Assembly (NCBI RefSeq): GCF_900566075.1
Contig: NZ_UPHU01000001.1
Coordinates: forward strand, 3,162,001 to 3,226,000
Origin: Mycobacterium pseudokansasii
GTDB lineage: Bacteria; Actinomycetota; Actinomycetes; Mycobacteriales; Mycobacteriaceae
Direction: 5' to 3'
DNA length: 64,000 nt
Positions 1-64,000 of the stretch are shown piece after piece (within the stretch, counting starts at the first letter, position 1; every line of letters starts with the position of its first letter). A program made the position numbers and the translations under genes. The notes under the pieces were generated by a model. That model did no database searches. It worked only from the letters and a program-made list of their open reading frames with translations, and was not told the origin of the DNA.

Positions 1-181
1 GCTGTCCCTTAAGGACGGATCGGGTGGGCGCATTGCGCTCTACCAGCAGGCGCGAACCGCGGGTTCCGGGGAGGCGTGGCTGGCTATCTGCCCGGCGACC
101 CCGCAATTGGTGCAAGTCGGGGTGAAGACCGTGTTGGATACGCTGCCGTACGGCGAGTGGAAAACACACAGCAGGGTTTAA
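1..181 (+). CDS. espG5: EspG5, ESX-5 PE/PPE chaperone (3' end only)
   Basis: Only the last 59 codons are in the window; the reading frame enters at base 2 and stops with TAA at 179-181. The visible tail contains LAICPATPQLVQVGVK and ends LPYGEWKTHSRV, which I recognise as the C-terminus of mycobacterial EspG5. EspG5 is the cytosolic chaperone that binds the hh motif of PPE proteins and keeps PE-PPE heterodimers soluble for ESX-5 export. The position directly before eccD5 matches the M. tuberculosis ESX-5 order. Identity rests on the C-terminal fragment and context only. Confidence 0.9.
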   Translation, partial: LSLKDGSGGRIALYQQARTAGSGEAWLAICPATPQLVQVGVKTVLDTLPYGEWKTHSRV

Positions 182-451
182 CAACACTGTTACGAAAAAC
201 GAAGTGTTACAACGCTTTCAAACATAGAATGCGAGCCAGATGCGGACCGGGCATACTGCTCTGGTAGCGGCTGCAAAATTGAAAAGCAAGTGTCAACCAC
301 AACCATTTAGTCGCGAGGCGAGGCAAATGAATTCGGAGTTGGTCGATCCGCAACTCAGCCGGGGCGACGCCTCGGTGAGCACACCGACGGTGCCCCGGGC
401 GCGGCTGAAGTCATGGGCTACTACGTTCGCCACGGCAGGGGGTACAGGACG
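182..451. other. espG5-eccD5 spacer
   Basis: This 270-base gap holds a weak inverted repeat just after espG5 (AACACT at 183-188 against AGTGTT at 203-208, 14-nt loop, no U-tract) and the small candidate ORF at 327-455. I see no convincing promoter. The break in an otherwise overlapping ESX-5 gene string could house an internal promoter. Confidence 0.5.
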
Positions 452-455
452 ATGA
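327..455 (+). CDS. candidate 42-aa leader ORF overlapping the eccD5 start
   Basis: An ATG at 327 follows a purine-rich GAGGCGAGG. The frame runs 42 codons from MNSELVDPQLSRGD to ATAGGTGR, and its TGA (453-455) overlaps the eccD5 ATG (452) as ATGA. That arrangement would couple eccD5 translation to this ORF. No domain, signal peptide or membrane segment is visible and I do not recognise the peptide. It may be a chance ORF in GC-rich DNA; the only support is the ribosome site and the ATGA junction, the same junction style used further down this operon. Confidence 0.3.
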   Translation: MNSELVDPQLSRGDASVSTPTVPRARLKSWATTFATAGGTGR

Positions 456-1963
456 CCGCAGTAGCTGATGCGCCACAGACCGAAATCGAGGGCGTCTCGT
501 CGCCCCGATCTGTCGTCGTCGGCATCATGGCCGGTGTCGGCGTCCAGATTGGCGTGCTACTGGATGCCAACGCCCCGGTTTCGGTGATGACCGAACCACT
601 GTTGAAAGTGGTGAACAGTAGGCTCCGAGAGCTCGGCGAGCCTCCCCTGGAGGCGACCGGCCGCGGCAGGTGGGCGTTGTGTCTGGTCGATGGCTCGCCG
701 TTGCGGGCCACGCAGTCGTTGACCGAACAGGAGGTCTATGACGGCGACCGGCTGTGGATCCGATTCATCCCGGATACCGAGAAGCGGTCGCAAGTCATCG
801 AGCACATCTCCACAGCGGTTGCGTCCAATCTCAGCAAGCGATTCGCCTCGATCGACCCGGTTGTCGCCGTACAGGTTGGGGCGTCGATGGTGGCCATCGG
901 CGTCGTCCTGGCATCAGGAGTGCTCGGGTGGTGGAGGTGGCACCACAACACGTGGTTGACCACCATTTTCGCGTCAGTGGTCGCTGTACTCGTGTTGGCG
1001 GTGTCGCTGCTGCTGTTGATGCGCGCCAAGACCGACCCGGATCGGCGCGTTGCCGACATCATGCTGATGAGCGGTCTTGCTCCACTGGCAGTGGCCGCCG
1101 CGGCTGCGCCTCCCGGTCCGGTCGGGTCGCCGCAAGCGGTGCTGGGTTTCGGGGTGCTGTCAGTAGCCGCCACGTTGGCGCTGCGATTCACCGGTCGCCG
1201 GCTTGGGATCTACACCGCGATCGTCACCATCAGCGTGGTGGCGACGCTTGCGGGTCTGGCCCGGATGGTCGCCGCAGCCGGCGCGGTGACGTTGTTCAGT
1301 AGCACGGTGCTGGCCAGCGTCCTGCTCTATCACGCAGCCCCCGCGCTGTCGCGACGGCTGGCCGGGATACGGTTGCCGGTGTTTCCGTCCGCGACCAGCC
1401 GGTGGGTCTTCGAGGCCCGTCCCGACCTGCCCACCACGGTGGTGAGGTCCGGTGGTGGTCCGGCGACCCTCGAAGGGCCGGCGTCGGTACGCGATGTGGT
1501 GCTGCAAGCCGAACGCGCCCGGTCATTCCTGAGCGGCCTACTGGTGGGGCTCGGCGTCCTGATGGTGGTATGTCTGACCGCGCTGTGCAATCCGCACACC
1601 GGGCAACGCTGGCTGCCGCTGTTACTTGCCGGATTCACCGCCGGGTTCCTGCTGTTGCGCGGACGCTCGTACGTCGACCGCTGGCAGGCGACCACCCTGG
1701 CCGCCACCGGCGTGATCGTCGTCGCCGCGGTGGTTATCCGGTATGCGCTGGTGTTGGCCTCGCCGTTGTCGGTGTCGATCGCCGCGGCGATCCTGGTGCT
1801 GCTGCCCGCCGCGGGTCTGACAGCTGCGGCCGTGGTGCCCAACACCATCTACAGCCCGCTGTTCCGCAAGTTCGTGGAATGGATCGAATACCTCTGCTTG
1901 ATGCCGATCTTCCCGCTGGCATTGTGGTTGATGAATGTCTATGCAGCGATCCGGTACCGGTAA
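452..1963 (+). CDS. eccD5: EccD5, ESX-5 membrane channel component
   Basis: 503 residues. EccD5 is the polytopic subunit that builds the bulk of the inner-membrane pore of the ESX-5 type VII secretion system. The first ~120 residues form the cytosolic ubiquitin-like domain (VGVQIGVLLDANAPVSVM onward). From about residue 145 there are eleven strongly hydrophobic segments, ending at IYSPLFRKFVEWIEYLCL and a short RYR tail. The start MTAVADAPQ is chosen by resemblance to M. tuberculosis EccD5 (503 aa); an in-frame ATG at 413 would add 13 residues. mycP5 begins inside its 3' end, so translation is probably coupled. Nothing looks damaged. Confidence 0.97.
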   Translation: MTAVADAPQTEIEGVSSPRSVVVGIMAGVGVQIGVLLDANAPVSVMTEPLLKVVNSRLRELGEPPLEATGRGRWALCLVDGSPLRATQSLTEQEVYDGDRLWIRFIPDTEKRSQVIEHISTAVASNLSKRFASIDPVVAVQVGASMVAIGVVLASGVLGWWRWHHNTWLTTIFASVVAVLVLAVSLLLLMRAKTDPDRRVADIMLMSGLAPLAVAAAAAPPGPVGSPQAVLGFGVLSVAATLALRFTGRRLGIYTAIVTISVVATLAGLARMVAAAGAVTLFSSTVLASVLLYHAAPALSRRLAGIRLPVFPSATSRWVFEARPDLPTTVVRSGGGPATLEGPASVRDVVLQAERARSFLSGLLVGLGVLMVVCLTALCNPHTGQRWLPLLLAGFTAGFLLLRGRSYVDRWQATTLAATGVIVVAAVVIRYALVLASPLSVSIAAAILVLLPAAGLTAAAVVPNTIYSPLFRKFVEWIEYLCLMPIFPLALWLMNVYAAIRYR

Positions 1964-3701
1964 CCACAGGTTGCGGCGTGGTCGTGGCCCAGCAGCGGCC
2001 GTCGCCGCGATTCTGCTTGCCACGGGTGCGCTAGCTGGTTTGCCGCCGGCGCATGCGATTTCGCCACCGACGATCGACCCGGCAGCGTTGCCACCTGATG
2101 GTCCGCCCGGACCCGTCGCCCCGATGAAGCAGAACTCCTACTGCACCGAAGTTGGAACGTTGCCCGGCACCGACTTCCGATTGCCACCCAAGTACATGGA
2201 GATGCTGAACCTCACCGAGGCATGGCAGTTCGGCCGGGGCGAGGGGGTGAAAGTCGCCGTCATCGACACCGGAGTGACGCCGCACCCCAGGTTTCCGCAC
2301 CTGATTCCCGGCGGCGACTACGTGATGGCCGGCGGTGACGGCTTGTCGGACTGCGATGCTCACGGGACCATCGTGGCGTCGATGATCGGCGCGGCTCCGG
2401 CCAGTGGGGCGGCGCCGCCTCCGGCGGTTCCGCGCCGGCCCGTCACCATCCCCACCACAGAGAAGCCGCCACCACCGCAGACTGTGACGCTGTCGCCGGT
2501 GCCGCCGCAGACCCAGACGATCACCGTGGTTCCGGCTCCGCCGTCTGAGGAGGGGGCCCCGGGCGCCGCCCCGGCGCCGGGCCCGGTGCCTCCGGTGGCC
2601 CCGGGTCAGGCCCCGGCCGGCACCCACGGCGGTGGAACGGTGACGATACCGAGCTACTCCGGTGGCCGGCGGGTGATCGGCATCGACAATCCGAGCGGTC
2701 CGCGTCCGCTCGACCCGCCGCCCTCACCAGCGCCGCCGCCCGACGCGTTCAGTGGAATCGCCCCGGATGTCGAATTGATTTCCATCCGCCAATCGAGTCA
2801 GGCCTTCGGTCTCAAGGACCCGTACACCGGCGATGAAGATCCGCAGACGGCGCAAAAGATCGACAATGTCCAGACCATGGCGCGAGCGATCGTGCATGCT
2901 GCCAATATGGGTGCTTCGGTGATCAACATCTCCGACGTGACGTGCATGAGCGCCCGCAATGTGATCGATCAACGAGTGTTGGGTGCGGCCGTCCACTACG
3001 CGGCGGTCGACAAGAACGCGGTCATCGTCGCCGCGGCCGGTGACAGCAGCAAGAAGGATTGCAAACAGAACCCGGTTTTCGATCCGTTGCAGCCCAGCGA
3101 TCCCCGTGACTGGAACGCGGTCACCACGGTGGTGACCCCGTCGTGGTTCAGCGACTACGTCCTGACGGTCGGCGCAGTCGATGCCAATGGTCAACCGATG
3201 AGTCAAATGAGCATCGCCGGGCCATGGGTCTCGATTGCCGCACCGGGGACCGACGTCGTCGGCCTCTCGCCTCGAGACGACGGCTTGATCAACGCGATTG
3301 ACGGCCCGGACAACACGTTGCTGGTTCCGGCTGGCACCAGTTTCTCCGCCGCGATCGTGTCCGGGGTAGTGGCCCTGGTCCGCGCGAAGTACCCCGAATT
3401 GTCGGCCTACCAGGTCAAGAACCGAATGATTCGCACCGCCAGGCCGCCCGCTCGCGGCGTGGACAACCAGGTCGGCTACGGTGTGGTGGACCCGGTGGCA
3501 GCCCTGACCTGGGATGTGCCAGAAGGGCCGGTCCAGCCGCCGAAGCAACTGTCAGCGCCACTGGCGCTGCCGAAACCACCCACCGAACGCAATATGGTCC
3601 CGGTTTGGGTGGCTGCCGGGGGATTGACCGGGGCACTACTGATAGGCGGTGCGGTGTTCGGTACGGCGACATTGATGCGACGATCACGGAAGCAGCGATG
3701 A
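1941..3701 (+). CDS. mycP5: MycP5 mycosin, subtilisin-like ESX-5 protease
   Basis: 586 residues counted from ATG 1941; an in-frame ATG at 1935 adds two. MycP5 is a membrane-anchored serine protease that caps and stabilises the ESX-5 complex on the periplasmic side. A signal peptide ends near AHA-ISPP. The subtilase triad is visible: Asp109 ([12 protein letters not shown]), His141 (DCDAHGT) and Ser467 (AGTSFSAAI). A Pro/Ala-rich insertion of about 110 residues (roughly 155-265) matches the loop typical of MycP5. A single C-terminal transmembrane helix is followed by the basic tail MRRSRKQR. It overlaps eccD5 by 23 bases, and its TGA overlaps the eccE5 ATG. Confidence 0.97.
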
Positions 3702-4909
3702 AGGCTCAGCATAGGTTTGGGCTGGCTTTGTCGTGGCCGCGGTTGACGACGGTGTTCTTGGCTGACGTGGTCATACTCGTGGTCGCCAGCCATTGCCCGG
3801 ACTCGTGGCAAGGCCAGTACCGCGTCGCATGGTGGGTCGGGGTGGGCCTTGCGGTGGTGCTGACACTGTTGTCGATCGTCACCTATCACGGGATCACCGT
3901 GACCTCGGGTATCGCCACCTGGGTGTGGGATTGGTCTGCCGATCCGGGTACAGCCCTGGGCGCGGGGTGTACACCGGCCATCGATCACCAGCGCAACTTC
4001 GGACGTGACACCGTCGGAGTGCGTGAATATCAGGGCCAGTTGGTCACGGTGATCGAGGTCGACGGTGGTGAGGGCGACCAGCCGGGCCGACACCGTCATC
4101 GGACCTCGCACTCGGCGGTCTTGCCGGTGGGCGCGGTTGCTGAAAACTTGCGACAGTTCGACATCCAACTCGATGGCATCGACATCGTGTCGGTGGAAGT
4201 GCGCGGCGTCGCCGAGGCCGCCAAAGCGTCGGCTTCGTTGGACGAGTGGGGTCCTGAGGAGTGGGGAGTGGTGGGGGACAAACCCGCCGCCAACCGGCGC
4301 CGCACCTGGTTGGTGCTGCGGATGGATCCGCAGCGCAACGTGGCCGCGGTCGCCTCCCGCGATTCATTGGCCTCGACGTTGGTTGCGGCCACCGAGCGGC
4401 TGGTTCAGGATCTGGACGGTCAAACCTGTGCGGCGCGGCCACTGACCGCTGATGAGTTGGCCGAGGTCGACAGCGCGGTGTTGGCAGATTTGGAGCCAAC
4501 CTGGAGCCGGCCGGGTTGGCGTCGTCTCAAGTATTTCAACGGGTTCGTCACTAGTTTCTGGGTGACGCCGTCGGATATCAGTTCCGAGACGTTGGACCAC
4601 CTGTGGTTGCCGGACACGCCGGAAGTGGGCACCACGGTGATCACGGTACGGCTGACGATGCGGGCCGGTCGGCCGCAGATGTCGGCGTGGGTTCGCTATC
4701 ACAGCGATTCACGTCTGCCCAAGGAGCTCACGCCGGGGCTCAACCGCCTCACCGGCCGCCAGTTGGCGGCCGTGCGCGCGAGCCTGCCGGTGCCGGGAAA
4801 ACGTTCCCGACTGGTCGTGCCCGGTCGCGAACTGCGTGATTACGACGAGCTTGAACTGCCTGTGGATCAAGTACAGGAGCACGCGACAAGCTCGTCCGCA
4901 GGGCAATGA
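3698..4909 (+). CDS. eccE5: EccE5, ESX-5 membrane complex component
   Basis: 403 residues. EccE lies at the periphery of the type VII membrane complex and stabilises it. Two transmembrane helices lie at the N-terminus ([15 protein letters not shown] and [17 protein letters not shown]), followed by a large soluble region, the usual EccE layout. The start [13 protein letters not shown] is fixed by the ATGA overlap with the mycP5 stop. The end likewise overlaps eccA5 (ATGA at 4906-4909). Length and the sequence from TWSRPGWR through [14 protein letters not shown] resemble M. tuberculosis EccE5 closely. Confidence 0.96.
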
Positions 4910-6741
4910 CTCGCCCGCAGTCAACCGCTGAAGATGCCCGCAACGCCCTGGTCGCCGGTCTGCTCGCCTCTGGAATCTCGGTCAATAGTCTCCAGCCCAG
5001 CCACAACCCACAAGTGGCGGCACAAATGTTTACCACCGCCACCAAACTGGATCCCGGCATGTGCGATGCCTGGCTGGCCCGGATCCTCGCCGGCGACCAG
5101 AGCATCGAGGTGCTCGCCGGCGCTTGGGCGGCGGTCAGGACATTCGGTTGGGAGACCCGCCGTCTCGGCGTAACGGACCTGCAGTTCCGTCCCGAGGTCT
5201 CCGACGGGTTGTTTCTGCGGCTGGCCGTCACCAGCGTTGATTCGCTGGCATGCGCATACGCTGCGGTCCTCGCCGAGAACAGGCGTTACCAGGAGGCGGC
5301 CGAACTGCTCGACGCCACCGACCCCCGCCATCCTTTCGACACCGAGCTGGTCAGCTATGTGCGGGGGGTGCTCTACTTCCGCACCAAACGCTGGCCCGAC
5401 GTGCTGAACCAGTTTCCCGAGGCAACGCCATGGCGTCACCCGGAACTGAAGGCCGCCGGCGCGGCGATGGCCACCACCGCGCTGGCGTCACTGGGCGTCT
5501 TCGAGGAGGCGTTCCGGCGAGCGCAAGAAGCCATCGAAGGGGACCGGGTGCCGGGTGCGGCCAACATTGCGCTCTACACGCAGGGCATGTGCTTGCGGCA
5601 TGTCGGCCGCGAGGAGGAAGCCGTTGAACTGTTGCGCCGGGTGTATTCGCGCGACCCCAAGTTCACCCCGGCCCGCGAGGCTCTGGACAATCCCAACTTC
5701 CGGCTGGTACTGACCGATCCGGAAACGATTGAGGCGCGCAAAGATCCGTGGGATCCGGATAGTGCGCCGACCCGCGCCCAAACGGAGGCTGCTCGCCATG
5801 CCGAGATGGCCGCGAAGTATTTGGCGGAAGGGGACGCCGAGCTGAATGCGATGCTCGGCATGGAAAAGGCCAAAAAGGAAATCAAACTCATCAAGGCGAC
5901 GACCAAGGTGAACTTGGCACGGGCCAAGATGGGGCTTCCCGTCCCGGTGACATCGCGTCACACCTTGCTACTGGGGCCGCCGGGTACTGGAAAGACTTCG
6001 GTGGCAAGGGCATTCACCAAGCAGCTCTGCGGGTTGACGGTATTGCGCAAGCCGCTGGTGGTGGAGACCAGTCGCACCAAGTTGTTGGGCCGGTACATGG
6101 CCGATGCCGAGAAGAACACCGAAGAAATGCTCGAGGGTGCGCTGGGCGGTGCGGTTTTTTTCGACGAGATGCACACTCTGCACGAGCGTGGCTATTCCCA
6201 GGGCGACCCCTACGGCAACGCGATCATTAACACCCTGCTGATTTACATGGAGAACCACCGCGACGAGCTTGTGGTCTTCGGCGCCGGTTATGCCAAGGCG
6301 ATGGAAAAGATGCTGGAAGTGAATCAAGGTCTGCGACGGCGGTTTTCGACCGTGATCGAGTTCTTCAGCTATACCCCGCAAGAATTGATCGCGCTGACCC
6401 GGTTGATGGGTCAGGAGAATGAAGACGTCATCACCGACGCGGCAGCCCAGGTGTTACTGCCGTCGTACACCAAGTTCTACAACGACCAGACCTACTCCGA
6501 GGACGGCGATCTGATCCGAGGCATCGACATGCTCGGCAACGCAGGTTTCGTGCGCAATGTCGTCGAGAAGGCCCGCGATCACCGTAGTTTCCGCCTGGAC
6601 GACGCAGATCTGGATGCCGTACTGAACAGCGATCTGACGGATTTCAGCCAGGACCAGCTGCTTCGATTCAAGGAGCTCACCCGCGAGGACCTTGCCGAAG
6701 GCCTCAGCGCAGCAGTGGCGGAGAAGAAGACGACGACTTAG
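4906..6741 (+). CDS. eccA5: EccA5, ESX-5 AAA+ ATPase
   Basis: 611 residues, cytosolic. EccA proteins are CbxX/CfqX-type AAA+ ATPases thought to release EspG chaperones from PE/PPE substrates. The N-terminal half (1-280) is made of TPR-like helical repeats. The AAA+ domain follows, with Walker A GPPGTGKT at 357-364, Walker B AVFFDEMH with Asp420-Glu421, and an arginine-rich sensor segment [14 protein letters not shown]. It is the last gene of the ESX-5 string, and the gap downstream holds the riboswitch region. Confidence 0.97.
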
Positions 6742-6922
6742 CCGAGACGTAGCCGCTGTCTCGTTGGCCGGCAACAGCTAACCTTACGACTTGAACGCTA
6801 GCGCACCGCGCCGCCGTCGTAACCGGATTCCCGTGCGGGAAACCTCGACCTGGGTGCTGAGTCACCCGCCGTGGAACCACGACGGTGACCTAATGCTCGC
6901 GGTACCACTGAAGCACGGGAGT
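6742..6922. other. spacer after eccA5
   Basis: Between eccA5 and the first M-box-like element I see no coding capacity. Unlike the element at 9261, no TTGACT-type -35 is obvious immediately upstream of 6923. GGTGACC at 6894 and CCACTG at 6905 could be displaced pieces of the 5' half of the M-box. Confidence 0.4.
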
Positions 6923-7089
6923 ACCCGGTGTGAGCTTGCGTTTCCGCGCGGGAAAAGACATTGAGCCACACCGCCGGTAAGGGGTTCGAGATTTTCCCGG
7001 TGCTACCCCTATGGGTTAGGCCCAACTGGCTTCCGGGGCGGCTGCGGCCGGATACGCTGTGTGGTGCTGAAAGCTCGGACGACCGGGGT
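6923..7089 (+). promoter_or_regulatory. diverged M-box (Mg2+ riboswitch)-like leader
   Basis: The 3' half is clearly homologous to the M-box at 9261-9430: GGGTTAGGCCCAACTGGCTT (7013 on), GGATACGCTGTGTGGTG (from 7050) and GTGCTGAAAGCTC. A closing helix can form between ACCCGGT (6923-6929) and ACCGGGGT (7082-7089). The 5' half is degraded: GGTGTGAG and GGAAAAGACA are left of the conserved AGGTGAGGC and CGAAAGACGCC blocks, and the ACAGGCCACTG loop is missing. It precedes a PE relic and a PPE gene, as the second element does. It may be a non-functional duplicate or an altered sensor. Confidence 0.6.
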
Positions 7090-7395
7090 GGCGCTCCTGG
7101 CAAATTTCGCGAGGTGACTTCATCCGGGATATTGCTACCACCGTGGCACCCCGATGTGCCCCGATCGTGACAGGAGGTGGGCCGAACGGACCCGATCAAT
7201 AGCGTGCTCCATGAAAGTTATGACCGATTCATCCCGATCTGGTCACGGCGCTGTGTCCGCCGTCTGAATCGGCTGGCGCCGAGTACCCCGGCGCGCGCTA
7301 CGTAACACACGTACGTGCTCTCGGTAACACCCCGACACCACCACAGCGGCGAGGCTCCGTGGCCGGGTTGGACTATCCCCAAGAGGAGAAGTCCA
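7090..7395. other. spacer between M-box-like element and PE relic
   Basis: It contains CAGGAGGTGG (7171-7180), the counterpart of the leader-ORF ribosome site after the second M-box. The start-codon position is ACG (7186-7188) instead of ATG, so the short leader ORF seen at 9518 is not intact in this copy. A purine-rich ribosome site, AAGAGGAGAAG, sits just before the PE relic at 7396. No other feature is visible. Confidence 0.45.
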
Positions 7396-7608
7396 ATGTA
7401 TTTGCTTAGGAAACAACCGGATTCGCTGCACACAGCGGCCGGCGACGTAACCGCGTTGACCACAATGCAATTCGCTGCCCACGGGCAACGAGCAGTCGTA
7501 CACGCTGGCGCTGTTCAGAAATCGCGCTGGGCCGCCACGCCGAAGGACGTTGGTTGCCACACCACGACCGAAGCCGCCGACGCGGCCACCGAAGCCCTAG
7601 TCGGATAA
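7396..7608 (+). pseudogene. PE-family relic with an internal deletion
   Basis: 70 codons behind a good ribosome site (AAGAGGAGAAGTCC-ATG). A PE domain is normally about 95-100 residues. Here [10 protein letters not shown], resembling the PE opening QPEALAAAAG, is joined directly to [15 protein letters not shown]. That matches the DEVSALTAAQFAAHAQ segment normally found about 25-30 residues later. The rest ([10 protein letters not shown]...) has lost the YxxxSAxA helix, but [10 protein letters not shown] recalls the PE end YAATEAANAA. The frame remains open, so a short peptide could still be made. A helix of the PE-PPE four-helix interface is missing, and I call it a relic. It sits 14 bases upstream of a PPE gene, the normal PE position. 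Confidence 0.6.
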
Positions 7609-7622
7609 GGGAGGTGAGGACG

Positions 7623-8885
7623 ATGGATTTCGGAGCGCTTCCACCAGAAGTCAATTCGCTGCGCATGTATTCCGGTCCGGGTTCGGCGCCGCTGCTGGCT
7701 GCTGTGGCGGCCTGGGACGGGCTGGCCGCGGAACTGCGTTCGACAGCAAACTCATACGACGCGGTGATTTCGGAGCTGACCGGCGAAGGCTGGCTGGGCC
7801 CCGCATCGGCATCGATGGCGGCTGCAGTTGCCCCGTATATGTCGTGGATGAGCATCACCGGCGTCCAGGCCGAGCAGACTGCCGCCCAGGCGGCGACGGC
7901 GGCGGGTGCATTCGAGGCCGCGTTCGCGATGACGGTGCCGCCGACTATGGTCGCGGCTAACCGTGCTCGGTTGATGATCCTGGTTGCCACCAACATCTTC
8001 GGCCAGAACACTCCCGCGATCGCGGCCACCGAGGCCGAGTACGGCGAAATGTGGGCGCAGGATGCCGCGGCGATGTATGGCTACGCTGCCGGCGCTGCGG
8101 CGGCCTCGACGCTGACACCGTTTACCGAGCCGGCGCAGACCACCAACCCAGCAGGGCCGGCCGGCCAGGCTTCGGCCGTCGCTCAAGCAGCCGGCAGTTC
8201 GGCAGGCACTTTGACACAGTCGGAGCTGCCGCAATTGATGTCGGTAGTGCCGTCCGCGCTCGAAGGACTCGCGTCACCGGCATCGGCCCTGTCCGGAGTT
8301 GCAGCTGCGAATCCCGCAGCTGCAACTCCGGTGCCGGGCGGCATCCTCGCCGATATCCTGAATTTCCTGGACGGCAGAGACGGCAACCCCTACGGGACCT
8401 TCCTCAACTCCTCGCTGGTCAACGGCTTCACCTCAGCCGGGTACGTTAGCCCGGACCTGATCACGCCCGCGATCACGGGTGCCATGGCAGACCTCAACTC
8501 GTTGCAGGCCGGCGGACTGCCGGCTATCTCGCCACCCGACGGCGGCCATTTCAACTTCCCCGCATTGGCGGCGGCGTCGGCCCCGGCATCGGCGCCGGCC
8601 TCGACGGGTGTGAGCAGCGTCGTGACCGGGCTCAATCGGGCGGCGTTCGTCGGCCGATTGTCCGTGCCGGAGAGCTGGACGGCTGCCACCCAGGTGGTGA
8701 ACCACGCCGGTGCCGCCGCCCCCGGCGGCGGTTGGACCAGCACCGCCACTGTTCCCGACGCCGCAGCGGGCACACCTGGCGTGCCGGGAATGCCCGCCCC
8801 GGGTGTTTACGGACACAGCTTCGGCAGCGGTCCCCGGTACGGGTTCAGGCCGACCATCATGTCCCGGCCCCCGGCCGCGGGCTGA
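7623..8885 (+). CDS. PPE family protein, PPE-SVP subfamily
   Basis: 420 residues from [12 protein letters not shown], with ribosome site GAGGTGAGGA. The PPE domain (about 1-180) shows the PPE motif at 7-9, the WDGLAAEL helix and the WxG-like [12 protein letters not shown]. Further on are [18 protein letters not shown] and MVAANRARL, then [21 protein letters not shown]. The SVP signature GRLSVPESW lies near residue 343 and the tail ends [15 protein letters not shown]. Such proteins pair with PE proteins, bind EspG5 and leave through ESX-5 to the cell surface. Its adjacent PE gene is a relic. It occupies the PPE28-30 region of M. tuberculosis but is not the 655-residue PPE28; exact orthology is unclear. 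Confidence 0.92.
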
Positions 8886-9220
8886 CGACAAGGGCGATGT
8901 TCGCGGTGAAGTTTGCCGGCACGCACCCGCCAGTGCCGGCGGGTCCACGCGGCTCCTGTGCCAGTGTCCCGCAACAAGATCCGGATCATGGCCCGGACGG
9001 TTGGTCCGACTCGTCATCGCCGGCCTTGTCGCCAGGACATCGCCGGCGCACCCATGGATGTTCCGGGATGCTGTGTCGCACAGACGGTTTGCGACCAGAC
9101 GTCGGTGCGGCCGGCTTGACCGGCCACCGCAATATGCGTGATTTGCCATACCGCCACCTGATACGACGAATAGTTACCGCTTGTCCACCAACCGGGTATT
9201 GCCATTATCGGCGGGTTGGG
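8886..9220. other. intergenic, nothing recognised
   Basis: 335 bases after the first PPE gene. Both strands carry only short frames without ribosome sites or recognisable protein features. TTGTCC at 9181 with ATTATC at 9204 is a weak alternative promoter. Confidence 0.5.
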
Positions 9221-9250
9221 TTGACTCCCATCGCCACAAGTGCCACGATT
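9221..9250 (+). promoter_or_regulatory. candidate promoter of the M-box transcript
   Basis: TTGACT (9221-9226) and ACGATT (9245-9250) are separated by 18 bases. This predicts a transcription start near 9257, just before the 5' strand of the M-box closing helix (9261). The -35 is close to consensus; the -10 is weaker but of a kind common in mycobacteria. Confidence 0.45.
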
Positions 9251-9260
9251 GCCCTTGCAT

Positions 9261-9430
9261 GCACCTCGCTAGGTGAGGCGTCTGCACGGATACAGGCCAC
9301 TGACCTCGAACGTCGAAAGACGCCCAGGGTCAGGACAGCTCTTCCCGGCTTAAGGGTTGAGCCCAAGTGGCTTCCGGCTTTGGCTAGCTGGATACGCCGT
9401 GTGGTGCCAAAGCTCTGACGAGAGGGGTGC
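9261..9430 (+). promoter_or_regulatory. M-box (ykoK) Mg2+ riboswitch aptamer
   Basis: The conserved M-box blocks occur in order: CTAGGTGAGGC, ACAGGCCACTGACC, AACGTCGAAAGACGCC, GGGTCA, GAGCCCAAGTGGC, GGATACGCCG and GTGCCAAAGCTCTGACGA. The closing helix pairs GCACCTCG (9261-9268) with CGA (9419-9421) and GGTGC (9426-9430). The 170-nt length is typical. The M-box folds on Mg2+ and shuts off downstream genes when Mg2+ is plentiful. In M. tuberculosis an M-box precedes PE20-PPE31 and the genes through mgtC. The same order follows here, with PE20 broken. Confidence 0.9.
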
Positions 9431-9433
9431 CGC

Positions 9434-9513
9434 GCCCAGTTGTTCACTGGGCTCTCACCCCGGGTGCAGTCTGCCTGGCATCCCCGCGTGCCCTGGCCCT
9501 GAGGAGGTGAGAG
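9434..9513 (+). promoter_or_regulatory. hairpins between M-box and leader ORF (possible expression platform)
   Basis: GCCCAGT (9434-9440) and ACTGGGC (9446-9452) form a perfect 7-bp hairpin. CTCTCACC (9452-9459) is complementary to GGTGAGAG (9506-9513), part of the ribosome site of the leader ORF at 9518, so that site can be sequestered. No U-tract follows either structure, which favours translational or Rho-dependent control over an intrinsic terminator. The switching mechanism is inferred. Confidence 0.5.
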
Positions 9514-9517
9514 CGAG

Positions 9518-9598
9518 ATGAGTCCCGGCGATAGTCCGTATCCGAGTCCGACGAGCATTTCGTTCCGATCCGACCTCGGCGCCCTTTTCGCAATCTAA
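9518..9598 (+). CDS. 26-codon proline-rich leader ORF downstream of the M-box
   Basis: GAGGAGG (9501-9507) lies 10 bases before ATG 9518; the frame ends with TAA at 9596-9598. The peptide starts MSPGDSPYPSP, with prolines at positions 3, 7, 9 and 11 and an Asp at 5. That composition recalls the acidic/proline-rich MgtL leader peptide of enterobacterial mgtA, where Mg2+-poor ribosomes stall or drop off. The ribosome site can pair with CTCTCACC upstream. I infer a cis-acting leader peptide that couples ribosome behaviour to downstream expression. No protein function is expected. Confidence 0.55.
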   Translation: MSPGDSPYPSPTSISFRSDLGALFAI

Positions 9599-9709
9599 AC
9601 GGGTTCGCCCGATTCTCTTCGCTACGCGGCTCCGCATTGTGGAGACGCGGCGCAGAGCGCGCGAAAGCAACTTCGATCCGGGGTGGGTCTTTTCTCCAGG
9701 AGAAGTTTG
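9599..9709. other. leader to PE20 relic spacer
   Basis: It holds an imperfect hairpin CTCCGC-ATT-GTGGAG and, at its end, a strong ribosome site CCAGGAGAAGTTTG that served the PE gene at 9710. No intrinsic terminator is seen. Confidence 0.4.
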
Positions 9710-10002
9710 ATGTCGTTTGCGATCACCCGTGCAGCTGTGCTGTCTACGACCCCCGGGCCGTGCCAAGCGAACACCGCACCCGCAACGAGCAACCGCCCAT
9801 TGCCCTGCAGCGGACAAATACTGCAAGCGACGAATCAGACCGGACCACAACACAATTCAGTGCCCGCGTCCGGAGCTGGCGGTGGCGTCACAGTGCGGGC
9901 GGCCCATCGATCACCTACCGCGACTTCGGGTACCGGCGCCGGCTTAGGTGCGGCCACCGGCGCCGCCAGCACTATCCCAGCCGATGAGAAAAGAGGCCAG
10001 CG
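9710..10002 (+). pseudogene. PE20-like gene, frameshifted
   Basis: It starts MSFAITRAAVLS, matching the PE opening MSFVIT-PEVLA, behind ribosome site AGGAGAAG. The start frame does not keep the PE pattern. At 9823 the +2 frame (ASDESDRTTTQFSAR) matches the PE segment ADEVSALTATQFSAHAQ, so at least one frameshift lies between about 9750 and 9823. The start frame stays open through the PPE start but encodes low-complexity sequence. The position, directly before a PPE31-like gene and after the M-box, identifies it as the decayed counterpart of PE20 (Rv1806). Confidence 0.65.
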
Positions 10003-11208
10003 ATGACCGTCGCCCTGGACTTTGCCATGCTGCCGCCCGAAATCAATTCCGCTCGCATGTATTCGGGACCCGGCTCAGGCCCGATGCTTGCCGCGGCGGC
10101 GGCCTGGAATAGCCTGGCCGCGGAATTACGTGCGACGGCACTGTCCTATCACTCGGTGCTCGCGGCGCTCACCGGCGAAGAATGGTACGGTCCTGCATCG
10201 GCATCGATGGCAGCCGCCGCCGCGCCCTACGTCGCGTGGCTGAGCGCTACCGCTGTTCAGGCAGAACAGACCGCGATACAGGCGGAGGCCGCCGCGGGAG
10301 CCTACGAAGCCGCCTTCGCCGCGACCGTCCCTCCGCCGGTGATTGCGGCCAACCGTACCCAGCTGATGGCGCTGATCGCCACAAACATCCTCGGCCAGAA
10401 CACCCCTGCCATCGCGGCCACCGAGGCCCAGTACAGCGAAATGTGGGCCCAAGACGCCATGGCGATGTACGGCTACGCCGGATCCTCGGCTGCCGCCACA
10501 CAGCTGAGCCCGTTCGTCGAGCCTCAGCAGTCAACCAACTCCAGCGGGCTGGCCGCCCAGGCGGCTGCGGTCACCGAGGCCGCCGGCACCTCCGCCGGCA
10601 GTCAGCCGAGCACGCTGTCCGGGCTGATTTCCATGGTTCCTAGTGCATTGCAAGGACTTTCGGGACCTACCAGCACATCCTGGCTACAGGTGATTTGGGA
10701 CCTGCTGACCGGGTCTGGACCTGCTTGGTGGCAGACCTTGTGGAACGTCTGGGGACCCAACGCGAATGTCTGGAACACCATCAGTTCGACCGGGCTCTTC
10801 GTCCCGGGAAGCACGTTTGGACCCTTCATGGCCAGCCTGCTGGGCGGCGCAGTGGCCGCCGATGCGGCTCAGGATGCGAGTGTGGCCGCGGCTGGAGCTG
10901 GCAACGCGCTGGCGGCGGGGCCGCTCGCGTCCACCGGTGGCTTGGGAAATGCGGTCTCGGCCGCTTTGGGCAACTCGGGGATTGTCGGCAAGCTGTCGGT
11001 GCCGCCGGCGTGGACCGCCGCCTCGCCACTGCACAACCCGCTGGGTTCGGCATTGGGCGGCACGCCGATGGTTGCGCCTCCGCCGGCGGTGGCGGCGGGT
11101 ATGCCCGGTATGCCGTTCGGCAACATGGCCGGTCATCCCTTCGGACGGGCTGTGCCCCAGTACGGCTTCCGTCCCACCTTCGTCGCGCGACCGCCCGCGG
11201 CGGGCTAG
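10003..11208 (+). CDS. PPE31: PPE31-like PPE-SVP protein
   Basis: 401 residues from ATG 10003 (ribosome site AAGAGGCC). MTVALDFAMLPPEINSARMY opens the PPE domain, followed by GEEWYGPASASM, TAVQAEQTAIQAEAAAGAYE and [17 protein letters not shown]. The SVP signature GKLSVPPAWTAA is near residue 328. The C-terminus (SALGGTPMVAPPPAVAAG, then MPGMPFGNMAG, ending YGFRPTFVARPPAAG) matches M. tuberculosis PPE31 strikingly as I remember it. PPE31 pairs with PE20, is exported by ESX-5 and has been linked to Mg2+ acquisition. Here the PE20 neighbour is a pseudogene, so another PE partner would be needed. Probably controlled by the M-box upstream. Confidence 0.92.
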   Translation: MTVALDFAMLPPEINSARMYSGPGSGPMLAAAAAWNSLAAELRATALSYHSVLAALTGEEWYGPASASMAAAAAPYVAWLSATAVQAEQTAIQAEAAAGAYEAAFAATVPPPVIAANRTQLMALIATNILGQNTPAIAATEAQYSEMWAQDAMAMYGYAGSSAAATQLSPFVEPQQSTNSSGLAAQAAAVTEAAGTSAGSQPSTLSGLISMVPSALQGLSGPTSTSWLQVIWDLLTGSGPAWWQTLWNVWGPNANVWNTISSTGLFVPGSTFGPFMASLLGGAVAADAAQDASVAAAGAGNALAAGPLASTGGLGNAVSAALGNSGIVGKLSVPPAWTAASPLHNPLGSALGGTPMVAPPPAVAAGMPGMPFGNMAGHPFGRAVPQYGFRPTFVARPPAAG

Positions 11209-11418
11209 CCGCGAAGACCTGGCTGCGCGGCGATCACACCTGCCTTTGGTGCTGCAGAGGCGGTCTGGATGATTGCGGAGGCGGCTGAGCGGCGCGGCAA
11301 CCGACCGGCCGGTCCCAGCATTTTTCCAGCCTTCACTCAGGTCAGTGACAGGCAAATGCGGCACCTTTCAGTCAGGTCATGAGTACCCTGCTTCCTTTCG
11401 GGGTAAGGAGCACACGTC

Positions 11419-11547
11419 ATGGCGATCACTCATCAGGTCGATGGCGTCGACGTCCACCGGCGCGCTATCCAGGCCCAGAAGGTAGCCGCGGCGACCGAGC
11501 CCCGCCGCGTCGCGCGCGACGTGCTCGCCTCCTGGGAGTTCTTGTGA
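11419..11547 (+). CDS. candidate 42-aa ORF of unknown function
   Basis: ATG 11419 lies eight bases after TAAGGAG, a good ribosome site. It encodes MAITHQVDGVDVHRR and ends VLASWEFL with TGA at 11545-11547. The sequence is charged and soluble, without a signal or membrane segment. I do not recognise it. It could be the 5' remnant of a longer gene, since no continuing frame follows. Confidence 0.25.
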   Translation: MAITHQVDGVDVHRRAIQAQKVAAATEPRRVARDVLASWEFL

Positions 11548-11840
11548 GTGGCATGACGTCGGCCAGCAGTCGTTTCGGGGTGGTGTGGCGCTCAGGCGCT
11601 TGGTCAGCAGGGCCTCCGCAATCGGATCGCCGGCTACCGCCGTGCCGTCAGCCACAGCCGTCCTCGAAACTCACCGGGGACCGTCTCGGGATGCTGTAGC
11701 TGACGAACCAGCAATCGACTCCTTGCCAGCAGGATCAAATCCCAGGAGGCAATACGGCGCCGGTTACCCCAAGAATGTCTGAAAATAATGTAATATTTGC
11801 GGCGTTTCGGTTGTCTGGCCGACATGCTTGGGCGGAACTG

Positions 11841-11870
11841 TAATAGCGATACAGGTTACCGTATCGATTA
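11841..11870. promoter_or_regulatory. inverted repeat in the low-GC spacer
   Basis: CGATAC-a-GGT-t-ACC-GTATCG (11847-11866) is an almost perfect palindrome with one bulged base. It is flanked by TAAT (11841-11844) and ATTA (11867-11870). It could be an operator or a hairpin in an untranslated leader for the PPE gene at 12369. No partner regulator is evident. Confidence 0.35.
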
Positions 11871-12368
11871 TCATCGGCAATGGCAGCCGATCGCGTGGAC
11901 TGACACACGTACAATATCGCCGGATTTGCTCTGCTCGCGGTTTGATCTGTGCCACGTGGAGCGCGATCGGACCGCATAATTCGCTTTTCTCCAGCACTAT
12001 GGCTAGAAGGGGTTACCGCGTGATCCGTCCTGGCGAAGTGATAGCTAAGCTGAGAGTTTTCCGCCGATCAACGACGCAGTGGCGGTTACTTTTAACGTCG
12101 TGATTACATGCCGGGAACGCAATGCAAATAATTATTCGGCAGCATAACGGAGATGGTCGGCTAGGGGGCAGTCACAATCGCGCCGGTGGCGCATCTCGAC
12201 GAGCAGATGATTCGTAGCGGGAGAGCCTGGATAGACGTCAAGCAGGCGGAATCAATCACGGAGCGGTCGGCGGGATGAAGAATGAGTTCCGTAAGAGCTG
12301 ACCTAACCACGTACGGAACTACACGGCCGTGATTACTATGGCGGTCAGCGAAGGACCGGAGGCAGCAA

Positions 12369-13655
12369 ATGACGGATTTTGGGGCGCTTCCGCCGGAGAT
12401 CAACTCGGGGCGGATGTACGTCGGGGCGGGCGCTGGTCCGATGTTGGCAGCGGCCGCGGCATGGGATGAGTTGGCTGCTGAGTTACAGTCCGTGGCCGCC
12501 TCGTATCGGTCGATCGTCGAGAGTCTGACCGTAGGACCGTGGACGGGGCCGTCGTCGATCGCGATGGCGGCCGCGGCTGCGCCGTATCTGGCGTGGATCA
12601 ACACCACGGGGGCACAAGCAGAGCAAGCTGCCGCCCAGGCGGCGGTCGCTGCAGCCGCCTACGAGACGGCCTTTGCCGCGACGGTGCCGCCGCCGGTGAT
12701 CGCGGCCAACCGAGCGCTGCTGATGACGTTGATCGCCACCAACATTTTCGGGCAGAACACACCGGCGATCGCGGCCACCGAGGCCGAGTACCTGGAAATG
12801 TGGGCCCAAGACGCGGCCGCGATGTATGCCTACGCCAGCTCCTCCGCCACGGCCGCTCAGCTGACGCCGTTTACCGAGCCGCCACAGACCACAAACCCGT
12901 CCGCGGCGGCGGCCCAATCCGCCGCGGTGGCACCGGCAACCGGCACCGCTGCGGCCTCGGACATCACGACACAGCTTTCCCAGCTGATCGCCGCGGTGCC
13001 CAACGCGCTGCAAAGCCTGGCCTCGACCACGTCGTTACCGACGGCGGCGCCGTCCTTACCGGGATCCTTATTCCCGGCGTTGCCGCCATGGTTGGTGACC
13101 GATATCGAAAACTGGAACATCATCATGGCGACCCTGAACGGGCCTTATTCGCTGCAGGGGCTCGCCGCCATTCCGGGCGGCCCGTTCCTGTCCTTCGGAC
13201 AGGTCTACGCCTACGCCCAGAATGGCCAGGGTTTGCAGGCCTTTTTCGCCCCTTCCAAGCCCATCACCGGGGCCCTGGCCCCGATCGCTGATTCGCTGGG
13301 CGCAAACCTGACGTCCAGCAGCGCGGGTGGTGGTGGGCCGGTCACCGGAGCGATGGGGCGGGCGGCCCTGGTGGGCAGCATGTCGGTGCCACAGGGTTGG
13401 ACGCAAGCCGCCCCCGCGATGCGACTGGTCTCCTCGCTGCTGCCCAGCAACTTGGCCGCCGCCCCGGCCGCGGCGTTTTCCGGCGAGGCCGGGGTATTCG
13501 GCCAGATGGCCCTGTCGAGCCTGGCCGGCCGCGCCCTGGCTGCCACCACGTTCGGCTCCGCAGGCAGTGGTACGGCAAGTTCATTGGGCGGCGTTGTCGC
13601 CGGGGCAGATCCCGCCACCGCCACCATCATCGTGATCCCGGCGCTCGACGAATGA
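12369..13655 (+). CDS. PPE32: PPE32-like PPE-SVP protein
   Basis: 428 residues; ATG 12369 follows GGAGGCAGCAA. The PPE domain ([65 protein letters not shown]) covers about 1-175. The SVP signature [14 protein letters not shown] is near residue 338. The unusual acidic C-terminus IIVIPALDE corresponds to the VIPAMDD-type end of M. tuberculosis PPE32. The position between the PPE31-like and PPE33-like genes agrees. It is expected to be exported by ESX-5 with a PE partner; no PE gene or relic lies directly upstream. Confidence 0.9.
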
Positions 13656-13742
13656 CGGCGGTGACGGTGATGATCGGCGTTACGACGGGCCATAGCCCAA
13701 CTCGGGCCACACAAAGCACCCGGCCAGGTAAGGGGTAGAGAC

Positions 13743-15158
13743 GTGTTCTACGCAGCACTTCCACCGGAGATCAATTCGGGCCGCATGTACACCGGTCCCG
13801 GATCGGGCCCGATGCGTGCCGCCGCGGCGGCCTGGGACGCGCTGGCCGCCGAATTACAATCCACCGCTGCCGCGTGCTCGTCGGTCATCGACAGCCTGAC
13901 CAGCGGGCCGTGGGTCGGTCCGTCGGCGGTGGCCATGGCGGCCGCGGCCGCGCCGTATGTGACTTGGCTGCAAGGCACCGCCGCCCAGGCCGCGCACGCG
14001 GCCACCCAGGCCGCCGCGGCGGCCGGCGCCTACGAAACGGCGTTCGCAGCACATGTGCCGCCGGTGGAGATCGCGGCCAACCGCAGTCAACTGGCGTCGC
14101 TGGTGGCGACCAACATCTTCGGCCAGAACACCCCGGCGATCGCTGCCACCGAGGCGCAATACGGCCAGATGTGGGTCCAAGACGCCGTCGCGATGGACGG
14201 CTACGCCGGCTCCTCGGCGGCTGCCGGCCAGCTGACACCGTTCACCGAGCCGCCGCAAGTCGTCAACGCGACAGGACTGGCGGGCCAAGCCGCTGCGGCG
14301 GGCCAAGCCGCCGGAACCTCGGCCGGCACCGCTGCGCAGTCGGTCCTGGCCTCGGCCGATCCGATTTCGTGGTTGCTGCAACTGGGTGCCGACCTCAGCA
14401 CCGCCTACACAAAGGCCATGAACGACCTGGTGAACGGCATCTTCGGGCCGACTGCAGCGGCGGATTATGTGCGGCTGTTCCTCGCTGTGAGGGGTCCCGT
14501 GGGCTTTACCACGCCGTTCAACTGCATCGGGCTGCTGGTCAACTTCCCCGCATCGCAATTCCTGAAGTTCGCCCCGCACTCGGCGGCTGGTGGACTCGGC
14601 GCGCTCTCGAAAGAGGGGCTGGGCGCTGGGCTGGGGCTGGCGCCCCACTGGGGCCGAGGCTGGCTGACCGGCGCAACATCGGGCGACGTGACGGCGCATT
14701 GGGGGCGCGGCACCCTCGTCGGGTCCTTGAGCGTTCCACCCAGCTGGGCGACAGCCACGCCCGCCATCAGGACCGTGGCCGCCGCATTATCGGCCGCCGG
14801 GCCGGAGGCCGTGCCGGCAGCTGCCCTCGGCGAGGGAGGGCTACTCAGTTCGACGGCGCTGGCGGGCATGCTCGGAAGCGCCCTCGGTGCCGGTGCTCCC
14901 AGCGCCGTCAGTGGCGTCGGCGTCCGCGGCCGTATCACCCCGCTCAAAGACCTCAAGGACGCCACGTCGCCGGACAAACTCCAGCGGCTGGTCGCGCAGA
15001 TATCGGAGAAGCCCGAAAGCGTCCAGCATCACAGCGTCGACCCCGAAGGCCTTGACAGCCTGCTCGAGCAACTGGCGAAGAAGCCGGGCATCCACGCCGT
15101 GCACCTGTCCAAAGGCGACAAACCCAAAGTGGTTCCCTCGGATTCACAGTTGGGCTGA
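13743..15158 (+). CDS. PPE33: PPE33-like protein with charged C-terminal extension
   Basis: 471 residues from GTG 13743 (ribosome site AAGGGGTAGAG). The start [16 protein letters not shown] is slightly atypical but PPE is intact. The PPE domain runs to about 175 and the SVP signature GSLSVPPSWATATP is near residue 330. After about residue 398 comes a 70-residue, Lys/Glu-rich tail unlike the Ala/Gly-rich PPE body. It contains two imperfect copies of a motif, LQRLVAQISEKPESVQHH and LDSLLEQLAKKPGIHAVH. The second resembles the C-terminus of the MgtC protein encoded 0.8 kb downstream (LERLVAELSLQPGIFAVH). The tail may be a small regulatory domain. Gene identity rests on position and family. Confidence 0.88.
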   Translation: MFYAALPPEINSGRMYTGPGSGPMRAAAAAWDALAAELQSTAAACSSVIDSLTSGPWVGPSAVAMAAAAAPYVTWLQGTAAQAAHAATQAAAAAGAYETAFAAHVPPVEIAANRSQLASLVATNIFGQNTPAIAATEAQYGQMWVQDAVAMDGYAGSSAAAGQLTPFTEPPQVVNATGLAGQAAAAGQAAGTSAGTAAQSVLASADPISWLLQLGADLSTAYTKAMNDLVNGIFGPTAAADYVRLFLAVRGPVGFTTPFNCIGLLVNFPASQFLKFAPHSAAGGLGALSKEGLGAGLGLAPHWGRGWLTGATSGDVTAHWGRGTLVGSLSVPPSWATATPAIRTVAAALSAAGPEAVPAAALGEGGLLSSTALAGMLGSALGAGAPSAVSGVGVRGRITPLKDLKDATSPDKLQRLVAQISEKPESVQHHSVDPEGLDSLLEQLAKKPGIHAVHLSKGDKPKVVPSDSQLG

Positions 15159-15394
15159 CACATGGCAAGAGCTATGCATTTGATCAACCGTGATGCCAAC
15201 CGCTGCAACGGCATTGGCGATTCTGCAGCGCGCCGCGGTTGCAGCACTGGCCGCGGTTGCGGCCCGGTGGCTCGACAGCCGTGGTGGCAGGGCCACGAAG
15301 GGGCGGAGTTGAAACGTTGCCGGACAGGGCAGTTCGGGAGTCGAATTAAGGACCGGGCAACCGCAAGACTGCCGGGGACGGAGGAATGTAAACC

Positions 15395-15718
15395 ATGAAA
15401 AAGCTGCTAGCGCTACTGGCCCTGGCGGCCGTGATCGGCGTCGCGGCGCCTGCGCATGCCGATCCGCAGGAACCGAGCGGCGCCGACGACGCGGGCTTCC
15501 TCGCTGCGCTGCAACAAGCCGGCATCACCTATCCCAGCCCGGCGGCAGCCATCGGATCCGCGCAGGCGGTATGCGGATACCTGGATAACGGCGAAGCGGG
15601 ACTGGAAGTGGTCCACGAAGTGAAGGTCCGCAATCCCGGATTCAATATGGAAGCTGCATCGCAGTTCGCGGTGATTTCCGCGAAATACTACTGCCCCCAA
15701 CACCTGAGCCACGTCTGA
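15395..15718 (+). CDS. secreted DUF732 protein, Rv1810-like
   Basis: 107 residues. A classical signal peptide (MKKLLALLALAAVIGVAAPAHA) gives a mature protein of about 85 residues starting DPQEP. The mature part fits DUF732: FLAALQQAGITYPSPAAAI, then a Cys pair (VCGYLDNG and KYYCPQH) likely to form a disulphide. Its function is unknown. It sits between PPE33 and mgtC as Rv1810 does in M. tuberculosis, where this gene belongs to the Mg2+-responsive block. Start ATG 15395 follows GGAGGAATGTAAACC. Confidence 0.9.
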   Translation: MKKLLALLALAAVIGVAAPAHADPQEPSGADDAGFLAALQQAGITYPSPAAAIGSAQAVCGYLDNGEAGLEVVHEVKVRNPGFNMEAASQFAVISAKYYCPQHLSHV

Positions 15719-15960
15719 TACACCCAGGGTTGGGCGAGGAGCCGGCGGGGCCGGCCGCCACAGGCCATGCCACTCCGGCAACTCGAAGTGGCCTGACCGT
15801 TACGCGGTCTTGCGCGTGATCAAATCGCTTGAGGTTCAGCATGTTTCGCGTGTTGGTCAGCGCCGCAATGCAACCGGTTCGCCAGCTCGCCACCCGTCGT
15901 TAACCGTCATATGCTTAGCTGCCGTCGCCCTCGCACTGGGACAGAAGGGAACGCAGTGCC

Positions 15961-16689
15961 GTGCAGAACCTCAGCATCGCCGAATTCACGCTCCGGCTCG
16001 CCGTCGGCGTCGGCTGCGGGGCCCTGATCGGCCTCGAGCGGCAGTGGCGGGCGCGCATGGCCGGGCTGCGTACCAATGCTCTGGTGGCCACCGGAGCGAC
16101 CCTTTTCGTGTTGTATGCGGCCGCCACCGAGGACAGCAGTCCAACCCGGGTCGCGTCGTATGTGGTGTCGGGCATCGGGTTTCTCGGTGGCGGGGTAATT
16201 CTGCGGGAGGGGTTCAACGTACGCGGCCTCAACACCGCTGCCACCCTGTGGTGCTCGGCTGCAGTCGGTGTGCTCGCCGCCTCCGGACACCTGGTGTTCG
16301 CGTTGATCGCCACCGCCACCGTCGTCACCATCCATCTTTTCGGCCGCCCGCTGGGGCGGCTGATCGATCACGACAACACCGTCGAAGAAGACGAAGGCCT
16401 GCGGCCCTACCAGCTGCAGGTGCTCTGCCGCCCCAAGTCCGCGAAATATGTGCGCGCTCAGATCGTGCAACACACGGCTCGAAACGACATCACGCTGCGT
16501 GGCATCCACACCGGCACAGCCACCGACGACAACATCGCTTTGACCGCTCACCTGTTGATGGACGGCCACACACCGGCCAAGCTGGAGCGGTTGGTGGCCG
16601 AACTGTCCTTGCAACCGGGCATTTTCGCGGTGCACTGGTATGCCGGTGAACAAACCAATCCAATGTTGCCGATGTCGCCGTCGGACTGA
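15961..16689 (+). CDS. mgtC: MgtC, membrane protein for survival in low Mg2+
   Basis: 242 residues from GTG 15961. MgtC is needed for growth in low Mg2+ and in macrophages and modulates F-type ATP synthase in other bacteria. The family motif CGALIGLERQWRARMAG is followed by GIGFLGGGVILREGF and GLNTAATLWCSAAVGVLA. Four to five transmembrane helices occupy residues 1-125. The soluble C-terminal ACT-like domain runs from RPYQLQVLCRPK to FAVHWYAG. In M. tuberculosis this gene is last in the M-box-led cluster. Here it lies 5.4 kb from the M-box, with a 1.16-kb gap in between, so co-transcription is uncertain. Confidence 0.95.
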   Translation: MQNLSIAEFTLRLAVGVGCGALIGLERQWRARMAGLRTNALVATGATLFVLYAAATEDSSPTRVASYVVSGIGFLGGGVILREGFNVRGLNTAATLWCSAAVGVLAASGHLVFALIATATVVTIHLFGRPLGRLIDHDNTVEEDEGLRPYQLQVLCRPKSAKYVRAQIVQHTARNDITLRGIHTGTATDDNIALTAHLLMDGHTPAKLERLVAELSLQPGIFAVHWYAGEQTNPMLPMSPSD

Positions 16690-16712
16690 TCTGACGTCCA
16701 CGCGGGGACCGC

Positions 16713-17978
16713 TCAGGGCTGGGCCTGCAATTCTGGCGCGGCGGCGGCCAACAGGTCGGCGCGGTCGCGGGTCAGCGGCGGGTAGATGCGCCGGGTGTTG
16801 ATCGTCTGTTTGGTCGCCTTGGCCTCGGCACCACGCGACACCACTTCGCGATCCCACCCTTCGGTGTACACGGCGCCCGCCGGCCCTAAATCGAGAACCG
16901 TTACATACCAAGGGATTCGAAATGCCAACAGCGGCTCGCCGAACAGGTCGCTGATCACGTTGTAGCCGGCGTAGCGGCCCATCGGCCGTCCGTGCTGACA
17001 CGACATCACCGACATGTGCTCGTCATCCACCGCGGCAACGGCTACATCGCCGGCAGCGAATACGGCCGGTACGCCCACCACTCGCAGATAGTCGTCGACT
17101 CCCACGCGACCAAGTCGATCGCGGGTCGCCGGTAGCTGTCCGGTAAGCGAATTGGCCCGCATGCCGGCGCACCACACGACGGTGGCCGCGGCCAGGTGCT
17201 CACCCGACGACAGTGATATGCCGGCCGCACTGATTGCGGCCACGCTCACTGCGGTCCTGGTTTCAACACGGTTGTCCGCCAGGGCTTGCTCGATCACCGG
17301 CCGCGCTGAGCCGCCCATATCGGAGCCGACGAACGGGTTATGGTCAACCAGCACCACCCGGGGGGCCACCGAACTTCCGACGAACAACGCCCTCAGCCGG
17401 CTCGGCATCTCACAGGCTGTCTCGATACCGGTCAGTCCCGCGCCGACTACCACCACGGTCGCCGCCGCGCCCGTCGCAGGGCCGTTGGCGAGCTTTTTGA
17501 GGTGGCACTGCAGCCGCATTGCGCCGTCGTAGGTATCGACATCGAATCCGAACTCACGCAGGCCCGGTACGTCGGGCTTGACCAGCCGACTACCCGCTGC
17601 GAGCACCAACCGGTCGTAGCGGCAGGTCTGGCCACTCGACGTCGTGACCTCGCGTGCGGGCGCGTCGATTCCGGTCACGTTCGCGGTGACATGCACAACC
17701 CCGGCCGGATCAAGCAGGTCGGCCAGTGGGATGCGGCAGGCACGCAGGTCGGCTTCATAGTTGCGCACTCTGATGTCGTGGAACGGTTTGTCGCTCAACA
17801 CCGTGATCTCCACCGTCCCCGCCGGGACGGCGAGCTGATCGAGTCGTCGGGCAGCGCCCAGTGCCGCCCACAGCCCCGCGAACCCGGAGCCGATCACCAA
17901 TACGCGGGTCAATCGGTCAGCGCCTGAGGCATCCGGGCCAACGTCGCATTGGCTTAGCGGCCGGTCGAGAGCATCCAC
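16713..17978 (-). CDS. FAD-dependent NDH-2-like dehydrogenase, Rv1812c-like
   Basis: 421 residues from ATG 17978, with GGAGG 12 bases upstream. A TTG at residue 23 (just before TRVLVIGSG) is an alternative start giving the 400-residue length of M. tuberculosis Rv1812c. The N-terminal FAD Rossmann motif VLVIGSGFAGLWAALGAA is followed by the NAD(P)-binding motif VVVVGAGLTGIETACE near residue 190. VPAVFAAGDVA is the second FAD-contact motif. This is the pyridine nucleotide-disulphide oxidoreductase fold of type II NADH dehydrogenases; the electron acceptor is unknown. Convergent with mgtC. Confidence 0.9.
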   Translation of the reverse strand: MDALDRPLSQCDVGPDASGADRLTRVLVIGSGFAGLWAALGAARRLDQLAVPAGTVEITVLSDKPFHDIRVRNYEADLRACRIPLADLLDPAGVVHVTANVTGIDAPAREVTTSSGQTCRYDRLVLAAGSRLVKPDVPGLREFGFDVDTYDGAMRLQCHLKKLANGPATGAAATVVVVGAGLTGIETACEMPSRLRALFVGSSVAPRVVLVDHNPFVGSDMGGSARPVIEQALADNRVETRTAVSVAAISAAGISLSSGEHLAAATVVWCAGMRANSLTGQLPATRDRLGRVGVDDYLRVVGVPAVFAAGDVAVAAVDDEHMSVMSCQHGRPMGRYAGYNVISDLFGEPLLAFRIPWYVTVLDLGPAGAVYTEGWDREVVSRGAEAKATKQTINTRRIYPPLTRDRADLLAAAAPELQAQP

Positions 17979-18105
17979 CCGGGTAACCTCCGTTGATCAG
18001 GATCGAGCGCTCGACCGTTTCGGCCGTTCTCGCTGCGGGTATTCGGCCCAGTAGATGCGCGCACAGCCCACAGCGCGAATCCCATCACACCGGAGGTGGC
18101 CCCGC

Positions 18106-18517
18106 ATGGCCGAAATGCTTGTCGAGACGCCACAAGAAGTGGTCAAGTTTCTCAAAGCTCAGCACGATCTGATCAACGACATGTTCGACGACGTGCTGCA
18201 CGCGTCGGACCACAAAGCGCGCGAGACCGCCTTTCACGACTTGCGCCAACTCTTGGCCGTGCACGAGACCGCTGAGGAGATGCTCATTCATCCGCGCGTC
18301 CGTCGGGAGGTGGCTGCCGGTGATGAGATCGCGGATGCGCGACTACGAGAAGAGCACGATGCCAAGAAGCTGCTGTCGAGCATTGAAAAGGGCCGAGGCC
18401 CTCGCACCGACGAGGCCGCACCCCGGCGTGGAGTCGGCAATGTTGAACTTTGCCGTTGGACCATTCGCGTCGCTGCTCGACCGCGCCCGTGATGCGATCT
18501 CGAAGGCGATCGGCTAG
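18106..18517 (+). pseudogene. hemerythrin-like HHE protein with internal deletion and frameshift
   Basis: It starts MAEMLVETPQEVV at 18106 (ribosome site GGAGGTGGCC). The HHE-type iron ligand helices are QHDLINDMFDDVLH, LLAVHETAEEMLIHP and LREEHDAKKLLSSIEK. At about 18390 the frame should continue through the last helix bundle (HAEHEE-type ligands). Instead a different frame supplies LAPTRPHPGVESAMLNF and ASLLDRARDAISKAIG, the usual C-terminal end of this family. About 45-50 residues carrying distal iron ligands are gone. The start frame runs on to 18492 as unrelated sequence. I conclude that the gene is broken. M. tuberculosis has Rv1813c in this slot instead. Confidence 0.7.
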
Positions 18518-18594
18518 CTCGAGCCGAATCCATTCCCGCCCGCGGGCCCAGCGACCCTTGGGCCACCGACCGGACGATCAGTAGTCTGTCTAAC

Positions 18595-19542
18595 GTGAGT
18601 GCTTTGACGGGCTTTTGGTCCGTGCTGCCCGCGGAGTTGCGGGACCCGGCGTTGTTCGCCATTCCTTTTTTTCTCTTCCTTTTGACCCTCGAATGGACAG
18701 CCGCCCGCAAACTGGAACGAATCGAGGCGGCCGTCAGCGAAAGGCCCAGGCCGGCCAGCGGCGCCTACCTCACCCGTGATTCCTTGACAAGCATCTCGAT
18801 GGGCCTGGTTTCGATTGCCACCACGGCGGCGTGGAAGGGCATAGCGTTGCTGGGCTACGCGGCAATCTACGCCTATGTTGCCCCGTGGCACCTTTCGGCG
18901 GGCCAGTTGTACACCTGGGTGATTGCCATCGTGGGCGTTGACCTGCTCTATTACACTTATCACCGGATCGCCCACCGAGTCCGGTTGATCTGGGCTACCC
19001 ACCAAGCCCACCACTCCAGCGAATACTTCAACTTTGCCACTGCGCTCCGCCAGAAGTGGAACAACAGCGGCGAGATCCTCATGTGGGTGCCGTTGCCGCT
19101 CTTAGGTGTACCACCCTGGATGGTGTTCTTCGCCTTCTCGGTGAGCTTGATCTACCAGTTCTGGGTGCACACCGAACGGATCAACAAGCTGCCGCGATGG
19201 TTCGAGTTCATTTTCAACACGCCGTCGCACCACCGGGTGCACCACGGGATGGACCAGATCTACCTGGACAAGAACTACGGGGGCATCCTGATCATCTGGG
19301 ATCGGCTGTTCGGCAGTTTCCAGGCCGAGGTATTCCGGCCCCGTTACGGCCTGACCAAGCAGTTAAACACGTTCAACATCTGGAAACTGCAGACCTACGA
19401 ATACCTCGCGATTGCGCGCGACTGCCGATCAGCGACGCGGCTGCGTGATCGGCTCGGCTACGTCTTCGGCCCTCCGGGCTGGCAGCCGCGCATGGCTGCC
19501 ACCGCAGCCGACGGCGCCGTGGCTGTCGCCTCGTCGCGGTAG
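18595..19542 (+). CDS. erg3: sterol desaturase/fatty acid hydroxylase family membrane enzyme, Rv1814-like
   Basis: 315 residues from GTG 18595. The membrane-bound di-iron histidine motifs are present: HRIAH (after LLYYTY), HQAHHSS, and HHRVHHG after FEFIFNTPS. Several transmembrane helices surround them. The family oxidises alkyl chains or sterols using O2. The M. tuberculosis homologue is named erg3 for resemblance to C-5 sterol desaturase; the substrate in mycobacteria is unproven. The last 25 residues (after GWQPRM) are Ala-rich and dispensable-looking. Confidence 0.9.
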   Translation: MSALTGFWSVLPAELRDPALFAIPFFLFLLTLEWTAARKLERIEAAVSERPRPASGAYLTRDSLTSISMGLVSIATTAAWKGIALLGYAAIYAYVAPWHLSAGQLYTWVIAIVGVDLLYYTYHRIAHRVRLIWATHQAHHSSEYFNFATALRQKWNNSGEILMWVPLPLLGVPPWMVFFAFSVSLIYQFWVHTERINKLPRWFEFIFNTPSHHRVHHGMDQIYLDKNYGGILIIWDRLFGSFQAEVFRPRYGLTKQLNTFNIWKLQTYEYLAIARDCRSATRLRDRLGYVFGPPGWQPRMAATAADGAVAVASSR

Positions 19543-19656
19543 CGGCGCCTCGCCCGGCAAGGTAACGCGGGCGACGGCGATAACGAAAAATAATCCGTCG
19601 GGTACGCCGTAATTTCAGATTCCGGTCGGCATGCCGGCCCTGAAAGGATGGAGTCC

Positions 19657-20325
19657 ATGGTGCGCCGCCTGGCTCTGCGCGCATTCGCAGTATCGGCTAC
19701 TGTCGCGGCGCTGGCGTGCGAGCTGGGTCCGACCGCCGATGCGGAGCCGCCGCTGGTGTTCCCGGGCATGGAAATCCACCAGGATATCCACATCTGCACT
19801 TTGGCGTATGTCGACGCCAAGCTGCGCATGGCTTTCAGCGCGGGTCACTGCCGGGGCGAGGGAGCAGTCAGCGACCGTGACAACAACGTCATCGGGCACC
19901 TGCGGGCGTTCCGTGACAACACCCCAAGCGGTTCCACTGTGGCCACCGACCAGTCGATCGATGACTACGAGGCGATTGCACTGGTCGACGGCGTCCGGGT
20001 GAGCGATGTCCTGCCGGGCGGACGGCAGTTGACGTCGCGGCCCGGCGTGGTCGCCCAACCGGGCCAAGCGGTTTGCCATTTCGGCATCAGCACCGGGGAA
20101 ACCTGCGGAACCGTCGACAGTGTCAACAACGGGTGGTTCACCATGACCGGCGGCGTCGCCAGCCAGAAGGGCGATTCAGGTGGACCGGTGTATTTGATCG
20201 GCAACGGGCCCGGACAGCTGATCGGGATCTTCAACAGCGTTTGGGGGCAATATCCCGCCGCCGTCTCCTGGCAAGCGGCCTCTGATCAGCTCCGCCAGGA
20301 CCTCGGTGTCCCCGCCGCCAGCTAG
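19657..20325 (+). CDS. secreted trypsin-like serine protease, Rv1815-like
   Basis: 222 residues from ATG 19657, preferred over ATG 19648 because GGATGGAG is then well spaced as the ribosome site. A signal peptide ([22 protein letters not shown]) precedes a chymotrypsin-fold domain. His is seen in FSAGHCRG, an Asp candidate in [11 protein letters not shown], and Ser in [11 protein letters not shown]. Cys pairs (HICTL/GHCRG and VCHFG/ETCGT) probably form disulphides. The protein is likely periplasmic or extracellular; its substrate is unknown. Its stop overlaps the stop of the convergent gene at CTAG (20322-20325). Confidence 0.9.
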
Positions 20326-20771
20326 CAACCGGCCTTGCCCAGGGCGAACACCGGGATCGACGGTGCCGCGGCGCGCAACTCGTCATCGCCGGACTGTGGA
20401 GTCAACCCTCCGGCATCCCCTTTGACCTGCCAATACCACTTGGCCAGATAGCGTCTCAGGACTTCCGGTTTGGCATCGTCGGCCACCTCGCTGATCACCG
20501 CGCGTTCGCCGCGCCAACGCGGACCCATGTCGATGACACCTGCCGCTCTGACATTGCGCGCCCATTGCGTGTCACCGCGGGGTGACACCACGTAGTCCAT
20601 GCCGTCGACGGTCAGCAGGTTGACCACCACGGGTCGTAATTTGCCCGTCTTGCGGCCCCGGACGCGCAGCACCTGGGTGCCGGCGATGCTGATTCCGAGT
20701 TCTGCCGGCCAACGGACAGCGGTGTTCGCGGCACGAGCGGTTGGAGTGGGCGCTTGGTAGCGGGTGGTCAT
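20322..20771 (-). CDS. DDN-like F420-dependent nitroreductase family protein
   Basis: 149 residues, ATG 20771. The split-barrel flavin/deazaflavin reductase pattern of the Ddn (Rv3547) family is visible: [19 protein letters not shown], then [20 protein letters not shown] (the strand that holds F420), and [11 protein letters not shown]. Family members reduce quinones or nitro compounds with F420H2. It is divergent from the TetR gene at 20900, and the 17-bp palindrome lies 41 bases upstream of its start, so it is the likely target of that repressor. This gene is not between Rv1815 and Rv1816 in M. tuberculosis, so it was gained here or lost there. Confidence 0.85.
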
Positions 20772-20811
20772 GGCGGTCCCTTTCGAGCCTCTCAAGCCGT
20801 GTGCAATCTTG

Positions 20812-20828
20812 CGAGAGCACTGCTCTCG
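20812..20828. promoter_or_regulatory. perfect 17-bp palindrome, candidate TetR operator
   Basis: CGAGAGCA-C-TGCTCTCG is perfectly symmetrical about 20820. It lies in the 128-bp divergent intergenic region between the DDN-like gene and the TetR gene. The size and position are typical of a TetR-family operator that controls both genes. Confidence 0.65.
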
Positions 20829-20899
20829 ATACTGGCTACGCTGCCATAACCCAGAAGCAAAAGCAAGAGCGGTGATCTCGGTCATGTCAGAATTGCGGC

Positions 20900-21586
20900 G
20901 TGGGCAAACGCCAGGAGGCCAGGGAACAGATCGAGGCCAAGATCGTCGAGCTGGGCCGCCGCCACCTGGTGGATCACGGCGCAGCCGGGCTATCGCTACG
21001 TGCGATCGCCCGCGACCTGGGCATGGTCTCGTCAGCGGTATATCGGTACGTATCCAGCCGCGACGAGCTCCTGACGTTGCTGCTTGTCGACGCATACTCC
21101 GATCTGGCCGACACCGTGGACCGCGCTCGCGCCGAGGCCGGCCTCGACTCATGGAGCGACGACGTCATCGCCATCGCCCATGCCGTCCGCAGCTGGGCCG
21201 TCGCGCACCCGGCGCAGTGGGCGCTGCTGTACGGCAGCCCCGTCCCCGGGTATCACGCGCCACCGGAACGTACCGTCGGCGTCGGCACCCGCGTCGTCCG
21301 AGCGTTCTTCGACGCGATTGCAGCCGCGATTGCCACCGGCGACATCATCTTGACGAATAACGTTGCCTCCCAGCCGATGTCATCGGATTTCGAGCGGCTT
21401 CGCCGGGAATTCGACTTTCCCGGCGATGACCGACTGGTCGCCAAGTGCTTCTTGCTGTGGTCTGGTGTGGTGGGTGCGATCAGCCTGGAAGTGTTCGGAC
21501 AGTACGGTGCCGACACGGTGACCGAGCCGCGTCAGGTCTTCGACAGTCAGATACGGCTGTTGGTCGACGTCTTGGCTGAGCACTGA
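20900..21586 (+). CDS. TetR-family transcriptional repressor, Rv1816-like
   Basis: 228 residues from GTG 20900. The N-terminal helix-turn-helix is clear: IVELGRRHLVDHGAAGLSLR, AIARDLGMVSSAVYRYVSSR, DELLTLLLVDAYSDL. The C-terminal ligand domain (AHPAQWALLYGSPVPGYHAP, LLWSGVVGAISLEVFGQYG) belongs to the TetR_C_33 type and closely resembles Rv1816. It is expected to bind the palindrome at 20812-20828 and repress the divergent reductase and itself. The ligand is unknown. Confidence 0.93.
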   Translation: MGKRQEAREQIEAKIVELGRRHLVDHGAAGLSLRAIARDLGMVSSAVYRYVSSRDELLTLLLVDAYSDLADTVDRARAEAGLDSWSDDVIAIAHAVRSWAVAHPAQWALLYGSPVPGYHAPPERTVGVGTRVVRAFFDAIAAAIATGDIILTNNVASQPMSSDFERLRREFDFPGDDRLVAKCFLLWSGVVGAISLEVFGQYGADTVTEPRQVFDSQIRLLVDVLAEH

Positions 21587-21711
21587 GGATGCGGTAATCC
21601 CCAAGAATTAGAACGTGTTCATCCGCCACATTCGGGCCAGCTGCCGGTGATGACGGCAAAGTTCCTGCGGGCTCTTTCTGGTGTCACCAGGCTGAGCTAT
21701 CCTGCGAGACG

Positions 21712-22212
21712 ATGAACTTTCCCGTTCCGTCGCCGACGCAGATCGCATGGGTGACCACGGACCTGGATGCCACGGAAACAGCGCTCACGGGCCTATTGGG
21801 TGTCCGGAAGTGGGTACGAATACCCGACGTGCACTTTGCTCCCGATGCGTGCAGCTACTACGGCAAACCCGCCGACTTCGTCGCGAGCATCTCGCTGAGC
21901 TACCTGGGCGACATGCAGTTAGAACTCATCTCCCCGGTCCGCGGGGAGAATATCTATAGTGATTTTCTGCGTGACTCCGGTCCCGGTCTGCACCACATCT
22001 GCATGGAAGCCGAGAGCCCGGAACAGCTAGAGGCTGCACTTGCTGAGGCGGCCGAGAACGGTGCCACTGTGGTCCAGCGGGGCGTGATGCCCGGCGGGAT
22101 TCAGTTCGCCTACCTGGCGGCACCGCGGGCCGGGGTGCCGTTTGTGGAGATCGCGTATTTCTCGCCGGAGATCAGGGCGTTCTACGACTACATCAAACGG
22201 GAGCAACGGTGA
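21712..22212 (+). CDS. VOC (glyoxalase/dioxygenase) superfamily protein
   Basis: 166 residues. Paired beta-alpha-beta-beta-beta modules are suggested by TQIAWVTTDLDATETALTGL, YLGDMQLELISPVRGEN, GPGLHHICMEAESPEQLEAA and GVPFVEIAYFSPEIRAFYDY. Possible metal ligands are His (GLHHICM) and Glu residues (QLELI, FVEIAY). It overlaps the FAD enzyme gene downstream (GTGA at 22209-22212), so the two probably act in one pathway, perhaps ring or lipid catabolism. This gene is not adjacent to Rv1817 in M. tuberculosis. The substrate is unknown. Confidence 0.8.
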   Translation: MNFPVPSPTQIAWVTTDLDATETALTGLLGVRKWVRIPDVHFAPDACSYYGKPADFVASISLSYLGDMQLELISPVRGENIYSDFLRDSGPGLHHICMEAESPEQLEAALAEAAENGATVVQRGVMPGGIQFAYLAAPRAGVPFVEIAYFSPEIRAFYDYIKREQR

Positions 22213-23681
22213 GCACCGACCTACCAGCGACTGTCAGTGCGGACTCGGTGGCGTCATGGTCGGACGACGTCGATGTGGCGGTGATCGGCTTCGGCATTGC
22301 CGGCGGCTGTGCGGCGGTGACGGCGGCTGCGGCCGGTGCGCGGGTGCTGGTGCTCGAGCGGGCCGCCGCGGCGGGCGGCACCACGTCACTTGCCGGCGGG
22401 CATTTCTACCTGGGCGGCGGGACCGCGGTCCAGCAGGCGACCGGACATCTTGATTCGCCGGACGAGATGTACAAGTACCTGGTTGCGGTGTCGCGGCAGC
22501 CCGATCACGCCAAGATCCGGGCTTACTGCGACGGCAGTGTGGAGCATTTCAACTGGCTGGAAGACCTGGGCTTTCAGTTCGAGCGCAGCTACTTTCCCGG
22601 CAAGGCGGTGATCCAGCCCAACACCGAGGGGCTGATGTTCACCGGCAACGAAAAGGTCTGGCCCTTCTTCGAGATGGCGGTGCCGGCACCGCGTGGCCAT
22701 AAGGTGCCTGTGCCTGGCGACACCGGCGGCGCCAGCATCGTGATCGATCTACTACTCAAGCGAGCGGCGAGTTTGGGCGTGCAAATCCGGTACGAGACCG
22801 GAGCCACCGAGCTCATTGTGGACGGCTTGGGGGCAGTGACCGGAGTGATGTGGAAGCGATTCTCCGAAATGGGGGTGGTCAAAGCCAAATCGGTGATCAT
22901 CGCCGCCGGGGGATTCGTGATGAACCCGGACATGGTGGCCAAGTACACCCCGAAACTGGCCGAGAAACCGTTCGTGCTGGGCAACACCTATGACGACGGC
23001 CTGGGCATCCGGATGGGCGTTTCGGCCGGCGGTGCCACCGAGCACATGGACCAGATTTTCATCACGGCTCCGCCATACCCGCCGTCAATACTGCTCACCG
23101 GCGTGATCGTCAACAAACTCGGGCAGCGGTTCGTCGCCGAGGATTCCTACCACTCCCGGACCGCGGGGTTCATCATGGACCAGCCGGACAGCGCCGCGTA
23201 TCTGATCGTCGACGAGGCGCACCTGGAACGTCCCACGATGCCGTTGGTCCCGTTGATCGACGGCTGGGAAACGGTTGCCGAGATGGAAGCTGCGCTGGGC
23301 ATTCCGCGAGGCAACCTGGCGGCGACCCTGGACCGCTACAACACCTACGCCGCGCGCGGCGAAGATCCCGACTTTCACAAGCAGCCGGAATTCCTTGCGC
23401 CACAAGACAAAGGGCCGTGGGGCGCGTTCGACATGTCACTGGGTAAGGCGATGTATGCCGGCTTCACCCTCGGTGGGCTGGCCACGTCGGTGGACGGCGA
23501 GGTGCTGCGCCAAGACGGCTCGGTGATACCCGGGTTGTACGCGGCCGGAGCGTGTGCATCCAACATCGCCCAGGATGGCAAGGGCTACGCCAGTGGCACA
23601 CAGCTGGGCGAGGGCTCGTTCTTCGGCCGCCGCGCCGGAGCGCACGCGGCCCGGCGGGCCGGGGGCGTGCAGGCGCGTTGA
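22209..23681 (+). CDS. FAD-binding dehydrogenase, Rv1817-like (KstD/fumarate reductase superfamily)
   Basis: 490 residues from GTG 22209, overlapping the VOC gene. The FAD dinucleotide motif is VDVAVIGFGIAGGCAAVTAA, then LERAAAAGGTTSLAGGHFYL. GDTGGASIVIDLLLKRAA and SVIIAAGGFVMNPDM belong to the FAD_binding_2 (succinate dehydrogenase flavoprotein/3-ketosteroid dehydrogenase) fold. The C-terminal FAD cap is VIPGLYAAGACASNIAQDGK and SGTQLGEGSFFGRRAG. It probably oxidises or reduces a C-C bond of a steroid-like or lipid substrate. The last 16 codons lie inside the first unit of the 56-bp minisatellite, so repeat changes could alter the C-terminus. Confidence 0.9.
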   Translation: MSTDLPATVSADSVASWSDDVDVAVIGFGIAGGCAAVTAAAAGARVLVLERAAAAGGTTSLAGGHFYLGGGTAVQQATGHLDSPDEMYKYLVAVSRQPDHAKIRAYCDGSVEHFNWLEDLGFQFERSYFPGKAVIQPNTEGLMFTGNEKVWPFFEMAVPAPRGHKVPVPGDTGGASIVIDLLLKRAASLGVQIRYETGATELIVDGLGAVTGVMWKRFSEMGVVKAKSVIIAAGGFVMNPDMVAKYTPKLAEKPFVLGNTYDDGLGIRMGVSAGGATEHMDQIFITAPPYPPSILLTGVIVNKLGQRFVAEDSYHSRTAGFIMDQPDSAAYLIVDEAHLERPTMPLVPLIDGWETVAEMEAALGIPRGNLAATLDRYNTYAARGEDPDFHKQPEFLAPQDKGPWGAFDMSLGKAMYAGFTLGGLATSVDGEVLRQDGSVIPGLYAAGACASNIAQDGKGYASGTQLGEGSFFGRRAGAHAARRAGGVQAR

Positions 23682-23823
23682 GTGTGGGCGCCGGAGCGCA
23701 CGCGGCCCGGCGGGCCGGGGGCGTGCAGGCGCGTTGAGTGTGGGCGCCGGAGCGCACGCGGCCCGGCGGGCCGGGGGCGTGCAGGCGCGTTGAGTGTGGG
23801 CGCCGGAGCGCACGCGGCCCGGC
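23633..23823. repeat. 56-bp tandem minisatellite, 3.4 copies
   Basis: Units start at 23633, 23689 and 23745, with a partial fourth at 23801-23823. The full units look identical and begin CGCCGGAGCGCACGCGGCCC. The first unit contains the stop codon of the FAD enzyme gene (TGA 23679-23681). The period is not a multiple of three, so only the first unit is read in frame. It has the look of a mycobacterial MIRU/VNTR locus. Confidence 0.95.
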
Positions 23824-23918
23824 TACAGCAACCCGTTTAGCCCGTTCAGGCCCAACAGTCCGCCGGTGCCGCCGGCACCGACGCAGCCGTTCGTATTCCC
23901 CAACCCCGCGTTGCCAGC
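23823..23918 (-). pseudogene. PE_PGRS relic (3' end)
   Basis: On the minus strand a short frame ends with TAG (23823-23825). It encodes AGNAGLGNTNGCVGAGG followed by TGGLLGLNGLNGLL, the Gly-Asn/Gly-Ala repeat style of a PGRS C-terminus. Upstream sequence on the same strand soon loses the pattern. M. tuberculosis carries PE_PGRS33 (Rv1818c) in this place and orientation, so I infer a decayed or rearranged counterpart. The call rests on about 30 codons. Confidence 0.45.
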
Positions 23919-24406
23919 AATGACGACAACGAGCTGACCGAGGGCCGGCGACGTCGAGACCGCCGGTCCGGTGTCGCGCCGCCGCGGCGCGCCTGTCGGT
24001 GCCCGCCAGTGCTGTTCACCTGCACCAGGTTGAGGGCGTCCCCGAATTGCCACACCGGGCCGCTACGGCCGGGCCCGCAGACGGTGACCACTTGCGCCGG
24101 TGCGTCATCCGACGGTCGCTGCCGTAGGGCTGATCGCCATCCCCCTGTTCCTCTTGAGTTACCAGGCCTGATGCCGCGACGCTACGGGCCCGGGGGCCTC
24201 GGGTCATGACCACAACGACGCATTTGCATCGGCCCCCGGATAGTCAGATCTGACTATCGCGATCGGTCGCCAGCGCGCCGAGGCTGCGCCCAGGGCACGG
24301 CGCGCTAGGCCGTGTCACCGCTTTCACCAGCCGGCGCAACGCATTTCGCGAGCGGCACCCAAGCGGTCCTGTCGCCATGTGGGCGAGTATCGGCGCGGGA
24401 TTCACG
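23919..24406. other. intergenic remainder of the PE_PGRS slot
   Basis: About 490 bases without a convincing gene on either strand. A scattered minus-strand stretch (QFGDALNLVQVNSTGG, about 24000-24055) could be more PGRS debris. AT-richer sequence from 24228 to 24255 has no recognised motif. Confidence 0.4.
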
Positions 24407-26326
24407 CTAGACCCGCACCGGCTCCTTCGTTACCGGGCTCAGCCGCCATGGCCCGCCGCCCAGCAATTCGAGCTGTTGGTCGTGCAGGCGCTCCAGCGCG
24501 GGCCGGTGGCTGACACTGACGATGATGCAATCCGGCAGCTCGTTGCGCAGCAGTTCGTACAGCGCGAATTCCAGGCCCGTGTCGAGCGCTGATGTGCTTT
24601 CGTCGAGGAACACGGCTTTGGGTTTGGTGAGCAAAATACGGGCGAAGGCAACGCGTTGTTGTTCGCCGGGGGAGAGCACCTTGGCCCAGTCTCGTTCTTC
24701 GTCGAGTCGGTCGCACAGCGGCGCGAGGGCCACCTTGGTCAGCGTGTCGCGCACAACGTTGTCTGGGATGACGAACGGTGGATTGGGATAGCACACCACG
24801 TCCCGCAGGGTGCCCAACGGCACATACGGCAGCTGCGACAAGAACATCGTTTCGTTGTCGCCGTCCGGACGGCGCAGCGTTCCCGACGCGAAGGGCCATA
24901 GTTCTGCCAGGCTGCGCAGCAACGAGGTCTTGCCGGACCCGGAACGGCCGGTAATCACCAGCGAATCGCCGCGGTCCAGCCGCACGTCGAGCGGATCGAT
25001 CAGCCGATCGCCGGCGGGGGTGCGAACTTCGATCTCGTTGAGCTCAACGGACTCGTCGTCACTCGGCCGGGTCAGCACCGCAGGCAGCGCGCGACCCTTC
25101 TCGTTGGCGTCAACCAGCCCGTACAAACGGATGATCGCCGCGCGGAAGGACGCGAAGGCGTCGTAATTGTTTCGAAAGAACGACAACGAGTCGTGAATAT
25201 TGCCGAACGCGGTGGCCGTCTGGCTCACGTCGCCGAATTCGATTTGTCCGGCGAACAATCGAGGCGCCTGAATCACCCACGGCAGCGGAACAATCGTCTG
25301 ACTCACCGACAGGTTCCATCCGTTGAAGGCGATGCTGCGGCGAACGTACCGACGGTAGTTGTCGATCACCGGCCTGAACCGTTGCTGTAATTGCGCGCCC
25401 TCAACCCGCTCACCGCGGTAGAACCCCACGGCTTCGGCGGCATCTCGCAGCCGCACCAGCGCGTACCGGAAAGCGGCATTGAGCTTTTCGTTGCGGAAGC
25501 TGAGCCAGATCAGCGGACGTCCGATGACGAAGGAAATGACCGTGGCAACCAGCACATAAACCAGCACGGTCCAGAACATCGCCCGTGGGAACGAGACACC
25601 CCAGAGGTTCAGGGTTCCGGAGAGGTTCCACAAAATCGCGGTGAAGGAAATCACCGAGATAATCGATTGCACGGCCCCGAAAAGCAGCGTGCTGCCGGTG
25701 CCGTTGGAGGGTGCATTTGGGGTGCCGCCCACTCCGGCGGTGAAGATGTCGATGTCTTGCTGGATGCGCTGGTCCGGGTTGTCGATCGTCTCGTCGATAA
25801 ACAGATCCCGGTAGTACGCCCTGCCGTCGAGCCAGTCTCTGGTGAGGTGGTCGGTCAGCCACACCCGCCAGGCGATGATGAAACGCTGCGTCAGATAGAT
25901 GTCGGCCATCACCCGGACCACGTGTATCACGGCCATGATGCTGAAAACCCCGATCGACATCCAAAACCCATGTACGCCTGAGCGTTTCACCACCTCATCA
26001 CCGGCGGCGGCCCCTTGGAACGCTTTCTGCAGAGCCGTGTACATGTCGTTGCCCTGGTAGCTGAACAGCACATTCAGCCGCACCGCCAACACGACCGAAA
26101 ACAACAGCACACCCAGCATCAGCCACACCGGAATGCTCTTGGGCCCGACAAAGTACTCACGGGTGATCCGCCAGTACTGCCGCCCCCAGGGCGTCAGAAA
26201 CCGCAGCAACACCAGCACGACCAGGACGCAGACAGCGCTGATCGCCCAGGCTTTGCCGACCCAATACAACGAATCCACGGTTGCCCTAGACCAGTCGATG
26301 GAGGGCGTAAACGGCTTCGGGCCCAA
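24407..26326 (-). CDS. bacA: BacA-like ABC importer (Rv1819c), fused membrane and ATPase domains
   Basis: 639 residues from TTG 26326 (ribosome site GAGGAG). The SbmA/BacA-type membrane domain with about six helices covers residues 1-340. The C-terminal ATPase has Walker [17 protein letters not shown], the ABC signature [15 protein letters not shown], Walker [12 protein letters not shown] and the switch His VSVSHRP. The M. tuberculosis homologue imports cobalamin and hydrophilic peptides/bleomycin and is needed for chronic infection. It is divergent from ilvG, with about 100 bases between the starts. Confidence 0.95.
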
Positions 26327-26429
26327 GGTAGATGCTCCTCACGGTCGAGGTGTTCAGGCGGCTGCTGAACAGAAATCCTTCGGCGAAGGTACCGGAACCA
26401 TGCGGATAGGCTTTCGAAATATGACGGAT

Positions 26430-28073
26430 ATGAGCGCCGGCGCCACCCCCTCCCAGACAATGCATGCGGGGCGGCTCATAGCGCGACGGCTTAAAGCCAG
26501 CGGTATCGACACGGTTTTCACACTGTCGGGCGGACACCTGTTTTCCGTCTACGACGGCTGCCGCGACGAGGGCATCCGGCTGATCGACACCCGTCATGAG
26601 CAAAGTGCCGCCTTCGCCGCCGAGGGCTGGTCCAAGGTGACACGGGTGCCCGGGGTGGCCGCGCTGACCGCGGGTCCCGGCGTGACCAACGGGATGAGCG
26701 CTATGGCGGCCGCCCAACAAAACCAGTCGCCGCTCGTGGTGCTCGGTGGCCGGGCGCCGGCCTTGCGCTGGGGGATGGGCTCCCTGCAAGAGATCGACCA
26801 CGTCCCTTTTGTCGCGCCGCTGGCTCGTTTTGCCGCCACCGCTCAATCAGCCGGTGACGCGGGCAGGCTGGTCGACGAAGCCCTGCAGGCCGCGGTTCGA
26901 GCGCCGTCGGGGGTGGCTTTCGTAGATTTTCCGATGGACCACGTGTTTTCCATGTCCGACGACGACGGTCGTCCTGGCGCGCTGACGGACGGACCCGCGA
27001 CCGCAACCCCCGACGGTGACGCCCTGGACCGGGCCGCCGGCCTGCTCTGGGCGGCGCAACGTCCGGTCATCATGGCAGGCACCAACGTCTGGTGGGGACA
27101 CGCGGAGACTGCGCTACTGCGTCTGGCCGAGGAACGCCGGATTCCGGTGCTGATGAATGGGATGGCCCGGGGCGTTGTGCCCGCCGACCACCCGCTGGCT
27201 TTTTCCCGGGCACGGTCAAGAGCCTTGGGGCAGGCCGATGTTGCGCTGATCGTCGGTGTGCCCATGGATTTCCGCCTGGGATTCGGCGGCGTTTTCGGGT
27301 CGCAGACCCAGCTCGTCGTCGCCGACCGCGCCGAACCCGATCGCGGTCATCCGCGTGCCGTAGCGGCCGGCCTCTACGGGGATCTGAGCCCGATCCTGTC
27401 CGCGCTGACCGGACCCGGCGGCACCGACCACCGGGACTGGATCGACGAACTCCGGGCCGCCGAGACCGCGGCGCGCGAAGCGGAAAAAGTCGAGCTTGCC
27501 GAGGAACGGATCCCGCTGCATCCGATGCGGGTGTACGCCGAGTTGGCCCCGCTCCTGGACCGCGATGCCATCGTGGTGATCGACGCCGGTGATTTCGGGT
27601 CCTACGCCGGGCGGGTGATCGACAGCTATCAGCCGGGTTGCTGGCTGGACAGCGGTCCCTTCGGCTGTCTGGGTTCTGGGCCCGGTTACGCCTTGGCCGC
27701 GAAATTGGCCCGACCGGAGCGTCAAGTGGTGTTGCTGCAAGGTGACGGCGCGTTCGGATTCAGCGGCATGGAGTGGGACACCCTGGTTCGGCACAATGTG
27801 CCGGTGGTGTCGGTCGTCGGTAATAACGGCATCTGGGGTTTGGAAAAGCATCCGATGGAGGCGTTGTACGGCTACTCGGTGGTGGCCGAGCTGCGCCCGG
27901 GAACCCGCTACGACGAGGTGGCGCGCGCCCTGGGCGCGCACGGAGAGCTGGTCTCGGCGCCGGCGGACCTTCGCCCGGCGCTGGAGCGAGCCTTCGCCAG
28001 CGGTCTGCCGTCGGTCGTCAACGTGTTGACCGACCCCGCTGTCGCCTACCCGCGGCGATCGAACCTGGCCTGA
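26430..28073 (+). CDS. ilvG: acetolactate synthase-like TPP enzyme IlvG
   Basis: 547 residues from ATG 26430, chosen to match M. tuberculosis Rv1820; in-frame ATGs at 26421 and 26400 are alternatives. The N-terminal pyrimidine domain has the catalytic Glu in [20 protein letters not shown] central domain includes [11 protein letters not shown]. The C-terminal TPP/Mg2+ motif is [17 protein letters not shown] ending in VVGNNGIWG. Family: large subunit of acetohydroxyacid synthase or an oxalyl-CoA decarboxylase-like relative. Whether it makes acetolactate is unproven; the regulatory-subunit partner is not nearby. Confidence 0.93.
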
Positions 28074-28160
28074 CGGGCTCGGTTGCGCTCTGCCCAGGCG
28101 GTGCGTGTCGCCGGTACCACGTCCGCCCGCACCGGTCACAGGGTCACGTACCGTTGACGT

Positions 28161-30497
28161 GTGCCCAAGACCACACGCGCTGAACCTGGCCGCCTGAGCA
28201 GCCGATTTTGGCGACTTCTCGGCGCCAGTACGGAAAAGAATCGAAACCGGTCCCTGACCCAGGTGACCGCTTCGGCAGAGTACGACGAAGAAGCCGCCGA
28301 CCTGACCGACGAAAAGCTGCGCCGCGCGGCCGGGCTGCTCAACCTCGACGATCTCGCCGACTCCGCCGACATCCCGCAGTTCTTGGCCATCGCCCGGGAA
28401 GCAGCTGAGCGGGCGACCGGCCTGCGCCCGTTCGACGTGCAATTGCTGGGTGCACTGCGCATGCTTGCCGGTGACGTGATCGAAATGGCGACCGGTGAGG
28501 GCAAGACGCTTGCCGGCGCGATCGCGGCCGCTGGCTATGCACTGGCCGGCCGGCATGTCCACGTCGTGACCATCAACGACTACCTGGCCCACCGCGACGC
28601 GGAGTGGATGGGCCCGCTGTTGGAGGCGTTGGGGCTGACGGTCGGATGGATCACCGCGGAGTCGACCAGCGACGACCGCAAGGCGGCATACGGCTGCGAC
28701 GTCACCTATGCCTCGGTCAACGAGATCGGTTTCGATGTACTGCGCGATCAGCTGGTCACCGACGTGGAAGACCTGGTATCGCCCAATCCGGACGTGGCCC
28801 TCATCGACGAGGCCGACTCCGTGCTCGTCGACGAGGCGCTGGTGCCCTTAGTCCTGGCCGGCACCACCCACCGGGAGACGCCGCGGCTGGAAATCATCCG
28901 CCTGATTGCCGAGTTGGTCCCCGGCACCGACTATGAGACCGACTCCGACAGCCGCAACGTCCACCTGACCGAGACCGGCGCTCGCAAAGTCGAGAAAGCA
29001 CTCGGTGGCATCGACCTGTACTCCGAGGAACATGTCGGCACCACGCTGACCGAGGTCAACGTCGCCTTGCACGCGCATGTGCTGCTGCAGCGCGACGTGC
29101 ACTACATCGTCCGAGATGGTGCGGTCTACCTGATCAACGCCTCGCGCGGGCGCATCGCCCAACTGCAGCGCTGGCCCGACGGGCTGCAGGCCGCCGTCGA
29201 GGCCAAGGAGGGCATCGAGACCACCGAGACCGGTGAAGTGCTCGACACCATCACCGTGCAGGCGCTGATCAACCGTTACGCCACCGTGTGCGGCATGACG
29301 GGGACCGCGCTGGCCGCCGGCGAGCAGCTGCGCCAGTTCTACAAACTCGGTGTGTCGCCGATACCGCCGAATACTCCGAACATCCGCGAGGACGAGACCG
29401 ACCGGGTGTACATCACGGCGGCGGCCAAGAACGACGCGATCGTCGCGCACATCGCCGAAGTGCACGAGACCGGGCAACCGGTGCTGGTCGGCACGCGCGA
29501 CGTTGCCGAATCCGAGGAGCTGCACGAAAGACTGCTGCGACGCGACGTCCCCGCGGTCGTGCTCAACGCGAAAAACGACGCGGAGGAGGCGCAGGTGATC
29601 GCCGAGGCCGGCAAATTCGGTGCGGTAACCGTGTCGACGCAGATGGCCGGACGCGGCACCGACATTCGGCTTGGCGGCTCCGACGAAGCCGACCACGACC
29701 GGGTCGCCGAACTGGGTGGCCTGCATGTTGTCGGCACCGGCCGCCATCACACCCAGCGGCTGGACAACCAGTTGCGCGGGCGGGCCGGGCGCCAGGGCGA
29801 CCCCGGGTCGTCGGTGTTCTTCTCGAGCTGGGAAGACGACGTCGTCGCGGCCAACCTCGACACCAACAAATTGCCGATGGACACCGACGAGGATGGCCGA
29901 ATCGTCAGTCCGAAGACCGGGAGTTTGCTCGACCATGCCCAGCGCGTCGCCGAGGGCCGGTTGCTGGATGTGCATGCGAACACCTGGCGCTACAACCAGT
30001 TGATCGCGCAACAACGCGCCATCATCGTCGAACGACGAAACACCTTGCTGCGCACCGCGACCGCGCGTGAGGAACTGGCCGAACTGGCGCCCGAGAGGTA
30101 CCAGGAGCTGGCTCAGGCGATGCCCGACGACGGGTCCGAAGAGCGCCTCGAGAAGATCTGCCGGCTGATCATGCTGTACCACCTGGACCGCGGCTGGGCC
30201 GATCACCTGGCTTATCTGGCCGACATCCGGGAGAGCATCCACCTGCGAGCGCTGGGTCGGCAGAACCCGCTCGACGAGTTCCACCGGTTGGCGGTGGATG
30301 CGTTCGCGTCTCTGGCCGCAGATGCGATCGAGGCCGCACAGCAAACATTCGAAACGGCCAATGTTCTCGAAGAAGAGCCCGGGCTGGATCTGTCCAAGCT
30401 GGCGCGGCCCACGTCGACGTGGACCTACATGGTCAACGACAACCCACTGTCTGACGACACACTGTCCACGCTGAGCCTGCCCGGCGTGTTCCGCTGA
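28161..30497 (+). CDS. secA2: SecA2, accessory preprotein translocase ATPase
   Basis: 778 residues from GTG 28161. SecA2 is the specialised second SecA of mycobacteria, exporting a limited set of proteins in host infection. The DEAD motor shows Walker [12 protein letters not shown] (Lys115), Walker [17 protein letters not shown] and motif [33 protein letters not shown] lies in NBD2. The protein is shorter than SecA1 and ends in LSLPGVFR without the Cys-rich zinc tail, as known for SecA2. It is read in the same direction as ilvG. Confidence 0.97.
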
Positions 30498-30600
30498 GTG
30501 TCAGACTTGACCCGCCGAATGTAACGCCAGTGCGAAAAACGGTGCCGGAAATCGCCACAGCGTTACGCTCGCGGCTATGCCACCGGTGCTCCGTACGGAC
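30498..30600. other. secA2 to minisatellite spacer
   Basis: About 100 bases. The last ten bases (CCGTACGGAC) are already the tail of the 58-bp repeat unit, so the array effectively begins near 30583. No terminator hairpin with a U-tract is seen. Confidence 0.5.
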
Positions 30601-30790
30601 CGTATCGTCGCCGGGCCCGGCCTAACCGCCCGGCTCCTCACCGGTCCGCCGTACGGACCGTATCGTCGCCGGGCCCGGCCTAACCGCCCGGCTCCTCACC
30701 GGTCCGCCGTACGGACCGTATCGTCGCCGGGCCCGGCCTAACCGCCCGGCTCCTCACCGGTCCGCCGTACGGACCGTATCGTCGCCGGGC
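30601..30790. repeat. 58-bp tandem minisatellite, 3.3 copies, just upstream of pgsA2
   Basis: Units start at 30601, 30659 and 30717, with a partial fourth at 30775-30790. They look identical and begin CGTATCGTCGCCGGGCCCGG. Each unit holds a short inverted repeat, GTCCG-CCGTA-CGGAC, and paired GC-rich arms (CCGGGC/GCCCGG). The array ends 14 bases before the pgsA2 ATG, so it makes up the 5' region of that gene. Confidence 0.95.
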
Positions 30791-30804
30791 TAAGGTCACG
30801 GCTC

Positions 30805-31440
30805 ATGGAGCCGGTACTCACCCACAGTCGGGTGCTGACGGTACCTAACGTGCTGAGCGTCATCCGCCTGGCGCTGATTCCGGTGTTCGTCTACGTCATG
30901 CTGATTGCGCACATCCATGGCTGGGCGGTGGCGATCTTGATGTTCAGCGGCGTGTCCGATTGGGCGGACGGCAAGATCGCCCGGCTGCTGAACCAGTCGT
31001 CGCGGCTGGGCGTGCTGCTGGATCCGGCCGTCGACCGGCTCTACATGGTGACCGTCCCCATCGTGTTGGCGCTGAGCGGGACCGTGCCGTGGTGGTTTGT
31101 GCTCACGCTGCTGGCGCGTGACGCCGCGCTGGCTGCCACGCTGCCGTTGCTGTGGAGCCGAGGCCTGTCCGCCCTGCCGGTCACCTACATCGGCAAGGCG
31201 GCGACTTTCGCCCTGATGGCCGGCTTTCCGATACTGCTCTTGGGGCAGTGGGACGCGTTATGGAGCCGCCTCCTCGGCGCCTGCGGCTGGGCATTTCTGA
31301 TCTGGGGTATGTATGCGTACCTGTGGGCGTTTGTGCTGTACGTAGTGCAGATGACGATGGTGGTTCGGCGGATGCCCAAGCTCAAGCACCGGGCGTATCA
31401 ACCAGTTGCGCGAAAAGCGAGCGGCCATGGCCGACGTTGA
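30805..31440 (+). CDS. pgsA2: CDP-alcohol phosphatidyltransferase PgsA2
   Basis: 211 residues. The family motif D-x2-DG-x2-AR-x8-G-x3-D-x3-D is complete: Asp52, Asp55, Gly56, Ala59, Arg60, Gly69, Asp73 and Asp77. Five to six transmembrane helices give the usual topology. The reaction is transfer of a phosphatidyl group from CDP-diacylglycerol to an alcohol; the acceptor (glycerol-3-phosphate or other) is not set by sequence. It overlaps the next gene by 14 bases. Expression may depend on the 58-bp array immediately upstream. Confidence 0.95.
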
Positions 31441-32350
31441 CCGAGTGCTCGGCGGTTATGACCCGAACGCCGGCTACAGCGCGCATGCGGCGGCGCGGCC
31501 CAAGCACAACCCGGTACCGTCGCTGCTTCGCGCGCTGTTGTCCGTACATCTCGACCCCGGCTACGCTGCGGCGGCCGCCAAACGGGACGGCTCCGCCGCG
31601 CCCAAAGATGGTCGCGCCCGCGCTTTCGGCTGGCTGTGGCAGGCATTGGCCGCGACTGTGGTCGCAGCGGTATTCGCGGCCGCCGTGGCGCAGGCCCGGT
31701 CCGTTGCACCCGGGGTGCGCGCGGCCCAGCAGCTGCTTGTCTCAAACGTGCGGTCTACCCAGGCCGCTGCTTCCAGGTTGGCCCAGCAGCGCAGCGCGCT
31801 CTCGGCGAAGGTCGACGACGTGCAACGGCTAGCGCTGGCCGACGACGCCGAGGGGCAGCGACTGCTCGCCCGTCTGGATGCCCTCAGCCTGGCGGCGGCC
31901 AGCACGCCGGTTATCGGTCCGGGGTTGACTGTGACCGTGACCGATCCGGGAGTGGGGCCGAATCTCTCCGATGCCTCCAAACAGCGGGTGAGCGGCAGCC
32001 AGCAAATCATCCTGGACCGAGACCTGCAGCTGGTGGTGAACTCCTTGTGGGCCAGTGGCGCGGAGGCAATCTCGGTCGACGGCGCGCGGATCGGGCCGAA
32101 TGTGACCATTCGCCAGGCCGGGGGAGCGATCCTCGTCGACAACAATCCCACCAGCAGCCCCTACACCATCCTCGCGGTTGGACCACCGCATGCGATGCAA
32201 GATGTCTTCGACCGTAGTCCCGGTCTGCACCGCCTTCGGCTGCTGGAGGTCTCCTATGGCGTCGGCGTCAGCGTCAACGCCTCCGACGGTCTGGCGCTGC
32301 CGGCCGGCGCTATCCGGGACGTCACGTTCGCCAAACAGATTGGGTCCTAG
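31427..32350 (+). CDS. DUF881 membrane-anchored protein, Rv1823-like
   Basis: 307 residues from ATG 31427, overlapping pgsA2. One N-terminal transmembrane helix ([18 protein letters not shown], about 75-95) is followed by a coiled-coil-prone stretch ([19 protein letters not shown]). The extracytoplasmic DUF881 domain contains [34 protein letters not shown] and [19 protein letters not shown]. Function is unknown; DUF881 proteins sit in Actinobacteria envelope/division gene neighbourhoods. It pairs with the second DUF881 gene at 32761. Confidence 0.93.
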
Positions 32351-32390
32351 TGAGAAGAACTTTGGTGACAGTGGTTACTCCGGGAGCGAC

Positions 32391-32744
32391 GTGGACGGGA
32401 CTGCGGCGGGCATGATCGGTATCGCGGCCCTTGCCCTTGGCATCGTGCTGGGATTAGTTTTCCACCCCAGCGTGCCCGAGGTGATTCAGCCGTATCTGCC
32501 GATCGCAGTGGTCGCCGCGCTCGACGCCGTGTTCGGCGGGTTGCGCGCCTACCTCGAGCGGATCTTCGATCCGAAGGTCTTCGTGGTGTCGTTCGTGTTC
32601 AACGTCCTGGTGGCCGCATTGATCGTCTATGTGGGTGATCAACTGGGCGTTGGCACGCAATTGTCCACGGCCATCATCGTGGTACTGGGAATCCGCATCT
32701 TCGGCAATACCGCCGCGCTGCGGCGACGGCTGTTCGGAGCCTGA
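32391..32744 (+). CDS. small basic membrane protein (DUF1290/Sbp), Rv1824-like
   Basis: 117 residues from GTG 32391 (GGGAG just upstream); ATG 32412 would give 110. Three transmembrane helices are visible: ALALGIVLGLVF, VVSFVFNVLVAALIVYVG and LSTAIIVVLGIRIFGNTAAL. The conserved centre is PYLPIAVVAALDAVFGGLRA. Conserved between DUF881 genes across Actinobacteria and some Firmicutes; function unknown. It ends RRRLFGA, 16 bases before the next gene. Confidence 0.9.
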   Translation: MDGTAAGMIGIAALALGIVLGLVFHPSVPEVIQPYLPIAVVAALDAVFGGLRAYLERIFDPKVFVVSFVFNVLVAALIVYVGDQLGVGTQLSTAIIVVLGIRIFGNTAALRRRLFGA

Positions 32745-32760
32745 CGGAGGTGAGGTCAGC

Positions 32761-33642
32761 GTGAGCCAGGGCCCTCCGGACAGCGCCGGCGACGAAAGCC
32801 GCTGCGCACCAACCCGGCACGGCCACTCCAAAGCCGAGCGCTACGCCCACGAAGCGGCGCGGCGCGGCCGTCACGAACTGCCCGCCGACCGTCCTCGCCC
32901 TGAGATCGGGCCGGTGCGTCGGACGGGACTGTCCGCGATGTTGCGAGGTAGCCGTTCCCGAATGCTGTTCGGGGCATTGGCAATCTTGCTATGCCTCGTG
33001 CTCGGGGTGGCCATCGTCACTCAGGTCCGCCAGACCGAGTCGGGTGATTCGCTGGACACGGCTCGCCCCGCGGATCTGTTGGTGCTGCTCGATTCGTTGC
33101 GGCAGCGTGAGGCCACCCTCAACACCGAGGTGGCCGACCTGCAGAACACCCTCAACGCATTGCAGGCCTCCGGCAACAACGACGAGGCCGCCATCGAAAG
33201 CGCACAGGCCAGACTGGCGGCGCTGTCGATCCTGGTGGGGGTGGTGGGCGCGACCGGACCCGGCGTCACCGTGCGCATCGAAGATCCCGGTCCCGGAGTG
33301 GCTCCGGACGCAATGCTCGACGTGGTCAACGAGTTGCGTGCCGCCGGAGCGGAAGCGATCCAGATCAGCGACGCACACGAGTCGGTGCGGGTCGGAGTCG
33401 ACACCTGGGTGGTCGGTTCCCCGGGCGCGCTGACCATCGACGCCAAAGCGCTGTCTCCGCCCTATTCGGTTCTGGCGATTGGCGATCCACCGACGCTGGC
33501 CGCGGCGATGAACATTCCCGGTGGTGCGGTGGACAGCATCAAACGCGTCGGCGGACGGATGTCGGTGCAACAGGCAGACCGGGTGGATGTGACCGCCTTG
33601 CGACAACCGAAACCGCACCAATACGCTCAGCCCGTCAAATGA
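32761..33642 (+). CDS. DUF881 membrane-anchored protein, Rv1825-like
   Basis: 293 residues from GTG 32761 with a strong ribosome site GGAGGTGAGG. A charged cytosolic N-terminus of about 65 residues is followed by one transmembrane helix ([18 protein letters not shown]). A coiled-coil segment ([19 protein letters not shown]) leads into a DUF881 domain ([34 protein letters not shown]). It is paralogous to Rv1823. Probably an envelope scaffold; no enzymatic motif is present. Its stop overlaps a possible upstream start of gcvH (ATGA at 33639). Confidence 0.93.
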
Positions 33643-33665
33643 GCCCCGACCAGAACAGGATTACC

Positions 33666-34064
33666 GTGAGCGATATCCCACCCGATCTGCACTACACCGC
33701 CGAACACGAGTGGGTTCGCCGCACCGCGGACGACACCGTGCGGGTCGGGATCACCGATTTCGCGCAGTCCGCGCTGGGCGACGTCGTCTTCGTTCAATTG
33801 CCGGCCGTGGGCGATGAGGTGACCGCAGGGGAATCCTTCGGCGAGGTGGAATCGACGAAATCGGTGTCGGACCTGTACGCGCCGGTGTCCGGCAAGGTCG
33901 CTGCGGTCAACAGCGATCTGGAAGGCACACCACAATTGGTGAACTCAGACCCGTACGGCGACGGCTGGCTGCTGGACCTTCAGGTCGAAAGCCCCGCCGC
34001 CGTGGAAGCAGCCCTGGCGGCCCTGCTCGACGCCGAGGCGTACCGCGGCACCATAACCGAATGA
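33666..34064 (+). CDS. gcvH: glycine cleavage system H protein
   Basis: 132 residues from GTG 33666; an in-frame ATG at 33639 would add nine residues and overlap the previous stop. GcvH carries the lipoyl arm that shuttles aminomethyl groups between P, T and L proteins. The lipoyl-lysine motif is [20 protein letters not shown] (Lys in ESTKS). [10 protein letters not shown] and [12 protein letters not shown] are typical. gcvP lies 3.5 kb downstream behind a glycine riboswitch. Confidence 0.96.
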
Positions 34065-34407
34065 CAGTTGCTAAGGTCCGTGCCGGCGGGTGCGCCCACC
34101 ATTCCGACCGTGCTATGGGCCTCGGCGAAGTCTTCAGAGAAGGCCTCCGAGAAGACCTCCGAGAGGGCCTAGGAGAAGGCACGGTGTGGGGCTTACGATC
34201 CTGCAGTGGTGAGCACGTCGCCGCCCCGAGGCCGACACGTCCGGGGTACGGTCGAGACATCAGCGTCAGACGCCGTTGGCAGGCACCTGAAGCAGTACGA
34301 GTAGCAGTACCAGAAGCAGTAAAGGCAATACAGGCGGTAAATCCGAGGGAGGCACCGGCCGATCGGCCCGGTCGAACAACGCCACAGCGGCCAGTGAGGA
34401 GCAGCGG
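34065..34407. other. gcvH-garA spacer with short tandem repeats
   Basis: No convincing gene. A plus-strand frame spans it but is low-complexity and ribosome-site poor. It holds the 12-bp repeat at 34137-34184. A second repetitive purine-rich run at 34289-34325 consists of AGCAGT/AGTACC hexamers. The garA promoter should lie here. Confidence 0.5.
34137..34184. repeat. 12-bp imperfect direct repeat, four copies
   Basis: GAGAAGGCCTCC (34137), GAGAAGACCTCC (34149), GAGAGGGCCTAG (34161) and GAGAAGGCACGG (34173) follow one another without gaps. This array upstream of garA could be a binding-site array or plain slippage. Confidence 0.75.
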
Positions 34408-34896
34408 GTGACGGACATGGACGCAGAACGAGAGCAGGACCAGACATCTGACGAAGTCACCGTGGAGACCACCTCAGTCTTCCGCGCCGATTTCCTCAGC
34501 GAACTGGACGCTCCAGCACAGGCGGGAACCGAGAGCGCGGTATCCGGGGTGGAAGGCCTTCCGGCGGGCTCGGCGTTGCTGGTCGTCAAGCGGGGACCCA
34601 ATGCAGGGTCGCGCTTTCTGCTCGATCAACCCATTACATCCGCCGGCCGGCATCCCGACAGCGACATCTTTCTCGACGATGTCACGGTGAGTCGTCGCCA
34701 CGCCGAATTCCGTTTGGAAGGCAACGAGTTCAGCGTCGTCGACGTCGGAAGCCTAAACGGCACGTACGTCAACCGTGAGCCGGTGGACTCGGCCGTGCTG
34801 GCAAATGGCGACGAGGTTCAGATCGGCAAATTCCGCTTGGTTTTCTTGACCGGACCCAAGCAAGGTGACGACGACGGGGGCGCCGGAGGCCGGTGA
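34408..34896 (+). CDS. garA: GarA, FHA-domain regulator of 2-oxoglutarate metabolism
   Basis: 162 residues from GTG 34408. The N-terminal phosphorylation motif VTVETTSVF keeps Thr21 and Thr22 in register with M. tuberculosis GarA (targets of PknG and PknB). The FHA domain (about 55-150) has [17 protein letters not shown] and GSLNGTYVN. Unphosphorylated GarA binds and restrains 2-oxoglutarate decarboxylase/dehydrogenase and NAD-glutamate dehydrogenase and activates glutamate synthase; phosphorylation makes it bind its own FHA domain. Very close to M. tuberculosis. It overlaps the MerR gene. Confidence 0.97.
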
Positions 34897-35636
34897 GCGC
34901 ACCGGATAGCCCCGCCCTGGCCGGGATGTCGATCGGCGCAGTCTTGGAGCTGCTGCGACCGGATTTTCCCGATGTCACGATCTCCAAGATTCGGTTTCTG
35001 GAGGCCGAGGGGCTGGTGACGCCGCAGCGCGCCGCATCGGGCTACCGGAGGTTCACCGCGTACGACTGTGCGCGGCTGCGGTTCATCCTCACCGCCCAGC
35101 GGGATCATTACCTGCCGCTCAAGGTGATCAGGGCGCAGTTGGACGCTCAGCCCGATGGTGAGCTGCCACCGTTCGGATCCCCTTATGGCGTACCGCGATT
35201 GGTCCCGGTCAGCGACGACGGCACCGCCGGCACGAGGTCCGACGCAGCGGCGGTGTCGCCGACCCGCATTCGACTCAGCCGCGAAGACCTCCTGCACCGC
35301 TCCGGAGTCGACGACGACCTGCTGACTGCTCTCTTGAAAGCCGGAGTGATCAATACCGGCCCGGGCGGCTTCTTCGACGAACACGCGGTCGTCATCCTGC
35401 AATGTGCGCGCGCACTCGCCGACTTCGGTGTGGAGCCGAGGCACCTGCGCGCATTTCGCTCCGCGGCCGATCGTCAGTCCGACCTGATCGCCCAGATCGC
35501 CGGTCCGTTGGTCAAGGCGGACAAGGCCGGAGCCCGTGACCGTGCCGACGACTTAGCCCGAGAGGTCGCCGCGCTTGCGATTACTTTGCACACCTCGTTG
35601 ATCAAGTCCGCGGTACGCGACGTTCTGCATCGCTGA
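34893..35636 (+). CDS. MerR-family regulator, Rv1828-like
   Basis: 247 residues from GTG 34893, overlapping garA (GTGA). The N-terminal winged helix is [62 protein letters not shown]-terminal effector-like domain ([20 protein letters not shown]) has no Cys cluster, so metal sensing as in classical MerR is unlikely. The target is unknown. It is probably co-transcribed with garA. Confidence 0.93.
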
Positions 35637-35742
35637 GGATTAGACTTTCCTCGACAGCGTGTATTCGACGACGCGGCAAGGAGTGTACTCACCGCGTCGC
35701 CGCGCTGAACGGAAACGGCGGCATGGCGGAGGGCAGACACAG

Positions 35743-36237
35743 ATGGGTGAAGTTCGCGTTGTCGGCATTCGCGTCGAGCAACCGCAAAACCAGCCGGTGC
35801 TGTTACTGCGCGAGGCCGACGGTGATCGCTATTTGCCGATCTGGATCGGTCAGTCGGAGGCGGCCGCCATCGCGCTTGAGCAGCAAGGCGTCGAGCCGCC
35901 CCGACCGCTGACGCATGACCTGATCCGGGATGTCATTGCTGCACTTGGGCATTCGCTCAAAGAGGTGCGTATCGTCGACCTGCACGAAGGTACGTTTTAC
36001 GCGGATCTGATCTTCGACCGCGATATCAAGGTGTCGGCTCGTCCCTCCGACTCGGTGGCGATCGCGCTGCGCGTCGGAGTTCCGATCTACGTCGAGGAGG
36101 CCGTGCTGGCCCAAGCCGGGCTGCTGATCCCCGACGAGAGCGACGAAGAAGCCAGCAGCGCGGTCCGCGAGGACGAGGTTGAGAAGTTCAAAGAATTCCT
36201 CGACAGCGTGTCACCCGACGATTTCAAGGCCACCTAG
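35743..36237 (+). CDS. bifunctional nuclease (BFN, DUF151) domain protein, Rv1829-like
   Basis: 164 residues from ATG 35743; the length equals M. tuberculosis Rv1829. The BFN signature is GDRYLPIWIGQSEAAAIALE, PRPLTHDLIRDVIAALG and KVSARPSDSVAIALRVGVPI. Family members have been described as DNase/RNase or stress proteins; the activity in mycobacteria is not established. The C-terminus (EDEVEKFKEFLDSVSPDDF) is the usual acidic end. Flanked by two MerR genes. Confidence 0.93.
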   Translation: MGEVRVVGIRVEQPQNQPVLLLREADGDRYLPIWIGQSEAAAIALEQQGVEPPRPLTHDLIRDVIAALGHSLKEVRIVDLHEGTFYADLIFDRDIKVSARPSDSVAIALRVGVPIYVEEAVLAQAGLLIPDESDEEASSAVREDEVEKFKEFLDSVSPDDFKAT

Positions 36238-36610
36238 CTTGTCGACAACGCGCGCACCCGTGGGCATGGCCGGCCACTCACGGCGGGCAGGCGACACCCA
36301 CGCCCGGGGCGGAGACCGTCGGGCAATGCGACCTGACCCGGCGGCATGCACAGCAGCGACCACCTCGCGGTTGAGTCGGCTACATCACGGATGCGTCTCA
36401 TCTCACGCGATGCGGGCTCGACACGCCTGGCGGATGGCGCCCAGCGGGTCCGACAACAGCGATACTTTGATGACGACTTGATAATCAACTGGCGCACCGA
36501 AACAGCCCAACAGCGTATGCTCACAAACACTCGGACCTGAGCAAACATGGTTGCCAAGGCAGCCAATGACGCAGCTAGTGACAAGAGCGCGATCGGCGAG
36601 AGGAAGCACC
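36238..36610. other. intergenic before the second MerR gene
   Basis: 373 bases with no supported gene. A TTG at 36551 continues in frame into the MerR gene but lacks a ribosome site. The stretch ATACTTTGATGACGACTTGATAATC (36462-36486) is AT-richer and may belong to a promoter, without a clear -35/-10 pair. Confidence 0.45.
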
Positions 36611-37237
36611 GTGAGCGAACGGCCACGTCAAGAACAGCTCGATCTTGCAGACCACGCGACTACCGCGGACCATGGCGCTCATGGCGGCGCGAGCGAACCC
36701 GTTCAGCCGGGGCTGTTTCCCGACGATTCGGTGCCCGATGAGCTGGTCGGCTACCGCGGACCGAGTGCCTGTCAAATCGCCGGCATCACCTACCGCCAAC
36801 TCGACTATTGGGCGCGCACGTCGCTGGTTGTCCCGTCGATCCGCAGTGCGGCGGGATCGGGAAGCCAGCGGCTCTACTCGTTCAAGGACATTCTCGTTCT
36901 CAAGATCGTCAAGCGATTGCTTGACACCGGCATCTCGCTGCACAACATCCGGGTTGCCGTCGACCACCTGCGCCAGCGTGGTGTCCAGGACCTGGCCAAC
37001 ATCACCTTATTCTCCGACGGCACGACGGTGTATGAATGCACCTCCGCCGAGGAAGTCGTCGACCTTCTCCAGGGCGGCCAGGGTGTGTTCGGTATCGCCG
37101 TCTCGGGCGCGATGCGGGAGCTGACCGGCGTCATCGCCGAATTTCACGGTGAGCGCGCCGACGGCGGTGAAGCCATTGCCGCTCCGGAAGACGAGCTGGC
37201 TTCGCGCCGCAAGCAGCGCGATCGCAAGATCGGCTAG
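36611..37237 (+). CDS. MerR-family regulator, Rv1830-like
   Basis: 208 residues from GTG 36611, chosen for its ribosome site GAGAGGAAG; an upstream in-frame TTG at 36551 would add 20. The variable N-terminus (to [11 protein letters not shown]) is followed by a highly conserved MerR winged helix: [61 protein letters not shown] coiled-coil and C-terminal region follow ([20 protein letters not shown]). In M. tuberculosis Rv1830 has been linked to cell division/growth regulation. It lies directly before the glycine riboswitch. The short M. tuberculosis gene Rv1831 is not present in the gap that follows. Confidence 0.92.
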
Positions 37238-37284
37238 CACGGGCCGGGCATGCGCAGTCGCGGCAGCGATCGGCGAGCCGAGTA

Positions 37285-37530
37285 AACTGGGTTCCGCATC
37301 GCTCTCGCGCGGGAGAGTTTCGTGGCCGCCAGCTACGGACGCCGAAGGAGCAACACCTCTCCGTCAACCTCTCAGGCACCCGGACCGCGCCGGACAACGA
37401 TGCCTCTGGAAAGCGGTGACGACCCACGGGGGTCCTCACCCGCCGATGGGGAAAGGCGCCCGCAGCCATGGCGCCGAATCTCTCAGGCGCCTGGTGCACG
37501 GGTGAAGACAGAGGGAGAGGGCCGCTAGTC
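37285..37530 (+). promoter_or_regulatory. tandem glycine riboswitch upstream of gcvP
   Basis: Two gcvT-type aptamers in series. Aptamer 1 has CGCGGGAGAG (37307), ACGCCGAAGGAGCAA (37340) and CCTCTCAGGCA (37369). Aptamer 2 has GCCTCTGGAAAG (about 37411), CGCCGATGGGGAAAGG (37441), ATCTCTCAGGCGCC (about 37477) and GACAGAGGGAGAGG at the end. Glycine binding normally turns on glycine cleavage genes. It ends about 20 bases before the gcvP GTG. No classical terminator is seen, so control may be translational. Confidence 0.93.
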
Positions 37531-37552
37531 CCTTGCCCTTCAGGAGTTCACC

Positions 37553-40390
37553 GTGTCCGACCATTCAACGTTCGCCAATCGCCACATCGGGCTGGATCAC
37601 GACGCCATCACGACGATGCTGGCGGTCATCGGTGTCGACACGCTCGACGACTTGGCGGCCAAGGCGGTTCCTGCCGGCATCCTCGACACCCTCACCGACG
37701 CCGGTGCCGCACCGGGCCTGGATCAGCTGCCGCCGGCCGCCAGCGAGGCCGAGGCGCTGGCCGAGCTGCGGGCGCTGGCCGACGCCAACACCGTCGCGGT
37801 GTCGATGATCGGGCAGGGCTACTACGACACGTTCACCCCTCCCGTGCTGCTGCGCAACATCATGGAGAATCCGGCCTGGTATACGGCCTACACGCCCTAC
37901 CAACCCGAGATCAGTCAGGGGCGCCTGGAAGCGCTGCTCAATTTCCAGACGATGATCACCGATCTCACCGGCCTCGAGATCGCCAACGCGTCGATGCTCG
38001 ACGAGGGCACCGCTGCCGCCGAAGCCATGACGCTGATGCACCGCGCCACCCGCAGCCGGTCGAACCGGCTGGCCGTCGACGTCGATGTGTTCACTCAAAC
38101 CGCCGCCGTATTGGCCACCCGCGCCAAGCCGTTGGGCATCGAGATCGTCACCGCCGATCTGCGCAATGGTCTTCCGGCGGGGGAGTTGTTCGGCGTTATC
38201 GCCCAGCTGCCCGGGGCCAGTGGCCGGATCACCGACTGGACCGCTCTGGTGGAGCAGGCCCATGACCGTGGCGCGCTGGCGGCTATCGGCGCCGACCTGT
38301 TGGCGCTAACGCTGATCACCCCGCCTGGTGAGATCGGCGCCGACGTCGCGTTCGGAACCACCCAACGGTTCGGGGTGCCAATGGGATTCGGCGGTCCGCA
38401 TGCGGGATATCTGTCCGTGCACGCCAAGCATGCCCGGCAGTTGCCCGGACGCCTAGTGGGGGTGTCCGTCGACGGTGACGGTAATCCGGCCTATCGGCTG
38501 GCGCTGCAAACCCGCGAGCAGCACATCCGCCGCGACAAGGCAACCAGCAATATCTGCACCGCGCAGGTTCTGCTGGCGGTGATGGCCGCGATGTACGCCA
38601 GCTACCACGGCGCCGGCGGGCTGACCGCCATCGCGCGGCGGGTGCATGCCCATGCCGAAACCATCGCCGCTGCCCTCGGCGATGCGGTGGTGCACGACCG
38701 GTTTTTCGACACCGTGCTGGCTCGAGTGCCCGGACGTGCCAACCAGGTGTTGGCCGCGGCCAAGGCCAACGGCATCAACGTGTGGCGGGTCGACGCCGAC
38801 CACGTGTCGGTGGCCTGCGACGAAACCACCACCGACGAGCACGTGGCCGCGGTGCTGCAGGCCTTCGGGGTCGAGCCTGCCGAGCCGGTGTGCGCGGGGA
38901 TCGCCAACCGCACCTCGGAGTTCCTGACCCACTCGGCGTTCACGCAATACCACACCGAAACCGCGATGATGCGCTACCTACGCACACTGGCGGACAAAGA
39001 TATCGCCTTGGACCGCAGCATGATTCCGCTCGGCTCATGCACGATGAAGCTCAACGCCGCCACGGAGATGGAGTCGATCACCTGGCCGGAGTTCGGGCGC
39101 CAGCATCCCTTTGCACCGGCGTCGGACACACCCGGGTTACGTCGGCTCATCGCTGACCTGGAAAGCTGGCTGGTCGCGATCACCGGCTACGACGCGGTCT
39201 CCTTGCAGCCCAACGCGGGCTCGCAGGGGGAGTACGCCGGTCTGCTGGCGATCCACGACTACCACGCCAGCCGCGGCGAGTCGCACCGCGACATCTGCCT
39301 GATCCCGTCGAGCGCGCACGGTACCAACGCCGCCTCGGCCGCGCTGGCCGGAATGAAGGTCGTAGTTGTCCGGTGCCACGACGAGGCTAGTCGGGCTGGC
39401 GACGTCGACCTCGACGATCTGCGCGCCAAGGTGAGCGACCATGCGAACCGATTGTCGGCCCTGATGATCACCTACCCGTCCACGCACGGCGTCTACGAAC
39501 ACGACATCGCCGACATCTGCGCGGCGGTGCACGACGCCGGCGGCCAGGTGTATGTCGACGGGGCGAATCTCAACGCGCTGGTCGGCCTGGCCCGGCCCGG
39601 CAAGTTCGGCGGCGACGTCAGCCACCTGAACCTGCACAAGACGTTCTGCATTCCGCACGGCGGCGGCGGCCCGGGAGTGGGACCTGTCGCGGTGCGCTCG
39701 CATCTGGCCCCGTTCCTACCGGGCCACCCGTTCGCACCTGAATTGCCGCCGGGACATCCGGTGTCGTCGGCGCCCTATGGCTCGGCGTCGATCCTGCCGA
39801 TCACCTGGGCCTACATCCGGATGATGGGCGCCGGCGGCCTGCGGGCGGCATCGCTGAACGCGATCGCGTCGGCCAACTACATTGCTCGGCGCCTCGACGA
39901 GTATTTCCCGGTGCTCTACACCGGCGAGAACGGCATGGTCGCCCACGAATGCATCCTGGACCTGCGCGGCATCACCAAGGCAACCGGAGTCACGGTCGAC
40001 GACGTAGCAAAACGGTTGGCGGACTATGGTTTCCACGCGCCGACAATGAGCTTCCCGGTGGCCGGAACGCTGATGGTGGAACCGACCGAGAGTGAGAGTC
40101 TGGCCGAGGTCGACGCATTCTGCGAAGCCATGATCGGCATCCGCGCCGAGATCGACCGCGTCGGGGCCGGCCAGTGGCCCGTGGACGACAATCCGTTGCG
40201 GGGCGCCCCTCATACCGCCGAGTGCCTGCTGGTGGCCGACTGGGACCATCCGTACACCCGGGAAGAGGCCGCCTATCCGCTCGGCACCACGTTCCGGCCC
40301 AAGGTCTGGCCGCCGGTGCGCCGCATCGACGGCGCCTACGGCGACCGCAACCTGGTCTGCTCATGTCCTCCGGTGGAGGCGTTTGCCTAG
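37553..40390 (+). CDS. gcvP: glycine dehydrogenase (decarboxylating), P protein
   Basis: 945 residues from GTG 37553, the fused alpha/beta form, called gcvB in M. tuberculosis. It decarboxylates glycine with PLP and passes the aminomethyl group to GcvH lipoate. The PLP lysine is Lys696 in [35 protein letters not shown] and [16 protein letters not shown] mark the active C-terminal half, preceded by a matching N-terminal half ([20 protein letters not shown]). It is controlled by the tandem glycine riboswitch. It ends one base before the convergent dehalogenase gene. Confidence 0.97.
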
Positions 40391-40391
40391 C

Positions 40392-41288
40392 CTAGCCCGA
40401 GCTGAGCCTGAGGTCTGAGCCGAAACGGTCGATTATCGCGGCGGCGATCTCCTGCGGCGCGTCTTCTTGAATGAAGTGCTTGGCGTTGGGCAACTCGACG
40501 AGGACATGATCGGGGAATGTGGCGCGCATCCGTGGCAGGCATGGGCCGGGCCGGAACGCGAAATCTTTCATACCCCAAACGAACAGTGCGGGTTTGGCGC
40601 CGAGTTTGATCGGCACGTCGCGGGCCAGCCGCGCCAGTAACGGGTGGGCGGCCAGTATTTCCCGGGGCATCCTCGCCACTCCCGGCCGGTCCGCGGGGCT
40701 GGCCTGCACGGCCCGGTAATGCTCCATCACCGCAGGGCCGGGGCGGTGCTCGGTCCCGGCCGGAATCAACCGCTCCACAAAGAAATTGCGCTGCGTAATC
40801 GCGTACTGCAGCGGGGGACTGGACATCACCCTGCTGAACATCTTCATCGTCAGGGTGTCCGCCGGCCAGAACCACGTGTTGCCCAGCACGACTCCGCGGA
40901 CCCGCTCGGCGCGGTCCACGGATACCGCCATGCCGATCGGACCACCCCAGTCCTGACCCATCGCAAGGTAACCGTCGAGGCCGAGGTGGTCGACGAATTC
41001 ACCGACCACCCGCGCGTGGTCATCGATCCGGTAGCCGAACGACGCGGGGCGCTCCGACAGGCCGAAACCGAGATAATCCGGTGCGATACAACGGAACCGG
41101 TCCCGCAGCGCCACGATGATGTTGCGGTACAGGAAGCTCCAGGTCGGGTTGCCGTGGCACAGCAGGAGCGGTGGCCCGTCTACCTCGTCGACGTAGTGCA
41201 TACGCCCGTGCGAGCTTTCGAACCAGCGCGACTGGAACGGATACAGCTGGGGATCCGGGGTGAAAACCGGGTTGAACTGCGGGCTCAT
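40392..41288 (-). CDS. haloalkane dehalogenase-like alpha/beta hydrolase, Rv1833c-like
   Basis: 298 residues from ATG 41288 (ribosome site AAAGGAG). The alpha/beta hydrolase fold has oxyanion motif LCHGNPTWSFLYRN and the nucleophile Asp113 in LAMGQDWGGPIGM, as in haloalkane dehalogenases. The His is in LPNAKHFIQEDAP. FVWGMKDFAF carries a possible acid. Trp residues VVLGNTWFW fit the halide-binding pocket. M. tuberculosis Rv1833c (DmbB/DhmA type) has dehalogenase activity. Divergent from lipZ with 38 bases between. Confidence 0.92.
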   Translation of the reverse strand: MSPQFNPVFTPDPQLYPFQSRWFESSHGRMHYVDEVDGPPLLLCHGNPTWSFLYRNIIVALRDRFRCIAPDYLGFGLSERPASFGYRIDDHARVVGEFVDHLGLDGYLAMGQDWGGPIGMAVSVDRAERVRGVVLGNTWFWPADTLTMKMFSRVMSSPPLQYAITQRNFFVERLIPAGTEHRPGPAVMEHYRAVQASPADRPGVARMPREILAAHPLLARLARDVPIKLGAKPALFVWGMKDFAFRPGPCLPRMRATFPDHVLVELPNAKHFIQEDAPQEIAAAIIDRFGSDLRLSSG

Positions 41289-41326
41289 TACGCTCCTTTG
41301 GTCGTTCACGATGGTATGTCGGAAGG

Positions 41327-42199
41327 GTGACATCACCGAGTGTTCGAGCCTGGCGTGACGGCGGTCGCTGGCTGTACACCGCCGCGGGCAAGGTGTTCGT
41401 ACGGTCAGGGCCGGGCAACGCGCCGACCGTGTTGCTGTTGCACGGCTATCCGTCCAGTTCATTCGACTTTCGGGAGGTCATTCCGCACCTGGCCGGTCAG
41501 GCCTGGGTGACGATGGATTTCCTCGGTTTCGGTTTGTCCGACAAGCCTCGCCCGCACCACTACAGCCTGCTGGAACAGGCCGACCTGGTGCAGGCCGTGG
41601 TTGCCCGAACCACCAGCGGCCCGGTGGTGGTGCTGGCGCACGACATGGGCACGTCGGTGACCACCGAACTGCTCGCCCGGGACCTGGACGGACGCCTGCC
41701 GTTCGACCTGCGCCGCGCAGTGCTGAGCAACGGCAGCGTGATCTTGGAGCGGGCCAGTCTGCGGCCGATCCAGAAGGTGCTGCGCGGCCCGCTGGGGCCC
41801 GTCGCCGCCCGATTGGTCACCCGCGGCGGCTTCCGGCGTAGTTTTGGCACACTGTTTTCCGCGGGGCACCCGCTGTCGGACGGGGAAGCCGAGGCCCAGT
41901 GGGAGCTATTGTCCTACCACGACGGTCATCGGATACCTCACCTGCTGATCGGCTATCTCGAAGAGCGGGTGCGGTATGCGACACGCTGGCACGGTGCCGT
42001 ACGCGACTGGCCCAAACCGCTGGGGTTTGTCTGGGGACTTGCCGATCCGGTGGCAACGCCCAACGTGCTCAACGGATTACGGGACCTGCGCCCGCGTGCC
42101 GCCGTCGTCGAACTGCCCGGCTTGGGCCACTATCCGCAGCTGGAGGATCCCCGGGCGTATGCCGGGGCGGCGTTGTCATTGCTGGTGGACTCAGCTTAG
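41327..42199 (+). CDS. lipZ: LipZ-annotated alpha/beta hydrolase with Asp nucleophile
   Basis: 290 residues; GTG 41327 is the most upstream start but its GGAAGG sits directly against the codon, so the start is uncertain. The fold shows LLLHGYPSSSFDFREV and MDFLGFGLSDKP. The nucleophile position reads LAHDMGTSV with Asp106, not the Ser expected of a lipase. Asp240 (WGLADPVATP) and His268 (GLGHYPQLEDP) complete a triad like that of haloalkane dehalogenases or epoxide hydrolases. The lipase name of its M. tuberculosis homologue (Rv1834) may therefore mislead. It converges with, and overlaps by nine bases, the VWA gene. Confidence 0.88.
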   Translation: MTSPSVRAWRDGGRWLYTAAGKVFVRSGPGNAPTVLLLHGYPSSSFDFREVIPHLAGQAWVTMDFLGFGLSDKPRPHHYSLLEQADLVQAVVARTTSGPVVVLAHDMGTSVTTELLARDLDGRLPFDLRRAVLSNGSVILERASLRPIQKVLRGPLGPVAARLVTRGGFRRSFGTLFSAGHPLSDGEAEAQWELLSYHDGHRIPHLLIGYLEERVRYATRWHGAVRDWPKPLGFVWGLADPVATPNVLNGLRDLRPRAAVVELPGLGHYPQLEDPRAYAGAALSLLVDSA

Positions 42200-44320
42200 A
42201 AAGATGCTGAGTGCGGTCGCGAGGTCGGGGCCGGCCGACGTCGCCAGGTTCTGGTAACTGCCACCGCTGAGTTGTGCGACGGCTTCCCAGGTTGACCGGT
42301 CCGCGTCGGCGCCGAAATCGATGATGTTGACGGCGACGGGTTTGGCCGGGTCGGCGCTGGTGCGGATGAAGTCCTGCAGTCCCGGCCCGTCGAGGGTTTG
42401 GTCGGTGTGCGGCCCCCCGGTGATCACCAGGATCGAATTGGCTTGACCGGCACGGAAGTTGGCTTGCACCTCCTGGTAGATCATGCGCAGCGTGGTGAAC
42501 GACACCGCGCCGCCGTTCGACGAGTACTGCTTGTCCAGCGCGGCGATCAGTGCCGCTGAGCGGGGCTGGCCGTTGACGGAGTCGGCCAGCGGTCCCGTCG
42601 GCACCTCGCTGCGACCCTCGTGGCCGTCGAATGTCCACAAGCCGATCACCGCGCTTGGCGGTAGCGTCTTCAGTCGGCTTTGAAGCGCCGCGACAACGTT
42701 GGCCAGACGCGTCTTGCCGCCATCGTCGGTGGGCATCGACTGGTCGAGCATGATGGTCGCGGCCACGCCGATCGACGGTGTGGCCATGGTGTCGGCCAGG
42801 GTGGCGCGCATTCCGTCGTCACCGATCGACAGCGGGGCGGGCAGCGCCGCGAAACTCATGACCGGGCTGCTCGGCGGCTTGACGCCGTTGACCCGGAAGC
42901 CGGCTTTGGCCAGCTTCGCGAGTTGATCGGGCTTTTGCAGGTAACGGGCGAAGGCGCTGGCCGCCGTGGTCTGCTCCTGCGATAGCCACGAGCCGTTGAG
43001 CAGTACCGCCGGGTAGTCGGCGATCGCAACCGGCCCGGGCGGCAGCCAGGAGCTCAACATCTTCTTTGCGTCCGACAGTGACTGGGCACGCTGGAACAAC
43101 TGCTGCTCGGTGGTGACCACTGCGTGCACCGGCGCCGCCGCGGCGTCGCCGGATTTGACGAGCGTGTTCATCGCCTCGGTCAAGGACTCGTCGGCCAGCT
43201 TGGGCTGGGCGGCCATCAACGTGCGAACTGCGCCGCTTCCGGCGGTCGGCGGTGCTCCCGGCGGCGCCGATGCGGCCGCAATCGCCTCGCCGGCCAAGAA
43301 TGCGGCATCCCCGTTACCGGCGACGGGCATTGCCAGACGCAGCGAACCCCAGGACGGCAGGTTCAACGCGGCCATCGAGTTCGGGTTGGCCTGCAGCTGC
43401 GGTAGGGCTGCCCAGTTCTGGTTTGACAGCGGCTGCTGCAGCTCGGGGCGGATAGCGAGCAGCACTGGTGAGGTAGCCAGTGAACGGCTGTCGCTGATGG
43501 TCTGCTTACCGGTGGCCGCGGACAGGCGCGCTGCAGAGACGGAGCTGCCGGGTATCCACAGTCCGGGCTGGCCGCCCAGTTCGGATGGCCATCTACCGAT
43601 GAAACCAGCGATGACGGCGTCGGAATCGGCGGCCTTGACGGCCACCGTCACGCACTTGTCCCCGACCGGGCCAGCCGACGCGTTGTAGCTGTCGGCGAAT
43701 TCCTTGACCCGCTCGGCGATCGTCGGGTCGGCGATGACGGCGACGGTGTCCTTGCCGCCCACACAGCGCGCTGCGGCAGTGCGGGAGCGGTGGTACAACG
43801 CGTCACCGAAGAAGCGCCACACAATCACCCCGGCTACCACCACCACGACCGCGACGAGGGCCACGACCACGCCGATGCTGACCCCGCGCCATCCGTCTGC
43901 GCTGCGGTGGCCGCCCTGCCAGTTGCCCAGGCCTCGATGGCCGGCGGCGCGGAATGGTGGTGGCGGGGGAGCTGCCTGCGATTCGGGACCCGGCGACTCC
44001 TCACCTGCCAAGCCCGAACCGAAGTCGGGGTATTCATCTGGGCCGCGGGCCGGATAATCGGCGGCATGGTCATCCGCGCCGGCGTATGGAGCCCCGTCGG
44101 AAAGATCGCCTTCACTCCAATAGGCCCGATCGGCGTAGCCACTGCCGCCGGGAGGTTCGACGGCCGACGGCTCAGCAGACCCGGGATACCCGACGTCTGA
44201 ATGTCTGCCACCACCGGGCCGATCGGCAAACTGATCGCCCCGGTCTAGCTGCTCCGCGGCGTATTCGTCAGGCGGTTCGTCAGCGGAATCCTCAGGGTCG
44301 GGCAAACTGTGCCTACCCAT
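42191..44320 (-). CDS. membrane-anchored substrate-binding-like/VWA protein, Rv1836c-like
   Basis: 709 residues. It has a cytosolic acidic/Pro-rich N-terminus (1-140) and one transmembrane helix (GVVVALVAVVVVVAGVIVW). An extracellular bacterial solute-binding-like domain spans about 180-500 (CVGGKDTVAVIADPTIAERV, then QPGLWIPGSSVSAARL). A C-terminal von Willebrand A domain follows (IMLDQSMPTDDGGKTRLANV, LWTFDGHEGRS, ILVITGGPHTDQ). The MIDAS is partial: DQS-type instead of DxSxS. It ends DLATALSIFLS. The M. tuberculosis neighbour Rv1835c is missing between this gene and lipZ. Function unknown, probably envelope. Confidence 0.9.
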   Translation of the reverse strand: MGRHSLPDPEDSADEPPDEYAAEQLDRGDQFADRPGGGRHSDVGYPGSAEPSAVEPPGGSGYADRAYWSEGDLSDGAPYAGADDHAADYPARGPDEYPDFGSGLAGEESPGPESQAAPPPPPFRAAGHRGLGNWQGGHRSADGWRGVSIGVVVALVAVVVVVAGVIVWRFFGDALYHRSRTAAARCVGGKDTVAVIADPTIAERVKEFADSYNASAGPVGDKCVTVAVKAADSDAVIAGFIGRWPSELGGQPGLWIPGSSVSAARLSAATGKQTISDSRSLATSPVLLAIRPELQQPLSNQNWAALPQLQANPNSMAALNLPSWGSLRLAMPVAGNGDAAFLAGEAIAAASAPPGAPPTAGSGAVRTLMAAQPKLADESLTEAMNTLVKSGDAAAAPVHAVVTTEQQLFQRAQSLSDAKKMLSSWLPPGPVAIADYPAVLLNGSWLSQEQTTAASAFARYLQKPDQLAKLAKAGFRVNGVKPPSSPVMSFAALPAPLSIGDDGMRATLADTMATPSIGVAATIMLDQSMPTDDGGKTRLANVVAALQSRLKTLPPSAVIGLWTFDGHEGRSEVPTGPLADSVNGQPRSAALIAALDKQYSSNGGAVSFTTLRMIYQEVQANFRAGQANSILVITGGPHTDQTLDGPGLQDFIRTSADPAKPVAVNIIDFGADADRSTWEAVAQLSGGSYQNLATSAGPDLATALSIFLS

Positions 44321-44403
44321 GTGGTGTCAGCGTCCTCTCCGTCGAAAATTGCCCAGCGTCGACCAGGGATAAGCCAGGGGCTGTTTCCAGTGGGTCCTGA
44401 TGG

Positions 44404-46596
44404 TCACCCGCGCCGCGCCTTGAGTTCCCGACGACGGCGATGCAGGATCGGCTCGGTGTAACCGTTGGGCTGCTGCGCCCCGGACAGGATCAGGTCCTGA
44501 GCGGCCAAGAACGCGATGCTGTCATCGAAATCCGGCGCCATCGGGTGGTATGCGGGGTCACCGGCGTTCTGCTTGTCCACCAGTGGCGCCATCCGCTCCA
44601 GGCTGGCCCGCACGTCTTCGCTGGTGATCACGCCGTGTCGCAGCCAGTTGGCCAGCAGCTGACTGGAGATCCGCAGGGTGGCGCGGTCCTCCATGAGCGC
44701 CACGTTGTGGATGTCGGGCACCTTCGAACAGCCCACGCCCTGGTCGATCCAGCGCACCACGTAGCCGAGGATGGACTGGCAGTTGTTGTCCAGTTCCTCG
44801 CGGATCTCCTCGGGCGCCCAGGCCAGCTCCTTGGCCAGCGGAATGGTCAGCAGCTGATCGATGGTGGTGCGGGTCTTGCCCTGAAGTTCCTTCTGCACGG
44901 CGAACACATCCACTTGGTGGTAGTGCATCGCGTGCAGGGTGGCCGCCGTCGGGGAAGGCACCCAAGCGGTGGTGGCGCCGGCCTTGGGCTGGGCGATCTT
45001 CTGCTCGACCATGTCGGCCATCAGCTCGGTCATCGCCCACATGCCCTTGCCGATCTGAGCCTTGCCGGTGAAGCCCGCGGCGAGCCCGATGTCGACGTTG
45101 GCGTCCTCGTAGGCCTTGATCCAAGCGGTGTTCTTCATCGCACCTTTGCGGATCATCGGACCGGCTTCCATCGACGTGTGAATCTCATCGCCGGTGCGGT
45201 CCAGAAACCCGGTGTTGATGAAGACGACTCGATCGGCTGCTGCCTTGATACACGCCTTGAGGTTCACGGTGGTGCGGCGTTCTTCGTCCATGATGCCGAC
45301 CTTCATGGTGCCTTGCGGCAACCCCAGCACGTCTTCCACTCGGCTGAACAGCTCGCAGGTGAAGGCCACCTCGGCCGGCCCGTGCATCTTGGGCTTGACG
45401 ATGTAGATGGAGCCGGTTCGGCTATTGGTCAAGGGGCCGTTAGCCTCGCCCGCCCTGAGCCCATGGATCGCGATCAGGCCGGTGAGCAGGGCATCCATGA
45501 TCCCTTCGAACACCTCTTTGTCGTCACCACTGCCGTCGCTGACAACGATCGCGTCGTTGGTCATCAGGTGACCGACGTTCCGGACGAATAGCAGGCTGCG
45601 GCCGGGCAGGGTCAGCTCGCCGCCGTCGGGTGTGGTGTAGGTGCGGTCCTGGTTGAGTACCCGGGTGAAGGTCTTACCGTCCTTGGTGACCTCCTCGGCC
45701 AGGTCACCCTTGTTCAGGCCGAGCCAGTTGCGGTACCCGAGCACTTTGTCGTCCGCGTCGACGGCGGCCACCGAATCCTCGAAGTCCATGATCGTGGTCA
45801 CGGCCGACTCCAGAACCACGTCCTTGACCCCCGCGCGGTCGGTGGCGCCAATCGGCGACTCCGGGTCGATCAGGATCTCGATATGCAACCCGTGGTTGAC
45901 CAGCAGCACCGAAGTCGGAGCCTCGGCCGCGCCGGTATACCCGGCGAACTGGCCGGGGTCGGCCAGTCCTGACGACGAGTCACCCAGGGAAACCACCAGT
46001 CGGCCGTCTTCCACCGTAAAGCCCGTGGCATCGGCGTAGGAGCCCCCGGACAGCGCCACGCTGTCGTCGAGGAACTTGCGTGCGTAGGCGATCACCTTGT
46101 CGCCGCGAGCCTTGTTGTAGCTGGTGCCCTTTTCGGCGCCGTCGCTTTCCGGGATGACGTCGGTGCCGTACAGCGCGTCGTACAGCGAGCCCCAACGAGC
46201 GTTGGCCGCATTCAACGCGAAGCGCGCGTTGAGTATGGGCACCACCAGTTGCGGGCCGGCGGTCGTGGTGATCTCGTCGTCAACCCCTGAGGTGGTGATG
46301 GTGAAATCCTCGGGTTCTTGCAGCAGATATCCGATGTCGGTGAGGAATTGCCGGTAAGCCTCGGGGTCCAGCGGCTCGATCACCCGGTGCCGATGCCACT
46401 TGTCGATCTGGGCCTGCAGCTCGTCTCTGATCTTGAGCAATTCCTGGTTCTGCGGGGTGAGGTCGGTGACCACTTTGTCGACGCCGGCCCAGAAGCTGTC
46501 CGGGTCCAGTCCGGTGCCGGGCAGGGCCTCGTTGTTCACGAAGTCGTAGAGCACTCGAGCGACGCGCAGGTTCGCCGCCGACACGCGGTCTGTCAT
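44404..46596 (-). CDS. glcB: malate synthase G
   Basis: 730 residues from ATG 46596, with ribosome site TTGGAGGAG. It condenses glyoxylate with acetyl-CoA to malate in the glyoxylate shunt. Typical malate synthase G segments are [26 protein letters not shown]-type [29 protein letters not shown] and [39 protein letters not shown] and [12 protein letters not shown] follow, then [20 protein letters not shown] with the catalytic Cys/Asp region. The length is close to the M. tuberculosis enzyme (741). It is functionally tied to acetate and fatty acid growth. Confidence 0.97.
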
Positions 46597-46879
46597 GGTT
46601 CTCCTCCAAAATTGGCCGGTTCTCGGCGGTACTTGCCGGTACTTGGTCCCCATTGGCTTCTCACTGGCTACGGCCCTCAGCCTACCGATCGGCAGCCTGG
46701 CGAGCCTATCCGGCCAACCGCAAGGGCAGGTCACGGCGCGCCCAAAGCCCGGCCGCCGGTAGGCGGCTGGCCACACCGACTGGGCTCTGGCAACGCATTT
46801 TCGCGCTGCCTGAGCGCAATGGGCGCCTCGGCCGCCGATCGTCCCGGGCCCATGTAGCGGTACCGGTCAACCGGGCTGG
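46597..46879. other. glcB-CNNM spacer
   Basis: 283 bases with no gene. In M. tuberculosis this interval carries the vapBC13 toxin-antitoxin pair, PE_PGRS34 and a small gene (Rv1838c-Rv1840c). I see no trace of them here. Confidence 0.6.
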
Positions 46880-47929
46880 TCAGTCGTGGTTTCGCTGGTC
46901 GCGCATGGTGCCGACCAAGTCTTCGACCAGATCCTCGAGCGCCACCATCCCGACCACGGTGCCGCCGTCGGAAGTTACCAAAGCCAGGTGACTGTTGCTG
47001 CGACGCATCCGTGACAAGGCATCGGCCAGCGGCAGCGCCGTGGGAACTTGCGGCAGCGGGCGCACCATGTCCGCCTTGATCACGGTGAGGGCGTCTTCGC
47101 CCAGCGCCAACACGTCCTTGATGTGCACGTACCCGATGAACGCGCCGCGATCTACCACCGGGAACCGCGAGAAGCCGGTCTGCGCCAGCGCTTGTTCGAC
47201 CGCGCCGACCGTTGGGCCCGATCCCACCGCCGCCACCGGCACGGACCGAATGTCGGGCACCGGAACCGCGACATCGGCGACGACCCGGGTGCGGATCCGC
47301 AGTGCGCGCGTCAGCCTGGTGTGCTCCTCGGGGTCCAGCAAACCTTCAGAAACCGATTCGGCGATCATCTCCGAAAGCTCCACCGTGGAAACCGTGATGT
47401 CGAGTTCATCTTTGGGCTCCACCCCGAGCGCACGCAGTATCGCGTTGGCGACCTTGTTGTACAAGACGATGACCGGACGCGCGGCGCGCACGTAGGGCAG
47501 GTAGATCGGGACCAGCAACATCGCCGTCCGCTCCGGGCCGGCTAGCGCGATGTTTTTCGGCACCATCTCACCGAGCAGCACGTGCAGCGTCACCACAATG
47601 GCCAGCGCCACCACGAAGGACAACGTGTGCAGCAACCGCGGATGCATTCCGGCCAGCCCGAACGACGTCTGCAGCAACTCGGCCACCGCCGGCTCACCGA
47701 TGCGTCCGAGCAGCAGCGAGGACACCGTGACGCCCAGCTGGGCACCGGCCAGCATCGAGGGGAGCCGTTCGCCGGCCCGGATGACGGTGACCGCACTCGT
47801 CCGGCCCTGCTCGGCCAACGCTTCCAAGCGGTCACGACGGGCCGAGATCAGCGCGAACTCCGCGCCGACGAAAAACGCGTTGGCGCCGATCAGCAGGATC
47901 GCCAACACCACGGCCAGCACGGGGTTCAT
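46880..47929 (-). CDS. CNNM/HlyC-CorC-type membrane protein with CBS domains, Rv1841c-like
   Basis: 349 residues. The N-terminal CNNM (DUF21) domain with three to four helices contains [40 protein letters not shown] and [24 protein letters not shown] pair follows ([20 protein letters not shown] and [20 protein letters not shown]). The C-terminal CorC_HlyC domain is absent. Family members transport or sense Mg2+/Co2+. Its ATG overlaps the stop of the paralogue upstream (ATGA, 47926-47929). Confidence 0.92.
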
Positions 47930-49308
47930 CGCCCACCCCGCCTTGCGCCGTGTTCATGGTGCCCGTCCGTGTGACCCCGCAGTTCGGTCAGTTCGAGCAG
48001 GTCGATCCGGCGGCCGTCCATCTGCACCACCCTGGCCCGCCAGCACACCGACTCATCCGGCAGGCGGTCGACGTCCAACGCGGGAAGGTCGACCGACTCG
48101 CCGGCCACCGGGATGTGTCCGAGCTCTCGCAGGACCAACCCACCGATCGTCTCGTAGGGGCCCTCCGGCGCGCGGTAGCCGGTGGCGACCGCCACCTCGT
48201 CGATGCGAAGCAGACCCGATACCCGCCATCCGGTACCGGCCGCGATTACATCGGGTGTCGCGTCGTCGTGTTCATCGCGGACGTCGCCGACGATTTCTTC
48301 GATCAGGTCCTCCAGGGTGACCATGCCCGCAGTGCCGCCGTACTCGTCGACAACCATCACGGTCTGCAACGGATTGGCACGAATCTCGGCCATCACCGCA
48401 TCGCCGTCCAGTGTCGACGGCACCACCGCAACCGGCTGGGCGACGGTGGTCAGCCGGGTGTGCGGGCGATCGGCAGACGCGACTTCGAAAGCCTGCTTGA
48501 CGTGCACGATGCCGACCGTTTCGTCGAGGTCACCGCGGACAATCGGGAACCGCGAGAAACCGGATGCCGCGACGGCAGCGACCATGTCGGCGATGGTGTC
48601 ATCGGTCTGCAGCGCCACGATCTTCGATCGCGGCGTCATCAGTTCCTCTGCTGTCCGGGCACCGAACTGCAGGGACCTGCGCATCAGCAATGCGGTCGCG
48701 TCGTCGAGCGAGCCGCGGCGAGCCGAGGCGCGCACCAGCGACACCAGCTCCTGCGGCGTTCGCGCTGAGCGCAGTTCCTCGGCCGGCTCGATCCCGAGTT
48801 GACGCATGATCCAGTTCGCCGCTCCGTTGGTCAACCGGATCGCCGGCGTGAACAGCACCGAGAACAACCATTGAGGCAGCACCACGGCGCGTGCGGTGCG
48901 CAGCGGCCGGGCTACCGCCAGGTACTTGGGGACCAGTTCGCCGAACACCATCGACAGCGACGTCACCAGCACCAGCGCCAAAAACGCCGTGACCGCGTCG
49001 GACATCCGGTCCGAGATTCCGACCGCGGTCAGCGCCGGATGCGGGAGGTCGGCTACCAGGGGTTCGGTCAGGTAACCCGTCACCAGCGTGGTGATCGAGA
49101 TACCCAACTGCGCACCGGACAGCTGGAATGACAGCCGGCGATGCGTGCGCTGGATGAACCGGTCGCGGGTGCCGCCACCGCGGGCGTTCGCATCGACGGT
49201 GCTGCGGTCCAATGCGGTCAGCGAGAATTCCGCCGCGACGAACACCGCGGTGCCGAAGGTCAGCGCCAAGATGGCGACGATGCTGACGGCGGTGCCGACG
49301 AACATCAT
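47926..49308 (-). CDS. CNNM/CBS/CorC-HlyC membrane protein, Rv1842c-like
   Basis: 460 residues from ATG 49308; a second ATG follows at 49305. The CNNM domain has [40 protein letters not shown] and [23 protein letters not shown] pair: [20 protein letters not shown] and [20 protein letters not shown]. The C-terminal CorC_HlyC domain contains [18 protein letters not shown]. Co-transcribed with its paralogue; the two could form a heteromeric divalent-cation exporter or sensor. That role is inferred from family only. Confidence 0.92.
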
Positions 49309-49507
49309 CGGCGGCCCGGTGGTCGTGATGTCGCCGCAGCCGGCGCCGACGCCGGGCGTGACCTGCCCCCGAAGCCAACGGCTCCGACGGGTGCCTGCGG
49401 CACGTCATCCCTTTCGCTCGATCCCGCGGTGCTGCATTGCGAGACGGAAGTCCATATCGTAGCGAAACAGTTCGGCACGAATCAGTCCCCGCCGCCGGTG
49501 ATCGCAC

Positions 49508-52428
<2,921 letters not shown>

Positions 52429-52545
52429 GTGCTGCCTTTCGGTCGGGCCTGTCAGGTTTGCAAACTCTTGCCGGAGCTGTCCGGCAAGGCTGGTCGGACA
52501 CACTGTGGCACAGTGGCGTCGCGGTCTCGCAAGGTTGGGCCTGTG

Positions 52546-53496
52546 TCAGACGCCCAACAGCCGCTGCAGCTCGGTGAGCCACGGGACGGCCAGCGCGACG
52601 GTGGGCACGACCAGCACCGCGGCCGCGGCCAGATACGCGGTCACGGACAGCGCCCGGCTGTTGCCGCGCCCGGCCAGCCGCCGCACCCGCACCACCGTGC
52701 TGGGGCCTCCGGCGGCCAGGGCACCCGACGGCGCTGCGGAGGAGGCGCAGGCGACCAGCGCCCGGGCCAGCGCCGCGCGCCCGGCGGCGCGCACCGCGGC
52801 GTCGTCGGCGAGCAGTTCGACCAGTAGCTGCACGGCACGTAGCGCATTGGCGCTGCGGACGAGCCGCGGAAACGCCGCGTGTACGGCGGTGAATGCTTCC
52901 AGGACCAGGTCGTGGCGGGCCCGCAGATGCGCCCGCTCGTGGGTGAGGATTGCAGCGACTTCCTTGTGGGTGAGCGTGGTCAACGTTCCCTCGCTGACCA
53001 CCACCCGGCTGCGGACGCCGGGCAGGCAATAGGCAAGCGGTTGCGCGACGTTGAGCACGCGCAGATCGCGGGTTCGCGCGCAAGGCTCGGCCAGCGCGGC
53101 GCCGTGCCCTACTCCAACGAGATCGACGACCATGCGGTGATGGGCGCGACGGCGCCGAGTCGCGACGGCCACCCGCACTATCGCAACCATCAGCCGGATC
53201 CCGACCAGCACAGTCAGCGCGAAGACGGTGATATATGCCGCCCACAACGGCCAGCCGAGCCGGATTCGGGCGTCAAGGACACCGGCCGTAGGCCGCCCAT
53301 CAGCGCCGGGCATGAGCAGCCGGCTGGCGATGGCGAGGCCAGCGCTGAACGCCGAAAGCGCTGCGGCCAGGGCTATCGCTTGCCATAGCACCATCGCGGC
53401 GCGCGGGGCGCGTAGCGGCCACGTCGCACGTGCCAACAAGGCTGGTGTCGGGCCAGCCAACAGCACCGCGAGGATGGTGAAGGCCAGCGCGGACAC
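52546..53496 (-). CDS. blaR: BlaR1/MecR1-like M56 membrane metallopeptidase, Rv1845c-like
   Basis: 316 residues from GTG 53496. Helices occur at the N-terminus (FTILAVLLAGPTPALL, MVLWQAIALAAALSAFSAGL, LWAAYITVFALTVLVGIRL) and C-terminus (VTAYLAAAAVLVVPTVALAV). The zinc protease motif is HERAH at 186-190, with a distal Glu in LVELLADDAAV. Unlike BlaR1 of Firmicutes it lacks a penicillin-binding sensor domain. It is 14 bases from blaI, its likely cleavage target or partner; in M. tuberculosis BlaI represses this gene and others upon beta-lactam exposure. Confidence 0.92.
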   Translation of the reverse strand: MSALAFTILAVLLAGPTPALLARATWPLRAPRAAMVLWQAIALAAALSAFSAGLAIASRLLMPGADGRPTAGVLDARIRLGWPLWAAYITVFALTVLVGIRLMVAIVRVAVATRRRRAHHRMVVDLVGVGHGAALAEPCARTRDLRVLNVAQPLAYCLPGVRSRVVVSEGTLTTLTHKEVAAILTHERAHLRARHDLVLEAFTAVHAAFPRLVRSANALRAVQLLVELLADDAAVRAAGRAALARALVACASSAAPSGALAAGGPSTVVRVRRLAGRGNSRALSVTAYLAAAAVLVVPTVALAVPWLTELQRLLGV

Positions 53497-53510
53497 GCTG
53501 CTAGTCTCTC

Positions 53511-53927
53511 TCAGTCCTCCACCGCAGCGCCAGCAGATGGGGGAATGCGCTGAGCCGCTTCCAATTCGGCAAGGGCGCGACGAAGTGCGTCGGCCTCGTC
53601 CGCACCGACACGCTCGACGAAGTGCACCAGGGCGGCCTGCCTGCTGCCGGAGTCCTCGGCCTGGGCCAGCGCATCGACCATCAGACCGGCGACCAACTCG
53701 TCGCGGCCGTGCACGGGTGCGTAGCGGTGGGCCCGATCGTCGCGGATTTGCGAGACCAGGTTCTTTTTCGCCAACCGTTGCAGCACGGTCATGACGGTGG
53801 TGTAGGCAAGGTCACGTCGCGCCGACAACGCTGCGTGGACCTGGCGGACGGTCTGGGGCTCCGGCGTGGACCACAGGTGGTCCATCACTGCACGTTCCAG
53901 ATCCCCCAACCGCGTCAGCTTGGCCAT
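53511..53927 (-). CDS. blaI: BlaI-type winged-helix repressor
   Basis: 138 residues from ATG 53927, equal in length to M. tuberculosis BlaI (Rv1846c). The BlaI/MecI fold contains LGDLERAVMDHLWSTPEPQT, VRQVHAALSARRDLAYTTVM and TVLQRLAKKNLVSQIRDDRA. A dimerisation tail follows. It represses its own operon and is relieved by beta-lactams. The operator-like palindrome at 53971-53987 lies 44 bases upstream. Divergent from the mrsI sRNA. Confidence 0.95.
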   Translation of the reverse strand: MAKLTRLGDLERAVMDHLWSTPEPQTVRQVHAALSARRDLAYTTVMTVLQRLAKKNLVSQIRDDRAHRYAPVHGRDELVAGLMVDALAQAEDSGSRQAALVHFVERVGADEADALRRALAELEAAQRIPPSAGAAVED

Positions 53928-53970
53928 AGTTCGTTCTCTCCCTGAGCGTTGCACCCAGCGTACTCCGGTT

Positions 53971-53987
53971 TACTACCGACTGTCGTA
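53971..53987. promoter_or_regulatory. BlaI operator
   Basis: TACTAC-CGACT-GTCGTA fits the mycobacterial BlaI pattern TACxAC-N5-GTxGTA, with one mismatch to perfect symmetry. Its place just upstream of blaI supports autoregulation of the blaI-blaR pair. Confidence 0.75.
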
Positions 53988-54088
53988 TCCAGCCGGTCCC
54001 GAAGCCACCGAGTCATCGGTAATCGCCGGCTGCGAGTTCGACACCCTTCGAACCCTTAGCCAACTCTCTACATTCGATGCTTGCAGAA

Positions 54089-54107
54089 TTAGGGCAGCCT
54101 TGCCTAT
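54089..54107 (+). promoter_or_regulatory. IdeR box and promoter of mrsI
   Basis: TTAGGGCAGCCTTGCCTAT matches about 13 of 19 positions of the IdeR consensus TTAGGTTAGGCTAACCTAA. It overlaps a promoter with TTGCAG (54081-54086) and TATCCT (54105-54110), 18 bases apart. Iron-loaded IdeR bound here would block transcription, so the downstream RNA should rise in iron starvation. Confidence 0.7.
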
Positions 54108-54116
54108 CCTAAGTGT

Positions 54117-54215
54117 GGTCGAGCACAACATGACCGTGCCGGAGTCCTGAGGGCTGCAGCGACCCCCGGTCTACTCGATCGGCGAGCCCCGTGCTGTGTG
54201 CGCGGGGCTCGCCCG
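54117..54215 (+). ncRNA. mrsI: MrsI iron-responsive small RNA
   Basis: The interval between blaI and Rv1847 in M. tuberculosis encodes the ~100-nt IdeR-controlled sRNA MrsI (ncRv11846), which lowers non-essential iron-protein mRNAs. Here the same interval has an IdeR-boxed promoter with a predicted start near 54117. A strong GC hairpin at 54181-54213 ends the transcript, giving about 99 nt. The 5' part (about 54117-54160) is unpaired-looking and would carry the seed. The start and end are estimates from the sequence. Confidence 0.75.
54181..54213 (+). terminator. mrsI terminator-like hairpin
   Basis: GGCGAGCCCCG (54181-54191) pairs perfectly with CGGGGCTCGCC (54203-54213) across an 11-nt loop. 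No U-tract follows, common for mycobacterial terminators. Confidence 0.7.
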
Positions 54216-54287
54216 CTGTTCGGCCCCGGGGCGATCACTGGCGCCGGCAGACCTGCGGGAACCGGCCAATACCGATGGTGTAGACAC

Positions 54288-54728
54288 ATGAACGTGCCAT
54301 CTGACCCGGACCCGGACACAGGTGTCAGCCCGCCGACGTTCACCGCGCCGTTCGACCATCAACTGGGTCTGCAGTTCACCGAGCTCAGCCCTGACGGCGC
54401 ACGCGCGCAGCTGAAGGTCAAACCCGAGCTGTTGCAGCCGATGGGCATCGTGCACGGCGGTGTGTACTGCTCGATGATCGAGAGCATGGCCAGCGTGGCG
54501 GCGTTCACCTGGCTCAGTACCCGTGGCGGTGGGGGCGTGGTCGGCGTCAACAACAACACCGATTTTCTGCATGCCATCACGTCGGGGATGGTGTACGGCG
54601 CCGCCGAACCATTGCATCGCGGCCGGCGTCAACAGCTGTGGTTGGTCGTCATCACCGACGAGACCGATCGGGTGGTGGCCCGGGGTCAGGTACGGCTGCA
54701 GAATCTGGAGCCGTCGCCAGACTCCTGA
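54288..54728 (+). CDS. hotdog-fold thioesterase (PaaI/4HBT type), Rv1847-like
   Basis: 146 residues from ATG 54288. The hotdog core has QPMGIVHGGVYCSMIESMAS with the HGG turn and the catalytic Glu of the helix. VGVNNNTDFLHAITSG supplies the substrate-binding Asn/Asp strand. QQLWLVVITDETDRVVARGQ and VRLQNLEP complete the sheet. It hydrolyses acyl- or aryl-CoA thioesters; the physiological substrate is unknown. An upstream frame exists, but the ATG matches the family length. Confidence 0.9.
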   Translation: MNVPSDPDPDTGVSPPTFTAPFDHQLGLQFTELSPDGARAQLKVKPELLQPMGIVHGGVYCSMIESMASVAAFTWLSTRGGGGVVGVNNNTDFLHAITSGMVYGAAEPLHRGRRQQLWLVVITDETDRVVARGQVRLQNLEPSPDS

Positions 54729-54828
54729 CCCCAACGTCGCCGCGGTGTCGACGGGTTGGGGTGACTGCTCGGCACACCGAGCGCGGTCCGGAGTTTCACC
54801 GTCGATTGATTTCGCACCCCGGGCATTG
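54729..54828. other. spacer 3' of the thioesterase gene
   Basis: No gene seen. The minus-strand frame of the permease relic runs through this region as non-conserved sequence. Confidence 0.4.
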
Positions 54829-55202
54829 CCGGCCCCTCTGTGACTGCCCGATCGATCTCGGGCCGCGGAATCGCCGTCAGCGTGCGGGGCGTCGCTGTTG
54901 GCGTAGGCCCGGCTGAACACCATGTACAGGATGCCGAGACTGATGATCACCCCCGACATCAGCAGCACGACGTAGTTGTCGTACCAGGGCGCCTCGGGTG
55001 TCCGCGGCCAGCACACGTTGGCAATCGCCGCGACGCCATAGACCAGGGCGCCGATGTTGACGGGCATTCCCCAGCGGCCCAGCCGGTACTTGCCGGACGG
55101 CGCCCAGCCCTTCAGTCTGGCGCGCAGGGCCGCCAGCACGACCATCTGGAACCCGAGGTAGACCGATTTAGTGTGCCGGCGCGCCACATTTCCCGCACTC
55201 AC
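54829..55202 (-). pseudogene. C-terminal fragment of an APC-family amino acid permease
   Basis: On the minus strand, about 110 codons read like the last part of an APC permease: YLGFQMVVLAALRARLKGWA, SGKYRLGRWGMPVNIGALVY, a helix GVAAIANVCW, a PEAPWYDN loop, and a last helix YVVLLMSGVIISLGILYMVF. The first ten or so helices are missing. Sequence upstream of 55202 on that strand has no permease character, and no proper stop closes the fragment. It is a 5'-truncated relic between Rv1847 and ureA, where M. tuberculosis has no permease. Confidence 0.65.
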
Positions 55203-55367
55203 CGTCTTGTCGCTCTCCGGGTACGGCTCGTCCGGGCGGCCCTTTCGGCGCGCCGCACTTCACCGTACCTACCCGGCCGGCCGCCGCGACGGACTTCAAG
55301 CTGAAAGACAGCTGTGAATGTGGCTCCCCCGCGCACCACGGCTGGGCCCATGGCAGGATCGGAGGCC
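55203..55367. other. region upstream of ureA
   Basis: 165 bases that should contain the urease operon promoter. I see no clear -35/-10 pair. An in-frame ATG at 55350 would extend UreA by six residues. Confidence 0.4.
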
Positions 55368-55670
55368 ATGCGTCTGACGCCGCATGAGCAAGAGCGACTT
55401 CTGTTGTCCTACGCCGCCGAGTTGGCCCGCCGCCGTCGGGGCCGCGGTTTGCGCCTCAATCACCCCGAAGCCGTCGCAGTGATCACCGACCACATCCTGG
55501 AAGGCGCGCGGGATGGCCGCACCGTTGCCGAACTGATGGCGAGCGGCTGCGATGTGCTACGCCGCGACGACGTGATGGAGGGAGTACCGGAGATGATCAA
55601 GGACGTGCAAGTGGAAGCAACATTCCCGGACGGCACCAAGTTGGTCACCGTCCATCACCCGATCACATGA
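55368..55670 (+). CDS. ureA: urease subunit gamma
   Basis: 100 residues from ATG 55368, the same start and length as M. tuberculosis UreA. Sequence [20 protein letters not shown], then [51 protein letters not shown]. UreA joins UreB and UreC in the trimeric urease core that hydrolyses urea to ammonia and carbamate. It overlaps ureB by ATGA. Confidence 0.96.
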
Positions 55671-55981
55671 TTCCCGGCGAAATCCTTTACGGCACCGGCG
55701 ACATCGACATCAACGCGGGCGCGCAGCGGCTGGAGATGCAGGTCGTCAACACCGGTGACCGCCCGGTACAGGTCGGCAGCCACGTCCATCTTCCGCAGGC
55801 CAATGCGGCGCTGTCGTTCGATCGCGCGGCGGCCCATGGTTACCGGTTGGACATCCCGGCGGCCACCGCGGTCCGCTTCGAGCCGGGCGTTTCCCGGACT
55901 GTCCGACTGGTTCCGCTGCGCGGGCGGCGAGAGGTCCACGGGCTGACACTGGATCCGCCGGGAAGGCTCGACCCTTCATGA
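55667..55981 (+). CDS. ureB: urease subunit beta
   Basis: 104 residues. Typical urease beta segments are [78 protein letters not shown]. It overlaps ureA upstream and ureC downstream by four bases each, so translation is coupled. Confidence 0.96.
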
Positions 55982-57699
55982 TGCGGTTGACCCGGGAGCG
56001 CTACGCGCAACTGTACGGTCCTACCACCGGTGACCGGATCAGACTGGCCGACACCGATGTACTGGTCGAAATCAGCGAAGACCGCTGCGGTGGGCCGGAA
56101 CTGGCCGGCGACGAGGCAGTGTTCGGTGGCGGCAAGGTCTTACGCGAGTCGATGGGTCAGGGGCGCGCGACCCGGGCCGAGGGCGCGCCCGACACCATCA
56201 TCACCGGTGCAGTGATTATCGACTATTGGGGAATCATCAAGGCCGACATCGGGATTCGTGACGGCCGCGTCGTCGCGATCGGCAAGGCAGGCAATCCCGA
56301 CACCATGTCGGGTGTCCATCCGGATCTGGTCGTCGGACCCTCCACCGAGGTCATCGGCGGCAACGGACGCATCCTTACCGCCGGCGCCATCGACTGCCAC
56401 GTGCACTTGATCTGCCCGCAGCTGATACCCGTAGCGCTCGGCGCCGGCATCACCACCATCATCGGCGGCGGAACCGGGCCGGCCGAAGGCACCAAGGCCA
56501 CTACCGTCACCCCCGGAGCATGGCATTTGGCCCGGATGCTGGAATCACTGGATTCGTGGCCGGTGAACTTTGCCCTGCTCGGCAAGGGAAACACCGTCAG
56601 CCACGAGGGGTTGTGGGAGCAATTGCGTGGGGGCGCATCGGGTTTCAAATTGCACGAGGACTGGGGATCCACACCCGCGGCCATCGACACCTGCCTAACC
56701 GTTGCCGATGCCGCCGGGGTTCAGGTGGCGCTGCACACCGACACCCTCAACGAGATGGGATTCGTCGAAAACACCATTGCCGCCATAGCCGGCCGTTCGA
56801 TCCACACGTACCACACCGAGGGCGCCGGTGGCGGCCACGCACCCGACATCATGAGAGTGGCCGGGCAGCCAAATGTGCTGCCCAGTTCCACCAATCCGAC
56901 TCGTCCGCACACGGTGAACACGCTCGACGAGCATCTGGACATGCTGATGGTCTGTCATCACCTCAACCCCTCGGTACCCGAAGATCTGGCCTTTGCCGAA
57001 AGCCGGATCCGCCCGTCCACCATGGCCGCCGAAGATCTGCTCCACGACATGGGGGCGATCTCGATGATCGGCAGTGACTCCCAGGCCATGGGCCGCATCG
57101 GCGAGGTGGTGCTGCGCACCTGGCAGACCGCCCACGTGATGAAGCGCCGTCGGGGCGCGCTACCCGGCGATGGCCCGGCCGACAACAACCGGGCACGTCG
57201 CTACGTCGCCAAATACACCATCTGTCCGGCCGTCGCACACGGCATGGATCACGAGGTCGGCTCGATCGAGGTGGGCAAGCTCGCCGACCTGGTGCTATGG
57301 GAGCCCGCATTTTTCGGGGTTCGCCCGGACCTGGTACTCAAGGGCGGCGCGATCGCCTGGGCCGCGATGGGTGACGCCAACGCCTCGATACCGACGCCGC
57401 AACCGGTGCTGCCCCGACCGATGTTCGGTGCCGCCCCGGCTGCGGCGACGGCAACTTCCGTGCACTTCGTGGCGCCGGCATCGATCGATGCGGGATTGGC
57501 CGATCGACTCGCCGTCAACCGGCGGCTGGTTCCGGTGGCCGATGTCCGCGCCGTCGGCAAGACCGACTTGCCCCTCAACGACGCGCTGCCCAGCATCGAA
57601 ATCGATCCCGACACCTTCACCGTACGTATCGACGGGCAGGTGTGGCAGGAGCAGCCGGCCACGGAACTTCCCATGGCGCAACGGTATTTCTTATTCTAG
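55978..57699 (+). CDS. ureC: urease subunit alpha (nickel active site)
   Basis: 573 residues from ATG 55978; a second ATG follows at once. The bi-nickel centre is complete: HVHLICP (two His), carbamylated Lys224 in GFKLHEDWG, His in ALHTDTLNE, His in [15 protein letters not shown], Asp in [10 protein letters not shown]. The mobile flap His is in [30 protein letters not shown] is slightly shorter than in M. tuberculosis. It ends MAQRYFLF. Confidence 0.97.
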
Positions 57700-57719
57700 T
57701 GGCCTTTAGTGACCCTCCG

Positions 57720-58355
57720 GTGACCTCGCTTGCAGTGCTCCTCGCCCTGGCCGACTCGCGGCTACCCACCGGTGCTCATGTGCACTCCGGTGGTATCGAA
57801 GAGGCCATCACCAGCGGCCTGGTAACCGATCTGGGCACCCTGGGAGCATTCCTGACCCGGCGGATCCGCAGCCACGGACTGGTCACGGCGTCGATCGCGG
57901 CGGCGGTGCACCGGGGCGAGCTGGAGCCCGCGGACGCCGACCGCGAAACCGACGCCCGCACACCGGCTCCCGCGGCCAGGCAGGCCTCACGCAGCCAGGG
58001 CCGTGGGCTGGCTCGGTTGGCCCGAGCGGTCTGGCCAGAAGCCGGCTGGGACGACCTCGGCCTGCGGCCGCATCTGGCGGTGGCGGCGGGCCGCATCGGG
58101 GCGGTCAGCGGGCTGACCCCTGAGCACAGTGCGCTGCACATCGTCTACACCACCATGACCGGTTCGGCCACCGCCGCCCAGCGACTGCTGGCGCTGGATC
58201 CCGCCGACGTCGCAGTCCTGACCTTCCGGCTGTCGCACTTGTGCGAACACACCGCCGCCGAAGCCACCGCCGGGCTGGCCGACTTGTCCGATCCGCTGCT
58301 CGACACGCTGGCGCAACGTCATGCCGAACGCGAGCGACCCTTGTTCGCCTCCTGA
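57720..58355 (+). CDS. ureF: urease accessory protein UreF
   Basis: 211 residues from GTG 57720, matching M. tuberculosis in length; GTG 57699, overlapping the ureC stop as TAGTG, would add seven residues and is nearly as likely. UreF recruits UreG to the UreD-bound apo-urease and activates nickel insertion. Typical segments: LALADSRLPTGAHVHSGGIE, EAITSGLVTDLGTLGAF, ARTPAPAARQASRSQGRGLA, SALHIVYTTMTGSATAAQRL. It is all-helical. Confidence 0.94.
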   Translation: MTSLAVLLALADSRLPTGAHVHSGGIEEAITSGLVTDLGTLGAFLTRRIRSHGLVTASIAAAVHRGELEPADADRETDARTPAPAARQASRSQGRGLARLARAVWPEAGWDDLGLRPHLAVAAGRIGAVSGLTPEHSALHIVYTTMTGSATAAQRLLALDPADVAVLTFRLSHLCEHTAAEATAGLADLSDPLLDTLAQRHAERERPLFAS

Positions 58356-58365
58356 AAGGTAAACC

Positions 58366-59037
58366 GTGCCAACACATTCCCACTCACACGCCCCCAACCC
58401 GCGGCCACGACGGGTCCGTCAACCGGGGGAGCCGTTGCGCATCGGCATCGGCGGTCCGGTCGGCTCCGGCAAGACCGCGCTCGTGGCGGCGCTGTGCCGG
58501 CAGTTGCGCGACGAGCTGTCCCTGGCCGTGCTGACCAACGACATCTACACCACCGAGGACGCCGATTTCCTGCGCAAGCATGCGGTGCTGCCCGACGACC
58601 GGATTGCGGCCGTGCAGACCGGCGGGTGCCCGCACACCGCGATCCGGGACGACATCACCGCCAACCTGGATGCGATTGACGACTTGATCGCCGCTCACGA
58701 CCCGCTCGACCTGATCCTGGTCGAGTCCGGGGGCGACAACCTCACGGCCACCTTTTCTTCTGGCCTGGTGGATGTGCAGATCTTCGTCGTCGATGTGGCC
58801 GGCGGCGACAAGGTGCCGCGCAAGGGCGGGCCGGGGGTCACCTACTCGGATCTGTTGGTAGTCAATAAGACTGATCTGGCCCCGCTGGTAGGTGCCGACC
58901 TGCAGGTCATGTCCCGCGACGCCGACGCGGTTCGCGACGGCCGGCCGACGGTGCTGCAGTCGTTGACCGAGGACCCGGCCGCCACCGCGGTGCTGGCCTG
59001 GGTTCGTGCCCAACTGGCAGCGGCTGATGCACTCTGA
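58366..59037 (+). CDS. ureG: urease accessory GTPase UreG
   Basis: 223 residues from GTG 58366 (ribosome site GAAAGG). The N-terminal His-rich segment [11 protein letters not shown] may hold nickel. P-loop [18 protein letters not shown]; nickel/zinc site motif [13 protein letters not shown] (Cys-Pro-His); [21 protein letters not shown]4 motif [14 protein letters not shown]. It couples GTP hydrolysis to nickel delivery. It overlaps ureD by 11 bases. Confidence 0.96.
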
Positions 59038-59761
59038 GGTCCTGCTGGTCGCAGCCCGGAACCGGTTGCCGCGCATCCAATCCCGCGGTGGCATCACGGC
59101 TCGTTGCACCGCGCCCGACACCGTATACCTGGTGTCGGCGGCCGCAAACCCGCTCGGTGGCGACATCATCGACATTCGGGTGGTCGTCGAACAGGGTGCT
59201 CGGCTGCGGCTGCGCAGCGCAGCCGGCACGGTGGCATTACCCGGTGCCGAAACACCGGTGTCCCAAGCTCATTGGGATATCGAGGTGACTGGCACGCTGG
59301 ATGTGGACCTGGAGCCGACGGTCGTCGCCGCCGCGGCCCGGCACCTGTCGACCGTTGCCCTGCGGCTGCACGACGGGTGCGAGGTCCGCTTCCGCGAACG
59401 CGTTCAGATCGGTAGATACGGTGAAAGCGATGGGTTTTGGACAGGCTCGCTGCGCGCCGACCGGGATGGCCACCCGATGCTGCGACACCGGGTGGAATTG
59501 GGCGCCGGATCGCTGGCCGACGACGTCATTTCGGCACCACGGGCGACTATCAACGAACTGCGTTATCCCGCAGTGCCATGCACTGCCGACATACCCGGTG
59601 CGTCGACCATCCTGACGTTGGCTGGCGGCGGGACACTGAGCACCTGGCAGGGTGACCGGTTACCGGTCAGCTTGCCCGACGGGCCGCCGGCCGGTGCGCC
59701 TCGGCCGCCAGGACCGCCAGCTGCTCAAGCCGGGTGCGCGCGAACGCCTGCTGTTCGGTAA
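59027..59761 (+). CDS. ureD: urease accessory protein UreD/UreH
   Basis: 244 residues from ATG 59027, about 35 longer than M. tuberculosis UreD. Conserved parts: [80 protein letters not shown]. The last ~32 codons (from about 59667: [20 protein letters not shown]) are antisense to the 3' end of ndh, and look like a read-through tail after loss of the original stop. UreD is the scaffold for UreF/UreG on apo-urease. Confidence 0.92.
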
Positions 59762-61052
59762 TGGTCAGCTGGCCTCGGCGAGTGCTCAGGAAGGTCACAG
59801 TCCAGGACAGCAGCGTACTGACCTTGGTCTTGAACCCAACCAGGTAGACCAAGTGCAACACCAGCCAGGCGAACCAGGCGATGAGGCCGCTGAACTCCAC
59901 CGGACCGACCTTGGCTACCGCGGAAAACCGCGACACCGTGGCCATGGATCCCTTGTCGAAGTACTGGAAGGGTTCGCGCTGCGTCGGGTCGGCCCCGGCG
60001 AGTTCGGCTTTGATCGTGCCGGCCGCGTACTTGGCGCCCTGGATGGCGCCCTGCGCCACCCCGGGCACACCCTCGACCGCTGCCATATCGCCGATGACGA
60101 AGACGTTCGGGTGCCCGGGGATCGTCAGATCCGGCAGCACCTTGACCCGGCCGGCGCGGTCGAGTTCGACCTCCGACTGCTCGGCGAGATCGCGGCCCAG
60201 CGCGCTGGCCGAGACGCCGGCGGACCACACCTTGCACTGCGACTCGATGCGCCGGACGGTGCCGTCGGAGTCTTTGACGGTGATGCCGTTGCGGTCGACG
60301 TCGGTGACCATGGCCCCCAGCTGGATCTCCACCCCCATCTTTTCCAGCCGGGCGGCCGCGCGCCGACCAAGCTTTTCGCCGAATGGCGGCAACACGGCCG
60401 GGGCGGCGTCGAGCAGGATCACCCGCGCCCTGGTCGAATCGATGTGCCGGAACGAACCCTTCAACGTGTGGCTGGCCAATTCAGCGATCTGCCCGGCCAT
60501 TTCGACACCGGTGGGGCCGGCGCCGATGACGGTGAACGTCAGCAGCTTGGCCCGTCGTTCCGGATCGCGGGACCGTTCGGCCTGTTCGAACGCGCTCAAG
60601 ATCCGTCCCCGCACCTCGAGCGCATCATCGATGGATTTCATGCCCGGTGCGAACTCGGCGAAGTGGTCGTTGCCGAAGTAGGACTGGCCGGCCCCCGCGG
60701 CGACGATCATGCTGTCGTACGGGGTTTCGTAGGTGTGGCCGAGTAAGTCGGACACGACGAATTGCCCGGCCAGATCGATATGAGTGACATCCCCCAGCAG
60801 CACCTGGACGTTGCGCTGCCGGCGGAGCACGACCCGAGTCGGCGGCGCGATGTCACCCTCGGACACGATGCCCGTCGCAACCTGATAGAGCAGCGGCTGA
60901 AACAGGTGGTGAGTGGTACGGGCAATCAACTTGATGTCGACGTCGGCACGCTTGAGCTTCTTTGCCGCATTGAGGCCGCCGAACCCAGATCCGATGATCA
61001 CGACCCGATGCCGACGACGTGTTTCAGCTGTGGGATCGGGCTGGGTGCTCAT
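59667..61052 (-). CDS. ndh: type II NADH dehydrogenase
   Basis: 461 residues from ATG 61052 (ribosome site AGGAG). Main respiratory NADH:menaquinone oxidoreductase of mycobacteria, non-proton-pumping and membrane-associated. FAD motif VVIIGSGFGGLNAAKKL; NADH motif FTVIGAGPTGVEMAGQIAEL; PNVFVIGDMAAVEGVPGVAQ; C-terminal amphipathic membrane anchor LIAWFAWLVLHLVYLVGF. Very close to M. tuberculosis Ndh. Its 3' end overlaps ureD by 95 bases on the other strand. Confidence 0.97.
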   Translation of the reverse strand: MSTQPDPTAETRRRHRVVIIGSGFGGLNAAKKLKRADVDIKLIARTTHHLFQPLLYQVATGIVSEGDIAPPTRVVLRRQRNVQVLLGDVTHIDLAGQFVVSDLLGHTYETPYDSMIVAAGAGQSYFGNDHFAEFAPGMKSIDDALEVRGRILSAFEQAERSRDPERRAKLLTFTVIGAGPTGVEMAGQIAELASHTLKGSFRHIDSTRARVILLDAAPAVLPPFGEKLGRRAAARLEKMGVEIQLGAMVTDVDRNGITVKDSDGTVRRIESQCKVWSAGVSASALGRDLAEQSEVELDRAGRVKVLPDLTIPGHPNVFVIGDMAAVEGVPGVAQGAIQGAKYAAGTIKAELAGADPTQREPFQYFDKGSMATVSRFSAVAKVGPVEFSGLIAWFAWLVLHLVYLVGFKTKVSTLLSWTVTFLSTRRGQLTITEQQAFARTRLEQLAVLAAEAHRPAARRAS

Positions 61053-61101
61053 GTTCCGCTACTCCTGAGGGGTCTCCTTGACCGGTGAACCGCAGTTAGC
61101 T

Positions 61102-61112
61102 ACTACGGTAGT
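61102..61112. promoter_or_regulatory. small palindrome upstream of ndh
   Basis: ACTAC-G-GTAGT is perfectly symmetrical and lies 50 bases upstream of the ndh ATG, in promoter position. The half site resembles a BlaI half site, but the spacing is shorter, so the cognate protein is unknown. Confidence 0.35.
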
Positions 61113-61175
61113 CAAGCCGACCCCCAAATACCCAAGCGCGTGCGTGTGTAATCAACCACACCCGCACCTGTAGGG

Positions 61176-62099
61176 CTATGGGCCGAGCAGCGGGCGCAGC
61201 GTTTCGGCGGCGGTGGTGATCAAGCCGGGGCTAAAACCGTGGGCGGAGAGGTTGATGATCACCCCGTCGACGCCGGCGTCGAGCACCTTGGCCTGGACCT
61301 GGTCGGCGATTCGCGCCGGACTGCCGATAACCATGCGTCGGCTGGTCTCCGCGGGCAGCTGATCAGACTTGGCCTTTTCGTCGATCACCACGGTCAGCAT
61401 CAGACTGGTCTCCAGCGTGGCGGGGTCTCGACCGGCTTCCTCGCAGCGAGCCGCGACAGCATCCATCTTGCGGGGCAATTCGTCAAGCGCCGCGACGATG
61501 TTGAGATGGTCGGCATAGCGGGCGGCGATCGCGAACGTCTTCTTTTCCCCGCCGCCGCCGACCAGGATCGGGATGCGGTCCCGGTAACGCGGCTCGGCCA
61601 TGGCCGATTCGGTGGTGTACCACTTTCCCGAGAGGGTCGGGCGCTCGCCTTTGATCATCGGGTCCAGAATCTGCAGCGCCTCCTCGAGCCGCTCGAATCG
61701 GTCGGTGACGGTGCCGAACTCGAATCCGAGCTGGCGGTGCTCGAGTTCAAACCAGCCGGCGCCGATGCCGAGAATCGCCCGGCCGGCACTGACCACGTCC
61801 AGTGTGGTGATGGTCTTGGCCAGCAAGGCCGGGTTGCGGTAGGTATTACCGGTCACCAGGGTGCCCAGTTGCAGCCGCTCGGTCGCGGTGGCCAGCGCGC
61901 CCAGGGCGGTGTACGCCTCCAACATGGGCTGGTCGGGCGTCCCGAGCATGGGCAGCTGATAGAAGTGGTCCATCAGAAAAAGCGAGTCGTAGCCGGCAGC
62001 TTCGGCCTCGCGCGCTTGGGCGATGACCGACGGAAACAGCTTTTCGACGCCGGTGCCGTAGGAGAAGTTGGGGATCTGAAAGCCGAGCCTGATAGCCAC
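61176..62099 (-). CDS. luciferase-like F420-dependent oxidoreductase, Rv1855c-like
   Basis: 307 residues from GTG 62099. LLM-family TIM barrel: IRLGFQIPNFSYGTGVEKLF, AGYDSLFLMDHFYQLPMLGT, LQLGTLVTGNTYRNPALLAK, LDVVSAGRAILGIGAGWFEL and RIPILVGGGGEKKTFAIAAR. These fit the F420-type subgroup (Rv1855c). Substrate unknown. It is followed at 124 bases by ndh on the same strand. Confidence 0.92.
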   Translation of the reverse strand: MAIRLGFQIPNFSYGTGVEKLFPSVIAQAREAEAAGYDSLFLMDHFYQLPMLGTPDQPMLEAYTALGALATATERLQLGTLVTGNTYRNPALLAKTITTLDVVSAGRAILGIGAGWFELEHRQLGFEFGTVTDRFERLEEALQILDPMIKGERPTLSGKWYTTESAMAEPRYRDRIPILVGGGGEKKTFAIAARYADHLNIVAALDELPRKMDAVAARCEEAGRDPATLETSLMLTVVIDEKAKSDQLPAETSRRMVIGSPARIADQVQAKVLDAGVDGVIINLSAHGFSPGLITTAAETLRPLLGP

Positions 62100-62139
62100 G
62101 GCATCTACCGTAGCGATCGGCGTGGGTAACCCAACAGGC

Positions 62140-62817
62140 TCAGGCGAAGTGCGCCAGCGCGCCGTGGCTCACGTGCAGTGTCTGGCCGGTGATGTGGCGT
62201 GCCGCGGGGGTGGTCAGAAACAGCGCCAACCGGGCGATCTCGGCTGCAACCGGAGCCGGTGTGCGGGAAAGACCCTCATATCCGGGCTGGACGCTACGGC
62301 CGCACGCGACAGCGTTGATGGTGATGCCGCGGGTGCCGTAAACCTCGGCCTGCCCCGCGATCCAATTCGATAGCGCAGCTTTGACCGCTGCGTCGGCGCT
62401 GCCCGCGGACGGGTTTTCCGCCACGACGCCGATGATGGAACCACCGGAGCGCAGATGGTCACCCACACATTGCACGGTCAGTACCGCCGAGAGCACCGTC
62501 GCATCGAGCGCGTTGCGCCACGCCGCGGCGGTATCCGACAGCGAGTAGGTCCGCGGATCACCGGCGTCCCAGGACTGCGCCGGCACGTTGACGATGGTGT
62601 CCAGGTGATGGGGGAATAAACTGCGGACCTCGGTCAGGCTCGCCGGGTTGGTGGTGTCGCAAGCAATCGCGTCCACCTCGAGTTCCTTGGCGACAACCTC
62701 CAGGTCGTCGCGTCGGGCACCGACCAGCGTCACTTTGTGACCGTCGTCGCGAAAACCCGCGGCAACCGTACGCCCCAGATCCGTGTCGCCGCCGGTGACC
62801 AGCACCTCCACTGCCAT
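62140..62817 (-). CDS. short-chain dehydrogenase, Rv1856c-like
   Basis: 225 residues from ATG 62817 (ribosome site GAGGAGG). Cofactor motif VLVTGGDTDLGRTVAAGF, a variant of TGxxxGxG. IVNVPAQSW stands in place of NNAG. The catalytic Tyr of YxxxK is not evident: SADAAVKAALSNWIAGQA occupies that place with Lys but no Tyr, so the enzyme may be an atypical or inactive SDR. ITINAVACGRSVQPG and HITGQTLHVSHG are SDR-like. It lies 40 bases before the F420-type gene, probably one transcript. Confidence 0.88.
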   Translation of the reverse strand: MAVEVLVTGGDTDLGRTVAAGFRDDGHKVTLVGARRDDLEVVAKELEVDAIACDTTNPASLTEVRSLFPHHLDTIVNVPAQSWDAGDPRTYSLSDTAAAWRNALDATVLSAVLTVQCVGDHLRSGGSIIGVVAENPSAGSADAAVKAALSNWIAGQAEVYGTRGITINAVACGRSVQPGYEGLSRTPAPVAAEIARLALFLTTPAARHITGQTLHVSHGALAHFA

Positions 62818-63050
62818 GACCTCCTCGTGTTCACCATTGAACCCAGACCCTGGAAGTTCGCCCGCCACGGGAGCCTTGCCTGGGACCTCGGCATGTTATG
62901 GCCTCAATCCCGGTACATGTTACTGGACAGTAGCTATTCGGCGAAACTCCGCGAAGCTGCGACGCGCAGACGAATTTCATAACTGTGGCGGCCTGTTCGG
63001 GAGCGCTTTTGGCCGGCCGTGGGTGATGGCCCGGCTGCTACGTTTGATCA

Positions 63051-63830
63051 ATGCGCCGGATCGGGATGCTGGGCGGTTTGGTATCGAGGCTGCTGATCTG
63101 GGGGCTGGTCGGGAGCGTGGTGGCGTGCAGTTCGCACGCACAACGGGCCCCGGACTCGCGATCGATAGCGGTGTTCGCGGCGGCATCACTGAAGTCCGCG
63201 TTCACCCAGATCGGTGAGCAGTTCCGCAAAGACAACCCCGGCGCTGGAGTCGACTTCGACTTCGCCGGTTCCTCCGAGCTGGCGACACAACTGACCCAGG
63301 GCGCGACTGCCGACGTCTTCGCCTCGGCGGATACCGCCCAGATGGACACCGTGGCCAAGGCCGGCTTGGTGGCCGCAGATCCGGCCAACTTTGCCTCCAA
63401 CACGCTGGTCATCGTCACCGCGCCGGGAAATCCGAAACGGATCGGATCATTCGCCGACCTGGCCGGGCCGGGACTCGGCGTGGTGATCTGCCAGCAGCCG
63501 GTTCCGTGTGGATCGGCTACCCGGCGCATCGAGGACGCCACCGGAATCCAGCTGCGGCCGGTCAGCGAAGAGCTCAGCGTGACCGACGTTCTCAACAAGG
63601 TCGCGACCGGACAGGCCGATGCCGGGCTGGTCTATGCCACCGACGCAGTGAACGCCGGCGACAAAGTGGCCACGGTCAAGTTTCCCGAGGCCAGTGGCGC
63701 GGTAAATGTGTATCCCATCGTGGTGCTGAGAAAGGCGCCCCAGCCTGAGCTGGCGCGGAAGTTCGTGGCCCTGGTGACGGCCAAGACAGGGCGGCAGATC
63801 CTGGATCGGTCGGGGTTCGCCAAGCCCTGA
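63051..63830 (+). CDS. modA: molybdate ABC transporter binding lipoprotein ModA
   Basis: 259 residues. Lipoprotein signal peptide with the lipidated Cys26 in VGSVVACSS. Mature ModA sequence: IAVFAAASLKSAFTQIGEQF, FDFAGSSELATQLTQGATAD, VFASADTAQMD, VATGQADAGLVYATDAVNAG. Ser and Tyr side chains in these segments bind molybdate. It feeds ModB/ModC; modB begins nine bases after the stop. Confidence 0.95.
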   Translation: MRRIGMLGGLVSRLLIWGLVGSVVACSSHAQRAPDSRSIAVFAAASLKSAFTQIGEQFRKDNPGAGVDFDFAGSSELATQLTQGATADVFASADTAQMDTVAKAGLVAADPANFASNTLVIVTAPGNPKRIGSFADLAGPGLGVVICQQPVPCGSATRRIEDATGIQLRPVSEELSVTDVLNKVATGQADAGLVYATDAVNAGDKVATVKFPEASGAVNVYPIVVLRKAPQPELARKFVALVTAKTGRQILDRSGFAKP

Positions 63831-63839
63831 CGAGCTGCT

Positions 63840-64000
63840 GTGCGCCGGCCTGCCGATCTGCCCCGCTGGGTGTACGTCCCCGCCGCCGCGGGGGCGGTCT
63901 TCGTGGTGCTACCACTGATTGCGATTGCCCTCAAGGTCGATTGGCCCAACTTCTGGTCGCTGATCGCCAGCACCTCGTCCAGGACCGCCCTGGTACTCAG
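63840..64000 (+). CDS. modB: molybdate ABC transporter permease ModB (5' part)
   Basis: GTG 63840 opens a frame that runs off the window after 53 complete codons. It reads [20 protein letters not shown], then the first transmembrane helix [18 protein letters not shown], matching the N-terminus of M. tuberculosis ModB. The position right after modA agrees. The permease core lies outside the window. Confidence 0.93.

What the first reader, a model, noticed from the sequence alone, without database searches (positions are those of the whole stretch)
9261..9598. M-box Mg2+ riboswitch followed by a proline-rich leader ORF whose ribosome site can be sequestered
The aptamer is complete by motif. Downstream, CTCTCACC (9452-9459) can pair with GGTGAGAG (9506-9513), part of the ribosome site of a 26-codon ORF. 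The ORF begins MSPGDSPYPSP. An Mg2+ aptamer plus an acidic/proline-rich peptide resembles the two-layer control of enterobacterial mgtA (aptamer plus MgtL). Having both layers ahead of PE/PPE and mgtC genes suggests that ribosome stalling and Mg2+ binding are combined.
Basis: partly seen in the sequence, partly recalled or inferred. Interest (0 to 1): 0.78.

Follow-up and report, generated by a model that had tools for sequence, protein, structure and literature searches.

The report
Magnesium riboswitch controlling a tiny ORF
A magnesium-sensing RNA switch in a Mycobacterium kansasii-like genome controls a 26-residue reading frame; the switch is already published for the tuberculosis bacterium, but similar tiny frames follow such switches in other actinobacteria and mostly keep one rare serine codon, which hints that how they are translated matters.

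Summary
Window 9258-9433 is a full M-box (RF00380, 145.5 bits, cut-off 44). CTCTCACC 9452-9459 and GGTGAGAG 9506-9513 are complementary; a 26-codon ORF runs 9518-9598. This is the orthologue of the M. tuberculosis pe20 M-box/uORF2 (Rv1805A), published in 2026 as a translational M-box with Rho-dependent termination (PMC12810186). The core finding is already known.

Three results go further. (1) Masking the aptamer-borne SD1 lowers predicted SD2 accessibility from 0.45 to 0.25 over 143 Mycobacterium leaders (shuffled linkers 0.38 to 0.34); a hairpin 5' of SD2 covaries. (2) The ORF is not specific to mycobacteria: M-boxes of Streptomycetaceae, Micrococcaceae and other genera carry one. (3) The core serine is AGT in 121 of 121 Mycobacterium rows with Ser there: no synonymous change on the tree, against 23 and 22 in the neighbouring codons. 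Early AGTs are in frame 426 times, out of frame 10.

The MgtL-like acidic/proline reading is mostly unsupported: acidic pairs in 13 of 135 peptides, PP in 2. A cis-acting leader with paced translation fits better; the pausing step is inferred.

The parts
9258..9433 (+). M-box (ykoK-type) Mg2+ riboswitch aptamer, RF00380
   Evidence: 145.5 bits, complete model
9420..9429 (+). SD1 / anti-anti-SD (GAGAGGGGTG): 3' strand of the aptamer's closing helix, can alternatively pair with the anti-SD
   Evidence: RF00380 structure line; fold of 9419-9465, z -2.03; SD1 as described in PMC12810186
9427..9510 (+). uORF1 (GTG start; its TGA overlaps SD2 in this genome); reading frame not kept across relatives
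   Evidence: read; the GTG is in frame with the SD2 TGA in 44 of 124 leaders, near the chance level of one third
9434..9452 (+). hairpin GCCCAG/CTGGGC between SD1 and the anti-SD
9452..9461 (+). anti-SD (CTCTCACCCC), pairs either with SD1 or with SD2
   Evidence: accessibility test over 143 leaders
9477..9492 (+). hairpin GGCAT/GTGCC directly upstream of SD2, covarying in relatives
   Evidence: 98.2% of cells paired, 18 cells with both-side changes against 5.6 in shuffles, 45 sequences
9502..9513 (+). SD2 (AGGAGG 9502-9507) and adjoining GGTGAGAG 9506-9513, the sequestrable ribosome site of uORF2
   Evidence: each base of AGGAGG 98-100% identical in 128 leaders
9518..9598 (+). uORF2, 26 codons, MSPGDSPYPSPTSISFRSDLGALFAI; orthologue of Rv1805A
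   Evidence: present in 145 of 150 Mycobacterium M-box loci (139 by rule, 6 by hand)
9521..9523 (+). uORF2 codon 2, AGT (Ser)
   Evidence: AGT in 122 of 140 distinct uORF2
9533..9535 (+). uORF2 codon 6, AGT (Ser), the core codon
   Evidence: AGT in 121 of 121 rows with Ser there (of 128), 0 synonymous changes on the aptamer tree
9710..10006 (+). ORF of 98 aa after uORF2, no Pfam family; stands where some relatives have PE-like ORFs
10003..11208 (+). PPE gene
   Evidence: PF00823
12369..13655 (+). PPE gene
   Evidence: PF00823
13743..15158 (+). PPE gene
   Evidence: PF00823
15395..15718 (+). DUF732 protein gene
   Evidence: PF05305
15961..16689 (+). mgtC
   Evidence: PF02308 and PF21770

Best explanation
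It is a translational M-box switch whose first regulated ORF is a cis-acting leader. At high Mg2+ the aptamer closes its terminal helix and so hides SD1. The anti-SD is then free to pair with SD2, uORF2 is not translated, and the untranslated transcript is open to Rho before the PPE-mgtC genes. At low Mg2+ that helix opens, SD1 takes up the anti-SD and uORF2 is translated. The RBS-masking steps were tested by others for the tuberculosis orthologue; here they are supported by comparison.

The inferred part is that uORF2 serves mainly through the act of its translation. Its first about 10 codons are chosen for rare or wobble-read codons (AGT, TAT, CGA/AGA) and pace the first ribosome at about codon 6. 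That would keep the RBS region open or time the ribosome relative to RNA polymerase and Rho. The peptide itself is secondary.
For: Switch: masking SD1 lowers the mean predicted SD2 accessibility from 0.45 to 0.25 in 143 leaders (shuffled linkers 0.38 to 0.34); in 51 of 143 no more than 2 of 40 shuffles reach the observed change. The two alternative folds of the window match the model. The hairpin before SD2 covaries. Reporter, Term-seq and Rho-depletion data are in PMC12810186.

Translation of uORF2 under selection: uORF2 with SD2 in 145 of 150 Mycobacterium M-box loci (139 by rule; 6 by hand), and an SD-led short ORF in 41 of 46 further actinobacterial M-box loci.

Codon-level constraint: AGT makes up 310 of 482 Ser codons in uORF2 codons 2-12 (128 ORFs). 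Controls: 2 of 61 in codons 2-12 and 24 of 606 in codons 13-200 of 116 next ORFs, and 3 of 382 in uORF2 codons 13 onward. TAT:TAC is 104:2 against 51:193, CGA+AGA 73 of 81 Arg against 56 of 736, while Pro codons look ordinary. On a tree of aptamers the core Ser has 0 synonymous changes, its neighbours 23 and 22. AGT in the first 15 codons lies in frame 71 against 4 (other actinobacteria) and 355 against 6 (Mycobacterium); in next ORFs 4 in frame against 59.

Downstream genes vary (PPE, mgtC, Nramp and others) while M-box and uORF mostly stay together.
Against: No pausing data exist. In the paper the main Term-seq end lies upstream of uORF2, and the authors note that termination there may not depend on uORF2 translation. 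uORF2-lacZ was strongly expressed. N-terminal residues are conserved as well as the codon, which a pure act-of-translation role does not need. An M-box-free homologue (Rv0115A) exists in M. tuberculosis (paper). In this one window the pairing is not beyond shuffles. The codon bias is not uniform: early Asn is AAT:AAC 5:12, and CGA stays frequent in later uORF2 codons (84 of 182 Arg). Rut-like spacing over uORF2 is found in 120 of 128 loci but also in 79% of composition-matched shuffles, so it is no evidence. Five of 46 non-Mycobacterium M-boxes had no SD-led short ORF by the rule, and 3 of 41 had no AGT in codons 2-13. Leifsonia also lacks in-frame AGT.
Confidence: 0.48

Rival explanations
1. 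uORF2 encodes a trans-acting small protein (Rv1805A family) that modulates or joins the PE20-PPE31 Mg2+ uptake complex, as the 2026 paper proposes; the riboswitch simply turns it on.
For: Conserved N-terminal residues, e.g. Pro after the core Ser in 121 of 140 distinct uORF2; strong expression and an M-box-free homologue in M. tuberculosis (PMC12810186).
Against: Such ORFs follow M-boxes where the next gene is not PE/PPE: Nramp in Arthrobacter, mgtC in Tsukamurella, and others. The C-terminal part and length vary (21-34 aa). The silent position of the core Ser is fixed, which protein function does not explain. In the paper, adding rv1805A or rv0115A made no visible difference to biofilms.
Confidence: 0.22
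2. MgtL-like second layer: low Mg2+ makes ribosomes destabilise on an acidic/proline-rich N-terminus, combining ribosome Mg2+ sensing with the aptamer.
For: 126 of 135 peptides have an acidic residue in residues 2-8. Leaders of genera g21 (3 loci) and g23 (5 loci) begin MDDPPS or MDEPPS. Salmonella mgtQ and E. coli mgtL give the precedent.
Against: An acidic pair adjacent or one apart is present in 13 of 135, PP in 2 of 135 (residues 2-12), and usually there are 2 prolines. uORF2-lacZ is well expressed. In MgtL, leader translation represses the transporter, whereas here the RBS switch implies that translation goes with expression.
Confidence: 0.12
3. The fixed AGT is part of an RNA motif (AGUCC, with UAUCC and a later CGAUCC patch) bound by a protein or another RNA; the reading frame is incidental.
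For: Nucleotide-level conservation of AGTCC (90-98% per base in 128 leaders) and of a second patch, TCC in 66 of 67 Ser rows and CGA in 47 of 49 Arg rows. Of four leaders whose uORF2 has decayed, L140 keeps AGTCC and L131 keeps an AGT without the CC, although the ORF is lost.
Against: AGT in the first 15 codons is in frame 426 times against 10. The core Ser sits at codon 4, 5, 7, 8 or 9 in 14 of 128, i.e. moved by whole codons. Third positions of flanking codons change freely. The other two decayed leaders, L151 and L189, have lost the AGT.
Confidence: 0.14
4. Generic selection for A/T-rich codons and weak structure near a start codon.
For: T-ending codons for Asp and Tyr are favoured near the start.
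Against: Pro codons stay CCG/CCC in the same stretch. The next ORFs of the same loci show 2 AGT among 61 early Ser codons. GAT/GAC changes 23 times right beside a Ser codon that never changes.
Confidence: 0.1

Closest known systems
M. tuberculosis pe20 M-box / uORF2 (Rv1805A), PMC12810186 (RNA 2026)
   Same: Same aptamer family, same SD1 / anti-SD / SD2 layout, same uORF2 peptide family, and a downstream locus of PPE genes and mgtC; the paper's comparison included M. kansasii.
   Different: No PE recognised here directly after the leader. The paper calls the peptide specific for mycobacteria; here similar ORFs follow M-boxes in other Actinomycetes. The invariant AGT codon and the covarying hairpin before SD2 are not mentioned in the text that I read (parts 1-4 of 6; figures and supplements not seen).
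Bacillus subtilis ykoK M-box
   Same: Aptamer family RF00380.
   Different: ykoK uses an intrinsic terminator (stated in PMC12810186); here a translational platform.
Salmonella/E. coli mgtL, mgtP and mgtQ leader ORFs
   Same: Short ORFs in Mg2+ transport operons whose translation sets expression, with Rho or alternative hairpins.
   Different: mgtL and mgtQ rely on acidic residues and mgtP on proline; such pairs and runs are not kept here. No M-box aptamer is mentioned for them in the passages that I read.
B. subtilis sinR serine-codon sensor (PMC3862929, passages seen)
   Same: Identity of serine codons sets ribosome speed and so regulation.
   Different: There UCN codons slow ribosomes under serine starvation while AGC/AGU do not; here AGU itself is fixed and AGC is absent at the core Ser.

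Membership tests
M-box riboswitch (RF00380) | complete aptamer sequence and structure above the curated cut-off | tested here: met
   145.5 bits against 44, positions 1-169 of 169
M-box riboswitch (RF00380) | binds Mg2+ and switches | not testable with these tools
   needs in-line probing or reporters; leader-dependent Mg2+ control of the orthologue is cited in PMC12810186
Translational pe20-type M-box platform | anti-SD able to pair alternatively with aptamer SD1 or with SD2 | tested here: met
   clear over 143 leaders, not significant for the window alone
Translational pe20-type M-box platform | Rho-dependent termination in the leader | not testable with these tools
   rut-like pattern was uninformative
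uORF2 / Rv1805A family | SD2 AGGAGGTGAG, start about 10-12 nt after AGGAGG, N-terminus with D-S-P core, about 24-26 codons | tested here: met
MgtL-type ribosome-destabilising leader | two acidic residues adjacent or one apart (EPDP) at the N-terminus | tested here: not met
   window peptide has one acidic residue in residues 2-12; 13 of 135 peptides have a pair
MgtL-type ribosome-destabilising leader | translation of the leader represses the transporter gene | not testable with these tools
   needs reporters; the RBS switch argues for the opposite sign
Polyproline (EF-P) stalling leader | PP or PPX run in the nascent chain (recalled definition) | tested here: not met
   no PP in the window peptide; 2 of 135 in residues 2-12

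The most novel reading that the evidence does not exclude
Actinomycetes M-boxes as a class carry a second translation-based layer: a short leader ORF whose core is a nearly invariant, frame-locked Ser-AGU codon read by G-U wobble. The speed of that decoding, itself sensitive to Mg2+ or to charged tRNA-Ser(GCU), sets whether downstream metal transport genes are expressed. The aptamer and the ribosome would then act as two Mg2+ readers in series, with the ribosome reader based on a codon rather than on acidic or proline residues.
Probability: 0.25. Interest if true: 0.85.

Novelty: new variant of a known kind. Interest (0 to 1): 0.58.

Why it matters
The 2026 paper left the role of Rv1805A open. 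The comparison here shows that similar ORFs accompany M-boxes in several families of Actinomycetes with varied downstream genes, and that one silent position is fixed in Mycobacterium. This points away from a PE/PPE-specific small protein and towards an act-of-translation role that can be tested by one synonymous change in a harmless organism. If confirmed, it would extend two-layer Mg2+ control from enterobacteria to Actinomycetes with a new sensing principle. The switch itself is already published for its orthologue; 'new variant' refers to the codon-constrained leader.

Tried and rejected
MgtL-like acidic/proline stalling: tested by motif counts, mostly rejected. uORF1 as a conserved coupled leader: the frame is near chance level, 44 of 124. 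A rut site in uORF2: uORF2 is C-rich (C>G in 89% of 128 loci, median C/G 1.29), but next ORFs are partly so (67% of 116) and shuffles show the spacing pattern in 79%, so it was dropped as evidence. Pairing between the uORF2 core GTATCC and the aptamer GGATAC: considered by eye; the M-box of L001 in the same genome lacks GGATA, so it was not pursued. The hairpin before SD2 in Rv1535-type leaders: RNAalifold gave no consensus structure for 35 rows, although single sequences fold one; covariation is therefore claimed only for 45 pe20/Mn-type rows. These type labels are my own sorting by SD2 flank (45 rv1535, 36 pe20, 36 Mn, 11 other of 128; rows over 88% alike dropped, the 11 others left out), named after the paper's classes. 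The alignment of 62 mixed rows was not used for counts because the hairpin sits in two registers.

Literature: no paper on M-box leader ORFs outside mycobacteria, or on an AGU codon in them, was seen in the listings; one search matched 2,413 papers of which 10 were listed, and the held library lacks most subscription journals. Only listings were seen except for PMC12810186 (main text parts 1-4 of 6), PMC8092293 (outline and introduction), PMC11282234 and PMC3862929 (passages).

Changes made on checking: the decayed uORF2 copies are two with and two without AGT, not three of four without; the RNA-motif rival was raised from 0.12 to 0.14 and the best explanation lowered from 0.50 to 0.48 for that reason. 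The explanations are not exclusive, so their odds need not add to 1.

Full report
What is there. The window lies at C1:3162001-3226000 of a 6.43-Mb genome, G000, with three M-boxes. Its upstream neighbour gene is 99-100% identical to those of M. gastri, M. ostraviense, M. persicum, M. attenuatum and M. innocens, so it is a M. kansasii-like genome (the group name is recalled). Rfam finds RF00380 at 9258-9433 with 145.5 bits. The next ORF, 9710-10006, has no Pfam family; three PPE genes, DUF732 and MgtC follow.

What is already known. D'Halluin et al. (RNA 2026, PMC12810186; parts 1-4 of 6 read, i.e. abstract, introduction, results, discussion and methods; figures and supplements not seen) studied the M. 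tuberculosis orthologue. They report SD1 at the aptamer end, an anti-SD, SD2, a conserved uORF2 (Rv1805A) expressed more than 10 times more than pe20 in lacZ fusions, effects of deleting the anti-SD and of extending the leader, Rho-dependent early termination, and no visible biofilm effect of the peptide. They call it the first translational M-box and list M. kansasii among the species compared. The finding is thus already in print for its orthologue.

Test of the switch by comparison. RF00380 matches were found in 65 of 118 Mycobacterium genomes. I took 150 matches; the tool had more than it listed. A rule found uORF2 in 139; six more were added by hand after reading; four are decayed (L131, L140, L151, L189) and one lacks it (L221). 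In 143 of these 145 leaders (L132 and L193 could not be parsed), forbidding SD1 from pairing, as when the aptamer's closing helix is formed, reduced the mean unpaired probability of SD2 from 0.45 to 0.25. With dinucleotide-shuffled linkers it went from 0.38 to 0.34. In 51 of 143, no more than 2 of 40 shuffles reached the observed change. The window alone is unremarkable: 0.38 to 0.27, exceeded by several shuffles. The hairpin at 9477-9492 covaries in 45 pe20/Mn-type leaders: 98.2% of cells paired and 18 cells with both sides changed against 5.6 in shuffles, neither reached in 500 shuffles, with slid versions far lower; the number of pairs with a both-side change (3 against 1.8) and of further pair types (7 against 5.8) is not unusual, 83 and 86 of 500 shuffles. 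For 35 Rv1535-type leaders no consensus fold was found. In 50 of 80 named loci brought in by the neighbouring gene an M-box match was found by blastn, and 42 of these 50 gave a short ORF by the script's rule, among them M. leprae and M. lepromatosis with aptamers 77-80% identical.

The ORF is not limited to mycobacteria. I examined 46 further loci: 35 from other genera of the same family, 7 from other families of the class, and 4 named plasmid records, one of them Mycolicibacterium. A rule that ignores codon identity found an SD-led ORF of 10-60 codons in 41; of these, 38 have an in-frame AGT within codons 2-13. Misses: L259 and L276 have none; L297 has it at codon 15. The peptides differ widely: MSPGHSPRLSW, MDCSSSPGHH, MNDGHSPSTG, MDDPPSRYS, MPSGDSPYSRPG (GTG starts written as M). 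As a further check I read seven more named loci. Of five Actinomycetes, Embleya and two Streptomyces have an AGT-bearing ORF by rule and Pseudarthrobacter by hand, while Leifsonia has a short ORF without in-frame AGT. Of the two others, Aeromonas has no SD-led short ORF by the rule and Alicyclobacillus has one without AGT. An exact core pattern was also found in 24 of 401 family genomes and 4 of 31 genera, with no hit of the reversed control. This contradicts the paper's statement that the peptide is specific for mycobacteria.

A codon-level constraint. In 128 non-redundant Mycobacterium uORF2, AGT is 310 of 482 serine codons in codons 2-12. It is 3 of 382 later in the same ORFs, and 2 of 61 early and 24 of 606 later in 116 next ORFs. 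Tyr TAT:TAC is 104:2 against 51:193. Arg CGA plus AGA is 73 of 81 against 56 of 736; CGA also stays high later in uORF2 (84 of 182). Asn does not follow (AAT:AAC 5:12). Pro codon use is ordinary. Parsimony on a tree of aptamers (128 tips) gives 23 synonymous changes for the Asp before the core Ser, 0 for the core Ser (121 rows with Ser, all AGT), 22 for the Pro after it and 1 for the following Tyr. The tree is of short aptamers and so rough. AGT in the first 15 codons lies in frame 355 times against 6 in Mycobacterium (145 loci) and 71 against 4 elsewhere (41 loci); in next ORFs it is 4 in frame against 59. In 14 of 128 the core Ser sits at codon 4, 5, 7, 8 or 9 instead of 6. Bias to declare: the Mycobacterium ORFs were picked by a residue pattern that includes serine, not by serine codon, and the six hand additions were chosen by eye; the 46 other loci were scored by a rule without either. 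Rows are related, so the counts are not independent.

Reading. The switch is well supported. The codon pattern says that translation of the first ten or so codons, and not only the peptide, is under selection. The likeliest use is to pace the first ribosome, which could keep SD2 open or time the ribosome against RNA polymerase and Rho. This step is inferred. Against it stand the published Term-seq end upstream of uORF2, the high uORF2-lacZ expression and the conserved residues. Rho-site patterns were uninformative. That AGU is read by tRNA-Ser(GCU) through G-U wobble, and that TAT, CGA and AGA are slow or rare, is recalled knowledge; their relative rarity here is.

Verdict. Correct observation; core already published; the extension to other Actinomycetes and the frozen serine codon were not seen in print in the listings.

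Noticed in passing
window 37300-37521 +: Tandem glycine riboswitch (60.1 and 42.4 bits) before an ORF that reads like glycine dehydrogenase (name recalled; sequence seen).
   Followed up: no
window 55197-55254 -: Guanidine-III riboswitch match just above cut-off (40 bits, cut-off 36).
   Followed up: no
window 56140-56434 -: Match to the 5' ureB small RNA family (56 bits) with many non-standard pairs; perhaps a reflection of a urease gene there (not checked).
   Followed up: no
window 9710-10006 +: The ORF after uORF2 begins MSFAIT, somewhat like PE starts of relatives, but has no Pfam match; L187 and L188 diverge in it, so it may be a worn PE gene.
   Followed up: partly
L176, L223, L227: Three uORF2 copies have ATT where the start codon should be, with SD2 and the peptide frame kept.
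   Followed up: no
G064:C11:96031-103079 and G109:C1:4115026-4123667: Three M-boxes within about 7 and 8.6 kb on one strand; in each cluster the first in the direction of transcription has a decayed uORF2 (L151, L131).
   Followed up: no
G054:C1:4224750-4225513, G137:C12:304631-305222, G177:C50:34910-35483: Pairs of M-boxes on opposite strands, head to head, a few hundred bases apart.
   Followed up: no
window about 9563-9571 +: A second frozen patch in Mycobacterium uORF2: TCC in 66 of 67 Ser rows, then CGA in 47 of 49 Arg rows; meaning unknown.
   Followed up: partly
L021 12042-12206, L023 12035-12197: M. leprae and M. lepromatosis keep a uORF2-like peptide (MSPDDSPQ...) behind an aptamer only 77-80% identical to this one.
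   Followed up: no
window 9427-9510 +: uORF1 ends with its TGA inside SD2 in this genome, a possible coupling whose frame is not kept in relatives.
   Followed up: yes
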